A stretch of DNA of 64,000 nt from Branchiostoma floridae (lineage: Eukaryota > Chordata > Leptocardii > Amphioxiformes > Branchiostomatidae), in NCBI RefSeq assembly GCF_000003815.2, contig NC_049990.1:6656976-6720975 (forward strand). Direction: 5' to 3'. The notes under the pieces are model-generated. The model saw only the letters and a list, made by a program, of their open reading frames with translations. It was not told where the DNA came from and did not search any database. This document shows positions 1 through 64,000 of the stretch, piece by piece (the stretch's first letter is position 1; every line of letters begins with the position of its first letter). A program made the translations under genes and the position numbers.

Positions 1-329
1 TTACTCGCACACAATACTATACCATTTTAGGCTTGCCCTACAGTTTTGTGTGCAAGTAAAAAAAGAAAGGTCCACCCTACATCTACTTGGTTTTTAGACT
101 TTGGTTTTTAGGCATAATCATACTATACCATTATTTTCTCCCTTTGTTATACACATGTAGTATTGTCTTCAAGGGATTGCATGCCTTTTTCCACAGAGCA
201 TTACCACCTTTAGTTAGTTGTAGCGAATAATCTTATAACCAATTTGAGGATAGGAAAAAATTGTTTACTGTTACTTACTGTGAGGTTATTTTGCAGCATC
301 CACATGACTTTCATGGTTATCTGAAAGCA

Positions 330-557
330 ATCATTTAAAAGATTTGAATGACCTTGGGATTGAAATTGGCATTTTGTGTCATTAGAATATGTTTCCTGAT
401 ATTTTTTTGCTATCTAAGGCACATACTTGCTCATTTTACAGCTGCTTTGTACAATTTACAGTATAGTTGTCAACTTTTAATATTATTTTTAGGGAAGTTT
501 ATGCGGGCACAGCTACTAGTACTGATGTCATCCATATATTCAAATCAACATGGCCTT
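330..557 (+). mobile_element. Right-end fragment of MITE family A (GATGTCATCCATATAATCAA end)
   Basis: The stretch with TTGCTCATTTTACAGCTGC and TGATGTCATCCATATATTC, closing in AACATGGCCTTA, aligns with the right ends of the copies at 48172 and 57234. The left terminus is missing. It lies in the GK5 locus. Confidence 0.65.
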
Positions 558-718
558 ATTGAACTTATTGCTCACCTGCTGGGGAAGGAACTTCAGGAGA
601 TTAGCTGCCAAAAACCGTTTACTTCTGGACATGTAGTACAGCAAGCCTCCACCACCATGAAGTGCCTATAGACAATAACAAATGACAAATAGCTCAAGAA
701 AATAACTTTGACTTTTTT

Positions 719-2382
719 TTTTTTTTATATAACTTTTTATTGATTTTTCAAACACAAGATACACATATCATACATAGAGCGATAATACTGAAAGTACATG
801 TAGGACACAAAAGATAAATAAAACCAGAAAACAATGAGGATAACTTATAGCAGTGTACACATTTGTATATAACAAGGAAATGATAAACAGAAGTTGTATA
901 TATGTTATTCACTATTCACTGTTTTAACGATAGAGCTATTTTCCCCCATTTACCAAAGTGTTCTTTTATCTTATCCATCCTTTTTGCTATAATATATTCT
1001 AGCCTATGGAAGTATGACATATATGAAATAAAGGCTTGTAAATTAAGAGAGCGTTGACGGTTCTTGAAAATAAAGTGTTTGCCAAGAAGGATAATCATAT
1101 TGGCAGAAACTGGTCACCGACAATTCAAATCACCAAAGATAACTTTAAACAGGTTCAGATTTAAATGTTCCCCCGTATTGATGAAAAACCAGTCTTCTAC
1201 TTGCCTCCAGAAAAGTGTAGCAACTCTACAATGAAAAAAGAGATGGAAGACTGTTTCTTCATCTTCATTACAATATTCACATAAGGGCGACTCCTTCAAA
1301 CCCCAAGTGTATAAGGTCTTGTTCACGGTCAAGTATTTGAATAATAGTTTATGTTGAAACATGCAAACACTAGAGTCAATGGAAATTTTGTAAGGTAGGC
1401 TATAAACCTTTTGCCATGGTATTGGACAGTTGAAATAATCTTCCCACGTGTACTGTATCCTGTCTGAAGTTTCACATAATCTGGCTTCATTCATGTAGAA
1501 AGCATATAAGCATTTATTAATATTTTTACTATGTAGCCAGGTTACATCTCTACAGGCAGGGATGCAAACACGTAGCTCTGAGGAGCCTTGTCTTAGAATA
1601 TGTTTCCATTGAGGAGGAATAGCTGACAAAAGTTGATGATACTGATAAGCTGTACAGACATCTCCAAATTTGACTACAAAGCTGTCAAAAGACAAAAAAT
1701 TATTCTCAGCATCAATAATGTCATTTACAAAAAGTACTTTTTTATTGAAGAAGGCTGAGGAACAAAAGGGTCGCCTACTTATACAAATATGTGAATTCAA
1801 GCAAAGGAGTTGCTGTTTGACTTGTATGCTATTTTCTGGGGGGCGTAGTTGGTATTTCAACCAGCTTTGTATAACCTGTCGGAAAAACAGACTGACTACT
1901 TTCTTAATCAAGATTTCGAAGTCATTCGTTTTAAGCTGTGCAAAAGGAAACGTACTGGTTCTAAGAACAGGACTAGAGAAGGACAATAATTTAGAACAAA
2001 ACCAGTTTTCGTTTTTGTGCAGTTTTGGCACTAGAGCGGCCTTCAGTTTGAGATCGACAGCTCGCAGATTTTGAAGTTTTAATCCACCTTGATCATAATC
2101 ATTATATATTGTCTTTCGCTTAACTCGCTCGGGTCCGTCACGCCATAAAAACTTGAAAATCTTTTTTTCATATTTGTCGAAAAAAGCTGACGATGGAGAC
2201 GGGAGCGAACTTAATAAAAATATAAACTGTGAAACTATAAGTGTATTTATCAGAGTGACTTTCCCCATAAGTGATAGTCCTTTTTCTTTCCAGGGATTCA
2301 AAATTTTATCTATTTTCATATATTTTCGGTCAAAATTGATTGACACAATATCTTTAAAGTTTACAGGAATATGGATACCTAA
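719..2382 (-). mobile_element. 5'-truncated non-LTR retrotransposon (L1/Tx1-like LINE), 3' end
   Basis: On the minus strand the element ends with AATAAA and an A-run (plus-strand T-run 711-727). Identical 15-bp copies of AACTTTGACTTTTTT at 704-718 and 2383-2397 look like the target-site duplication; exact boundaries are blurred by the A-run. The element lies in the GK5 gene downstream of exon 3. Only about 1.65 kb survives, the usual outcome of incomplete reverse transcription. Confidence 0.8.
916..2382 (-). pseudogene. LINE ORF2 C-terminal remnant (end of reverse transcriptase, Cys/His region)
   Basis: The open frame reads KVKVLGIHIPVNF, then W-K-LSLMGKVTLIN, FKFLWRDGPERVKRKT and GGLKLQNL, the conserved stretch after the reverse-transcriptase thumb in L1/Tx1-type elements. 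Near the end, PLCEYCNEDEETVFHLFFHC is the zf-RVT C-x2-C-x7-8-H-x4-C motif. The frame is broken by a single in-frame TGA at 1114-1116, after which the last 60 residues (LLGKHFIFKNRQ to FGKWGKI) continue in the same frame to 916. No catalytic FADD motif is present, because the copy is 5'-truncated; it cannot be autonomous. Confidence 0.85.
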
Positions 2383-2643
2383 AACTTTGACTTTTTTCCT
2401 GAAATGGCAGATGACAAAAGATCCTACAGGGTAATTGTCTTTTTGTCTATAAATCTGAAAAATTAGAATTTCTATTGTGTCTGTAGAAGGGAAAGTTTAA
2501 AGTAAAATGTACATTATTTTATTTTTAAAGTTCTTTGCACACAGATTTAAAAAAAAAAATTGATTAATTGGCAATGAAAAAAAACAACTGAACCACCAGA
2601 ACAAACGTTGATAACAATGTCAAAAGAGACAGACATTCTGTAC

Positions 2644-2737
2644 CTTCATTGTGAAAGAGTTATTCCACAAGTCCACTAGTTCTGCACCTCTCAAGTCCTG
2701 CCATGTCAGGAAATTATGGTACAGTTTTCCCGTCTCT
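2644..2737 (-). CDS. GK5: GK5 coding exon 3
   Basis: 94 nt, too short to stand out as an ORF. It was found by reading the reverse strand for the expected continuation. One base completes the Arg codon split from exon 2, then come ETGKLYHNFLTWQDLRGAEL and a tail ending in NNSFTMK. The acceptor is CTCCACTCAG and the donor is GTACAG. The exon matches vertebrate GK5 exon 3 in length and phase. Confidence 0.88.
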
Positions 2738-3843
2738 CTGAGTGGAGAAGGTGGTTATAAGAAAAAACATCATTATAGTGGTGTAAGTAATATTCAGTAG
2801 AAAAACAATAACGGGACCTTCATTTAATCACTAATGTCCTATCCATGGGACAGCCCTAGTCCAGTACTCATTTTCACCTGAGTGAAGTGAGGAAAGCTGT
2901 GTAAAGTGCCTTTCCCAAGGGCACAAAATCGGCGGCACAGCAGAATTTGGACTCAAGACCTCTCAGTCCTGAGCCAAACATGCTGCTGCTGCGCCACATG
3001 ATCCCACATCTCCTACTTGTAGATGATTCCTCACCTGAAATGGTGGGTGTTATAAAGTAATAAACTTCCTGGCATGTTTGACCAATTGCTGACGACACGC
3101 ATCCACAAGATTGTGTGCTAATAAGATCAAAAGTCTGTTACTGATTGGTCATCAGTATTGATCCTGAAGACGCTGACAGTGGTTGTTGAAAATTTGATCC
3201 GTGTGCACTTTTGTGTTGGAAGAAAATTGTTACTATGGTTACTACCAACATAAATGAGCTCCCATGATGACTTCTCACCTGTCCCACATGGTGAAGGTGG
3301 ACCTCTGTGTGGAGATCCCCATCCCTGCCACCTGGTCAGCTGTCAGACCCGCGGCTCGGATGGCCTCGTTCACAACATCTACAAAATCTGTCCACAGGAC
3401 TTCTGGGTCCATCTCCACCCAGCCAGGCTTAGGGTGCAGCAAGTGGACCTGTGGGAAAAGTAGCACATTGTTTCGATGGATAAGTCAAACAAGAGTCCAG
3501 GACAGGAGGAGCAGTAATCCAACTTTAGTGTTACTCCTACCCGGGTTCGCTTAAAAGGCTGGGCTGTCTACCAGGCCAGCCTACCTGGCCTGTCTACCTG
3601 GCCTGGCTATCACGTCAGGCTACTCAGATCCCCCCATTCATAGCCCCATCATATGGCACTCAGCCAAAATAGCTGATTGACAGGCATAGTAATTGCTAAT
3701 CTCCTGCCAGTGACCTGAGGTTGGCCTGTCCACCACTGGCTGGGCCCTTGGGAATGTGTCTGGGAGGCCTTCCTTGCAGCTGTCAGGATCTGTCAGGAAC
3801 ACAAGTACCAGTACTGTGTGTGTGTATGTTTGTGTGAGTGTGA

Positions 3844-3887
<44 letters not shown>

Positions 3888-5591
3888 ATGGGCTTGCCAG
3901 CAACAGAAATTTGTTTCTTTATTGAATATCTATCTAGAATAGAAACTATCTCAGCTCGTGCAACAAGAAGGAAGAGCATAAAATTGATAAATCACTGTAA
4001 AGCTAAACTTGTACTGACCAAGGGGGGTATAATTACATGTACCTCCTTGTTCTCTTAGTATATGCCATGTTGACATATACAATCTCGGTAGTCACATAGC
4101 CTTTTTGAGGCTATGGATTGTTATCCACTGTACAATTTTTGTGTCCAGTACAGAGCCCAATCATCTCCTAACTGCCAACAATCTCTCCGACCCCTTTGTG
4201 TGGAGTGGGGAAAATACTGTAAACAGCACAGATTTTGTGACATGTCAAAGGATTTAGATTTAAATAGATATAGATTTGAACCCAGGACCTCTGTTTTCTA
4301 GGTCTAACACCCTAAAGCATTTACCCAAGTACTTGAATGTGTTCCTGACACCTGCTATGAAGGCCTCCCAGACACATTCCCGAAGGGTCCAGCCAGTGGA
4401 CAGGCCAACCTTGGGTCACTAGCAGTGTTGGAGATTAGCAATTGCTATGCCTGTCAATCAGCTATTTTGGCTGAGTGCCATACGATGGGGCTATGAATGG
4501 GGGGATCTGAGTAGCCTGACGTGATAGCCAGGCCAGGTAGACAGGCCAGGTAGCCTGGCCTGGTAGACAGCCCAGCCTTTTAAGGGAACCCACTCCTACC
4601 CAACCGAAGAACTCTACTCTACTCTTCTCATGATGTTGTAACAGTGGGGTTTAAGCGCTGCCGAACTGACCACGCCAACGGCTCTAGAGCTTTTGGTGTT
4701 GTGGTTTCCGCGTTGGATTTGTAATCTGCCGAACCGGGTTCGATCCCGGGTGTCGGCATGTCTGTTTCTTTCTGTTCTTACTCGCCCCTCTGATTTCTTA
4801 CATTTGGTTCCCACACCAGGAATCGAACCCGGGCCTTGGCGGTGAGAGCACCAAATCCTAACCACTAGACCATATGGCCCCACTGTTAAATGTGAGTGTT
4901 TACGTATTTGTGTGTGGGTGCCTGTGGGTGTTCATGTACATGCATATTTGTGTGGAAATGTGTTTGCCGACAGTTCATACCCTGGGTGCCAGACCGGACT
5001 GGGCAGCCAAGTCTGGTTCCCAAGGTACTTAGATAATGACACCTTGTTTTGTCCACTTTCCCATAGGATTACTCTGTATTACTGGTATATAATGAAACAG
5101 TGTAGTCCCCCTTTTAAGACCAATTAAGACCAATATCAATGTAGCATACTTTATTTCGCAGTTCTGGTTTTGTGTCTGTGAACACAATAACTTGAATGTG
5201 CCTAGATGGATTATCTTGATACTGGGTATGTAAGTAGGTGTTAATGAGACATCGGAATGATTAGATTCTGGGCCCCTTGGCGATTTTCTGTGGATCGGCA
5301 GCGGAACTTCCAGTTTTGATATCTACTTTGTAAGATCACAATCTCTAACGTTACCTTCTTGCTGCTTGAACCCTTGACGTTGGCCAGCTTGTCGTACACA
5401 TGACATCGTAACGTCGTGGTGCCCACGTCCACCGCCACTACGTACTGGTCCCGCGGACCGTTCTGCCCTGCCTGATGCTTCGGGCTGTCCGGCACCTGCT
5501 CCCGAGGACCGTTTGGCGGCTGCTCGGTGGCTGAAGAATTGCCTAAAATGTTGGCATCATCCTGGGAAGAATTCTTTGCATCATCGGACAT
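2644..5591 (-). CDS. GK5: Glycerol kinase 5 (FGGY kinase), N-terminal three exons, partial
   Basis: FGGY-family sugar/polyol kinase; GK5 is a divergent glycerol kinase that would phosphorylate glycerol with ATP in the cytosol. Three coding exons are visible: 5355-5591, 3279-3448 and 2644-2737, all with GT donors and AG acceptors and with compatible phases (0, then 2). The spliced product begins with about 50 Pro/Gln/Asn-rich residues, then the phosphate-binding strand AVDVGTTTLRCHVYD (residues 53-67), then PGWVEMDPEVLW, GISTQRSTF and NFLTWQDLR, each closely matching vertebrate GK5 in order and spacing. About 167 residues are present against roughly 530 in the family, so the catalytic Asp region and the second ATPase lobe lie beyond the left edge of the window. 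No exon 4 was found in 1-2640. Intron 1 (3449-5354) and intron 2 (2738-3278) hold repeats. The gene is divergent from the AUNIP-like gene. Identity is based on family recognition by eye; I am confident. Confidence 0.9.
2835..3005 (-). mobile_element. tRNA-derived SINE fragment (same family as 17168-17661)
   Basis: On the minus strand, GTGGCGCAGCAG (box A-like), GAGTCCAAATTC (box B-like) and TTGTGCCCTTGGGAAAGGCA align with the full-length SINE at 17168. It lacks the 3' part and the A-tail. It sits inside GK5 intron 2. Confidence 0.7.
3279..3448 (-). CDS. GK5: GK5 coding exon 2
   Basis: Acceptor TTTTCCCACAG precedes VHLLHPKPGWVEMD; donor GTGAGAAG follows MWD plus two bases. The length is 170 nt. 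It encodes the conserved PGWVEMDP and GISTQRSTF segments of the N-terminal FGGY domain. Confidence 0.9.
3543..4591 (+). mobile_element. Foldback DNA element with about 240-bp inverted ends and 10-bp target duplication
   Basis: The ends GGGTTCGCTTAAAAGGCTGG and CCAGCCTTTTAAGGGAACCC are inverted; the arms continue to about 3800 and from about 4340 with strong identity (for example GATTGACAGGCATAG and CTATGCCTGTCAATC). Direct repeats ACTCCTACCC flank it at 3533-3542 and 4592-4601. Long inverted ends with a 9-11-bp duplication are typical of Mutator-like elements. The interior (3806-4338) includes a (TG)n run and no transposase. It lies in GK5 intron 1. Confidence 0.85.
3814..3883 (+). repeat. 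(TG)n microsatellite
   Basis: Interrupted then perfect TG dinucleotide run, inside the foldback element. ORFs across it are artefacts of the repeat. Confidence 0.97.
4674..4758 (+). repeat. tRNA-like sequence (possible SINE head)
   Basis: Contains a box-B-like GGGTTCGATCCC within a perfect T-stem, and GCCAACG opposite TGTCGGC as a weak acceptor stem. The 85-nt length and a poor D-arm argue against a functional tRNA. It faces the Glu-like tRNA at 4805-4879. Confidence 0.4.
4805..4879 (-). tRNA. tRNA-Glu(CTC)-like sequence with encoded CCA; probable retro-pseudogene
   Basis: On the minus strand, TGGTCTAGTGGTTAGGATT (D-arm, box A), an anticodon loop with CTC, CCGGGTTCGATTCCTGG (T-arm, box B) and 72 nt in total match metazoan tRNA-Glu. 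The acceptor stem has mismatches at pairs 1-72 (G/A) and 2-71 (G/G). A genomic CCA follows at 4805-4807, which eukaryotic tRNA genes do not normally encode, so this is more likely a reverse-transcribed copy than a working gene. Confidence 0.6.
5355..5591 (-). CDS. GK5: GK5 coding exon 1
   Basis: 79 codons from ATG (5589-5591) to an AAG that abuts a GTAACG donor at 5354-5353. It contains the first FGGY strand-turn, with DVGTTT as the phosphate loop. The sequence before residue 50 is low complexity and not conserved with vertebrates. The start is chosen because it is the first ATG in the open frame. Confidence 0.9.
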
Positions 5592-5910
5592 TTTAGAGAT
5601 GTTTTACAAGCAATCAGATGTTTAATGTAAGACTTTTAGCACCAAATCATCATGATCATTGCCACGGGACCAAACCAAAGTACATGTTGCTAAACTTTGG
5701 CTCTTTACCTTTGACCTTTACACAGCTGTTGTTTCCTACATTCTCTAAGTGCCTGTATACATGTTACATTTAAATTGCTAGCTCAAATTAAAAATGTCCA
5801 TTATCATTAGTAATGAAAGAAAGTTATACTCATGTTTTGGCAAATTTTTGGCATGTGCAAAGACAGCTATATGGTCACCTTTGACCCTAAATACGGAAGC
5901 GAACACACGT

Positions 5911-5921
5911 TTTTGGCGGGC
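5911..5921 (+). promoter_or_regulatory. E2F-like site between divergent GK5 and AUNIP-like genes
   Basis: TTTTGGCGGGC matches the E2F consensus core. It lies 320 bp from the GK5 start and 450 bp from the AUNIP-like exon in the 0.78-kb divergent interval. The assignment is by motif alone. Confidence 0.3.
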
Positions 5922-6372
5922 TCTTCGAAAATTTAAGGTTGGTAACGCTACGTCCATAATATTGGCACGCTTTATCTAAAACAGTTTGCACGGAACACAG
6001 GTTGTTCCTTAAACTAGGTATTGGATTGTATAGTTTGTTGTTTGTCTGTTTTGCTAGGTGGAACTACCTACTTTAGATCTGTCCTGCCATATCGTAGCGA
6101 TGCCCCCCTCCATAACACAGATGACCAAGTCGCTGGATGTGTTTGATATATTCCATGGCCGTTAATGGATGCCACTGACATTTATGTAGAACGCTGTTTT
6201 ACTATACCATGTACCGGTATTGCACCGTTATATGGCTTGAACCTGCTGAAGAGTAAAAAAGCACCATTGACACATAGATGAAATTTTCCTCTTTATTGAT
6301 TGAATGAAAATTATGAACATGAAATGTCAGTGAATGAATGACTGAGTCCTTTCATCTTGTTTCCAGATCACT

Positions 6373-6447
6373 ATGGGAAAAAGGAAAGAACCAACCCACA
6401 AGCCTGTCCCTTGTGGGGTTTGGGTCTCCAAGAAGAGGGAGAAACAG
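6373..6447 (+). CDS. AUNIP: AUNIP-like coding exon 1
   Basis: 25 codons, from MGKRKEPTHK to KKREKQ, ending at a GTTTGT donor. The acceptor is at 6365-6366. The ATG has G at +4. It carries the CGVW signature (residues 14-17). Confidence 0.75.
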
Positions 6448-8071
6448 GTTTGTATTTAGCCTTATATCAGTAAAAATACATATATTTTTACACAATAAAT
6501 GTAACGTTAAGTAACGTTATAACAACTGCTAAAATATTACAATTCTTCTCATAAACTTATCAAGTTAACAGGAGACTATAACATGTTTATAGTATGGGCT
6601 GAGACTTCATCCTGTAAATTCATTAATCCATATGATTTGATTATACTTTAGAAGGAGAAAAGATATTAGATATATTATTGAACTTTTGGGCTATAATCTG
6701 TAATTTCATATGGTACCTGGGACTTAAATCTCATATACATTTTACCTTAATTCCTTTGTTTTGTCATAAAAATATTCTAACAATTCCTTTGAATTTTCAG
6801 CTGTTACTGCCCCAACCAAAGCGTGCCAGGCTGTCATCTGTGACTGTTATACCAGCACGGCAGACAGGTGGTGCTAGAGAGCTGCCCAAACGCCAGGCCA
6901 CGATAATGGAGATTTTTGGCTCAAGAGGAAGAAAAGATGCTGACACCGCAGCTGCTACATCCGGTACAAGTCTAATTTATGGTTTGTTTGTTTGTTTGTT
7001 TATTTGTTTGTTTTTCATAATGAGTGAGTGTGTTGAACACCAACGCTACTCATTCATGCCTAAGTTAAGTAAGGAAATCCAAGATTTATTCATGATCAGT
7101 ATTCAAACTTCATACTTGATCAAATTACCCCCATGTTACAATCACCCCCCCACACATAGTGACATCTTGTCAATGTGGGTAATTTTGCTTGCCATACATG
7201 TTATACAGGTACAGGACAAGACCAGGAGGAAGCTTCAGGTTCTAGCAAACAGGACACTACATTGTTGTCCCCAGAGTCAGCCAAGCAGGAAATCAGACAC
7301 AAAACTTCTAAAAGTGACAGCAACTGCAGCACAGCACAAAAGAATTCAGCAGTTGACTTGAAAAGCAAGGAAGGGTCAGAAGAAGAGGGACTCAGCTTTA
7401 GTTTGAGTGATGGCACACATACACAGAATGACCAACCTCTTTCCCCACTCAAGTACACACAAGATTCCGAAGGAAACCTTAGATGGAAAAGTCCATCCGA
7501 CTTGCTAAAAAGCGAGACCATTGATGACGTTTTTGCTCAAAATCAGACTGTAAGTAACTCAACAGCAGAAGCAAAACAACCACTGCATTTGAAGACAATA
7601 AGGAAACCTAGGGATGTAAACAAGAGTTGTGAAAATGTAAGATCCCAGAAAACAAGAGCAGAAAAAACGCTGCAGCAGATAGAAAAGCATGAAGTTTTGT
7701 CTCCACCGATGTATACTCTAAACACAGAAGGAGACCTGAAGGTGAAGTGGACAACAGAACAGGACTGTCCTCAGACAGGAGGTGACCAAAATGTACTTCT
7801 TAACGAAAAATTAACATTGGACACAATGCCATGTACAGAGGAATTGTCACCTCTGCAGTACACTTTAGACAGTCAGGGGGAGCTTGTGCACAATGAGAAC
7901 CACCATCGTGATAGTGTAGGAATAGAGAACTCAGAAGATAGTCATCCTCTAACATGTGAACCAAGTGATGTGGACAGTGATGATGACTCTCAGCTTTTAG
8001 AGCCAGGGGATTTCTCAGAGCTCAAGTACACATTAGACTCTGAAGGAGAACTTAGATATAAAAGAAACTAG
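6373..8071 (+). CDS. AUNIP: AUNIP-like protein (aurora kinase A and ninein-interacting protein family)
   Basis: Three coding exons, 6373-6447, 6801-6963 and 7209-8071, splice in phase (0, then 1) to 366 residues. The N-terminus CGVWVSKKREKQ, followed by a basic stretch and RQATIMEIFG, resembles the AUNIP N-terminus (CGVW..., then a basic Arg/Ser/Ile/Phe-Phe segment). The C-terminus LKYTLDSEGELRYKRN resembles the AUNIP terminal motif (FTQDSEG). The middle is hydrophilic and Ser/Glu/Lys-rich, with no membrane segment. Vertebrate AUNIP is a nuclear/centrosomal protein reported to bind Aurora A and ninein and to promote DNA-end resection with CtIP; the same role here is inference. The motif xLxYT.(D/N)(S/T)(E/Q)G.L occurs four times (residues 157-173, 243-260, 292-308, 348-364), more than I recall in vertebrates. 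An acceptor (CCAG) lies six bases before the ATG, so a 5' leader exon lies upstream. The gene is divergent from GK5. The RQATIMEIF segment could be a PIP-box-like motif. Confidence 0.72.
6801..6963 (+). CDS. AUNIP: AUNIP-like coding exon 2
   Basis: Acceptor TGAATTTTCAG, donor GTACAAGT. It encodes residues 26-79 plus one base: basic PKRARL and PKRQATIMEIFG. A (GTTT)n run begins in the intron 15-20 bases after the donor. Confidence 0.75.
6982..7013 (+). repeat. (GTTT)n microsatellite
   Basis: Tetranucleotide run in intron 2 of the AUNIP-like gene. Confidence 0.9.
7209..8071 (+). CDS. AUNIP: AUNIP-like terminal coding exon with four motif repeats
   Basis: Acceptor GTTATACAG at 7201-7208; stop TAG at 8069-8071. 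The exon encodes residues 80 (split) to 366. All four YT.DSEG-type repeats lie in this exon at 7439-7489, 7697-7750, 7844-7894 and 8012-8062. An AATAAA at about 8390 would serve as a polyadenylation signal. Confidence 0.78.
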
Positions 8072-8389
8072 TAACAAAGTCTAGGTCTTCAGGAAAAATC
8101 AGTTGGACACAATGTCATGCACATGCTCATTGTCAGCCTTTCTTTATCATTTTTCAGAAGAAATAGGAAAATGTTTGGATGAGAGATTATAGCTCTCCTA
8201 CTTTACTTACAGGAAATAACTAAATGATTCACTTTTAAGCCCCTATTTAAAAGGAATTGATTTCAATTTAGAATAGAAGGGGAAGGGGGAAAGTTTGTTT
8301 TAAGTTTGTAGTTGAAACTAGTCTGTAGTACTTAACTATAGCTATGAATTATACATTGGAAACACATTTCATTTGAAGTGTCATGCAAA

Positions 8390-8396
8390 AATAAAC
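8390..8396 (+). terminator. Candidate polyadenylation signal of the AUNIP-like gene
   Basis: AAATAAA about 320 bases after the stop codon; it is the first AATAAA in the 3' flank. Confidence 0.5.
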
Positions 8397-8411
8397 CACC
8401 ACAACCATTTC

Positions 8412-9264
8412 AAGATTTCATATTCTGATTTTGTCCACAAGTCGAATAAGGTAGTAAAAAGTTATATTCTCAAGTAGTAGTCTAAATCAGTCATGTTCTG
8501 TGACTGTGTTTACTTGGCAAGGAACTCTTCTTATACTGAATGCTGGCCATAAAAATGATCATTTTCAATATAATCTTACCTTCGGAAGTTCCTATTTTGA
8601 GAAGCTGGTGTCTTTTGTCACCCATTTGATATAAGCACATATGTGCATTTAATTATAAAATGTCAGCATACATAGACGAATAAGGACTTTGAAATTTCAA
8701 TAAGGATGAATACAAGCAATAATTGATCATTAACAAACTTATGTTATACTAGCATTTTCTTTAGAATCTTTCAGTAATTCATGCAAAAGGCATTGCCTCC
8801 TTGTGGAATTTGAAGGCATGGCAGCTCTTGGAACTGGGTGGACAGTCAACCTTTCCCAAAAGAAATAGTTTTTAATAAAAAACCTGGTGAACCACACATC
8901 TTTTTTAGTCACTGACGCCCCGGCCGTGTAATGTCTAACCGTTCACAAAATCTAGTAGATTGAGTTACCTCGCGTGTTTTCTGAAGTACTTTAGGACCGG
9001 TAAATAAACATGGTAATTCATAGAAACGTTGTTCTTTGGATGCAAATTGTTCGAATATCATGTATGTATGTATCGTAGAACACTGACAAAAAGGTAGCAA
9101 ATCATGTTTAACGGGAGGTGCCCCAACACGGTACGCTTTTTCTTGCGCTCAAACTCATGGCGCTCCATCGCTAATTACCTGAGAGTGGTCAAATTTTGAT
9201 GACTGAATTTTATACACATAGTTTTGAACAACATACTTGAATAAGAAATGCATTCATGTGGTTC
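8412..9264. other. Intergenic stretch, no feature supported
   Basis: AT-rich, with only short open frames and no splice-supported coding potential. A further AATAAA occurs near 8873. Confidence 0.5.
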
Positions 9265-9515
9265 ATGAACCTTTCGCGCTACGTGTTACAAGCGGCAAAC
9301 GCTGTGAGACAATTTCGTGTATGTAGCCTTTCAATTTTGTGCTACGCTGGACAGTGTGCCTAACTCGGTACGCTTTTTTTACATTTCTCTCTCTTCAGAA
9401 GTAAGTTGTAAATTTAAGTACACAGAAAAAAATTAATAGTATGATATTTCAGCTTTCTTTTGACAGTAAAATCGTGACTGTATGTACTTGTTGTCTCACA
9501 TGAGGAAGGCTGTAC
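9265..9515 (+). repeat. Dispersed repeat B, copy 1
   Basis: Pairs with 24150-24395 over about 245 bp. Shared blocks are TTCGCGCT-GTACAAGCGGCAA, TTGTGCTACGCTGGACAGTG, and the TTTTGACA-TAAAAT-GTGACTGT then TTGTCTCAC-TGAGG stretch. Same orientation, no coding potential. Confidence 0.75.
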
Positions 9516-10190
9516 CTAGAACAATCCAGCTGATGTTTTTACGGGTAATGGGCTGAATGCACTGATTGTGAATGCCCTACTAAAAAAAACATTACGAAAA
9601 AACGACACCGCCAACATCAACAAAACTCTGTTTGATTATATGAAAACATCGTCTACATCTCTCTATCAAGTCTTATTTTCATAGACAGCACGAATCATTT
9701 GTTACAGTCAAATAAATCTTTGGAGCGTTCTCTAGTCTGCCAACTTCACGGCCACACTCCCTTGGGAGTACAATGGTGGCAATGTTTATGTCGCTTCTTT
9801 TTGGTTGCTTTTCTCCTCAACAAACATTTGAAGACCCATATTCATAGTGTTTTATGGAACTTTATTTATGTGTATCATGGCAGTTGTGTGACTGCTTGAA
9901 AGAGTTCGCATAGTTAGCGACACGAGCCGCCAATACGCAGAGGCCGGTGACCGCAGTGATTCAGCACTGTCAACATTACTGTTAGAATTCTGTTTAAAAA
10001 AACATGAAGTAAATATGCTAAAGTATACTTAGAATGCAAATTAAAGCTGTGTGCATGGACTTGGTTTATTTACCTTTGTAATCAGCATAGTCAGTGGTAA
10101 CAAACACGGTGTACTTATGGATAATAAGATCAGCAAAAAATCCGTGCCGTCTTAGGACGGGAACCGTCTTAGGGCGGTCCCCGTTACAGG
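9516..10190. other. Intergenic stretch, no feature supported
   Basis: No gene or clear repeat seen. A short palindromic G/C cluster (CCGTCTTAGGACGG) lies at 10147-10185. Confidence 0.45.
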
Positions 10191-10191
10191 T

Positions 10192-10392
10192 AATGCCATT
10201 CGCCTTTATCCGCGGGGTAATCTATATCCGTTGCCTTTAAAAACAGGATATTTGGCGAATCAAGTCGACGTATGGTGGTTTCAAACAGCAATTTTTTTTT
10301 TTCAAATTTGCATTTGAAACCATGCCCGACGGCCTGTTTTTTTTTAAACAATGGACATATGTTATCCCGGATAAAGTTAATTTTGTCCCTGG
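10192..10392 (+). mobile_element. Palindromic MITE family C, diverged copy
   Basis: CCTTTATCCGCGGGGTAATC, CGTATGGTGGTTTCAAACAG and TTTGAAACCATGCCCGACGG align with the copies at 40095 and 47476. The terminal inverted sequences are decayed, so the ends are approximate. Confidence 0.65.
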
Positions 10393-13300
10393 CATTTTAC
10401 GCGGCTGTCAGGCATACTCTGGTAACAACTTTACAAACGGTCGCACACTCCACCTGTCAATCATAGCAAATTCCCGCGCAAAACGTCGACCGACGCGTCA
10501 TGACCCTCGCCTCAGGAGAGATGTAGCCTCCTCATCAGTCTTTCCGAGACGGGCTATTTTGGGGTTTATGATATTTTTCTTAGCCTCCACCAGGCCTTCC
10601 TACGGAGGTATGGGGATCGTAGAATCCCCCCCCCCCCCAAAAAAAAATGGGAAAATTGGCCAATTAGTACATGCTCAGGTCAATGTTCCCCTTTGCGGCC
10701 GACCAACTCCTCTGTAGTAGCAAAACTCCCCTGGCAAATTATTCTCCCTATAACAGCCAGTGTAGTCAGTCTGGTATACTTAGAGACTAATCTTTTTGAT
10801 AGCACCTGATGATTTTAAGATCTATTGCATTCAGTGTCAGTTGACCGCGGTAGTAGTACATGAATGCGATGACTGAATCATGATCATAGATCTAAAATGC
10901 CATCAGAAAAAAGCATGTTAATGCGCAATGAAGACCTTTATTATACGCTTTTTGCTCCCTGGGCTAAGTACATGTCACTTGATAACAATCATATACATGT
11001 AACAATGATAACAACCATATACATTTGTATGTACATATAAACGTCTAATCTATACATTTAACTTCCTCTCGCTTCCTGGTAATTGCATCAATGTAGGTAG
11101 TTGTATGATTGGTTTATCGAAGGCTGTAAGGAATATAAATTTCTTATTCAAGTATCTGTAGTGGGAAAATAGTTAGATAGAATGCTTCTATCGCTATCGT
11201 ACAAAGGACTATAGTAAAGTGTGCCTCGTCTTCTACTTTATTTAAACTACATGAGAAGCCAAAGAGAGCCCGACTCGTGGAGCCTGCTGTGGAGGTTAGA
11301 ACGGCAGTGTGATGTAAATGCCCACAGCTGTCGCGCCACCATTTCTATATACCGCACGCACGCACAGCACAGCGCACCCAGACACTGAATCACTTCCACA
11401 CTCCAGCACTAGTGGAACGGAACCGCGCAGTCATAATACGTGAGGCATAATACATCCTCCCTACGTGTGTTTATACTTCCTATAACCTGGATACTCGCCA
11501 ACGCGTCTAGCTCTCCCCGTGGAATTGCAATTCTAACGTCTGAGCGGATTTTGATAGGACACGGAATCACATCAGAGTCGCAGCTTCTCGTGTTGTTACA
11601 ACTCGCCGTTCTTCAATCCAGCGCGAACAAAGGGATTTTACTATCTCCACAACGCAGGTACGTATATGTTTATAATTAACCTTATGTGGAAATGCTATAA
11701 GTGAAACCTTAACACTGATAAGGCCTTGGAAAAAATATTGTATTTCTGACCCGACCGACAATACATGCCGACCCTAGTCGGGGGTGGGGTGGTAGAAGGA
11801 GGGGTGACGACCGCTCGCAAAGGACATAAAAATTTTGGCTCTGAGTACAGTGATGACAGTGTTATAGAATCGTTTTCCACCGTTCTCCTTATTTCTATAC
11901 AATAGACAATTGTCCTTGTACATTGCATATCTGTATAGTTCAAATATGAGATTCGTAAAATACCCAGTTGTATTTCAGTTTTACCTGGCAATTTCTTGAA
12001 CAGGATTGGTTGGATTAATTCGTTCAACGTTTAGAAGAAGAAAAAAGAGCTGGATAATCCATACCTATCGATCATAATTCATCAAGTGCGCCATCATCGG
12101 ACACACCACATTGATCTTCGTAGACCTGATTCATTTTGCTCAATTCATCCAAATATGCCTCTATTGTCCTTGGCTTTTTTACAATCTCCAAACTTAGTAC
12201 CAACTTGCTCTAAATTTTTGGAAAGAGCACTGATTGTGTGTACTGAAGATTTTGCCTGCCAGACGACTCAAACTACGGATTCCGTTCCTTGATATTGGCT
12301 TTGACGTCTCCCCTCCCTGCACCAATATCTGCAGCGACATTTTTCCGCTTTACTGATGGTTGAAATGCATCGCAGCCGACAGTAATTGCCACAGCTATCG
12401 AGCACCTGTGGCGCGCACTTCTTGGCACAGTTTGTAATTTTGCGTATGATGATGTGTGTGGAGGTAGAAGCCCTCTCACAGAACGCATGTGCGGCGATAG
12501 GAATTCTTAGTAATATGTCAAAAGTGAAGGCGCCGAAAAAGAAAACTAATCGCACCAATATTACCTGAAATTACGATTTTTTGTTTGTGATTTTTTAAAC
12601 TTCTAAAAACCGCAATTTCAGGCGACATTGCGCTTTTGAAGTTTAAGAAAAATCGCAATTTAGGAAATGTCTCAAATTAATTCATAGCAACATTGCGATT
12701 TCCGATATAAATTCTCACCTGAGCTTTATATCCAAATGCTCCCACGTCAGTCTAACCACAATGGAAAACTTGCTCGCCCTCTCAATTTTTTGCGCTATTT
12801 GGTGCGGTCCAGTGAGACACCAACTACTACACGATATCGGTTATCTATTGCCATAACAAACGTTTAAACAGCAGTACCCGTGACAGCTTGGTTCTGGCCC
12901 ATGTACCACTATCTCGGGCACGGATCGAAGTTGAAGGTCATCCAAGTCATCGCTGCAATGTGAAGGTCAACACCACCCCCACCCCGCCCCCAACACACAC
13001 AAACACAAGTTTGTATAACGTCCCAGAAATAGTGATCTTCGCAATACGTAGATCACTAAAAAAATCGTTGCTACTCCCCTGTCGAGATATCAGTTAAAAT
13101 GGTAAGAACATTTATTTTCAATTCACACACAATTATCACGATCGCATAAAAACTCCAATCACATTAGTTAAATCCATTGCGGTTTATTTAAAATGCGGTC
13201 TAGTAAATTGCTATCACAGCATAAATGGCTGTCAAATATGGCTTCGTATACTGTGGCATTAAGTGATTTTTATTTGCGCATAAGTGGCTATACAGGAGTT

Positions 13301-15067
13301 TAAATTGAGTCAGATAGTAGGTGATATTCCGTATGTTTGTAAACCAGTCGTAGATGTTTGCCTGAATACCCCAAGAGAGCCTCCCGCCAGTGAACTCCAT
13401 CTCGCCCCGAGGATGACAGATCGCCGTATTGATGTTGTAGACGGTTTTCCGATCACCACGCGACGTCCGCTCGCCAGCGGCCAATTCAGCGGTTCCTGAG
13501 AGGTAAACAGATGGCCATGACGGGCGTCTAAGACATGGAACGTAACGTTAAGCTCTCCATTAAGACTCTCTTATCCTTTGAATTTTAGTATTCCAGCTTG
13601 TGCAAGCTACAACGGTGACCAAACAGACGCTGTGTACAGGAGTGCTATCACGACAACAAATTCACAGCCACGAGCGAGAGGTAACGTTAGACACAATCTT
13701 TATCTAAATCACGCTTCCCTGCTAAGATTACAGACCGCTATCGTTACGTATGTCTTTACGGAAGTCCAATGTGTATGTTATACATGCTAATGCTTTGTGT
13801 TGATATCTCAGTCATCCGTGAATGTTAGTGGAGGGTATAGATGTCGCGAACACATTTGTCACGGGAAATGTGATAAGAGTGTGATTGGATCCGTTTCAGT
13901 CCTTGGTAATAGTTTTCACCATACATACCCTTCAATTTTGTGGACTGGAAAAAACAGTAGAAACCGGCGAAGGCGTGGGAAAATGTTGTGTCTCTGGTTA
14001 TCATTTTACCTGACAGACCCTAGCATAACATGCCGACCATGGAGGGTCAGGAACATAATGAAATTCTGGTTGATGAAAACGTTGCAGTATCATTTTCCAG
14101 CAATTTCTCCTCAAACGGTATCTGTTGGAGCAGTTCAGCCGAAATCTAAAAGAATAAATATACAGCTAAAAATGAAACTGAGAAAAAGGAGAATCCGTTC
14201 CTACCCATCCTATTTTTCCAGACCTAAACTCCGAATCACATCATCTGTTTTTCTGGACCTAATACATGTAATAAGGTAAACTGTTCAGCAGTTCAATTTG
14301 CAGTTCAATTTGCTTCTTTTGTGCACTTAACCCTCTGAAATTACTCCACTTTTTGCAATTGTGTGTTTCCTTCCAATTTCTAGTCTGCTGCACTATTTGC
14401 CTAGTCCACAGAATTGCCTGCTTGAGTCTAATAACTATTATTTTCTCTCGTTGCTTTGGTATTCACATACATCAAACGAGACAGCATATGGTTGTGATGA
14501 AATGAGATAGAACAAGATAACATTTCCTCATATGAATGTATGTATACGAGACGTGCTGTGTTTCATAGTGGGTAGGACATGGCTATTGACAGGATGCTCC
14601 TAAACGAATAGTGCCAAAAAGTCCTATTGACATGAAGCACAGAAATACCTTAAATTCGGTGAACATCGCTTAAAATCTGTGCAATGCCTTCGTTTGAGTC
14701 ATTACCAGACGTTCTTCTTTTCTTCCAAAATCCATTTTGTATCGTTCTAGTCAATTATTCTTACCCTGTCTTGTACAATTTTACAGGATTATTGTTATGG
14801 TTAGGGTTAACAACTTGACAGGATCACGAAGTGTTATTCCCAATGAAACATCCTGTCAATAGTGCCGAAAAAATCTCGTTAACCGAAGAGATTTTTTTTC
14901 AACAGTACACAAAAATTCGTATTGATAACCATTACATCCTGCTATTTTCTATTGACCAATACATCCTGTCAAAAGTGCGGATAAATTTTAGTGACTGGGA
15001 CATCTTGCCAATAGCTTGGCCAATTGGATATGTCGTCCAGTCTCCAGTTCCAATCATCCCTTGGAAA
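10393..15067. other. Intergenic tract, no gene supported
   Basis: Contains only short open frames without family resemblance. A C-run followed by an A-run lies at 10627-10646 and CGCACG repeats near 11350. Between 14590 and 15010 the phrase ACATCCTGTCAAtAGTGC recurs in degraded form. A splice-donor-like CGCAG/GTACGT at 11658 could belong to a 5' non-coding exon, but nothing links it to PID1. Confidence 0.4.
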
Positions 15068-15226
15068 ACACAATAATCTGTTTTATTTTCTGGTCACTGG
15101 TCCAACTAAGGATGTGATCAGTTGTGATTCTGAAGGAAAGGTAAAATACAATAATCTGTTTTATTTTCCGGTCACTGCTGGTTCAACTAAGGATGTAATG
15201 AGCAGTGATTCTGAAGAAACGGTTTT
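15068..15226 (+). repeat. Two-copy tandem duplication, 78-bp period
   Basis: ACAATAATCTGTTTTATTTT followed by C-GGTCACTG, and AACTAAGGATGT with AGTGATTCTGAAG, are repeated with a 78-bp offset (15070 and 15148). Confidence 0.85.
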
Positions 15227-16829
15227 CCATCCCTGGCACTTACAGATAATATCCGGTCTTCAGTGGGTCGGGTCCAAGAGTTGCTTCCGTTCAATTACAC
15301 AGGGCTGATTGAATCTGCCAGCGCCGGAATTATGTGCTAGTTTATTTATATGTCTTCGTAACGAAATGACTACAAGCGGAAAACTGCAGATATATCTTCA
15401 CTATGGTTCTCACGAGGTAATTAGTTTGGATACGAATCCTTCACAACCTGGGACAAGCACAGATTGCGTATTGTCTCCCAGCAGAGGTTTTGGCCGGGGA
15501 AGGGTAGTAGTGGTCGTTTTTGTTTTCTTTTTTCCTTCGTTCCGTTGAAAGACCATACAAAGACCAAAATTGGATTTGTGTTACTCTTGATTTCATAATT
15601 GAAAAAAGATACAAAAATATAGCCCAAAAGGCAGACAGTAGAACACACAAAACGTAAAAACTTCTTTTTCTTTGTCTATACAACGTGCTTTCATCAATGC
15701 TGAAAGCTCATTGCTCTATGCAGTTCGTTGCAAAAGAGACCTGTCCAATATTTGGGTCATAGCGCGGTCACAACCTCTAATAGTGGAAGGAGAGTGTTTG
15801 CAAGCAAAAGCGGTCATCGTTAAGTACAATACCAGCTACCACCCCCCACCCAACCCTACGAAGACTATGCTTGGAGACTACAGATTACATGGTAATGGTA
15901 ATATTGAGTGTGTAAATAGCACTCCTTACACCCAGCCACGAAAAACCAACGGTTCCCCCTGCCAACACGCATTCCTAAGGCGTCCAGAATAGTTCCTAAG
16001 CAATCCAGGGGGTATAATGGTATAATATGCGCGACAGCATATATAGTAATTTGTGATTTCTGACGAGCGCCGGCCTGTTTCAGCTCAATGGCACGGATAT
16101 TTGAGGCGGTGTTATAACATAGATTTCATGGTTGATCCCGGGCGTATAAAGGCAAATTTAGGCCACAGCAAGTACATTTTATGGATCACATGATACAGAC
16201 TCCAGATTGAATACAAGGGCGTGAAAAAAAGCAAGATGGTTACAAGAAACATGAATATTCAAAGTATAGACAAAAAACGCAGTGAAAAATGGTAACACAG
16301 CCAACAAGTTTTTTTTATTCTTGTATTCAGGAAGTATACAAAGTGACATCAGTATGCTAGCCTTGTATCTCATTACGTTTTAAGTTGGTGCAATCTTGAA
16401 AGGCACAAGTGTTCCTTCTACAACCATCGAACTATAGCTAGTTTTACTTCTATTATTACTCATAACTACCTTACTAGCATCACTATTACAAGTACACTTA
16501 AGACGACATTAAGACATTTTTTTTCCATTTTCGTATTTTTGTTGTTATCTGGCTCTATGAGAGCATTTAACGGTAAATCGGTCGAAATCAGTGCACGCGC
16601 TGATGCCATCCATAAAATTTACTTGATGAGGCCTTTCGAACGTCAGACTGACACCAATGAATCGTCTTCGGTAGACTGTGTTCACGAACTGTGTACTCTT
16701 GTGTCTGGGTCGACTAACCCTCACACTCTTCCTGACTACAAATAAAGTCATCTACAAGGAAATGTTAGAATGCTAAATCGTGACGATTTCTAGCTCCCCG
16801 TTTGATGTTAGTCTGTTACGAGGACTTCT
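15227..16829. other. Intergenic stretch, no gene supported
   Basis: Short open frames only; no recognisable protein or repeat family seen. Confidence 0.4.
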
Positions 16830-17001
16830 TAATCTACAAGCAGATTCTACGGTGCCATAAGATAGTATCGAAGCTGGCAAAGGAGTATAGTCGGCCAAAG
16901 GGAGTCAAACGGGCACCGGAGCATACACACTCTTCACTCTTCTGCCAGATTTTGATACTAGCTTATGCTACCGTGTCTGTAACGTATCTGCTTGGAGATT
17001 A
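16830..17001 (+). mobile_element. MITE family D, copy 1
   Basis: Inverted ends TAATCTACAAGCAGATTCTA and GTATCTGCTTGGAGATTA, with inner inverted CCATAAGATAGTATCGAAGC and TTTGATACTAGCTTATG. Same family as 45187-45344. No clear flanking duplication. Confidence 0.75.
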
Positions 17002-17167
17002 TAATCAATGTGATTTTCCGTTTGGCCTAATTTTGATGTGTCTGGTTGGTTACTTGTGCGTTCGCGGTTATTTAATGCAGTAGAGTGACTGGTGTCCACA
17101 CGTTATACAGACCGGGGACAATGACCGGATGTTAGGTCAAAGGTCCTAGAAAGATCCCATACAAAGG

Positions 17168-17661
17168 AGGGGCCGCGTAGCACAGTGGTAGTGTATTCGG
17201 CCCGTGACCGAGAGGTCGCCGGTTCGAATCCGCATGCCGTGTTGCCGGTCTTGTGCCCTTGGGGAAGGCACTTTACACGACTTTCCTCACTTTACTCAAG
17301 TGAAAAATGAGTCGTCCCTCGGATAGGACGTTAAATGGAGGTCCCGTGTATGGGGAGAGTCATACCCTGTGCACGTTAAAGAACCCGCCACATGTGCGAA
17401 CATCCACCCGAGCGGATCAAACCATTCCGGCCAAAATAGGGGTAGGGAATCTCCCGAGCAGCCCTCGTAACCCCTGCTTCGCCTATTGGGTCAGTTAGTC
17501 CTCACTCATAGTGAGCAATTGGGCTGGTCTCAATCATGATGTTTCTGACCTAGGGCGAAGAGTTGCTGTTACAGTTCCAATCATGTAACCCGTAACATTG
17601 AGTGGCCTTCAGGCCTTGTTACGAGGTGACCATTGAGTAAAAAAAAAAAAAAAAAAAAAAA
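17168..17661 (+). mobile_element. Full-length tRNA-derived SINE with A-tail
   Basis: The head GGGGCCGCGTAGCACAGTGG (box A TAGCACAGTGGT) and box B GGTTCGAATCC lie 40-60 bases in. The body contains CTTGGGGAAGGCACTTTAC, AGGACGTTAAATGGAGGT and GTTAAAGAACCCGCCACATG, and ends in about 23 A residues (17639-17661). ATACAA occurs on both flanks, a possible short target duplication. Fragments of the same family are at 2835, 49262 and 54187. Confidence 0.88.
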
Positions 17662-18879
17662 TACAATATATTTATAGGTCATCTTTATATATCTCCTGTC
17701 TCCAAGTTCCTTTTTATACACTTGCTTGCTACCTTATGAGTGCCAGTGGATAGAGTACATAACACTATATAAATCATCGAGAAACCCACAATGATGAATG
17801 AAATATTAAATTCACCAAAACAAACTAGAAATGTTTCACGGTTTCACCCTGTCCTATATTTTCCGCATCAGTTCCTCCTGTTCCACGGAAATGTTGAGAC
17901 GATCCAATTTGTTCTGGAAGCTACATTTTTTTTGTATTTGCTTCCTTTTCAGGTTGGCTGTTTTTGTGAAATTGTGTAATACTATATTCCGTAATATTCT
18001 TCATACCTATTTAAACGCTAAGACAGCCACAACATCCTACGTTATGAATGTCCTGTCAAGGACCGTATGTAGATCAATTATTCAGGAAGCTCGGCACAAT
18101 AATCCGCTCCTGGCACGACCCGGCACCCGCTGCTCGCTTCCTCGCCATTGTCGGGACTACGGGCTGAAAAGGAATAGAAAATAATCTGCTTTTCATCCAC
18201 GCTATTGTGCCGTGGAGAAAGGCTTTGTTCGTGTGACAGTACAGAGGCTCGCATAGGGGTAGCCACGATATCAAAACATATAGATTAATACAACTGCAAA
18301 TAATGACATTTCGGTCTTACAAGTAAACTGTTTGTGTGCCTTTGTTAATCCTTGTCAGTACTATTGTTCTGAACCAGTCATCTTTGTAACTAAACCCAAA
18401 ATAGATTTTACCTATGGCTTGTGTAGGGCAATACATTGTGCGGAGAGTGATATATTATGTTATCATTTCAGAACGCACCATCCCTGAATAACCAGAATTT
18501 AAAAAATAATCTGAAATTCACTGTTTAGGTCAACAATGCATTTTGTTTCGACCATGTTTGCTGTAGCATTCCACTAACATCCCTCTGTCGTATAATCGTC
18601 AACAATATAGTGGCTTCTTGTTTTAATGTAGTAGTTCATCATGTAGTAGTTGAGAAGTAAGAATAATTTTGGACACGTTGGGTTCTTTTATCATCATGAA
18701 CTATAAGTGTAACTTAGAACGCTGAGATCTCAGGTATACTGTGTAACCTGTTCGGTCTATTTACTACCTGCACCAAGGCCAATGTCCTTTAAATCTTACC
18801 GTAGCTATATATTGTTTCGTCGGTCGATAAAAACCATTAACAAAAGAGAGCAATAAAATATGGACCTATAATTGACTAC
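17662..18879. other. Intergenic stretch, no feature supported
   Basis: No coding or repeat structure recognised. Confidence 0.4.
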
Positions 18880-18960
18880 ATCATATGTTATATATCAAAA
18901 TCTTTGATGACACAACAAAAGTACAGCGACCCTCGTCAGGTCTATTACAGCTACATATAA
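18880..18960 (-). repeat. LINE-tail-like repeat E, copy 1
   Basis: On the minus strand, GGGTCGCTGTACTTTTGTTG followed by TGTCAtcAAAGAT matches 30545-30597, where it ends in CAATAAAG; probably the 3' end of a CR1/L2-like LINE. Confidence 0.5.
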
Positions 18961-21289
18961 CGTTACTGCATATAAACAGACAAATGCATTTTTTTAATGT
19001 AATAGAGCTACAATAAGGTCCTTTTTAACCTCCTTGAGAGGTACAACTCAATGCACAAGGAGTGACTGCTAACCTACGGTATATGTAATTACAATATGTA
19101 AGCCTTTTCAGTAGTTTTCAACATGATGTCCTTGGTAGCTATAGCTACAGTGCGCAAATCATCGGTACATTTACTTTTGGAATTAGATTCGGTATTAATG
19201 GCTCTGGGTTAAATGGGCCGCAATTATATCCATGTGCACTAAGAGCGATAGACAGGTCCATTATAAAGAACAGGGGTGTCGATATAGATTCTTTTATTTC
19301 CTTGTTTCATAATGTTAACGTTCTTGAAAATTCAACTGGTATCTTATATTTGTCTATTCTATGGTGAGTTTAGACATTGGTTTATTTGATGTAATTCTTC
19401 AAAGTGTCCAAAAGATCCTGTACATGAGCTTTTAGTTAGAATTCAGAGCAATAAATGTTTGTGTCGTGATAACAAAAAATTCTGAATTTGAAAAAAAAAT
19501 TAATATCTTTAAACTTAGCCTTTACCTATAATCTAGTAACCTTTGTATCCAATATAGTACAGGAAAAAATGAGAGTCGACCGTATGTTGTTATTCCAGTC
19601 CTGACCGCAACGTTACCACCCGCCAACTGCCGACCTAATCCTACTGACCTTCGGGGTCAACATTCTCCCCATACCGCAGCAAAAATAACCCTACTTAAAG
19701 CGTACTCTCTCTCCAACTCTGCACCCCGCCAAGTGCGATCGTGAATGGGGAGCTGTGTTGTAACATTCCATCGACACAAATACTGTAAGTCTTCAAATAC
19801 TCACGGGGATTTTTGTATTTGTAGTTTTGGGCGAAATCACCTTGAAGCCGTGGATAGTTTTTTTGCTACGTTTTTGTTTACTTAAATACCGCGAAAACCT
19901 TTCTACTTATAAAAAGATATAAAATCATTGCAAAAATTTGTGAACTTACAGATGACTGATCAGTGCTTTGTTTTGGTGCCAAATGGGAATATTGGATATA
20001 ATTACCTAGGTTTAACATTAGTTTGTATTCTAAACCCTTGCTATATATTAGTTCATCTTTATGGTGTAGTCAATTATAAGCCCATGTCTTTGTTGCTCTT
20101 TTATTAATGTTCTTATCGACCGAAGAACTAAGAGCTTGTGATAAATGTAAACCTGCGTACAGTAGGCTGAATTTCAATAATGATCTTAGTCACATATTTT
20201 ACTTGTCATCCTTTCGGTAAAGTTGAAAGATTTTATGCTAACAGATGCTATAAAATTGTGAATGAAATAGTTCTACGGTAGGCTCTGCAATCTCTCACGG
20301 CGGCGAATAATCGCTAGATTTTAACTTTTTTTCTGTAATATTCTACTGGACATTTCAAGGAATATTTCTGACACTCAAAGCTGTGGCCATTATCCATTTC
20401 AACATAATTGTTATTTTGGTGTTTGATGATGTAGTAATAATGGGTAATGACAGGCAATTAATTTACCAGCACGCGCAGCTCTGACGATATTTGGTATTCA
20501 GCTGGTATTCAGAATTTTCGTTTTTTTTTCACAGTTCTGGTGTATTAGCTTCTCCATTTGTATTTATGTTACCTTCACAGAAGGTACATACTGTTTTTGC
20601 TCTGTTTCTTCTTCTTTTCCGCACAAATAAAAAACATGAATATCTCCGAAACTAGACCTTGGAATATCTCGTAATTCAGCAAGCTGGTAGGTCTGCACAT
20701 AAGACACTGCACCTTGGTCATTTGGTCCCCTAAAGATACCAAAAAATGATTTTATGGGGCAAAAAAGGGTGAAAAAACTAGCAATTTTAACACAAAATCG
20801 AACTTTCGAACCCAATAGAACTTTGGAACTACGTTCCAAGGCCCCGAGGTCAACGACCGGTAGCTATGGAACCCGCCCGGGAGATATGGAACATGGTGTT
20901 CGAACGAGGTCAACGACCGCTGCTAAGCAACACGGAAGTGTCCGCCCGTCAAATGATGACTTCATCTTGCTTTAGACGGCCTGAATTGGGCCAGAAGCCG
21001 TCCTCTGAATGATTTGTGGAATTCATTTTGCCAAGAAGTAATAAGAGATCAAGAAATTCACAGAGCTTTGACTTTATTTTGCCGAATATCGGCACCCTTT
21101 GCAATCAAATTCAAGGAAGGTAGAATGAAATTGAGCGCAGGCAGAATGAAATTTAATGCCCCCAAAGTATCAAAATGTGTCTCGGTCTAGGTCAGTTCTA
21201 AGTATTTGTTTCAATACTTTCCTTGATTTTGTTTAAGCTATAGGTTTTGCAACCTGCACAAGCCAGTTTTACCATGAGCCATCCAAACA
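18961..21289. other. Intergenic stretch, no gene supported
   Basis: AT-rich with no recognisable features. GAGGTCAACGACCG recurs at 20846 and 20903. Confidence 0.4.
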
Positions 21290-21293
21290 TTGT

Positions 21294-21445
21294 TCAGGTT
21301 GAGTCGGGGCGGCGGCGGTGGCGGCGGGGCGGTGGCGGCCGGGGCGCCCAGCGCGGTGTTCTCGCCAGGATTTTGTCACAGCGTCGGGGCAGGGGGCAGG
21401 TGTCCGAGGGGGGGGGGGCGGCCCAGGGGGGCAAAGCCCCCCTTA
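21294..21445 (+). repeat. G-rich low-complexity tract
   Basis: GGCGGCGGTGGCGGCGGGGC and a later run of nine or more G give strong strand asymmetry and G-quadruplex potential. The open frames over it are compositional. Confidence 0.7.
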
Positions 21446-22152
21446 AGCTCTTGCATTTTAGGCTAATCAGAAGGCTTATTCTATCAGTTTTTAGGGCCAT
21501 ATCTACGATAATCGTAGCAGTCACTTAACTTCTTTTCAGCAGTATTTCGGGTCAAAGAGTCAAAGACAACTAAAAACTCATAAACAACAAACTTTACTCA
21601 GCTCAACAGTACTTATAACTATCGTCCGGTTTGTCATCCGAAGCTGAAGCGCTTCTTTATAGCGCTAGTACCTTCGCTGCGCTGCCGTGACGTGCGATTG
21701 ATGTTGACGGTCTTATATCCCTACGTCGCCGCCTCGCTGTCAGACGATATTCCAACGGACATGTTTCAAGGAAAATATCCGGCGAAACCGCTGTTCCGCG
21801 TCAGATTCTATTCTATAAAACACGTAACGTTACGTGGGAATAAATGTTACAGTCTAATAAATATTTTGTAGAAGCACCGCTGTGGGGAAGTCCAAGGAAT
21901 GCAATAATCACGTAGCATATGTTCGCTGTCAACTGGCACGCGGCTGTTTGAAACTCTAACCAACAGCGGCGGCCTTTGATGAAGTGGGCGAAAAAGTGCA
22001 CTGCCTTGGTAACAAGGAAGCCGACGGTGTGGGCGGGGCCACATGGCGAGACTTCTCCCCCGAAAGCCCCGGCCCCGAAAGGAAATGCCCGGGTTTTACA
22101 TACAAACTTACGATGGTTTGAATTTTACATTGCCGAATCAAAGAGCTTCAAA

Positions 22153-22663
22153 TTTAGAACAGGAAATTTGGAAACGCGGACGGTCTTGCTCTAGAAATAT
22201 GTCAGAAAGAATTGATTCTGTTTTCCGCGCTGAAAAAGAAATGACGCAACCAGTTGTAAGAGCCTTTGTGTTGATCAACAAATAAGGACATTCGCGGGAA
22301 ATCTGGCTGTTCCGGGGAGGGATCCCACCCCCTGGTCACATGCGGCAAGGCCTACTCGCTACCCTGTTTACATTTTTGCACGAACGCAAGGCCGGCACAC
22401 GCAAAATTTAGGAACAGGAAATTTGGGGACGCGACCCGCTCTTGCTCTAGAAATGTGTAAGAAAGAATTGATTCTATTTTCCGCGGTGAAAAAGAAATGA
22501 CGCAACTAGTTGTAAGCGCCTTTGTGTTGATCAACCCCGCTCCCCAAATAAGGACTTTCGCGGGAAATCTTATACATTTTGGCTGTTCCGGGGAGGGATC
22601 CCACCCCGCTGGTCACTCGTGGCGGCAAGTCCTCTGTTTACAATCATTTCGCGCGAACGCAAG
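22153..22663 (+). repeat. Two-copy tandem duplication, about 255-bp period
   Basis: 22153-22393 and 22407-22663 share GAACAGGAAATTTGG, GAAAGAATTGATTCT, GCCTTTGTGTTGATCAAC and TGTTCCGGGGAGGGATCCCA in order. The second copy has small insertions. Confidence 0.88.
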
Positions 22664-24149
22664 GGCGATCCTGGGTGGGAGGGGCTGCGAGACAACGGCA
22701 CGGCGGGTGCTCTGAAACACCTCCCTTCGAGCTGATAACTTCTTGAAACAGCGGAGGCGCGTGCTTGGCGCGTGCTTTTGTGTTTTTACTACGATATTTT
22801 GTTATTTTTTCCCCAATCAACTGGTGTTTTCACGATTCTGTAAAAGCCGAGGTTGAGTTGCGTGCTCCGCGCGATAATATTGGTGAACAAACGCACTCAG
22901 AGAGAATAACTACTAACGTTAGCACTAGTGCAATTTTCTCAGACAGGCCAATAACTGTGGTAACGCTACGTGTATGTGGTAACGTGGGGATTTCTTTGGA
23001 TGTTTCCTGACATTATAAGTAACTGACATATAATCATAAAAATGTAGCGAGACCTGTTCGTTTTTATCCACAGTACTGAATAGGAACGTTTTAATGAACT
23101 TGAGTAACTCAAGTTCATGCATAGAGCTGTCGTCCAAATGAAACACGGAATGGTGTCACGGTTCTAGTTAACCGATTTTTGAGTAAAAAAAAAACATTTG
23201 AGCAAAAAGAAACACATGACTACGTTAGACGCAAGGTCACTGCGTGTCGCCGGCGGTTACATAAAAAAACTCAAAGTTTTACGCCTGAGACATAAAGGTA
23301 TGTGAAACAAAAACGATGGACTTGATGAGTTTATTTCGCTATTAAACTGACCTTGAACAAACATGATTAACTGCAGCGTGGAACGCCCGCCCCATCTTAG
23401 GTCACGGTCATTCCGTTCACCTTGTTGTTCATCATGTAAGTTACCACAGCGCTGCGTTGGTCCCCAGCAAGCAAGTGGAGCACGGAAACGAAGTCAGCTG
23501 GGTACATTACAATTAAGCTACGTGCAGCTTTATACACGGTGGGAGTGGCCGGCACAGCACAAAACCCCAGGCACAAAATCAACGCGAAAGTTTAGTGTAG
23601 CAGAAACCTAACCCCTTAAAGTTTGCATGATTGACAGGCGGACGGGTTCGAAGTGTGCCGGGCGGCACGTATTGATAATGAGGGCATAAACAAACTACGT
23701 ACATCAAACGTAAATCAAAATTGTTTGCTAAAAATTAAAAGAAATTTATGAAATGTGAATTGCGGACTCTGAAAAAAATGATCGAGCCGTTCAAATATGA
23801 ATGAATTTACACAGATTGACAGGAATCATATAGCGGAGGAAGCATATAGCGGAGAAGAGCTGCGTACTGTGAAGATTACATGGAGTGTGCAGGGGTAGCC
23901 ATATCAATTTCAGCTCTGAGAGTATCCGTCAACTGCGTGACGTGAACGAATATAATAGATTTGTGGCAATTTTAGCGATTACGCTAACCAGCTGTTTCTA
24001 TGAATTTGTGCGATTTACAGTAGTTGGTAACCACTAGACGGCGATCGCGCCGCGCTCTTACTGCGACATAAATAGGATTGTGTAGCCTTCGATTTCACAC
24101 TGGGTATATTATAGAAAACGTAAAAGTGTGACAGAGCATGCTGAGGAGA
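22664..24149. other. Intergenic stretch, no gene supported
   Basis: No supported feature; GC content falls off away from the 22-kb duplicated block. Confidence 0.4.
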
Positions 24150-24395
24150 ACCCTTCGCGCTGCGTAGTACAAGCGGCAAACTCTGTGAGACGTTTTTGTG
24201 AATGTACCTTCCGATTTTTGTGCTACGCTAGACAGTGTGCCGTAACTTGGTAGGCTTGTTTTAATTTTGCTCTCTTCAAAGTTAGTCTAATTCAAGAAGA
24301 CAGAAACGAGAATTCAATTCTATAATATTTTGGCTTCCTTTTGACAATAAAATTGTGACTGTGTGTGCTTCTTGTCTCACGTGAGGCTGAAAAAA
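24150..24395 (+). repeat. Dispersed repeat B, copy 2
   Basis: Counterpart of 9265-9515, same strand, 14.9 kb away. Confidence 0.75.
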
Positions 24396-25307
24396 ATTCC
24401 TAGGCCCTGACCCTCCCGCAGACGGCCGTCTTCCCCACGCTAAATGTCGTCGAGTAAACCCTGTTGACGACCGTCAGAAATGGAGAACCTTTGTGGACAG
24501 ACAGACTGCCCTGTGGCTTGTAGCTATGGGACTGAGATGAGATGATGATGAGAAACCCTGTGTGGAACAATATTAGACGTTGTGTTCATTATTCAAGATG
24601 CATAACGTTACAGATAAAAAATTATCAACATTTATTTGTACCTTCTTGTCTTATCCTGTGTCAACATCTGCAACTATTTCAGTTTACCCTTCCTGGTAGA
24701 AATGCTAGGCTAGACCATGTGAAGGTAACATTCTGTATTTGCTTGCAAATGTTACCTGTCTAGTCTTATATTCCTTTCTATCATGAGCACCCGAGACATT
24801 TCTGCCTTTCGTGCACATCGTATTGTTAGCCTCTAAGCTATTTTGAAACGGGTTCTGTATATATAAGGACTATGTCAGCCTCCACCAGGCCTTCTTTAGA
24901 GGCTATGGACAGCAGAATTTGGTGAATAATTGTCCATGACAGTGAACCCGGGTAAGGGTCATATTTCCTCATGGCAACAAATAATGTGGTGGCCAAACTC
25001 TGACAATTTTTTTTTCTCTATTTGGCTAAATTTTATCAGTTTTCAGCCAGTTTATTTTGTCCGATGGGGACTAAGACCTAGCAGCTAAAATACGGAAGGA
25101 TACCAGGCTAGCACTACCCTTGTGGACATCAAGAACAAAACAGGCTTCACGAAAAAATGGTCTTTTGTTGTGTTCCTTTCCTATTCAAACGAGTCGTCAC
25201 CATAGCTACCCCCTCCAATGGAGGTTAGCCCCACGCGGTTTCACTAACATTTCTGTATTCTATTGTTGTTGCAGTGACACGCCGGGGAAGAAGAGAGAGG
25301 TGCAGCC

Positions 25308-26153
25308 ATGTTGTTGAGAAAGTCTCTCTCCTTGCTGACGCTACGGCGCGGAAAGGACGTCGAAGCCATCGAACTGTCTGAGACAGAGGCGTCGCGACAG
25401 AAGACGCGTCACGTCGGATTTATGGTGGTGTACGTCGGTAAAGTACCGCTTGGAGACGGCGTTACGCCGGGGCCTGGATGCACCGAGGCCGCCGTGGCCC
25501 AGTTAGTCGGACCGGCAGCAGCAAACGGCAACGTGGAGGTTCCAGGCCGCTTGGACATACTTCCACACGGGATTAGACTGTCGAAGACTCCAGAGGAGAG
25601 TGACGACGACATTGGCGTTCAACAACAGCAACAAAACCAGGACACGCTGACGACGTTTGACTTGCAGAGAATCGCCTTCTGTTCGGCAGACCACAAGGCG
25701 AGGAACAATGTGTTCTCCTGGGTGTACCGAGAGGTTGGGGAGGTCGGGCGGCCCGTGCTGGAATGCCACGCGGTGTTGTGTGAGAGTCAGCGCCACGCCA
25801 AGTTCTTCGCGCTCCGGCTCGGCCACTTCTTCAACTCCGCCTGGAACCAGATGGCGCGCGCCGAGCAGTCGCTGCGACTCCTTCAGGAGGGAAGGAAGAT
25901 TCGAAGAAGCAGCACCCAACACGAATGTCTTGGCACCTCCTCCACGACGACAACAACATATCCTAAAGCCCCTCACGATCACCGAGACCTGGACTCTTCG
26001 CAAACCAACGGAGTCGCAGGCAAACCAACACAGAACGGTGCGGTGGTACCAACAACAGGGGCACACATTTCGGCAGAGTCCGGCCAGGACATGTTGAAGA
26101 ACGCTGACATCCAACATACATCTCAAAATGGCGTTGCCGAGATCTTCATATAA
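25308..26153 (+). CDS. PID1: PID1, phosphotyrosine-interaction-domain protein 1
   Basis: A single coding exon of 281 residues. The N-terminus MLLRKSLSLLTLRRG..EAIEL and the PTB core match vertebrate PID1 (NYGGF4): YVGKVPLGDG with GCTEAAV opens the PTB domain (about residue 36), and RIAFCSADH, FSWVYREV and LECHAVLCES complete it (residues 121-160), closing with a helix to about residue 182. PID1 is a cytosolic adaptor that binds the LRP1 NPxY tail and dampens insulin/PI3K signalling in mammals; the same role here is inference. A Q-rich insert (QQQQQNQ, residues 105-111) and a Ser/Thr/Asn-rich tail after residue 200 lengthen it beyond the roughly 250-residue vertebrate form. The acceptor TTGTTGCAG (ends 25274) lies 33 bases before the ATG, so at least one 5' non-coding exon lies upstream and was not located. 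An ATTAAA near 26669 is a possible polyadenylation signal. The GC-rich exon stands out from AT-rich flanks. Confidence 0.88.
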   Translation: MLLRKSLSLLTLRRGKDVEAIELSETEASRQKTRHVGFMVVYVGKVPLGDGVTPGPGCTEAAVAQLVGPAAANGNVEVPGRLDILPHGIRLSKTPEESDDDIGVQQQQQNQDTLTTFDLQRIAFCSADHKARNNVFSWVYREVGEVGRPVLECHAVLCESQRHAKFFALRLGHFFNSAWNQMARAEQSLRLLQEGRKIRRSSTQHECLGTSSTTTTTYPKAPHDHRDLDSSQTNGVAGKPTQNGAVVPTTGAHISAESGQDMLKNADIQHTSQNGVAEIFI

Positions 26154-27676
26154 TCTCAAATGACTACTGAATTTGTTGCGGATATCTTGCCAATATTGAA
26201 CAATAATACTTTACCGAACACGCACATTTGCTGAGGATGGAGACCCGAAATGCAGTAGAAATTTTACAAATGATAAGGTTACCCGTGCTGGTGTTGTTGT
26301 TGTTTTTGTTCTTTGAGAATGTGTAATTATGTTCTTATCTTCGTCATAAGTTTAGCTCCACAACAGAGTAGTGAATAGAAGCGGCTATCTTTTAAGTCAT
26401 CGTGGTTTAGAGACTGTACGTTCGCATGGTAGTTTACCTGTCTCTGTTAGACTATCTGAGTTGCTGCAACAATAGTAGAAACTGACTGTGATTTTCAACT
26501 ATTTCTACTATTGGATATCAGCAAGCAAAGGAATTTGGTAGAGTCAGAGCCTATGATGTTCTGATTGTGACATCGATTTTAACCTGGACCGAAACGAATA
26601 TAGACGAAATGCTTTTCTGTAAGAATTAGAATCTGATAGCCATTCAATTGTAACATATCTTTCTTTCTGATTAAACCATTTGCAATACGTATATTGAAGA
26701 AGTTCAGCCTACTAATTTGTAGCTTGTACCGCGAACCGTTTCAAAACACAAAAATATCTTGACAAGAATCATAACTGAAACGTCATAGTTAATTTTTTGT
26801 CGTCTTTTTGCTTGACCAACTCCCTGCTAGTACTGTAGTGCCATTCCGTGGTGATGGCAATAGCAACATATACTGTACATCTTGAGTGGGCTAACTACAG
26901 GTCTGTAGTTGTATATTGGTCACGTTTGTTGTACGAGATCTTCGCACGATCGCAAACTGTGGGCATCATTGGGACAGTCGTGCGTATGTCGTACACAATT
27001 CAACTGTCTTGTTACGGTAAGGTTGTCTTTGATCCTTGTCGCACGTTGGTTCTGACACGACCTTTAACATAAAAAATTCACGCGACAGCCTGCACGAAAT
27101 GTGGTCGCGCCATAATCTTAAGCTTATACACGATTTCATCTCTTTCTTTCCTCTTTGTAATACCATAACAAAACCGATACCTTCTCATATTTCCGTACGC
27201 GTTAACAATGCGAATCCGTATTTCTGTACCCATACTAGATTGAATGTACATGAATGTTTGTACTCTTATGATCTGTATTTAGCCTATCAGAGCAGGTATG
27301 TAGAGTAAATGTATTCCTTATTTGTTCATTCATTCCTTGTTCATGTGAGTGTCGATAAGAGACGTAGTCAGGCGACTGGAGTGAACCTCGCCAGAGTGGA
27401 GACAAAGGGCGAACTAATCCTGTTATCTTCCAGGTTCTGCCCGGATTCCTGCCTATTCTTAAGGACAATTTTCCCACCACGACGAAAATCCCACTCCTGT
27501 ACACAACAGTGCTGGCCGGTGTCGTGCCAAATTATTTCCCCTGGCAAATGTTCGCCCCACCAGTGTTTGGGGGTTTCCAGTATACCTGAGGGGAGGGGAG
27601 TCCGTCACATTCGTGGGCATTGGTTATTTTCAAGCAGACGTCTGAGAAGATTTTGAGAGATGGGGTCACGCTGCGG
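26154..27676. other. PID1 3' flank and intergenic stretch
   Basis: ATTAAA near 26669 is the only plausible polyadenylation signal. No other feature is supported. Confidence 0.4.
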
Positions 27677-27679
27677 AGG

Positions 27680-27790
27680 CTAACCCTAACGCTGATCCTA
27701 ACCTTACGTTAATCCTAACCCTAATCCCTAACCCCTGACCCCAACCCCTAACCCTAACCCCTATTCCTAACCCCTAACCTTAACCCTAAC
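27680..27790 (+). repeat. Interstitial telomere-like tract (CCCTAA)n
   Basis: Degenerate repeats of CCCTAA and variants (TAACCCCTAACC, AACCCTAACCCC) over about 110 bp on the plus strand; this is the C-rich telomere strand motif of animals. Confidence 0.88.
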
Positions 27791-28734
27791 TTGCGTTTTT
27801 CTCTCTTACTACATGGAGGTATAAACAACCTCAAAAATATGCGAACCACTATACACATCTGCTAGAAGATTCCCTTACTTTTAGACTAGGCTTCGACCTA
27901 AAAGGGTAACGTAGATAATTCAAAGACGACTATGAAGATTTACTTTATCATATTTTATCAGTATACTGAATCGGTTTTTCCTACGAAAACCGTTCCTAAA
28001 CTTAAGCGGCTGCTACTTCATCAAAGCTACGAGACTCTTATGCCACCTGTTCAAATGTCTTAGCAGGTCTCTTCACACTCAAGAGCTCACAAAGACAGTG
28101 CAGTCTTTCTGAACTCTCCCCACACTTACATACACTTCTAAGGGGCACCTGAGTAAACCGAAGACTAATTGAGAAACACGTCACGATGTGCTCTGGAGAT
28201 GACGCGTGCAAGTGGACTCAAGAACAACCATTTGAGTGTGATGTTCTTACCCTAGGGAGGAGGTTCATCCCGAAGGGGGTACTGTTTTGGGTTGTGTATG
28301 TGGGTTTGCACTTATATCTCAAGATACTGTAAGTGTTGATGGGTTTGTATTATTTGTGGCTTGTAAGTAGTTATGAGATCCTGAACGAATTAAAATAGAG
28401 ATTTGGGCCCCTAGCAGTATTCTCTGGTATTGCAGTATTACAGGACAATATCCCTTTCCTCAAAGTAGTGTGGTATTGTCCATGGACAGCTAGTCAGCCA
28501 ACTGCACTACAATGGCCACTATATGGGAGTGAGATAGCTGCGAGTGATAAAGGAATGAAGCGAATAAGAGAATCACAAATATCTATGCAACCTTGCCATT
28601 AGGGTCTGGTTAAACGTAAAGCCGGTATGCCCGTGTATGGGAGATCCTTGCAAGTTAACGTTAGCCTTAAACCTCTGAGCGTTTTAAGACCCCAACCCAC
28701 TTATCTAGAAGAGTACGGTTAGCCCGAAGTATTT

Positions 28735-28828
28735 GGCCTGGTATCCAGCCGTATTATAGCTCCCGAGTCTCTTGCGAAGAGAACAGATGACACTCGGGAG
28801 CTATAATACGGCTGGATACCAGGCTACT
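28735..28828 (+). mobile_element. 94-bp near-perfect palindromic MITE, family F
   Basis: A perfect 32-bp inverted repeat (28737-28768 and 28792-28823, starting CCTGGTATCCAGCCGTATTA) encloses a 23-nt loop. AAGTATTT flanks it directly at 28727-28734 and 28829-28836: an 8-bp target duplication as made by hAT transposases. Related ends occur at 38545, 41397 and 58598. Confidence 0.88.
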
Positions 28829-28836
28829 AAGTATTT

Positions 28837-29359
28837 CGCCATAAACGCGAGTCAAATTAAAGCCGTGTTGCACTATCAGCTATAGAAAAAGGATTTCACT
28901 TCGTCTCAGGCATAACGACGAAACAAGAAAAAGAATCGGTCCCAAAGAAGAAATTTTCGAGTGTGAAGTTTTGTAACTTTACCGTAATGTCTGAAAACGG
29001 GTTGGGCAAAGGTTAATGGCATTTTGGAGTCGCTTTTTGTGTTGTTAAGTCCGTTAATCTTTTGTTATGACTGCTGTGAATGAAAAAGAATCCACTTAGC
29101 GCACAGTGGGTCGCGTTGTGTCTGCTTGCTGACGTCAAGGTGTTGGGAAGCACTGCCCCATGCGGAGGTAAGTAAAAGTGCAGAGATTCTGGACAGGCTT
29201 TGTACAGGTGCATGATTTACAAATCACTACGTTGGTCTTCATCAAAGTAACTACAGGCAAAAAGCATGGATATTCGCTAATCCCTTCTTGGTTTATACTG
29301 TTTCAAAGGCTGCAATGAAACGCTCCTCCAGTTCCAAGGGAAGGTGCTAGAGGGTCAAA
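28837..29359. other. Intergenic stretch, no feature supported
   Basis: No gene or repeat recognised. Confidence 0.4.
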
Positions 29360-29532
29360 ACAATGGACCGATCCTGTCGAACGCCATATCGAACAAATAG
29401 AACCCCCTATTCTATTTCGAACACCTCCGTCAAAAACAGCCCCAGGGAGATAGAAATGGCTATTTTTGACGGAGGTGTTCGAAATAGAACCATGATCGAA
29501 CAGGGTGCGGGGTTTTGGGATCGGTCCATTGT
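29360..29532 (+). mobile_element. Foldback MITE with inner 27-bp perfect hairpin
   Basis: Outer inverted ends ACAATGGACCGATCC (29360-29374) and GGATCGGTCCATTGT (29518-29532). Inner perfect arms 29410-29436 and 29463-29489, starting TTCTATTTCGAACACCTCCG. No clear target duplication. Confidence 0.85.
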
Positions 29533-30544
29533 CAGGTGCCCAAGAGTTCTGATGCAGTACCAAGGACAGCCACCACGGAGTGCCTAAATCGAATCATTTC
29601 TTCGATCGCGAAAGATTTTGATTATCAAGAATGCACGTTTTTGCTTCCCGAATTTTTCCTAACAGCAAATACTGAACTAAGGAGGGTCACAATAGTTAGC
29701 TCTTGTGCCTAGACCCTACTATGAGAGAAATAAAAAAAGGAAAGGGTTTAAACCATTAAAGATCCTTTCTTGGGGGGAATTACCTGCCCACAAGGCCGCC
29801 AGGATGAATATCAATGAACAGCATACACTCGCCGCAAGGAGTCGCTTCATAGCCCAATGTCCGCCGCCATGAATGTACTCTGTCGTTTGTTAAAGCCCAT
29901 TGCGCATGGCTAACCATGATATTTAATAACTTGTGAGAAGAATGTTGTAGGATGCGTATGGACAATCGACACTTTTCAAAGGAATACTAGTAAACGCCAT
30001 GGTCAATATTGACCGAAGAAGGCCATACATGTAGAACTGGTACTGCCAAGATTCAGTTTGAGAACAAAACTGAAACTAATATTGAAAATACATAACTGCT
30101 GTAACACAAACAGACAAATATTCAGACCGCATTCCTAATGTACTTGCACGTAAAGTATACTGACCCCATGACATGGAACTCGGCTTTGTTTAGGGAGATA
30201 GGATCATTTGTCTCCACAAGGCTGATGAATTACTAATTCTGGCAACTCGCTTCGTACTTCGCTTCCTACCACTCTGGCAATGGCGGCCTTTACTCTGCGG
30301 TAAGCTGTGCTTGGCAAAGGTATATAGGATCTACTTTATTTTTTTGCAGCAAGCTCCCAGTCCATATTCTGGGAGGCGATAATCCACATTGTGTACAAGT
30401 AGGCAAATATATCCACGATTGTTTATACCGTAGAACCAATAGTGTAAATGACATGCTAGACTCTTTATGTTGATGTATCCATACCTATAGATATCCATAT
30501 ATATATGTGTTTACTTGTACTGTAAGTAGTTGTTATACATGTAG
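29533..30544. other. Intergenic stretch, no gene supported
   Basis: No feature supported. Confidence 0.4.
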
Positions 30545-30597
30545 ACCTTACGAAAGTCGCTGTACTTTTGTCGTGTCAATAAAGATTGTATTATCAA
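30545..30597 (+). repeat. LINE-tail-like repeat E, copy 2
   Basis: GTCGCTGTACTTTTGTCGTG then TCAATAAAGATTGTATTATC; matches the minus-strand sequence at 18880-18960. Confidence 0.5.
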
Positions 30598-31924
30598 GAC
30601 AGTACTAAGACGCAAATAGCTCTAGTACTTTACATAACAGAGCTAGTACCTAGAAGTTACTGAAAACTAATTACAATGTATACTGTATACTAGTATACCG
30701 TGTAAAAACTGACAGAATAGTGATGCCGGGATCTGAGGTGGAAATAGCCATCTTAGTGTACGGTTAATTAGACGACGGTGTGAATACACATACGTTGAAA
30801 CATCTAATTTTCCATTCCATACACGGTGTTCAAAATCCTTGCAAAACAAAAAGATTATCTTTCAAAATTATCCCTTATACGTATGGCGCTCGGAACTCCT
30901 GTAATAACCCTTTACGTGCATGTAATTCTAATATCCGTTGTGAACGTAATCAAGTCATTTTCCTGCTATGTTTAAAGATGATGAAATTTCTTAGAAATTT
31001 AAGGTGTGTTTCATGAACAAAGGCGGCGAGGTAACAGAATTCGTTACAAAGGACGCGGGCGTATTTGACGCACTCCACTGCAATTCATGTGATCAAAGGA
31101 GTGAAAGAAATTGCTAATTTGCATACGCAGCCACGTACAGAATATGTGTATATATAGCCTCAACGATGATTGTAACTTGGATAATCGTGCGATGATTTTA
31201 AATGCGCTACAATTCTTTACATTATTCAAAAATTCAGAAAGAAAATACACAGTGGTGCGCAATACGATTATACCTAGATGGCAAATTATGCACAAAATGA
31301 TATATATACAAAAACGTACATCTGTGTGCTTGTTCTTCAGGATATTTGTGGTCTGAATGGTCTGTAAGCAACACTTGATAATGTGTATATGTATCTGCAA
31401 ACTACTCGTTTGTTAACGGCACTCAACAAGTGGGTGTATACGTACAATAAAGTTCTTCATTCATTCAATAAACAGAAATATATATTCAAATGAAGGAAAT
31501 AGTTGTGACTATACAAAAACGCGAGGTTGTTGTGCTTTACTTCTGTAGCGGCTCAACGATCGTGACTAGTATCTAATTCCACAAGAATATGTCTTTCTGG
31601 GGATTTAGCTCCCGCTTCTTATACCAGTATCAGGGCTGAAATACCACCTGCATATAACGTCATCTACCAGGTATCCTAAGACTTTACCATATAAAGAAAC
31701 GTTAAGTGTTGTCGGTGCCCTCTGAACAATGTTCTGAACACCTGAACATCTGAAGTGTACATACCTCGGAGGTATAATGATACTGGATTGGTAGATCTCT
31801 TTGAATTTATCGTTTTTGTAACGTCCATTTTCATGAATGTATAGTGCTATATGATCAGTTGCTGTGTTTGTTTGAGAGATACAGTTATAAGACTTGTCCG
31901 GCACGAGTAATTTCACTTTTTTGG
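30598..31924. other. Intergenic stretch, no gene supported
   Basis: AT-rich, with a CAATAAAGTTCTTCATTC tail-like phrase at about 31445 that may be a LINE 3' end. Confidence 0.35.
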
Positions 31925-32032
31925 TCATGTGTGTAGTCAAGTAGTTAGCGATTTTGCTACCTGAGAACAAAAGGTTGTGAGTTCGAATCCCGACTATTGT
32001 CGCTGTTCACATTACAGTTCCGAAAAAAAAAA
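31925..32032 (+). repeat. tRNA-like SINE head
   Basis: GTAGTCAAGTAGTTAGCGAT (box A-like) and TGAGTTCGAATCCCGAC (box B) at tRNA spacing, then a short A-run at 32022-32032. No tRNA stem set is complete. Confidence 0.45.
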
Positions 32033-32789
32033 ATTCCTTAAAATCTGCAAAACTTTCCCAAGCTTTTATCACCTTACCGACCAACAGAAATCAATCTTCT
32101 TGCTTACGTCGTCCAACCCTTTACATATGAAAATGTTGGACTATTCATCTCCTACTGCATATGGAAAAGAAATCAAACCCATCAAATAGCTTAGGTAGAA
32201 ATAGATTTAGATTAGTCGTTACTACCTTTTGATTTATCTAATAGTATGAGTATCATTTGCCTTCTTTGTTAAGTATAATTATGCATACCACTACTACTTT
32301 ACTTTTTATGCAATTAGCCCTCGGGGATGAATTTCCAATAAAGATTATTATTACTTAGGACAAGACGTTCAGCTGTGGCCCATTGCACCGATATAGGGAA
32401 ATGTCCCCGGTTCAATGAACCTGTAAAAAAAATTACGGTCTGTCTTCTCTGTCACGAACCGTGGAAGATTATTAGCTCTTCATTGAGCTAAACTGGCTTG
32501 AAATCACCTTCACTTTCTTAATTAAATTTCACCTACACCGGTGTCGAAACATCTTCTTTTTTTTTGCTTTGTAGTCTCCTTTGTCATTTTAGTTCCCTGC
32601 GTTGTGTAAAGACTGGCTGACAGAAGTAGTAGTAGTAGTGCAGGAACGTAAACCTGATATTTCTAGCCCTGTAAGTACATGTATATAGATTTATATACAC
32701 GCCGGAGCCCATGTGGTGCCTTGAGCTGTTTAAGTTGTCTCGGAGGCCACAGGAAGCCTCGTGGCGGACGGAGCGTCGGTTTAGAGAAT

Positions 32790-32901
32790 TAGACGTCTTT
32801 GCGGTCCGCCAAGGTAAATATAATTTATCTCCCGTTTCAGCTGCAGGGACGCCTGTTGCTGGAGTTGGTCAAATGGAAACAGTGTTTCCCGTCACTCTGT
32901 C

Positions 32902-32965
<64 letters not shown>

Positions 32966-33250
32966 CAGCATAAATAAAGAAAAGAAGCTGTGCATGGACG
33001 TTTATTGTATTTGGTACGTGGGTAGATGCTCACAAAAGAAGAAAAAACAACGTCGATTATGAATTTCCTAGCGACTTCCTATAGTATAACAGCAAAATAT
33101 CCGGTTTTATGCGCTGTTTTCATGGCGGAAGGACGGTTTTGACGCCTTTGCGGTCCGCCAAGGTAAATATAAATTATCCCCCGTTTCAGGGACGCCTTTT
33201 GCTGGAGATGGTCAAATGGATATGGATACAGTGTTTCCCGTCAATCTGAC
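32790..33250 (+). repeat. Local two-copy duplication around (GT)n
   Basis: TTTGCGGTCCGCCAAGGTAA and the following GGGACGCCT, GCTGGAG, TGGTCAAATGG and CAGTGTTTCCCGTCA words occur at about 32798-32900 and 33149-33250. Confidence 0.8.
32905..32962 (+). repeat. (GT)n microsatellite
   Basis: Uninterrupted GT dinucleotide run of nearly 60 bases. Confidence 0.98.
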
Positions 33251-34171
33251 GCAGTATATGCCGAATAAGGAAAAATAACTTACTAAACTTCATTTGAAAG
33301 ATGACTGGGCTTCTGTCATATGTTGACAACATTGCAAGCTTCTCTATTTGTGTGTTGGTGGGTTTTTTTGTCCGTAATGCCCATCGCTGTACCTGCCAAA
33401 TAAGACAACAAAAGTAACTTCTACAAATATCTGCTTATTTTCTGTCATAATGACAATGTTTGTAACATTGCGAACATCGCTCTGCATTTGTGTGTTGGTG
33501 TTTGATGTATGCTGTATTACTTTACATTGTATCTGTCAATAAGAGGTAAACAATTATTGATCATTTATCACATAGCTAAGCTTGTGTTGTAACAGCAATA
33601 CTTGTAACATTTCAAAACGGTTATATACCAACGATTCCCATCTACCTATTAAAATGACTATAAAATGTTATTTTAAAGAAAAAATGTTGGTACACGCATG
33701 TTACCGCAGCGTTCTATTTCTATTAAAAACGCCCTTGTCAAATATGACAAGCAACGATGTCACATTCGATAAAATATTAATGGGGCCCAAGCGAGCTTTT
33801 TCGTAATGATATTGTGCAGGTCATTTATGAGAAACCATCTCTTAGTCCGCTTCCTTTCTAAACGCGATGCTTAGCTTTTAGCTTAAGAGCCGGAGTCGTT
33901 TGAAATTGCATTTTGATATGACTAGCTACAGCCATTTCCTGGTATGGCTGTGATTAAAAGCTTGTGAATGAGGGTCCAAGCGTGGCAATTCCGCAAATGC
34001 ATTCAAACACTCAGCGTCGAGAGGGACGCGCATCACTTCACAATCAATCACTTTGGTATCATCACATGTCCTAGCCTACTAAGCAGGCGCTCGGGATGGG
34101 CTTCTTTTTTTTCTTGTTTGTGTGTTTGAGTTTGTTTTGGGTGCTTGTAATTGGTGCCTTCGACAAGAGGG

Positions 34172-34175
<4 letters not shown>
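33251..34175. other. Intergenic stretch, no gene supported
   Basis: TGACAATG/TGTGTGTTGGTG words recur at 33340 and 33490; nothing else is recognised. Confidence 0.35.
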
Positions 34176-34211
<36 letters not shown>

Positions 34212-34263
34212 TGTATGTGTGTGTGTATGTATGTGTGTGTGTGTGTGTGTATGTGAGTGTGTG

Positions 34264-34295
<32 letters not shown>

Positions 34296-34310
34296 CGCGC
34301 GCGCGCAAGT
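34176..34310 (+). repeat. (TG)n/(TATG)n microsatellite with CG run
   Basis: Compound TG repeat interrupted by TATG units and closing in GCGCGCGCGC. Cys/Val and His/Thr open frames here are artefacts. Confidence 0.97.
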
Positions 34311-34354
34311 GTATCGGTGTTTTTGTATGTAACTTACAGTATCATACCAACTCA

Positions 34355-34495
34355 AGAAAATAAGCTGTGCCATGGACTTCTATTGTATTTGGCATGTGGA
34401 TAGATATTGACAAAACAAACAACAGCGGTCAATGATAGACTTCCTAGCGACTTCTTAGCGACAAAAGCAGAATGTCCGGTTTTTGTATCATTATA
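34355..34495 (+). repeat. Second copy of the microsatellite-flanking block at 32975-33105
   Basis: AAAATAAGCTGTGC, TTCTATTGTATTTGG, GTGGATAGAT and GACTTCCTAGCGACTTC match 32979-33105 in order; both lie just 3' of a long TG run. Confidence 0.75.
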
Positions 34496-35597
34496 TATAC
34501 AGTTTTCTTGTTGCATACACAAAAAAAGGCCCAACCCTTATAAAGCCTGCTATTGAGGCTATACCTCATATGTCCTGTCTAATAATGACGCTTCCACGCC
34601 TTTTGCTTAAGGCAGACCCACGTGATCGTTATGTACCACGGCGCTGGAGTATCGTTACGAGGCCAGTGCGGTTTCTCCAATTCCTTTGCCTTTATTTCTA
34701 ATCATGTATCTGCGGGCACAGAATCAATTCCACTTTTTACGTTCCTGAGCGAATTCACACCCACCCACACATTTTGTACGGCATGTTGGTTCTCAATGCC
34801 TGTGGATGAGAGCGGTGTTTTGGTGTAAGAGAATCCGGTGTTTACACTAGAGGAGGGGCTTTTGTTGTGCCTGTTATATCAGGCACCGATACAGCAGCAG
34901 CAAGGGATACCCTCTGCTCTACATTCGGCCGCACCGAAAATTATCCTCAGTTCAAAACGAGAGGTGACTCCAGGCTTGAACCTTAAGGTTCTCTCTGTCT
35001 CTTCACTCGAAGCAAGGCTATAGAACGGTTGCTCTTGATAATTTCTCTACCACTGAATCATCGACCAGACCTGGAATCTGTTCTCCATGCGGAAGGCTGA
35101 GTGTTTGTACGGGTAAATGCCAGCGATTTGCCTGACAAACGCGCGTGCCAGAACACTGTACTGGGGATACACGTCCGACTGGTTCTGCCGTTGTGAATGC
35201 CGGGACGGGTCGCGTTGTCGGATCCCCATTGTAGTGGTTGCGTGACCTCAGGCTTCGCGGGCTCGCCTGCCATGCAAATTCCTCCCCCGTGACTAGCTGA
35301 GCTATCTCTCTCCACCGTGAACGAGGAATAACCGTCTGAACTGTAAGCAGCACTGCTAGCACGAGACTGACAGAAATATGACCACCCCGCGTGAAAACGC
35401 GAGAACCTGTGGACTGACTGGAGGACAAGGAGGTCGCAGACTCATTTACTGACGTCCCTGTGTGGCCCTGCCGTGCGTATGAATAGTCATGGCGAACCCC
35501 CAGCTGTAGGAAGTACTATAGAGGTGAGTCGCCGGCGTTACTACCAACCCTAGAGCGCCCCGGAGACATCCTCACCTGTGGTGCCAGGCCACACGAC

Positions 35598-36632
35598 ATG
35601 TTCAAGCGGAAGCACAAGGCACGGTTCTCGGACCTGTACGACACCATGCCCGAGGAGACCCTACCGTACAGCCGTACGGGCTCCCTGAAGAGAGTGCTGA
35701 AGTCGTCGCTGCGCAGGAAGCGACGGGAACTGGACATTAGTCAGGAAGACCCCACCTATAGTTGCGTGTACCTTGGGAATGCTGCTACTTTACACGCCAA
35801 AGGGGAAGGGTCCACGGACAATGCTGTTAAGACAATATGGACTAAATCGAACAAGGGAAAATCTGGTTCGAGAATGAAACTGTCTATAGGGAATCAGGGC
35901 ATAACCCTGACATACGCAGACAAGGACAGCACGAAGGGTGGACAGTTGTACATGTTGCACAGAATAACCTATTGCGTGGCCGACAAGAATGTGCCGAGAA
36001 TCTTCGCCTGGATTTACCGACACGAGGTCAAACTGAAGGCGGTCATGCTGCGCTGCCACGCCGTCTACGTCAAGAAGGAAGAGACCGCCAAAGCCATGGC
36101 CTTACTCTTGTATCAGACATTCTCAACGAGCTTGGAGAACTATAAGAGAGAAAAGAAGGAAAGTGAACGACACAGGGAAAGGGCAGGTATCCCCTGGCCC
36201 ATGACGGTGCCCCGCAGAAAGCTTATCAAGTCAACCGTGGAGTTTAAGCCACCTGTGGAACGCAGTCGGTCGGCGCCCAAGCTCGGGTGTATCACCGAGG
36301 ACGACGCCGAGGAAGACGCACAAGTCGAACAGCAAGAGGCGCTGAACCATTCCGAATCCTCTCACAGACACTTGACAGAAGCGATAGAAGAGGAAGACGA
36401 AGAGGAAGAGGAGGGCAGATATCAGGATGCAGAAGGGGAAGGGGAAGGGGACAGCGGCATCGTCAGCAATGGTGACGATGAAGAACTCATTTCTCGCGGA
36501 GTCATGGAGCTTGATATCGGCAATAACTTACACGACTTGCAATCGGACCAGGCTGTCGCGACCTTAATGTTTGGAGACATCGGACTAGAGGAGGAGGAAC
36601 AGGACTACGAAGAAGAGGAAACAAGATTGTAG
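35598..36632 (+). CDS. FAM43: FAM43 (PTB-domain protein, FAM43A/B orthologue)
   Basis: An intronless coding region of 344 residues, as in vertebrate FAM43A and FAM43B. A basic N-terminus precedes ISQEDPTYSCVYLGNAATL, which opens a PTB/PID domain (about residues 50-182). The domain includes WTKSNKGKSGSRMKL, HRITYCVAD, IFAWIYRHE, KAVMLRCHAV and AMALLLYQTF, all near-identical in order to FAM43. After it comes the family signature KPPVERSRSAPKLG (217-230), an acidic stretch rich in Glu/Asp (about 232-290), and a conserved helix LHDLQSDQAVATLMFGD (311-327). The protein is probably cytosolic and its function is poorly known. The first ATG after the in-frame leader is used. No splice signal is seen in the leader. 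The 3' UTR runs into an assembly gap 95 bases after the stop, so no polyadenylation site can be assigned. It shares ancestry of the PTB fold with PID1 9.4 kb upstream on the same strand. Confidence 0.93.
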   Translation: MFKRKHKARFSDLYDTMPEETLPYSRTGSLKRVLKSSLRRKRRELDISQEDPTYSCVYLGNAATLHAKGEGSTDNAVKTIWTKSNKGKSGSRMKLSIGNQGITLTYADKDSTKGGQLYMLHRITYCVADKNVPRIFAWIYRHEVKLKAVMLRCHAVYVKKEETAKAMALLLYQTFSTSLENYKREKKESERHRERAGIPWPMTVPRRKLIKSTVEFKPPVERSRSAPKLGCITEDDAEEDAQVEQQEALNHSESSHRHLTEAIEEEDEEEEEGRYQDAEGEGEGDSGIVSNGDDEELISRGVMELDIGNNLHDLQSDQAVATLMFGDIGLEEEEQDYEEEETRL

Positions 36633-36727
36633 CAGCGAGCCAATGTGCAGTCTCGTATAAGTAAATGTTATAATTATGTTGTTGTATTGCTGTTTTAATT
36701 GTCACATTGGCTCACCTGTCGACGACA

Positions 36728-36827
36728 NNNNNNNNNNNNNNNNNNNNNNNNNNNNNNNNNNNNNNNNNNNNNNNNNNNNNNNNNNNNNNNNNNNNNNNNN
36801 NNNNNNNNNNNNNNNNNNNNNNNNNNN
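36728..36827. other. Assembly gap (100 N)
   Basis: Exactly 100 N, a conventional unknown-size gap placeholder, 95 bases after the FAM43 stop codon. Open frames spanning it are not real. Confidence 1.
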
Positions 36828-38535
36828 AAATCCCCCCATTCGGTATTGTCGTCCATTTTCTCCGCCAACAAACTGTACACAATGCCTTAATTGTCTTTGA
36901 GGTCAGGGTCAACATTTTCCATGACGTCGCCATGGCAACGGCGTGTCGTCAGCCTTTCTATGGGCAAAAAAATTCCACTGAGAATTTTGTTCCCTGAAAA
37001 ATGCTAGTAGTCGCTGTCAGTCAGACAACTGTGAGAGTGTTTCTTTTATTTGATACCACTATTAGCTTTCAAAAGCGATCTAATTCATATACATTTGTAC
37101 TGTTTTATAGGTGACATATCAAAACAGACTCACGAAGCGCCTTACTACGTCGATACCAATTCCCCAATGACTATCATATTTGCATGCCTTCTAACGCTGT
37201 AAAATAAAGCGTCAACAACGCCCGGCCTTTCCGTATTTTTGCCAAAATACTGTGCCTTGTGCCTGGAAGAGTTTAACCTCCTTGCTTGTACAAAACATCG
37301 TCCCAAGAGGGCTAGTGAGATATGTCATGAATACTGATTAGCTGACCCATGGCTGGGAAGAGAATTACATATTCCGTGCATTTGTGTAACAGAACGCCGC
37401 GGGTCAAACGGACGATTGTATCGGAGTCTGTTAATGTTATGGTCGGAACTGGAGAGCAAATCGTGATACTGAGATAGCTTTTGGGTCGTGCCTCTTGTCT
37501 GGAAAGATTCCTGTCATTTGCAGTCATGTCATTTGCCTCAGTTTGATATTAAGGCACTGTTTGTGATAAATTTTGTTGCATGTATCTTCGAAAAAAAATC
37601 CTTCGAAAATCCTTTACTGAGCAACTAACAGGGGTTATGATTAAGGACGAGGATGTGTAGAACTGAATATTTTCCCTGGCATATAGCAGAGCAATGCTTT
37701 CTTCTTGCCATGCATACAGTTTATTTTTTCAGCTTTGCTGCTTTTTTTTATTGTATTCAGTGACCATTCAAACGTGTATTTTTTGTCATAACACACCAGA
37801 GATCCTTGAAACCTTCCTAGCCTTCCCCATATCAAAAGGAGGATATACGGAAATTACAAACAGCAACAAGCTTAGCCCAGAAGCCTGCTCCAAGGTTATT
37901 TAACAAAGACTGCCATATGTTCCCGGGTTTCATTATATATTCACGTCCGTGCAATGTTTTAGCATATGACAAAGTGTTCAAGGCTGGAATTTAGCATTTT
38001 TTTTTACAAAAAAAAGTGTAAATTATTAGAATAAAGGACTCTGCTTGGCTGGAGCTGATTCCCATGTCAGCCTAGATTTTTATGATATCATGTTGAACGA
38101 AAATATGACATACTAGTCAGTGTGTAATTCTTTCGACATGAATCATATGGCACTTGTAGGCTAGTTGACTAATATGGGAGAAACGGGTGTACGAAATGCA
38201 CGCCTCCGATTCAACCAACAGAAGAAAAAAATATATAGGTCATGTTTGTAATATCCACTCCAGTCCAGTCTTTTGTCACGGGACGAACCGTAGGGACGAA
38301 AACAAACACAAGCAGGGTTTACTAAGATCATATTTCACCTGTTATTCTGACCACTACCGCTGCTACTGTGCTTTAATGCGATTTTTCTCTAAGCAGGGTA
38401 TGAGGCGTCAATCTTAGAGGCCTGCATCCCGCCCTTTAATATTGTTGTAGAAGCATGTAAAATTACATATTGATTCTTATATGATGTATTACTAGTATCT
38501 ATATACGCTTGGTGAGCATATTTATAACTTTACAT
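36828..38535. other. Intergenic stretch, no gene supported
   Basis: No coding or repeat structure recognised. Confidence 0.4.
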
Positions 38536-38544
38536 GGTTCAGGC

Positions 38545-38719
38545 TAGCCTGGGTACCATACGGAAAGTAGCTCGCTCCGGTGTTCATTATATACTATGTA
38601 GACGCTTCTAGCTCTGACATTCATTATACACTGTACAGTGACATCGCCTGTCTGCTGTTCCGTCTGGATAGCAGAAGCGAACATAGGAGCGAACTACTAT
38701 CCTGGTGGTACCCAGGCTA
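38545..38719 (+). mobile_element. MITE family F, 175-bp copy
   Basis: Ends TAGCCTGGGTACCATACGG and GGTGGTACCCAGGCTA are inverted, with inner AGTAGCTCGCTCC and GGAGCGAACTACT. GGTTCAGGC flanks both sides (38536-38544, 38720-38728) as target duplication. Confidence 0.85.
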
Positions 38720-38728
38720 GGTTCAGGC

Positions 38729-40072
38729 TGCTTTAATATATGGAATCTGTCTTAGGTCACTGCAAAGATGTCTTAAGTCACAATACATTGTATAAGGAAT
38801 ATTTACTTAACTATGCCTCCCGATGCTTCGCCCATCGCTACACACAGAACGAAACACACAAAATCGATAAGAACATGTAATTTGAGCAGAGAAGCTATTT
38901 GTCTCATTTCTCTTGAGTATCGGATGCCATTTATGCAACGGGTTATAAACAATAGAGATGAGATCAGGTCTAACCTAACAACTTGAAATCACGGTTATAC
39001 GTATCAGATAGCACACAAAACATTATTCCATTTCCGTATGGGTCTAATATGTTTTTATCCTCTAACATTTTTGCCGTTTTTTTGTCAGTCTATGTAAGGA
39101 CATGATATGTTGTGTCACCACTCCGCCATTTTGTTTCAGGAATGTTAACGTTACATATTGAGGGCCCCCAGGCAATACAGAAGCTACGGTCGATGGCATG
39201 CTTCGACCCAAAACCACAGGTCATCAATACAGGGTAGTTTGTCAGTGCGAAAGGCCACTTTTTCATTTGTAAAAGTTGGAATGTGTCCCGGTAATAACAC
39301 GGGAGCATGCGTTTGTCAATAAACTACGTGATTTATTGAGAAAATTTTGTTATACGTCAAGATATGACACTATCAAATTCAGACCTATCCAAGCTGTAGT
39401 TCGACAACTTTATGATTGATTGCTGTGATAAAGAAACGAACAAAAAAGTAATTTCGAGGGGAGGCAGAATCAAAAGGAAACTGAAAAGGAAAGACTGAGA
39501 AATATAATCTACACAAGAAAATTGAGATTGATATGACAAAAGAATAAATCTGTCCACTGACAGTTGACCTAGAAAAAATTTCCACGTCTGATATTTCACC
39601 CCTCCTACTCTTTTGGTTCGTCCCTTTAAGGTATCAATTTCCGAAGGTCAGAGGTCACCATAGGTAGCTCTGAAGGACAATCTGCAAGTGAAGTAGTTTT
39701 GTATTTACCGTGTGCCTTGGGTCGACCTACTTTCCTATCCGCTTTTCTAGTAGATGATATCAAGTATGATAATACCATTCCCTCTTCTTGTGTCTAACAC
39801 TATTGTTGTTGTACGAAGTTTCTTCGTACAAATGCAGAATAATGTATTTTATGATCCGTGCAAAATGTATTATCGTCAAGGGAACAATTGGTAGATAACT
39901 GCCTCGTGATATTGACTGTTAATTCCAGTGGAAGCACACGTTGCTGTGTGCAAATGTAAAATGAATTGTTGTTATTAAAGTCATGATGTTGGTCATGCTA
40001 AATAAAACATTTGTGCTCGTTACGCAGTAATTGGTCTCGCTTCGTGCGTTAGAGCACGGCATGTAAATCTAA
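38729..40072. other. Intergenic stretch, no gene supported
   Basis: No feature supported. Confidence 0.4.
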
Positions 40073-40594
40073 AGGCGGGTTCACACGTGCGTATAACGCT
40101 AGTTCACCTTTATCCGCGGGGTAACCTATATCCGTTGTTTTTCAAAACAGTGTATTTAGGCACATCAAGCCCATGGATGGTAGTTTTAAGCTGCAATATA
40201 CTGAAAATATTGCAATTTGAAACCAACGTCCGTCGGTGTGATATCTCCGACGACCCTGTTTTTAAAAACAACGGATATAGGTTACCCAACGGATAAAGGT
40301 GAACTAGCGTTATATATTCAAGTCTTTATGAGGTCCGTATGGAGTTCTTGGCCTCTACCAGTCTCCACAGGTCACAGGAAAATACTAGAAATTGGAGAAT
40401 TATAGACAAATAACATGTTAGAGAAGTTAGCAGACCGAAGAGTATGGTTTGCGACCCACCTAACTCGTCTGTCGTTTTAGCTGCCTATATTTGTCCAAGC
40501 TCTATTATTTTTCCATCAACCTGTGGAGCCTGGTAGAGGCTTCCATACAGATCTCATACGGACCTGAATATAAACGCACGTGTGAACCCACCTT
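40073..40594 (+). mobile_element. Foldback MITE family G, host of a nested insertion
   Basis: Ends AAGGCGGGTTCACACGTGCG and CGCACGTGTGAACCCACCTT are inverted. Inner arms GAGGTCCGTATGGAG, CCTCTACCAG, CTCCACAGG face CCTGTGGAGCCTGGTAGAGG and CTCATACGGACCT. AAATCT is repeated at both flanks. A family C MITE (40095-40311) sits in its left arm. A half copy is at 55948-56050. Confidence 0.88.
40095..40311 (+). mobile_element. Palindromic MITE family C, best copy, nested in family G
   Basis: Inverted ends AACGCTAGTTCACCTTTATC and GATAAAGGTGAACTAGCGTT, then inner inverted GGTAACCTATATCCGTTG and CAACGGATATAGGTTACC. Comparison with the uninterrupted 55970 sequence (GCGTATATATTTAAG) implies a 2-bp AT/TA duplication on insertion. 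Confidence 0.9.
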
Positions 40595-41034
40595 AAATCT
40601 TACGGATGACATCAGCGTACGCATTGATTACCGCCTGCGTTTGAAAAAAAAAAAACACAAGAAATTTTAGACATAGTCCATAAAATTTACTTGCTGTGGC
40701 CTTAGAATCGCCCCAGGAATCCAATTGTTCCATGTCATTGCGGATGTGTCTTTTATGTTTGTTAAACACACCAATGTGCGTCCAATACCGGTAACAATAT
40801 AGAGTATACACATCAATACTTTTCTTCATATTCAGCGGACGGCCCAACACCACGCGTCTAGTATAATGTTTTGAAGGGTTTCTGAGTGGTGCTCAGTGTT
40901 CACGTCGTCAGGCTTTTGTTCAGTCGATGGCTCTTCATGACTCCTCTTGTTTTGTAGGGGTGAAAGGGTGGCAACGATATTTGTTAAAGGCACACGAGCT
41001 GGGCAACCTGTATAGTCATGACCTATGTACTTTA

Positions 41035-41282
41035 AGGTGGTATCTTACTGAACTTGGGGCACCGGTGCGGCACTGCTGGGTTCGAAAGAGTACTCAATGA
41101 ATTTCAGAGATAAAGAACGAATTTCCTTACATTTTGTGTATTTTGTTGTCTTCTAAGTCAATTTTTACGTATTACGCAATATCTGAATTATAAAAAAATC
41201 AGAGAAAATAACAGAACAATGCCGTAGTGAACGAACCCCCACAGTGCCACACCGGTGCCCCAAGTGCAGTGAGATACCACCT
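41035..41282 (+). mobile_element. MITE with TTA target duplication (Harbinger-like)
   Basis: Ends AGGTGGTATCTTACTG and CAGTGAGATACCACCT, continuing ACTTGGGGCACCGGTG and CACCGGTGCCCCAAGT. TTA flanks at 41032-41034 and 41283-41285. 248 bp, non-coding. Confidence 0.85.
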
Positions 41283-41396
41283 TTACAAGGGAATGTTCGC
41301 TGTGGTTTTGTTTGCGGTTTTCTCAGTGACCACTTCGCCGCAAACGGAGAACCATCGCGAAAAGTCTGGTCATCTCTTCTGCCTGCCAACATCATT

Positions 41397-41497
41397 AGCC
41401 TGGGTACTATCCGGGTAGTAGTTTGCTCCTATTTTCGCTTCTGCTATAGCAGAGAAAACGTCGAGACGAACTACTACTAGGATGGCACCCAGGCTAG
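41397..41497 (+). mobile_element. MITE family F, 101-bp copy
   Basis: AGCCTGGGTACTATCCGGGT and GGATGGCACCCAGGCT inverted ends with inner GTAGTAGTTTGCTCC and GACGAACTACTAC. AACATCATT duplicated at 41388-41396 and 41498-41506. Confidence 0.85.
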
Positions 41498-41506
41498 AAC
41501 ATCATT

Positions 41507-44500
41507 TTTTCAACCACGAACTTCAAACCACAGCGAAATCGCAAACCATTATGTCCCTTCTTCAGTGTTTGTCTTCAACTCTCGATTTTTTGTTCCAAGC
41601 AGATGTTATGCTCGGTCTCAGTGTTTTACTCGTGTCTAGTTTAAGAGCTACTAGAAAGACGTACTAAATGTAGAAAACACGCGTAAAACACTGAGACTTG
41701 TCCTTCCATCTACTTGGAGATAATTCCAAGCACATGTTGAAGGGGGAGGTCATTGCCTTCTTCTGATCAGTAAAGCAGTTCTTACAGCCGATCTCTGGCT
41801 TCAACCGAATGCATCTTCAGCTGAAGAAATCTAGTCTCGACCGGTCTCCATAGATCGTTTGAAAAATAGTTGAAACTTGCGACAAAGCATTAATTGTTAT
41901 TTCCAGACAGTGTTTTCTGGAGTTTCAGAGGACCTATATCTATTACGTGAAGCATCCAGCCCACTTCAGACACATTTCTCGTGAGCTCCAGCCGCCCTGA
42001 CCACACTGTCTGGTACTCAGACCGTAAAAGTACTCTTCAAAGGCATTACACAACGTCAATATAGTCAAAGTGCCCCTTTCAATATCAAATGAAACGTCAC
42101 TCTGAAGAGTTTGAAAAGAGAGCCATCGCCAGAAATATCCAGAAGCTTCTTCTATCTTGCTATATCATTAAGTATCAACGCCACTTATAAGTTTGAACGT
42201 GTAAAATCATTACATGACGCCAATGAACGTCAGAACGTTGTCCTGTTATGGAATGAGGACGTCACTGTACTGATGTAGTATTCCGGAAGAGGCTCCAAAA
42301 GTAGGCCATTGACCGCTAGAGCCGGAACTTCTGATTTTTATTGCAATTGTGTCAAAGTCATCCACCACTTTTTCTGTTGGAACAAGTACAAAAGTGGCTT
42401 TCATGTCGTTTTAACTTTGGATTTAGTAACTGGAAGTAACACGGAAGTGTCTCTATTTAAGTCAAGTGTGTGATGACATGTTCATCCCTTGGTTAAAGCT
42501 CTTGACAAAACTCTGAAGTGCAACCCTTTTCAAAAACGTTTCCTGTTGATATGCAGTTCTATGCGGATGATACACTTCGAGGATTATTATATAGTAACTT
42601 GTTTCTCTTTGATAATGCTTGGAAGTTTATTTTCTTGGAAACCTCATTACGCATTACGTCATACAGATTTGTACAACAGCTACATGTAGACGAGCAAAGA
42701 TAGAAACCAGGAAATAAAATGTGACGAAACTGTTGAAATCATTACCTCTATGTGTTGAACTTAAGCTTCCACTAGGCCATAGATACACATGTGGAAGGGA
42801 TACGATCCTTTGGGCGTATCATTTCTACACGTGTAACTCATTTGAGAAAATAGTATAGTCATCTACATAGTCTTATTAGATGGGGTTTTAAGAGCCAAAG
42901 GTCCTGTATTTGAGAAGACTTGGAGTCTTGTAGAGATTACTTCTTCGGCACCAAGGAACGATATGTAATCAATCGTCCTGGCATTCATTGTAGTACACAT
43001 TGTACAATACACAACTCAGGTGACTGAGTGTCAGCTATACGCATATAGACATGTCCTGTTACCTTTTAAAGTAAAGTAATTGAGCTGTACATATAGACTT
43101 GCCCTGTTACCTTTGACAGTAAAGTAATTGAGCTGTAAACATTCTTTTCTTTTATTGTCAAAGGAGTCAAACAGTCGATAAGACAGTCTGACTTTTGTAA
43201 TTCAGTCTGTATAACTTTTTGAACTGTGTGATAAACACTGGTGTACCATTGATACAAATATTTGGTTCAAATGCGATGCCCAGAGTTATCCAAACTCAGA
43301 GTTTTCCTTTCCCGCAAAGATATTGATTGATGACTTGATAACCATAGAAATAACTAAAACGCACACAAAAAAGCACCCATGGAAAAGTAAGGACAATGAT
43401 ATTTTATATTTCGATGTAGGTTAGACATCCAGGCAATAAGATACGCCGAAACGTCTGACAGTTTCCAAAACCATATCCAGTTGCTTGAGTAACTACTTTT
43501 GGATATTTGATATTCTTTTTGCAATAATTGCCAACAAATATCTTTTTTTATTTCAGCAAAAACACATCAAATATTTCAGTACCATGTAGTTTCCATGCTA
43601 TAAAACATGGACAAACACAAAACTCAAGTACACTGTACATGTGTCCGACCAAAGTTACATGTCTTTGACAACACGTATAAAATCATGATCAATCTATTTG
43701 CGAACCGCACACACATCAGACTTAAGTGGCCATTTATACATCATTGTTGCTAAAAGCTTTGCCGTTTGGACCTTTGTCACATGTCGGGCACTTGTGTACA
43801 TTCTGGGTGGTTCGGACGATTCAATCAACGCAAGTAATGACTGCTTCAGTCTCGTGTTTTACAATGAGTCAAGTTTTCAACAATGACCATGCACGTTGGT
43901 ACAGCTGTGCAAAATACATCAAGGACAAAACTTACCTCCAAGTAGGCAGATATTCAGGAAGGAAATTTGGATCATACAAAGAGTGTGCAGCAAAGAGTGA
44001 TGTGCCTTACCCTGAAAGGAGGCGTATAACAGGAATTTTGAGTTGCAACTATGTAAGAAGTGGGGATTTTCGACTTCTTTTGCTTCCAAAAAAGGAGTAG
44101 AGCTTACGTTGTCCAAATATAGCCAAGACTAGTTTGTCAATAGAGATTCCTGTTACAATAATGCCAGTCAATTCTTAATGTTTTCCATGTATATTTTCTG
44201 TGTCTCTATCACAAGCAAAGTTCCCAAAGTCTACGTACTTGCAATTAGCATTAGGCCAAGAAGTTGAAAAATAGACTCTAAAACCTGTATCACTGTCACC
44301 TACAGCTCTGATCATTGTGATCATTTCTTCGCAGGGTTTTCAAGGCACTTCAGATCATATGTATGGCACACCAATTATAGGCAGAACTCTAATGTCGGAG
44401 CTATCTATAATGTAAAACTACTATAGCAGTGCTCTTCTAAGGCGTACCATGACGTAAATGAACGATAGAAAGTTGCCGGTTATGGAATAAAACGCCAGGT

Positions 44501-45177
44501 ACAGATGTCTTACTCAATCGCAATAGGAAGGAGTCCCTCGAAGTAGGCCATCGCCCGGCAGAGTCAGAAACTCTCCATTGCTATCATTAGGTCTTCGCGG
44601 CAATCGTCATCTTTCTAGTTGAAATACGTGCATAAGTGTCCGTCGTCGTTGATTCGCAAAAGCTCTTGGAATTGTCAGACATTGTTAGGTTTCAGTTACT
44701 TGGTCTAATGTATTTTTCATGGATGATGAAAAAAAAATCAAAATTGTTCACATAGAGAAAATAAGTTGCAAGTAAAGGAGAAAAAACGGAAAATCGACAG
44801 ATTTTGCAAATGGAGGGCTTATTTTGCATTGTGCATAAGAATATTATATAATTCTATGGCCTGTGAATGATGGAAATTTGCAGCATGTAAAAGTTAAGTT
44901 AAAGTCATTTTCATAATTAATGACGATATAAGACTATCTAAAGACTTTCATACCTTTTAAAGACTTTCATACTTTTTTAAAGACGTTCATACTTTGAATT
45001 ATTTGTGTTATTCGGTGGATGATATAACTGATTTAAGTTATGCAAATGAGGGTCTTATTTGCATACTCAACGAGAGCCCGCATATCATTTAAGGATAGTT
45101 TGAGATGCGTTGTTTTATGATTGAACATTCATATGTTATTCTGGTAGCTACTATGGTTCTAAGAGCCGGGTAAGGGA
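41507..45177. other. Intergenic tract, no gene supported
   Basis: 43030-43135 holds a short tandem duplication (CCTGTTACCTTT..AGTAAAGTAATTGAGCTGTA twice). 42200-42440 and 44440-44710 look like diverged copies of one dispersed sequence (GTAGGCCAT-GCC-GCAGAG type words). No gene was recognised. Confidence 0.4.
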
Positions 45178-45186
45178 TACCAATCC

Positions 45187-45344
45187 TAATCTCCAAGCAG
45201 ATCCTACGGTAGCATAAGATACTATTAAAAGCTGTCAGAGGAGTGTGTTTGGCTACCGGTGGCTGATGACTCCCTTTGGCCAGCTGTACTCCTTAGCCAG
45301 CTTTGATACTATCTTATGCCACTGGTAAATCTGCATGGAGATTA
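45187..45344 (+). mobile_element. MITE family D, copy 2, with 9-bp target duplication
   Basis: TAATCTCCAAGCAGATCCTA and AATCTGCATGGAGATTA ends; inner GCATAAGATACTAT and GATACTATCTTATGC. TACCAATCC flanks directly at 45178-45186 and 45345-45353. Confidence 0.88.
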
Positions 45345-45494
45345 TACCAATCCCTCCCCTTTTGCCGGCCTTAGAAAATATACCCTGCTACAAGAAACAG
45401 CGAGGAAACGTTACTGCCCTATGTGCCACAAGACACTTCAAGGTGAGCAACAGCTGGAGTTCGAACAGCTGTCAAGTCATAAAGGTATTCCCCT

Positions 45495-45960
45495 TTTATC
45501 TAGTTGACAAACAAGCCTTACGGCAAGGCCATGTCTCAACAGAACCACCGACAACGACTATCAAACCGGTCACGTTATGGTTTGTACATATTACAATAGA
45601 GGTGGGCAAAGTAAACTGAAATACGTGAGGTCACTTGTCTTTCAATGTCAAACTTTAATTTGCAATTGGGGCATAATGGATACATCTTATATGGATACAT
45701 CTTATATAAAAATTCTAACTGGAAACCAAGTATGTGACTCCCAAAAAAGGCTAGGGTATGCACGTTTTCTAGGCCTAGTGTAGATAGGGAAACAGGAAAC
45801 ACAACACATTTTTCCTAGGCTTAGTTGACAAACAGGCCTTACGGCAAGGCCATGTCGTTTTTATCTAATTGGCAAACAAGCTTTACGGCAAGTCCGTGTC
45901 TCTACAGTACAGAAGCATCAAAAACGATTATCAAACCGGTCACGTCTCCGTCAACAATTG
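45495..45960 (+). repeat. Short direct repeats (three copies)
   Basis: GACAAACAAGCCTTACGGCA with GGCCATGTC occurs near 45506, 45828 and (diverged) 45871; CTATCAAACCGGTCACGT closes the first and last copies. Confidence 0.75.
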
Positions 45961-47475
45961 ATCGCCATTCTCCATAAACGAACGACAGCCGCAATCGGGC
46001 CCGGGGGACTCCCAATTGCAACTAGTAATGACCAATTATGTTTCCAAGCAATTTCCAAAGGCCTTGCGTAAGGGATAGTGTGAAAATGGCACCTCGGGGC
46101 TCTGCCAGGAAATAGTGAATACGTTTGAAAGGTTTGCTCGGCAGGGTAGCAATTTGCCATGAAGATGTTTCTAGACGCAGGAGTACTAGCGGCGGGGTGA
46201 TAAAGGGTTTAATATGTGTAGGTGATATCATGCTATTATATTTCAAAAGGCTGTCGTAAAAGGTATACTTTAGCAGATCCATATATAGAATAGATAAATG
46301 CGAACTGTTAAGAGAAAAATCTATGAAAACCTTAAAAGCTTGGTCGACACACATTCCAATCATTTTTCAAAACATATAACAAGCAGTTGTCCATTATCTA
46401 TCAAGACGATGATATAGAGCGCTGAAAATTGAGATCTTTTTAAAACACATGGAGATCTTTTCATCACATCCGGAGATTGAAGAGTAACTTCGATTTCTTA
46501 CATCAGAGAAATATTGTTTAGAGTTTTTGTAATTTCTGGACAAAATGTAAAACGTGAAAGTACATTTGTGTTACTAAACAAATAAACAAAGCGTAAAAAA
46601 TCTTCTTTTTTTTTTATCGGTGAAATTCGTTGGCCGTTCTGCCAAATCGCCTGGCCATTGACATACAGTCAAAAGTCAGGTACTAGAAACCACCACTGCA
46701 TAAGGACCACCCGTTCAGTGATATCCAAGTATAGCAAACCTGCATTAAAGGCCAACTCTGCGTAAATACCATGTGACCATTGTGACCACTTTTGATGGTG
46801 CCTTAGATAATTTTTCCCATTAACACAAGCATGTACCTATCAAACATGTATCTATCAATCAATCAATAAATGAATAAATAAATGTAGGATCACGTCTTGG
46901 TCACCTGTATACGGTAAAAAAAATTCTTTAAGTCATTTTATTGGTCACGATAGACAGGTTTGACTGTGCATCAGAAAGTATCGGACTTTAAGATTGCTTA
47001 AATAGGTACAGCGTCCTGATAGTAATGTTGTCTTGTTGACAAATCTAACAAACCATTTGTTGTTCTATACCTGTCCAAAGAATGTTATCTTCTTACAAAC
47101 AAAACCAGCAAACAATACAGACACTTACTTCCAACGACTTTCTTATTGACAAATATGACCATGCGAGCTAATCGTTCTGCCGCACTACAATTGTGTTGAA
47201 AGTAAACTGTACGAGATTCTTGTTCAAACACTTTTTGTGAGCTGTGCAAACGGAAAAGCGCTTATTCATTAGATTGTGTGGAAAGTCTATATGCGATATA
47301 GAGTGAAGTGTGTGGGCGCAACAGCCGTCACAAATTCCACGTGGTTATCGTTGGGCTATTAATGTGTTATTTTTAAGTCACGATTCTGGAAGGTGCTTCC
47401 TGTCGAGGGTCGAAATAAACTCATTTCCTTCTATTTTTATCTTCATGAAAAATGTAGATATAGTTTTGGGTGTGT
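45961..47475. other. Intergenic stretch, no gene supported
   Basis: An AATAAATAAATAAATG run lies at 46865-46882. No gene or repeat family assigned. Confidence 0.35.
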
Positions 47476-47695
47476 AACGCTAGTGCATTTTTATCCGCGG
47501 GGGTAACCTATATCCATTGTATTAAAAAAACAGCGGCCTAGGTATATCAAGTCAACGGATGGTGGTTTCAAGCTGCAAAACGTTTAAATTGCAATTGAAA
47601 ATCATCGTCCGTCGACTTGACATCCCTAAATGACATGTTTTAAAAAAACGGATATACACTGTAGCTTACCTAGCGAATTAAGGTGAACGAGCGTT
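47476..47695 (+). mobile_element. Palindromic MITE family C, third copy
   Basis: AACGCTAGTGCATTTTTATC with CGCGGGGGTAACCTATATCC at left and AAGGTGAACGAGCGTT at right; 220 bp. The right arm is more diverged than in the nested copy. Confidence 0.85.
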
Positions 47696-48171
47696 ATGTC
47701 TGTTTGTCTGTCTGTGTTTCGGAATTTTGTAGTCAGCATAACTCAAAAACGTCTGGATGGATTACGATGATATTTGTAATGTGGTTAGGTGTTGAGAAAA
47801 CAATGGTCAAGGTCAATTTTGGGCCTCCTGGTATGTGACCTTGGTACTGCAGCAAAAATTTTGTATCTATTGACCTGTATGTGCCTGGGTCTTGATTTTT
47901 TATGGCACTATAGTTTCTACCTCCGTGTACACAGTGTTCTTTACAATGTGACTGCGTATGTCTGTATTTAATTAATCATTCATTTCCTCTCAGAGGCAAA
48001 GGTCAGAGTTGCTGGGGTGATAGGAAATTGAGTTCAAAGTTGATGAAATCAGTCATTTATCAGACTTGCCTAACAGCTGACGGATATACCGGATCATGGG
48101 GTCAATGGAAGATGCTACTAATTCTCGGGCAGGTATTGGTTATTTGTATGTTTGTTTGTGTTTATCATCAT

Positions 48172-49008
48172 TAGGCCATGTTGATTTGATTATATGGATG
48201 ACATCCTCCGGGAACTCCAAAACTGATGCGAGCGAGCGAATAAAAAAAAAAGTTTGGCCAAAAAAAAAAGTTGCCTTCAGTATGAAATCAAAGTGGCCAG
48301 GAAGGTTGAACATAGGACTAAACACACATAGTATGGTATACCAATAGTTAGGTGTAGGGACCAGTACATCATACGGGTGCAAAACATTTTTTTCTTCTTG
48401 GACCAATCCAAAAAAAACAGAGGAACAGGTTTCGCCAATTACAAAATGGACACAATATGTCGGCAGTCATTTGGGGTCTAACCTGGGGGCCAAGAAGACA
48501 ACAAGAGCGAAGTCAAGTAGAGTTTATAGTCAATTGCACCAAGGTACAGAGACAGTTAGCCTTTATTACATGGAGATGGGATTTTAAAATGCAGTGGGAG
48601 TCCACTAATCCACCAAACAGATTCCTTTGTAGCAACATTGACCCATTACCATTGTTTTCAGTAGTGCCAGTTCTCAAGTTTCCACAGACAATCAGGTCCA
48701 GGTTCATGTCCAGACCTGGAAATGATCCTCTGGACCTGAAGTTTCTGTACTGGTACCTCCCCCAACCAACAATAGATTTTTTTCTGTCCTTTCACATCTT
48801 ATTCTTTGACTTTAGATTCATCTTGGCATTCTATGGCATTAGTTATCTGTTTTCTGATACTTTTTTTTCAATCTTCGGAATATTTGTGCTCATTTTACAG
48901 CTGCTTTGCATAATTTATTGTGTGGTCGAAAACTTTTTTTTTTTTGGAAATGGCCGAAAATTGGTGCGAGCGCGGATGTCATCCATATAATCAAATCAAC
49001 GTGGCCTT
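48172..49008 (+). mobile_element. MITE family A, longest copy (about 0.84 kb)
   Basis: Inverted ends TAGGCCATGTTGATTTGATT...GGATGACATCC and GGATGTCATCCATATAATCA...CGTGGCCTTA. Sub-terminal GATGCGAGCGAGCG is inverted-like to TGCGAGCGCGGATG. Compared with 57234 it carries about 400 extra bases (48360-48780) with an open frame of no recognised family. Other copies are at 330, 57234, 59640 and 61017. Confidence 0.8.
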
Positions 49009-49254
49009 AGTGAACTACAATTATGCAAGACATACGAGAAACCCATATCCAACCGGTCGTCAACTGCATTTCAGCCAGGCTAATACAGAGAATTCGCGAG
49101 CGCCACCTTTACGGTTTGGTCCGAATTACAGCAGCAAAGTATAAAGGTTGTCCACTAGCCTTTTTGAGGATACAGGTGCAGAGGGTTGTCCGTTGTGTCA
49201 TGATATTGGAAAGCGTAGCCCATCCCTCTCCTTCCACTGCCTTTTAAACCCCCA

Positions 49255-49345
49255 ACCAAAGTCAGGTACACATTTTTACGCCTGGGTGGAGTGAGGAAAG
49301 TCGTTTTGTCAGAGAATTTGAACTCACCCGAGCAACTGTGACCTT
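49255..49345 (-). mobile_element. SINE fragment (family of 17168)
   Basis: On the minus strand GACTTTCCTCACTCCACCCA matches the SINE body; strongly truncated. Confidence 0.5.
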
Positions 49346-49572
49346 TGCCTGAACTGTGTCCGGATGAACACCTTGCGACTGTCTAACTTGGCATTGCCAT
49401 TGTAAAATGGTACTAATTTTTCCATGAGTGTTCAATGTCCAGTCCATGGTCTAACTATTGTACATGACGCTAATACTGTTGTACAGTCGTATGTAAAAGG
49501 TCTAATTTCATGCTATATATTGCCGTCCTGCATATGTGGACGGGCGTGGCTGTTGATGGATTGACGCTCTCT

Positions 49573-50010
49573 TTGTAGTGCGCGTAGTCCAGCGGTTAGT
49601 GACCCCTGTCTCTGGACCAAGAAGTCCAGAGTTCGAACCACTGTATGTTGTCGCTCACACGACATGCTAATGGAAATGTACTGGAAAGGCTTGAGGTCCT
49701 TAGGTATCTTTGCGGTTAATGACCTCTGCATCTGGACCAAGAAGTCACCAGGTCGAATCGATATCACGATCGGCGCCCATCCGACTGATTGAAATGTACT
49801 GGGGAAAGGCTTGAGGTCCTTAGGAAGAGGCATCATCTTTTTGAAGTGCGTGTACTCCAGCGGTTAATGACCCCTGCCGCTGGACCAAGAAGTCGAAAGT
49901 TCGAACAACGGTTGTCACTCGACAACAACATGCTACTGGAAATCATATATCTAAGCATGTGAAAATGTACTGGAAAGGCTTGAGGTCTTTGGGAAGAGGC
50001 ACCAAGCCGC
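49573..50010 (+). repeat. Three tandem tRNA-derived SINE units
   Basis: Units begin near 49573, 49705 and 49845. Box A-like GTAGTCCAGCGGTTAGTGAC, TGGACCAAGAAGTC and box B-like AGTTCGAACCAC recur, followed each time by AAATGTACTGGAAAGGCTTG and AGGTC. The middle unit has a damaged box A. Confidence 0.75.
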
Positions 50011-50121
50011 GGTCCACTTTTCGTTACATTTAGCTTGTCTAAGAGCTGTGGGATTTGCCCGGTACAATGAACCTGTAAATTTGGTACACATCGTCTGTTT
50101 TCTCTGTCACGACTATAGGAA

Positions 50122-50493
50122 CTACTCTACAAGCAGAGGTTAGGCTCCGGCTGTTTTTGCCGTTTGTTTAGGCGTTTTTATCGGGCTTTCTATTTTGTAC
50201 TGTTTTCTAGATTTCTCCCGGCCTAACCTCTGCCAGCACATGGAACTATCAATGCCCCGTAAACCTAATCACTTTAACACATTATAGACAAGTCAATGAT
50301 TCCCGGAGAGGGGCACTGTCACCTTCATCAAATGGAGTCAACTTGGTTTGCTCCGACCCGGGGTCAGTGCCCAAAGGTCAGTGACCTTAGGCCGGAAGAC
50401 ATCAAGAAAACAGTACAAAATAAATAGCTAGCAAAAAACGTCTAAAAAACGTTAAAAAAAACAGCCGGAGCCTAACCTCTGCTTGGAGAGTAG
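50122..50493 (+). mobile_element. Inverted-repeat element H whose right end seeds a satellite
   Basis: CTACTCTACAAGCAGAGGTT-AGGCTCCGGCTGTTTTT at left is the reverse complement of the right end and of each satellite unit. The arms extend inward (ATTTTGTACTGTTTTC and GAAAACAGTACAAAAT). Confidence 0.8.
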
Positions 50494-50880
50494 CTGAATT
50501 TACGTCCCAAAAGCCGGAGCCTAACCTCTGCTTTGAGAGTAGGGGAATTTACGTCCAAAACAGCCGGAGCCTAACCTCTGCTTGGAGAGTAGGGGAATTT
50601 ACGTCCAAAACAGCCGGAGCCTAACCTCTGCTTGGAGAGTAGGGGAATTTACGTCCCAAAAAGCCGGAGCCTAACCTCTGCTCGGAGAGTAGGGGAACTT
50701 ACGTCCAAAACAGCGGGAGCCTAACCTCTGCTTGGAGCCTAACCTCTGCTTGGAGAGTAGGGGAATTTACGTCCAAAACAGCCGGAGCCTAACCTCTGCT
50801 TGGAGAGTAGGGGAATTAACGTCCAAAAAAGCCAGATCCTAACCTCTGCTTGGAGAGTAGGGGAATTTGCCCGGTACGGA
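50463..50880 (+). repeat. 50-bp tandem repeat, eight units
   Basis: Unit starts (AGCCGGAGCCTAACCTCTGC) at 50463, 50512, 50562, 50612, 50662, 50712, about 50780 and 50830. Period 49-50 bp except one about 68-bp unit with an internal duplication of CTAACCTCTGCTTGGAG. Confidence 0.95.
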
Positions 50881-51584
50881 AGAAGCCGTTTAATTGCACA
50901 CCCGATTTGCCAGCGTATTTCGTACAATTATCCGGCTGGTGCAACAAATTAAAGCGAAGTTATCCAGCTGCACCGCACCACCACAGGATTTTGAGATTTC
51001 GTACAATTAACAGAAGTGTGTGGTTATCCGTTGTGCAATTAACTGGTTTCTTCTGTAAAATGAATCTGTAAATACGGTACATATCGACTGATTTCTCTGT
51101 CAGTACTATTACATAGAAACATGATCAGTTCAGCGACTTATACTGGTTTGAGCACGATTTCAGTGTCTGTAAAGCCAGACAAGAGCCCTTTAAAGGAGAC
51201 CTAATGACGGTGGAGACGCAGGTTTGTGATGCACTAATTGATGATCAGTCCAACGATGGGTGAGACATAAAATAACACATTCCTCTGATGTCTCGCGCGC
51301 TGAGCAGTCTAGTGGTGGTGTGGACCAGCCATGTGAATTGTGTTTGACTACGACTGACACTGTGATGTTCAAGGATCAGGCGGTACCATGTGTACACGCC
51401 GTTTTCTGGTGGTTGGCGCCAGATGCCACACAGCGTCAAGGAATTCGGTCTACATGCTAGTGCAGTTCAAGGCTCAGGGATGTAGCCCCGGCCGGGCTCC
51501 GAAGCCACAAGTTTGTCCCGCGGCCCGGTAGACTGCCGGATACCGATGTCCCCCACGAGTGGGTTACGGCGTCTATTTCTTACC
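50881..51584. other. Intergenic stretch, no gene supported
   Basis: 51055-51135 resembles 50070-50120 and 32420-32460 (AATGAA-CTGTAAAT-CGGTACA, TTTCTCTGTCA), an unassigned dispersed repeat. Confidence 0.4.
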
Positions 51585-52697
51585 GGTGTGACAGCGATCT
51601 CGCCCCCCCGTGATCTCGCCCCCCCCGGGGGCGAAATCACTAGCGATCTCGCCCTCCCCGGCTAGTGATCTCGCCCCCCTACCTCGCCCCCCTTTAGCGA
51701 TTTCGCCCCCCCCCCCAAAAAACGGGTTTACATGACATTTTAGAAGTTGATTGGTATAAATCACAAAATGCAGTTTCAGAATGATATAAGTACACGAGTT
51801 TGATACATAACTCCATTCATAGTGTCAATATTAACGTAATTACATGGTAATAAGATAGTTGAACTTGTTTCAGACAAGGAGGGTTGGGTCCCTTGTATTC
51901 CCATTATTGCATATACCTGAGTCTTGACATAAGATGTATTTCATTGTATTCACCTGTCCTCAAGCAACCTATATATCTCCAATATGAAGTCTCTACCATG
52001 AAGTGACCACAAAATAACTATGTAATGTCTTTATTAATTATGCAAATATTAGGTATTAATTAGAATAACGCACATTTTGGTATATGCACCTGGCCAAGGG
52101 ATATCTTCACCTCCAACATGACTGTTTTTTCTAGTATTTAGGAACTGATGCATTTACCCGTGTTTAAGACTGGTACTTTACCAGTGTTTGTGTAGCATTT
52201 AGCAACAGCTATATCAACTTGCGCGTAGATAGTGTTTATAATGAGAAACTATTATTCACGTGTTTTTTTGTTAGTGCTTTGGAAATGTTTCCAGCACAAG
52301 AAAGAAAACACTGTGACAAATTGAAAACATATAGCTGACGTATTCCGTACCATAGACGGTGTTGATTTATACGTTCGCAGTAGCACTGTTTTTATGCCAC
52401 CTCAGCTGCAAAAATTGTCTTTTTCATTTCAATGTTATGTTTGCACCGAACAATATAGTATCGACTTTCGAGGTATGACATCTTACGGTACGGTAATAAG
52501 GTGCCATATAGGTACCAGGTAACACACCATATACATTACTCCCCAGGTGCAGTATAGTGCCAGGTAGCGCACCTGTAATATGTAGTAACCAGCTGCTTTG
52601 GGGGGGGGGGCGAAAACGCTAAAGGGGGGCGAAAACGCTAGTGATCTCGCCCCCCGGGGGGGCGAGATCACAGGGGGGGCGAGATCGCTGTCACACC
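51585..52697 (+). mobile_element. GC-rich foldback element (CGATCTCGCCCCCC arrays at both ends)
   Basis: GGTGTGACAGCGATCTCGCC at left and GGCGAGATCGCTGTCACACC at right are inverted. Each end is an array of AGCGATCTCGCCCCCC-like units (51596-51715 and 52601-52690) that themselves fold back. The interior (about 880 bp) is AT-rich and non-coding. No clear target duplication. Confidence 0.85.
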
Positions 52698-52699
52698 TG

Positions 52700-53886
52700 A
52701 TCTCGGGTTCATTTGAAGTCCGACTTAAATTCAACCCGGGACCCGGCCGGGTTCGGAAATACTCCGGGATTCGCAAGGTGTCCCACGGGACCATGTAGGG
52801 CTCACGCCCGAAATTGCCCCCAAACAGCCCGTGTACTGCCCAGAAGGGCCTTTTCTCCGATTGGGACCTGAGCAACGTAGTCGTAGTTGCAGTCAAACTC
52901 AATGAAGGTGACGCTTGTTGCTTGTAGCTGGTAGTCGTGCATTGGGAGGCCTGAAAGGGACGCCTTCGTACAAGCAGAAGATTTTGGCCTCCCTTGCACT
53001 GTTATGTTCCTTATATTTCATTGTCATGTATTTATTGTTTTTTCTTTAGTGCGAAACAAATAAACAGTCTATAAAAATGATAAACATTGTGGTTTCGCTA
53101 AGGCTCGGCGCCTTTGCAGCCAAATACAACGGGTCATCCCTACTCCTCTTTATAAGTGTGTTTGGTTCTTCTACTTGCAAAGATTTGACGCCTAAGGCCA
53201 GCACCTGAAGATCCCCCATACACGAAGCCATAGGCCTTACGTCATCATCTGAAATAGCGAATACAACCCCTCAGAATCGTGCCCTGGTGGGGTTCGAACC
53301 TCCGCCTTCTGGAATCATACTAAATTTGAAATTAAAATCACACAGAAACTGTGAGAAACTGTCCAAATAGAATTCAACTTAATTCTCATGTTTCAACACC
53401 TGAAGGACTGAAACATTGTCTCCATCCTGCTGTATGCATTTGCAAACAGAAGTATGGTAAATACCTTTCTATGCCTTAATTTTGCGATGCCAAAAACATT
53501 GGACTACGCCTACAAAAATGCATCATGTATTTGGACCTTTATATTTTCGAAATCATCTATTTGACTTGGAGTAACCTGAGGCTAATTTAAGGACGCGCCA
53601 TAATTTGCACCCTCCAGGCGTCCAGAAAAATGTTGCCGTTTTCTGCTAATGAATTATCGACATATCTTCAGCCAGAGAGGTCAATGTGAATGTCAACTGT
53701 TAAGAACACACGCGGAGTTCTCCATGTACACTAACCTGTGGTCAACTCTGATAAGTAACACTGTTGATAACACTTGTTCAGTAATTGTCCTAAACCCCAC
53801 TGGGTTCGAATACCTAGCTGGTCCCATTGGGGAAAGATACTCTATGTACAGTTATTTCCCCACTTGTCGGGCAGATGAAATCTTTA
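52700..53886. other. Intergenic stretch, repeat remnants only
   Basis: 53110-53155 (GGCGCCTTTGCAGCCAAATACAA then CGGGTCATCCCTACTC) has a diverged counterpart at 57950-58000. Confidence 0.4.
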
Positions 53887-54118
53887 TACCCCTGTCACAT
53901 TATCCACGATCTTTTGGCGTATCGATGGAAGATCGGCCATATTTAAGGTCGACAGAGGGTTGCGCGTATTTTTCACCTGAAAACCGTCCCTGTCACATAA
54001 AAGCCATATTTTGTACCTTGTACAATTGGTGTGCAATAAAGTTATTATTATAAGCGGGGCTCGGGCGATTGCCGCAGAATAGTCGTCCGATCGATTTTCG
54101 CCAAATGTGACAGGGGTA
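53887..54118 (+). mobile_element. Short DNA element with 15-bp inverted ends
   Basis: TACCCCTGTCACATT and AATGTGACAGGGGTA with TTA on each outer side (53884-53886, 54119-54121), a Harbinger-type duplication. A CAATAAAGTTATTATTATA tail lies inside at 54032-54052. Confidence 0.6.
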
Positions 54119-54186
54119 TTACGATTAACGATTACGAGTACATGTACCTAGTTTCAGCTAGGGATGTACGTACACTCGGGTGGGAC

Positions 54187-54275
54187 GTGAAACCGTGTTT
54201 GAGGACAGCCATACATTGAGCCCGGTAAAGAACCCGACGAAAAGAGTGGGGTTTTCCCCGGCACCGTATGACTGT
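54187..54275 (+). mobile_element. SINE fragment (family of 17168)
   Basis: GGTAAAGAACCCGACGAAAA and neighbouring words parallel GTTAAAGAACCCGCCACATG of the full copy. Confidence 0.4.
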
Positions 54276-55946
54276 ATCAAACCTCACAATCCAGTCTTAG
54301 GAAGTAATACAAAATTGGTGTGTTATGCCTAGAGGTGGTTTGCCGATTGTGTAAAACAATGACACGAAACAAAACAGTTCTCTGGTAACACATGAACATG
54401 ATTGTACAATGACAACTACAAAGAAATATAGCATCAACTGCAGTAGATGCATTCTTATTTGTGATCAATAGTAAACTGTAATTATATGTGATCAATAGTA
54501 AACTGTAATTATATTATAGGTTTTCTATTGTTGATAAAAATATCTCTTGTGTCGGCGCCAGTGGTATGGCGTAAGAACAAGAAATCAAATCTCTAGGTCC
54601 ATAATTTCTGCACATGTCTGTAAATGTGTGTCATTAGTTTCATTTTCCCCATATATGAGACATACCTAATAGAGCTATACATAGACGTATGAGTACTTTG
54701 ACAAGTGGTTACCGTGAACCATGCCCTATGGTTTGGGTCACTTCTTTTGCCAAAACACATCCAGAGATTTTGATGAATTGCTGGAGGGACAGACCTTCTT
54801 TCATTACACGAAATATGTATGTGTCAACACGATAGACCTTCTTGTCAAATAAATTTTTCATCGGACCCCCAAGATCATGCGGTGTGTTTTCTTCGTGGTG
54901 AAGTTACGTGAAGACTTCTTCTGCCAGTCACCAGAAGACAGATTCCGGCGCCATGACCTACTGACACGCTCTTCAGAAGTAGCCGGAGGTATGTTCTATC
55001 TATTTGTCGACGAAACCCCAGAAAGAAACTCGGCATTTGGGTCGCATTGACCACGCAGTGCCTTGTGGGATATAAATCTGCGGGCCCCTTTGGTGAGGAG
55101 ACCCATTTTAAGTGAAAGTATGCCCAACAATTCACCCCTGCATCGCTGCAATGCTGATTTGAGTAAACAGTTGATATATTAAAGGGGAGCAGACATTCGT
55201 CAACAGAACAGTTCGCTACTGCTCTGCATCCAGGCTGCTAGGACAGCGTGACTGACCGTATATCAGATCCCAGGGGAGGAATAGACGAGAAGACGAGCAC
55301 AAGACGACCGTCCCACCCTCTTTTGATTTCACCTGATATTCAGAAGGTACAAGAGTATGTATCATCTTCAGTATCCTCTGATCCGCTGATACTTCTTATC
55401 GCATTCACATCGCGCGGTCGCATACGACGTAGGCCGTCGTAAGATTTTGATGTAGTAGAATTTTCAATCAGGCCGTGACAGAACTAACCACCGACATGGA
55501 TCCAAAACAGCATTTTGTGTACCAAGACAGTTAAACTTTGCAGGAGACGCGTGCATTTTTTTACCTCCAAAATGCCCGAAGTTAGCGATCGTACGACGAT
55601 CGCACGGCCTATGTGACCACCCCCTTATGGCGCTGACAGACAGTGACAGACAGAATTCCCAGATCCGATGATAAGATCTTCAAACTTCGCTCCTTCATGA
55701 TCAAAATATCCAAACTTGTTGACTAGCCACTCATCATACTAGTCCCAGAATGTTTAGCATTTTGATCCTTGTCCCTGTTGTCTTCATTATACTGTTTACA
55801 AACTCCCCATCTATAAGACGAATGTCATGGCTTTGCAGTTATAGACTAGACGTCTCTCTATAGCCTAGATAGGCATTATCTTTTCAATGATCAGACCTTC
55901 CTTTGGGGAGATCGTTGAGCCTTCAGGCCCGTGTATTAGAAAGACT
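54276..55946. other. Intergenic stretch, no gene supported
   Basis: A 19-bp direct duplication, GTGATCAATAGTAAACTGTA, occurs at about 54459 and 54488. Confidence 0.4.
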
Positions 55947-55947
55947 T

Positions 55948-56050
55948 AAGGTAGGTTCACATGTGCGTATATATTTAAGTCCATAAGAGGTCCGTGTGTT
56001 AGCCTCTACCAGGCTCCACAGGTCGCTGAAAAATAATAGACATTGGACAT
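55948..56050 (+). mobile_element. Half copy of foldback MITE family G
   Basis: AAGGTAGGTTCACATGTGCG, AGAGGTCCGTGTG, GCCTCTACCAGGCTCCACAG match the left arm of 40073-40594 without the nested insertion. Confidence 0.8.
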
Positions 56051-57159
56051 AACACAGCATTTTCCCTATAGGTTTTAGGCGTCAAACCTCTGTTCGATAA
56101 ATGCAGCAACACGCTTATCGGGAAGTGTAGAGAAGACGCAATGGGCTAAAACCACGCCCTCTCTCCCATCACTTGATCACCAATGACCAATCTTTCATCA
56201 TCCAAATATATCTGCAGACGGTTTGTATGCATATTGATAGATGAGTAATTCAAGGCGTTTGGATATAGAGCAAAGATGGGTATCTCCTAGCCTTCTACAG
56301 TCGTCTTGCGATAATGAAATGCAGCCAAATATTTAGTGTTGTTTGTTTCGGAGGTCTTGGTTTGTTTACATTTGCCAAATCTAAAGACAGGGGTATAAGT
56401 ACGGAATATGTCAAAGATGAACCCCATTCTACTAGCTACAGACGGTTCATTGCTGCGACGTTAACTGGATTTTTGCAACCCTAGACTTCATAACTAAAAC
56501 ACCATGCAAAATGTAAAGGTATAACTTAAAAGACAACAAAACACACGTGCACATTAAGATTTATTTCCACATTTGAAATTCTTTGAGTGCTCTGTCAAAG
56601 TTAAGGTGGCTACGTGGTCACCGCCCAAGTGAAATGGGACCAAAACTGGCCACGCCATGCTTAATATGATGACAACGCGCTCAAGAGCCTATAAATCTTC
56701 GTTATCTTAAGGAAAGGCCAAGACCCCTTCTAAATCGGTAGGATATGATAAATAGCGTCTCTTCAAAACGTCTTCACCAACAGGATTAGGTACAAGGCGA
56801 CGATATATGTTCTTTAAGTGGGAGTCCAGATCAACAGTACCAGAAGCATGCCTGACACAATGTTTTGGACGAGTAGTTTTGTTTTTTGTTCAAGTGCTGG
56901 GACAGTTATAGACAGCTAGTGGTGACGCACTTAGGTAAACGTAGTTGAATTAACGCCAATACGTAACATATACATGTATGTATAAAAAAGAAATATTAAC
57001 AAAATATAATCTTTACTGTACCAAAATATGACAAAGTTGATAAATATGCAAGGAATATATAAAGCAATGTTACAATATGAAAACTTTTGACGCATCGTTG
57101 TCACTACAAATAGAAATCAACAAGAAACCACAGCTGGGCATATTGTGTAATTATTACGG
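56051..57159. other. Intergenic stretch, no gene supported
   Basis: No feature supported. Confidence 0.4.
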
Positions 57160-57233
57160 CTAGAGGGTGTACTTGCAATAGCTGAAGGGTCAATGACCCC
57201 CAGGCCTTCCAAACGTTCTTCTTGCCCTGCAGG

Positions 57234-57620
57234 TAGGCCATGTTGATTTGATTGTATGGATGGCATCCTCTGGGAACCCAAAAACTGATGCGAGCGCGCG
57301 AATGAAAAAATGACCATAAAAAGTTGCCTTCATTATCAAATCTAAGTGTTGAACAAATGACTGAACATACAGAATATAGTATATCGAACAATAGATTCTT
57401 CATTATGTTCTTTCACATCTTCTTTGACCTTGAAATGACATTAATATGTGTTTTCCGATGTTTCGATTTTTGCAACACAGGCATAAATTTGCTCATTTTG
57501 CGGCTGCTTTGAACGATTTACAGTATGCCTACAAAGTTTTTTTTATTCTATTTTTATTTTTGGAAACGGCTGAAAATCTATGCGCGCACGGATGTTATCT
57601 ATTTAATCACATCAACTGAA
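57234..57620 (+). mobile_element. MITE family A, 0.39-kb copy
   Basis: TAGGCCATGTTGATTTGATT...GATGGCATCC at left, CGGATGTTATCTATTTAATC at right. The interior matches parts of 48172-49008 (AAGTTGCCTTCA, TTGCTCATTTTGCGGCTGC). Confidence 0.8.
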
Positions 57621-57721
57621 ATATTGCCTACTGTGTCTAGTTATTATGTAATGTGATTTTACTCCATGCTGTAAGATCAACGGTGTTCAGATTGCACTGT
57701 AACTCTGCGATGTTGATTTGA

Positions 57722-57743
57722 GGAAAGAAAGAAAGAAAGAAAG
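57722..57743 (+). repeat. (GAAA)n microsatellite
   Basis: Short GAAA run. Confidence 0.85.
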
Positions 57744-57830
57744 ATAAAGAGTTTACGTGAAATAGCTGAAAGGTCAATGACCTCGGGCCTTCCAAGCGTC
57801 CTTTTGCCCAGCAGTGAACGATGATGGACA

Positions 57831-58597
57831 GGTCTTAAGTTATCCCCGGCCAGATTGTTTGGTTCCTTAGCTGTGACATTACGAAGACGCTGTGCATACT
57901 TGTGCGCCAGTGGCTGCCAAACGGGGCGATATATAAGCTGGACGCAGTAGGCGCTGTTTGGACAAGTACACCGGGTCACCCTACTCTTCTGCATAAGTGT
58001 TTTTGGGCTCAACAATTGGGTAGAAAAAATAGGATTGAGAGAGCAGTACTAGTGTTGATTAGAGCGTACAGAGGTGTAAAGTTCTCCTCTACCGGTTCTT
58101 GAACCGTCGGGAAAATGTCTGGGGTACCAGTAATGATAAAAAGAATCAGGTAGGTCTTTTAAATTTTTGTTTATTCTTTATATTTCGCTAGGAAATCCCC
58201 ATATCGATCGCCAACGCGTTTTTCAATGGGCCCTGGTGCTACAAGTCAACAATCTATGGAATTAACAGAAAGTTAATAAAATTAAACCAAATTAAAATAA
58301 CATTGTTTGAAAGCGTATTAAAACTGTTGCAATCCTAAAGAGAAATTAGTGAAACTTTGCATATGTAAAATAAGTTAGGAAATGAAGGATAGAGGTGCTT
58401 TACGTGAATATTCATCTGTTAGTAAAAGTCATCCTGGTTGGGACAAGGATAGCAGTGATTCAAACCATATATAGGGCGCCTTGAAGCAGTAGTTGACTTT
58501 GTCGCTTTTGGATAACAATGATGATAGGGAATCCCACAGGGCTGCATCAGAAAAAGAGGGAAGTCTTTTCTTGTACCGCAATTTTTAGCATTTGCGG
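57831..58597. other. Intergenic stretch, no gene supported
   Basis: No coding feature recognised. Confidence 0.4.
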
Positions 58598-58650
58598 AGA
58601 GGACAGAAGAGACTCGGGAGCTATAATACGACTGGATATGCAGGCTATGC
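58598..58650 (+). mobile_element. Solo right end of MITE family F
   Basis: GACTCGGGAGCTATAATACG, then ACTGGATATGCAGGCTA, matches the right arm of 28735-28828. The left arm is missing. Confidence 0.7.
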
Positions 58651-58724
58651 AAATTTTACCTCCCCAACTCTAGCCACAAGACCACCTTGCCACCTTACCG
58701 ATGCATTGTTGTCTTTCTAAGTTG

Positions 58725-59168
58725 AAGGAAAAGAGAGTCTTGGCCCCACGGCACCCTGAGGATCATACTAACATTGCAATGTATTGTTGTTGTTTTCTAT
58801 ATCAATTAAAAGGTGGAGCAAGTCTTGATTCCACGGACCATTGAGGACCATACTAACATTTGAATGTATTGTTGTTTTCTATATTGAAAGTTGGTTCGAG
58901 TTTAAGTTCCCAGGGCCCCTGAGGATCATACTAACATTGTAATGATTTGTTGTTTTCTACGTTAAAAGGTGGGCCGAGTCTTGGTTCCACGGCCCCCTGA
59001 GGATCATACTGACATTGTAATGATGTGTTGTTTTCTATATTAAAAGGTGGAGCAAGTTTTGATTCCACGGACCATTGAGGATCATACTGACATTGTAATG
59101 ATTTGTTGTTTTTTTGTATTGAAAGGTGGAGCGAGTGTTATTTCCACGGACCCCTGAGGATCATACTC
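58725..59168 (+). repeat. 78-bp tandem array, six units, abutting exon a of the death-domain gene
   Basis: GAGGATCATACT starts at 58758, 58843 (GAGGACC variant), 58921, 58999, 59077 and 59155: one 85-bp and four 78-bp steps. Each full unit contains a T-rich tract followed by AAAG/GTGG. The last unit runs into the coding exon. Confidence 0.92.
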
Positions 59169-59307
59169 GGAAGAATGCCACTGCGGCCGAACTCGAACCT
59201 GAAGATGCGCCCTGACGAGTCGGAGGTGGAGTGGGTGGAGAGAATACGGACTTGGTACAAGGCCATGTGGAAGAGTGAGAAAGAAATCGACGATAGACGT
59301 AGGAGAG
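59126..59307 (+). CDS. Death-domain gene, exon a
   Basis: The frame is fixed by the next exon. The donor GTAAGC follows RRRR plus one base. The acceptor choice (AG at 59124-59125 after a T-rich tract) is uncertain; coding from ATG 59175 is the minimum. The upstream half overlaps the last unit of a 78-bp tandem array. Confidence 0.6.
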
Positions 59308-62300
59308 GTAAGCACTGTTTCATAGAATATCACATATAGTACGACTGTTAGCCTAGCTAGTAAACAAACACAGATCGTCTCCGTATCTAAAGTTATCCGT
59401 ATCTTACTTTGTCTGTATAACCTAGTTCGAAATACAAATCTCATGTATCGATAAACGTAATGCTGTTTAATATTGTACAGTTACCATGGCTATATCTAGC
59501 CTTTGATACTGAGCCTCCGGCTAGTTGGGTAGCCCAGGCTATATTCCTCTTTATACAGCCACTATAAATCAAATAAAATAAGAATCTCTCACGTTATATA
59601 GATTTGGAGTTTGCAGAGGATATCATACAGAACATTTACTTAGGCCGTGTTGATTTGACTATATCGATGACGACTTCTTTTGGGAACCCCCAAGCTGGTG
59701 CGAGCGTGTGAATGAAAACTAAATTTAAATGTAAGACGTAAGATGTTTCACAAAAGACCGTACAAGTCAAGTACTGGTCGTCGCATCACACACAAAGTAT
59801 TTTATATTCTTATTCTCTTGAAGCCGGTCAATTTGGACTGTATGTTGTGCGGTAATATAGCAATTGGCTGAATACCAACGTCCTACACAGAGAAAGATGC
59901 GACAATGATAGATATATATGTATATACAGCAATGTCTTCTTCCTGGCATTTGCCGGAAGCAAGTGTCTTGGTGCCGGGCGGTGTCAACAACAAGTGGTAG
60001 ATGCCAGCGACATAACGATCTATCGAGATAGTCTCACGTTTCAAAACATTCACACATTTCACTTCTATGTTGCTATTTCTTTCTATTTGTCCAAGTCATC
60101 TTCGGGATTTATAGTACATGTATATAGGTTTGACGTCAAAGTAACAAAAGCCAAATAGATATTTCTTATGAAAATTGAATCTTGGGCTAAGCAAACATAT
60201 TTCTGCTACGTCGCTACACAGTTCGTTCAAACAGTGCCACATCATAAATGTTTCTCATTGATTCTCATTGTCCAATGTACGTAGGTTCTGCTGACAGAAC
60301 TGCATCAGTCCGTTTTTAAACGTTGTTATTGTTGTCTGCTGTATCTGCCTGGCAGATCTATAGGCAGCCACGGAGTCTGATGGAGACAGCATAACTGAAG
60401 AATGATTTGTTGCATAATTTGCTGAGCTAAGGCCAAGGTTTCCACTATCGCCATGAGACATCTAGCAATATAAATTGCAAGTCAACAGAAATTATCTTTG
60501 TGTCAGCGTCTCGTAATCTTACCTTAAAATGTCTTGCATTTCCTGACGTTCATCTGACGTGAACACTCGTCGCCGAGAAGCCAACCAGTTCAGCTCGAAA
60601 TTTCTAGAGGGCAATTTACAAATAGACGAGGAGTAGCCATAGGCATATGCATGCATGGTGGTCGACACGTTGGCAGGCAGATACCAGAAATCGTTGCAAT
60701 TCGTCTTCCGTATTTGGACGTACTACTTTAATGACCGATCACAATGAAGGAACCCGGTGGAAATGGAACCTGACGTCAACATGGCAGTTCAATTTCAGGA
60801 CAAAGCATTTAGCTTTTCTGAGCTGTGGCTGTTTCTAAACTTGCTGCCGCTATCTTGAGGTGTCACTTTGATGAATTAAGACCTTTGTGCAGACATGTAT
60901 TTGGCCCATTGGGCTAAGTACAGGTCACAAAAAAGGAAAGTTTTCAAATACATAATAGATAAAGTTACAAGCTAGTATGATCTACATGCAGTACGCGGAG
61001 TCGGCCACTTTCCTTGTAAGGCAACACTGATTTGATATTATCCGCTGGGCATTTAAAAAAATATGTGAGCGTGCGTAGAATTGTTGGGCAAGAAATGTTG
61101 CCTTCAATATGAAATCTAAGTGGTCAGAAAGGTTGAACGAATTATCAAACACACATAACATTGTTTACAAAACAATGAATGCCTTGCTTTTTCTTCTTTG
61201 ACATATTTTTTACGCTAGAATACTTCGCTCATTCTCATTTTCGGCTGTTTGCCGTGAAATGAGTTTTCAAGAAGTGCCGTAACATAGAATGTGCGGGTTA
61301 TAACAGGTACTTGTTGTTTTTCAGAGTTGAAAGCTGTGACACAGAGTATTGGTGACTACTTCAGAAGAGCGAAGAGACTAGGTGGGTATCAGTAGACATC
61401 TACCGACGATCGATGTCAAGCGGAGTTCTACTCTTAGTTGTACTCCTGGTTCCGATTGGTTGGTAATTGGTAGAACCCGGTTCAATCCCGGGAAGGGCAT
61501 CTTGGTTGGAGTTGCACCCGTCTTGGAAGGGACGAAACAGCAAGGCCTAGGACACTTGCAGCATTATATGACACGAACTTGGCACTATAAGCTTCTGAAC
61601 AAAACGAACGGACGAAGACGTCACACCCTTCACCTTGTTTGAACCTAGAAAAGGGGACTTCTTTATACAGTATTGACGACTTCTTCTCGAGGGTGAAGAG
61701 ATTAAGTAGGTATATGTATAAAGCCATCAATTTGAGGATTGCCGACGCCGCGTACTGCGGCTTATTTCAACTTCTTAAAATACAAATGGGCCAAATCCAC
61801 AGAGATACCACGGTACTGACAAGGCATCTATGGGGAAAGAAAGAATGTCTTAATACAGCGTTGTCAACAGAATACGTAAGCCCACCAAAGTGTGGTCTCA
61901 TTTTATACTAGGTTCTTATCAACACAACCCTGAGATTTTATCTGCCGATGGCAAGGGAACCTTTCGGATACCTCCCTCTGGGCTTCATGACCTCAGATAC
62001 TCCTTACAACAGAGTCCAGTCATCACATCTCAATACGACAAGGAGTAGTCTAGTAAATACGCAATGGTAACAGTACAGTTACAAATGTACTAGATTTTGG
62101 CGACGGTCAAACCAAGGAGCTTTTATCAGCTGATAAAAGCTCCTCGGTCAAACGCTTCAGTTTTTTTTTTATTTCTGCTGTAGTGAACCAACAAATACAG
62201 TTTATAATTAGCAATGTAAAACATGAAATGCAGCAGGGCATTGGTATTTTCATCGTGTACCAAACACCTATCCACATACCAAATATCGTAATCCATCAAA

Positions 62301-63546
62301 CGGTTCTTGTGTTATGCTATAACAATCCAGAAACACAAACACAGACAGACACACCCAGAAAAATATCTCCATTTTCCATGGAGTGAATGAGAAGGCATGG
62401 AAAAACGGACGGGTATAATAATCGGAAACATATCATTGTTCCAATAGGCCTTGGGATAACAGTTAAAAAGTTACTGAAAAGTCGCCAGATAAAAGACTTT
62501 GGTTGTGCAGATAGAAACCCAGTATATATTGATTTTCCAATCTGACTTTACCATTGACGGGTGGTTTCAATTAGTTTTGGAATCATCTGCTTAAAACATT
62601 GTTTCTCGTCCACCAGGCGTGTCTTGGGTGCCGATGGCGGCGGAGTTGGGCCTGACTCCCGTAGACGTCGCCGTCATCAAGACAGACTCCAGAGACATAC
62701 ATGAACAGGTTAGGGTCATTACAAATATTGTTATGGACAAGGAGATGGCTTCTCCACGATACCAGGTACTTTTTGTGCCCTCATAAAGACATGTTTGATT
62801 TAAACTACTTCTCTCTGCCATGTCTGCCTTCGATGGTTGCACTAGAATGAACCGAATTTGGCGTATTGTCTACTGTCCTTGGTGCTGATTGTCTCTCCAC
62901 CAGCCTCCCCGGGCGGAATGTTTTCATGTAATGCAATAGACTTCTATGGAAGACACAATGTACATACTGGATTTTTTGCTTCCTTCCTTAATCATATGGC
63001 ATTCAAAAGCAGGATGATACATTCTATCCAGTGGTACCGCTGATATGGGCTATATGAAATTACTTGAATACGGCGCCGTTGTGTATTTGTTTGTTGCATG
63101 TTTGTTGAAAAAAAAAATATCTTAAAAAGTTCAACAATGCAGATCCAATATAGCGTAATTTCTCATATGGTCCGCCATCTTTGATTTTGACTTATGACGT
63201 CATAACATTAGCATATCTTCGTCTGTTCCCTGCCCAGATCGAGAGAGTGATCTACCAGTGGCGTTACTACATGGTCATGGACGGCTTCAGCATGAACATC
63301 ACGGTAGACTCCCTCATCGACTTCCTCGAGGAGTCCTTGGTTTTCTACGACCTTCTGGACTATCTCAACAAGACGGCTTTCAAGACGATCGGGAAGACGT
63401 GGGTACCGAAGTACGAGGTCCCGCCGCGCAGACAGTCGCAGGACGTCATAAACGTGGCCGCCGTGGGAGCGACATACAGATCCGGCAGTACGGCCAGCGT
63501 GGACTCTACTGCCTCGACCGACAGCGACCTCGAGGCTGACATCTAG
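59126..63546 (+). CDS. Death-domain protein, 3' four exons (5' part unresolved)
   Basis: Four exons splice cleanly: about 59126-59307, 61325-61381, 62617-62708 and 63238-63546. Phases are 1, 1 and 0. From the first in-frame ATG (59175) the product is 196 residues. An acidic/basic helix (SEVEWVERIRTWYKAMWK, then EKEIDDRRRRELK) leads into GVSWVPMAAELGLTPVDVAV, followed by DIHEQIERVIYQWRYYMVMD and VDSLIDFLEES (about residues 64-140). That is the six-helix death-domain pattern: Trp, LA-x-LGL, D-x-x-x-I, EQ and a central W. The tail is Ser/Thr-rich (GSTASVDSTASTDSDLEAD). Death domains mediate homotypic assembly in apoptosis and NF-kB signalling; partner and pathway cannot be named from this sequence. 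The true start may lie in an upstream exon, since the frame stays open to an acceptor at 59124-59125. No polyadenylation signal is seen before the window ends. Confidence is high for the domain and moderate for the 5' end. Confidence 0.78.
59640..59730 (+). mobile_element. Left-end fragment of MITE family A
   Basis: TAGGCCGTGTTGATTTGACT and GGTGCGAGCGTGTGAATGAA, in an intron of the death-domain gene. Confidence 0.65.
61017..61275 (+). mobile_element. MITE family A, diverged copy
   Basis: GCAACACTGATTTGATATTA at left, then TGTTGCCTTCAATATGAAAT and CTAAGTGG-CAG-AAGGTTGAAC as in 48172-49008. Lies in the intron before exon b; the right end is truncated. Confidence 0.7.
61325..61381 (+). CDS. Death-domain gene, exon b (57 nt)
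   Basis: Acceptor TGTTTTTCAG, donor GTGGGT. It encodes ELKAVTQSIGDYFRRAKRL plus one base, a helix leading into the death domain. It was found by reading for phase-compatible splice sites. A degenerate second copy lies at about 61667-61709. Confidence 0.75.
61659..61709 (+). pseudogene. Degenerate duplicate of death-domain exon b
   Basis: TATACAG then TATTGACGACTTCTTCTCGA and GGGTGAAGAGATTAAG parallels exon b (AGTATTGGTGACTACTTCAG, AGCGAAGAGACTAG). The encoded ID-F-RVKRL parallels IGDYFRRAKRL. Splicing straight from exon a would shift the frame into a stop, so it is probably not used in that way. Confidence 0.55.
62617..62708 (+). CDS. Death-domain gene, exon c
   Basis: Acceptor CGTCCACCAG, donor GTTAGG; 92 nt. 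It encodes GVSWVPMAAELGLTPVDVAV and then IKTDSRDIHEQ, helices 1-3 of the death domain. Confidence 0.85.
63238..63546 (+). CDS. Death-domain gene, terminal exon
   Basis: Acceptor TTCCCTGCCCAG, stop TAG at 63544-63546. It encodes IERVIYQWRYYMVMDG through the last death-domain helices (VFYDLLDYL), then a Pro/Arg and Ser/Thr-rich tail ending DLEADI. Confidence 0.88.
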   Translation: MERVIYQWRYYMVMDGFSMNITVDSLIDFLEESLVFYDLLDYLNKTAFKTIGKTWVPKYEVPPRRQSQDVINVAAVGATYRSGSTASVDSTASTDSDLEADI

Positions 63547-64000
63547 AGAGTGAACTGATGATGCACTTACAGCACAGCAAAACAGCATCAATACAATGTC
63601 CCCCGCCCATGAGGTGACACCAAACGCCCATGAGGTGACCCTTAAAACTGTAGTAAAATTGGCCCAACAGGGAGACTAGTTTTGCCATCAACGTTTGACG
63701 GCAATAGAGTCGCATGTTGGCCAATTTTTACACTTCTTCCAGCAACCCAAGGAGACTACAAGACGCTACAAAAAGGAAGTTTCATCTAGTTCTTATTGCA
63801 AACTAGATTCAATAATACATTTGTACTAGTATTTGGTGCACTGTAAAAAATGCCAGGCCAGGAATGTTGACAAGTATCAAGAGCCGTCAATGTTATTGTG
63901 GTACCTCCAACTCTAGTTAGTGGAGCTGTGAAGCAATAATGCCCAAGCTTGCTAAGGAATGTTCCAGTGAAATAATTGAGGCAGATATCTTGTTACTACT
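63547..64000. other. 3' flank of the death-domain gene
   Basis: No AATAAA or ATTAAA signal seen up to the window end. CCCATGAGGTGAC is duplicated at 63606 and 63628. Confidence 0.4.

Follow-up and report, generated by a model that had tools for sequence, protein, structure and literature searches.

A candidate distant AUNIP homologue in the lancelet Branchiostoma floridae with four copies of a short, putatively hairpin-forming peptide

Proteins that carry repeated docking peptides, the multivalent SLiM proteins, form a general class. In human AUNIP, residues 281-357 bind CtIP directly and residues 1-280 do not, and residues 25-70 recruit the protein to damage and are needed for the binding of fork-like DNA (PMC5645412). 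In its available text, the same report takes the CtIP mapping no finer than this 77-residue fragment, states that AUNIP orthologues are restricted to vertebrates and describes a protein without known functional motif (PMC5645412). CtIP itself has been described as a tetramer (PMC6344080). Among the open-licence papers searched, none was found that links AUNIP with amphioxus. Here we describe a gene of the lancelet B. floridae within a window of 64,000 nucleotides (the whole stretch of DNA that was analysed), and compare it with human AUNIP (C1orf135, AIBp). The human sequence used, which we take to be the protein of 357 residues, matched the Pfam model PF15334 (AIB) along its full length (model positions 1-324 of 324) at 613.6 bits.

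The reading of open frames and splice sites led us to a gene of three exons on the + strand, with GT-AG borders and intron phases 0 and 1, whose in-frame join gives a protein of 366 residues:

6373-6447, + strand: coding exon 1, an open frame with a GT donor, which holds CGVW (residues 14-17); sequence MGKRKEPTHKPVPCGVWVSKKREKQ
6801-6963, + strand: coding exon 2, in frame between an AG acceptor and a GT donor, which encodes a basic stretch and, at residues 57-64, QATIMEIF, which resembles a PIP box
7209-8071, + strand: coding exon 3, joined in frame, which encodes the motif array and ends with the stop codon TAG (8069-8071)

This three-exon model is open and in frame, and the reading frame, the splice sites and the four motif copies are as the first-pass annotation had described them. 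Since a CAG that resembles a splice acceptor stands directly 5' of the ATG of exon 1, the 5' end is uncertain and an untranslated first exon is likely to lie upstream of coding exon 1.

Several other features were observed in the window. The head-to-head neighbour on the - strand (5244-5603 and 3278-3484) resembles an FGGY kinase that we take to be of the glycerol kinase 5 type; its FGGY_N match has an E-value of 0.02 and stays below the cut-off, a PDB glycerol kinase was matched at E 0.77, and the second exon was recognised by eye. Also on the - strand, a 460-residue open frame (1117-2496) with a zf-RVT match of 38.4 bits is probably the remnant of a LINE-type retroelement. On the + strand, two open frames at 25278-26150 and 35487-36629 contain a PID_2 phosphotyrosine-interaction domain (67.1 and 207.8 bits, respectively) and are presumably FAM43-like.

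The most conspicuous part of the 366-residue protein is an array of four matches to the core [YF]T.[DN][ST][EQ]G, which start at residues 162, 248, 297 and 353 and lie 49-86 residues apart. The motif unit was taken as the 19 residues around each core; the strands listed are those of the predicted model discussed below, in model numbering, to which 80 is added to obtain protein numbers:

7433-7489, + strand: motif copy 1, residues 155-173, QPLSPLKYTQDSEGNLRWK; core pattern, model strands 82-84 and 90-92
7691-7747, + strand: motif copy 2, residues 241-259, EVLSPPMYTLNTEGDLKVK; core pattern, model strands 167-170 and 176-179
7838-7894, + strand: motif copy 3, residues 290-308, EELSPLQYTLDSQGELVHN; core pattern, model strands 216-219 and 225-228
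8006-8062, + strand: motif copy 4, residues 346-364, GDFSELKYTLDSEGELRYK; core pattern, model strands 271-275 and 281-285

Four copies exceed what is expected by chance. Among 200,000 shuffles of the protein, a single core match occurred in 27 and two or more in none, which upholds the four spaced copies of the first-pass annotation. At the DNA level a degenerate form of the motif, the pattern of which leaves copy 2 outside (N-T in place of D-S), found three matches in the 64-kb window, all of them in exon 3, and none in any of 100 windows after shuffling. Details of the earlier description needed correction: the range 243-260 given for the second copy ends one residue too late (the unit is 241-259), and the L-S-P lead-in, which is present in copies 1-3, is replaced by F-S-E in copy 4, so that SP is found in 3 of 4.

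The residues S, Y, T, G and L are invariant across all four 19-residue copies. In pairwise comparisons over 19 codons, pS was 0.58-1.03 as compared with 0.27-0.39 for pN, and pS was higher than pN in 6 of 6 pairs; with about 12-13 silent sites per pair the single values are rough, and the direction is the same in all pairs. At least 58% of the silent sites differ between any two copies. In alignments, linker 1 was not significantly similar to linker 3, and neither of them was so to linker 2 or the 3'UTR. Since pN is lower than pS between the copies and linkers 1 and 3 are without similarity, the motif peptide is the conserved kernel of the array, which has been kept better than its own silent sites and than these two linkers.

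Just past the coding sequence, the stretch that links copies 2 and 3 is met a second time:

7787-7852, + strand: coding sequence that links copy 2 with copy 3 and extends into the beginning of the latter; found again in the 3'UTR
8075-8139, + strand: 3'UTR stretch like 7787-7852, identical in 49 of 64 aligned bases, beginning 3 bases past the stop codon

The local alignment of these two stretches has a score of 57, as compared with 48 for the best of 500 shuffles, and 0 of 166 other stretches of the window reach 57 (best 44). In their order, copy 2 and its linker resemble copy 4 and the 3'UTR, and the similarity ends where copy 3 begins, which would fit a duplication that ran over the stop codon and turned 3'UTR into linker. 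Because the linker matches the 3'UTR stretch much more closely than copies 2 and 4 match at their silent sites (pS 0.91), the exchange would be younger than the copies, or else the stretch would be constrained. The search for the linker repeat in the whole genome (513,431,437 bases, 431 contigs) returned its own locus alone; its sensitivity is low, since the 3'UTR copy was missed too.

Two further candidates were rejected. To see whether the 3'UTR holds the decayed remains of a fifth motif, the sequence after 8135 was compared with the copies, and shuffles matched copies 2, 3 and 4 as well in 1376, 300 and 1574 of 2000, respectively; copy 1 is a weak exception, with 33 of 2000 shuffles as good. 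The idea that a module of two copies was simply doubled (1-2 from 3-4) found no support: copy 1 is nearest to copy 4 (38/57) and farthest from copy 3 (27/57), and linkers 1 and 3 are dissimilar.

The recurrence of the linker in the 3'UTR marks the region as prone to local duplication, and the extra copies might accordingly be passive local duplications in a disordered tail, in which the terminal copy alone works. We regard this as improbable. S, Y, T, G and L have been kept in all four copies despite the extent of silent-site difference, and for linkers 1 and 3 no likeness was detected, be it mutual or to linker 2 and the 3'UTR; idle copies would be expected to have decayed.

The comparison with human AUNIP revealed resemblances at both ends of the protein. 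Human AUNIP has 357 residues as compared with 366 here, and CGVW starts at residue 11 as compared with 14 here; its N-terminus is basic too (net charge +9 versus +12 here over 80 residues), and both proteins fall on the disordered side of the charge-hydropathy plot. It contains two core matches, 288 FTEDSQG and 343 FTQDSEG, at distances of 70 and 15 residues to the C-terminal end; for copies 3 and 4 of the lancelet protein, these distances are 70 and 14. The terminal [FY]T.DSEG copy is thus present here 14 residues from the end, and in the C-terminal alignment the lancelet protein has two residues fewer past the DSEG turn. Human AUNIP is without the two further copies and without the L-S-P found here before copies 1-3. 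The four-fold expansion announced by the first-pass annotation is unsupported: four copies against two in human are a doubling, which may reflect either a gain here or a loss in vertebrates.

Given three internal copies, an internal copy at 70 residues in both proteins has a chance of about 4%. The occurrence of CGVW in the first 20 and of the core in the last 16 residues is expected at about 4e-11 per protein, or 8e-7 over 20,000 proteins, calculated with assumed background frequencies. The alignment of the N-terminal 72 residues with 78 human residues was matched by 3 of 5000 shuffles in the global and 18 of 5000 in the local mode. The C-terminal 76 residues aligned with the human 76 at a score of 52 (best of 5000 shuffles 39), a test that is partly circular because the region was chosen through the motif. 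A profile made from the four lancelet copies gave human AUNIP a total of 9.8 bits, only slightly more than the highest total listed for 10,000 shuffles (9.5); the best single human copy, the terminal one, reached 7.3 bits, with one shuffle higher (8.4) and another equal. For human, the earlier description of a weaker internal copy has to be amended: the internal copy fits the same core pattern as the terminal one, and by this profile it does score lower (-1.1 versus 7.3 bits). In their middle parts the two proteins are not similar, with scores as high in 804 of 1000 shuffles, and the comparison of exon 2 with human residues 21-78 did not reach significance, as 1108 of 5000 shuffles did equally well globally and 2750 of 5000 locally.

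Searches with profiles and whole sequences gave no match. In Pfam, neither the whole protein nor three pieces of it matched a family at E up to 10, exon 3 matched none at E up to 1, and PF15334, with a cut-off of 27 bits, did not match the lancelet protein above this cut-off. The profile hit to AUNIP that had been put forward as a check was thus not obtained in Pfam at E up to 10. This test has low power, since on human AUNIP the Pfam model spans only residues 26-350, leaving CGVW and the last seven residues outside, and the middles of the two proteins are dissimilar. Human AUNIP as query had no match in the whole genome at E up to 10, with five candidates scored, and PF15334 had none either; the latter result is uninformative, as none of the 14 control genomes was matched. 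Macoilin and MTFR1 family genes presumably lie near human AUNIP. In the lancelet, macoilin was located on contig C9 and the MTFR1 family on the small and uninformative contig C76, so that synteny gives no support.

These searches and the gene order would suit an unrelated, lineage-specific disordered nuclear protein that has arrived at a short motif by convergence. Under such an origin, to which we assign a small probability, it would be very unlikely for CGVW near the start and the core near the end to occur together, in this order and at similar distances. On the joint rarity of both ends in order, we regard it as quite probable that the gene is a distant AUNIP homologue, a relation that is likely and still below proof. 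The earlier assignment to AUNIP had been based on CGVW and the terminal motif; both features do agree in position, and confirmation by a profile was not obtained.

The shape of the motif was approached by a single-sequence AlphaFold2 model of residues 81-366, which had a mean pLDDT of 45.2 and a pTM of 0.16 and which is disordered overall, with a few short helices. All eight strands of the model form four strand-gap-strand pairs, one per motif copy (model residues 82-92, 167-179, 216-228 and 271-285, plus 80 in the protein), and outside the motif copies no strand was predicted between residues 81 and 366. The order and spacing of the strands alone, in a model of low confidence, indicate that the pairs may be beta-hairpins. 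At E up to 10, a PDB search with the profile built from the four copies matched only three sequences (v31Bagel8, nvBagel4 and 'Cell surface protein') with 1.2-2.3 bits per full stretch. We take all three to be beta-propellers, and the 'Bagel' repeats (8prj, 8prs, 8pra) to be designed. The likeness consists in YAINPNGKLKWK of the lancelet protein resembling YTLDSEGELRYK; since the scores per stretch are weak and the E-values result from the summing of similar copies, homology is not claimed, and the matches would agree with a strand-turn-strand form. With multivalent SLiM proteins the lancelet protein shares short constrained peptides in a tail modelled as disordered; it differs from them in that its strand-turn-strand form is predicted and its partner putative.

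Both human motif copies (288-294 and 343-349) are located inside the CtIP-binding fragment 281-357, and they are the clearest likeness between this fragment and the lancelet protein. The lancelet genome encodes a SAE2/CtIP domain on contig C1, where two pieces exceeded the cut-off (E 1.8e-4 and 0.02); among the 14 control genomes only E. coli gave a match, which lay below the cut-off. We propose a distant AUNIP homologue with a repeated docking peptide that probably forms a hairpin and most likely serves tetrameric CtIP, and we see the arguments for this proposal as evenly balanced. The lancelet protein would be mostly disordered, and its C-terminal half would display four peptides of 14 to 19 residues of the form Y-T-x-D-S-E-G-x-L-x-x-K, each of which may fold, free or once bound, into a small beta-hairpin in which DSEG makes the turn between two strands. 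As in human AUNIP, the basic N-terminus may hold the protein on DNA with damage or stalled forks; the peptides would provide docking sites for a partner in repair, most likely CtIP, the tetrameric resection factor. Since a repeated peptide facing a tetrameric partner would gain avidity, four copies may allow a stronger, avidity-based capture than the two human copies. Descent from an AUNIP ancestor, the partner, avidity and the step from fragment to peptide are what we infer here; the multivalent binding to one partner suggested by the first-pass annotation is thereby sharpened through the strand pairs of the model and the published CtIP fragment 281-357.

Alternatively, the peptide of an AUNIP homologue might dock another partner, such as Aurora A, ninein or a beta-rich domain, and CtIP might be bound via other residues. 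The published CtIP mapping, in its available text, ends at the 77-residue fragment (PMC5645412), so that the true contact could be made by other residues of 281-357. Furthermore, human AUNIP had no match among solved structures at E up to 1. Against this stands the finding that the two motif copies are the clearest shared parts of the CtIP-binding fragment, and we consider another partner possible but rather unlikely. The proposal of a docking peptide for CtIP can be extended to a complete history, in which AUNIP would predate vertebrates, YT.DSEG would be a beta-hairpin docking element for tetrameric CtIP, and two copies would have become four in the lancelet lineage by duplications, at least one of them over the stop codon, whereby 3'UTR became the linker between copies 2 and 3; taken as a whole, this history is very doubtful.

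A further resemblance concerns the N-terminal region. In the human sequence used, residues 62-69 (QRSIASFF) correspond exactly to the QxxIxxFF PCNA-box pattern and lie inside the 25-70 region, and 277 of 50,000 shuffles hold such a box. The lancelet QATIMEIF encoded in exon 2 is a degenerate form of this PIP-like box in a like place, reached by 972 of 50,000 shuffles with a looser pattern. Among the open-licence papers that mention AUNIP and PCNA, none concerns a PCNA-binding site by its title, and one speaks, in its available text, of co-expression only (PMC11675949). AUNIP and PIP were found together only in a paper that, by its title, deals with gene expression. Recruitment through PCNA may be worth a test.

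A pre-vertebrate homologue that keeps mainly CGVW and the C-terminal peptide would show which residues of AUNIP matter, and the 77-residue CtIP-binding fragment would narrow to a testable peptide of about 15 residues. With its four natural copies, the lancelet protein would lend itself directly to asking whether the recruitment of CtIP is tuned by the number of copies.
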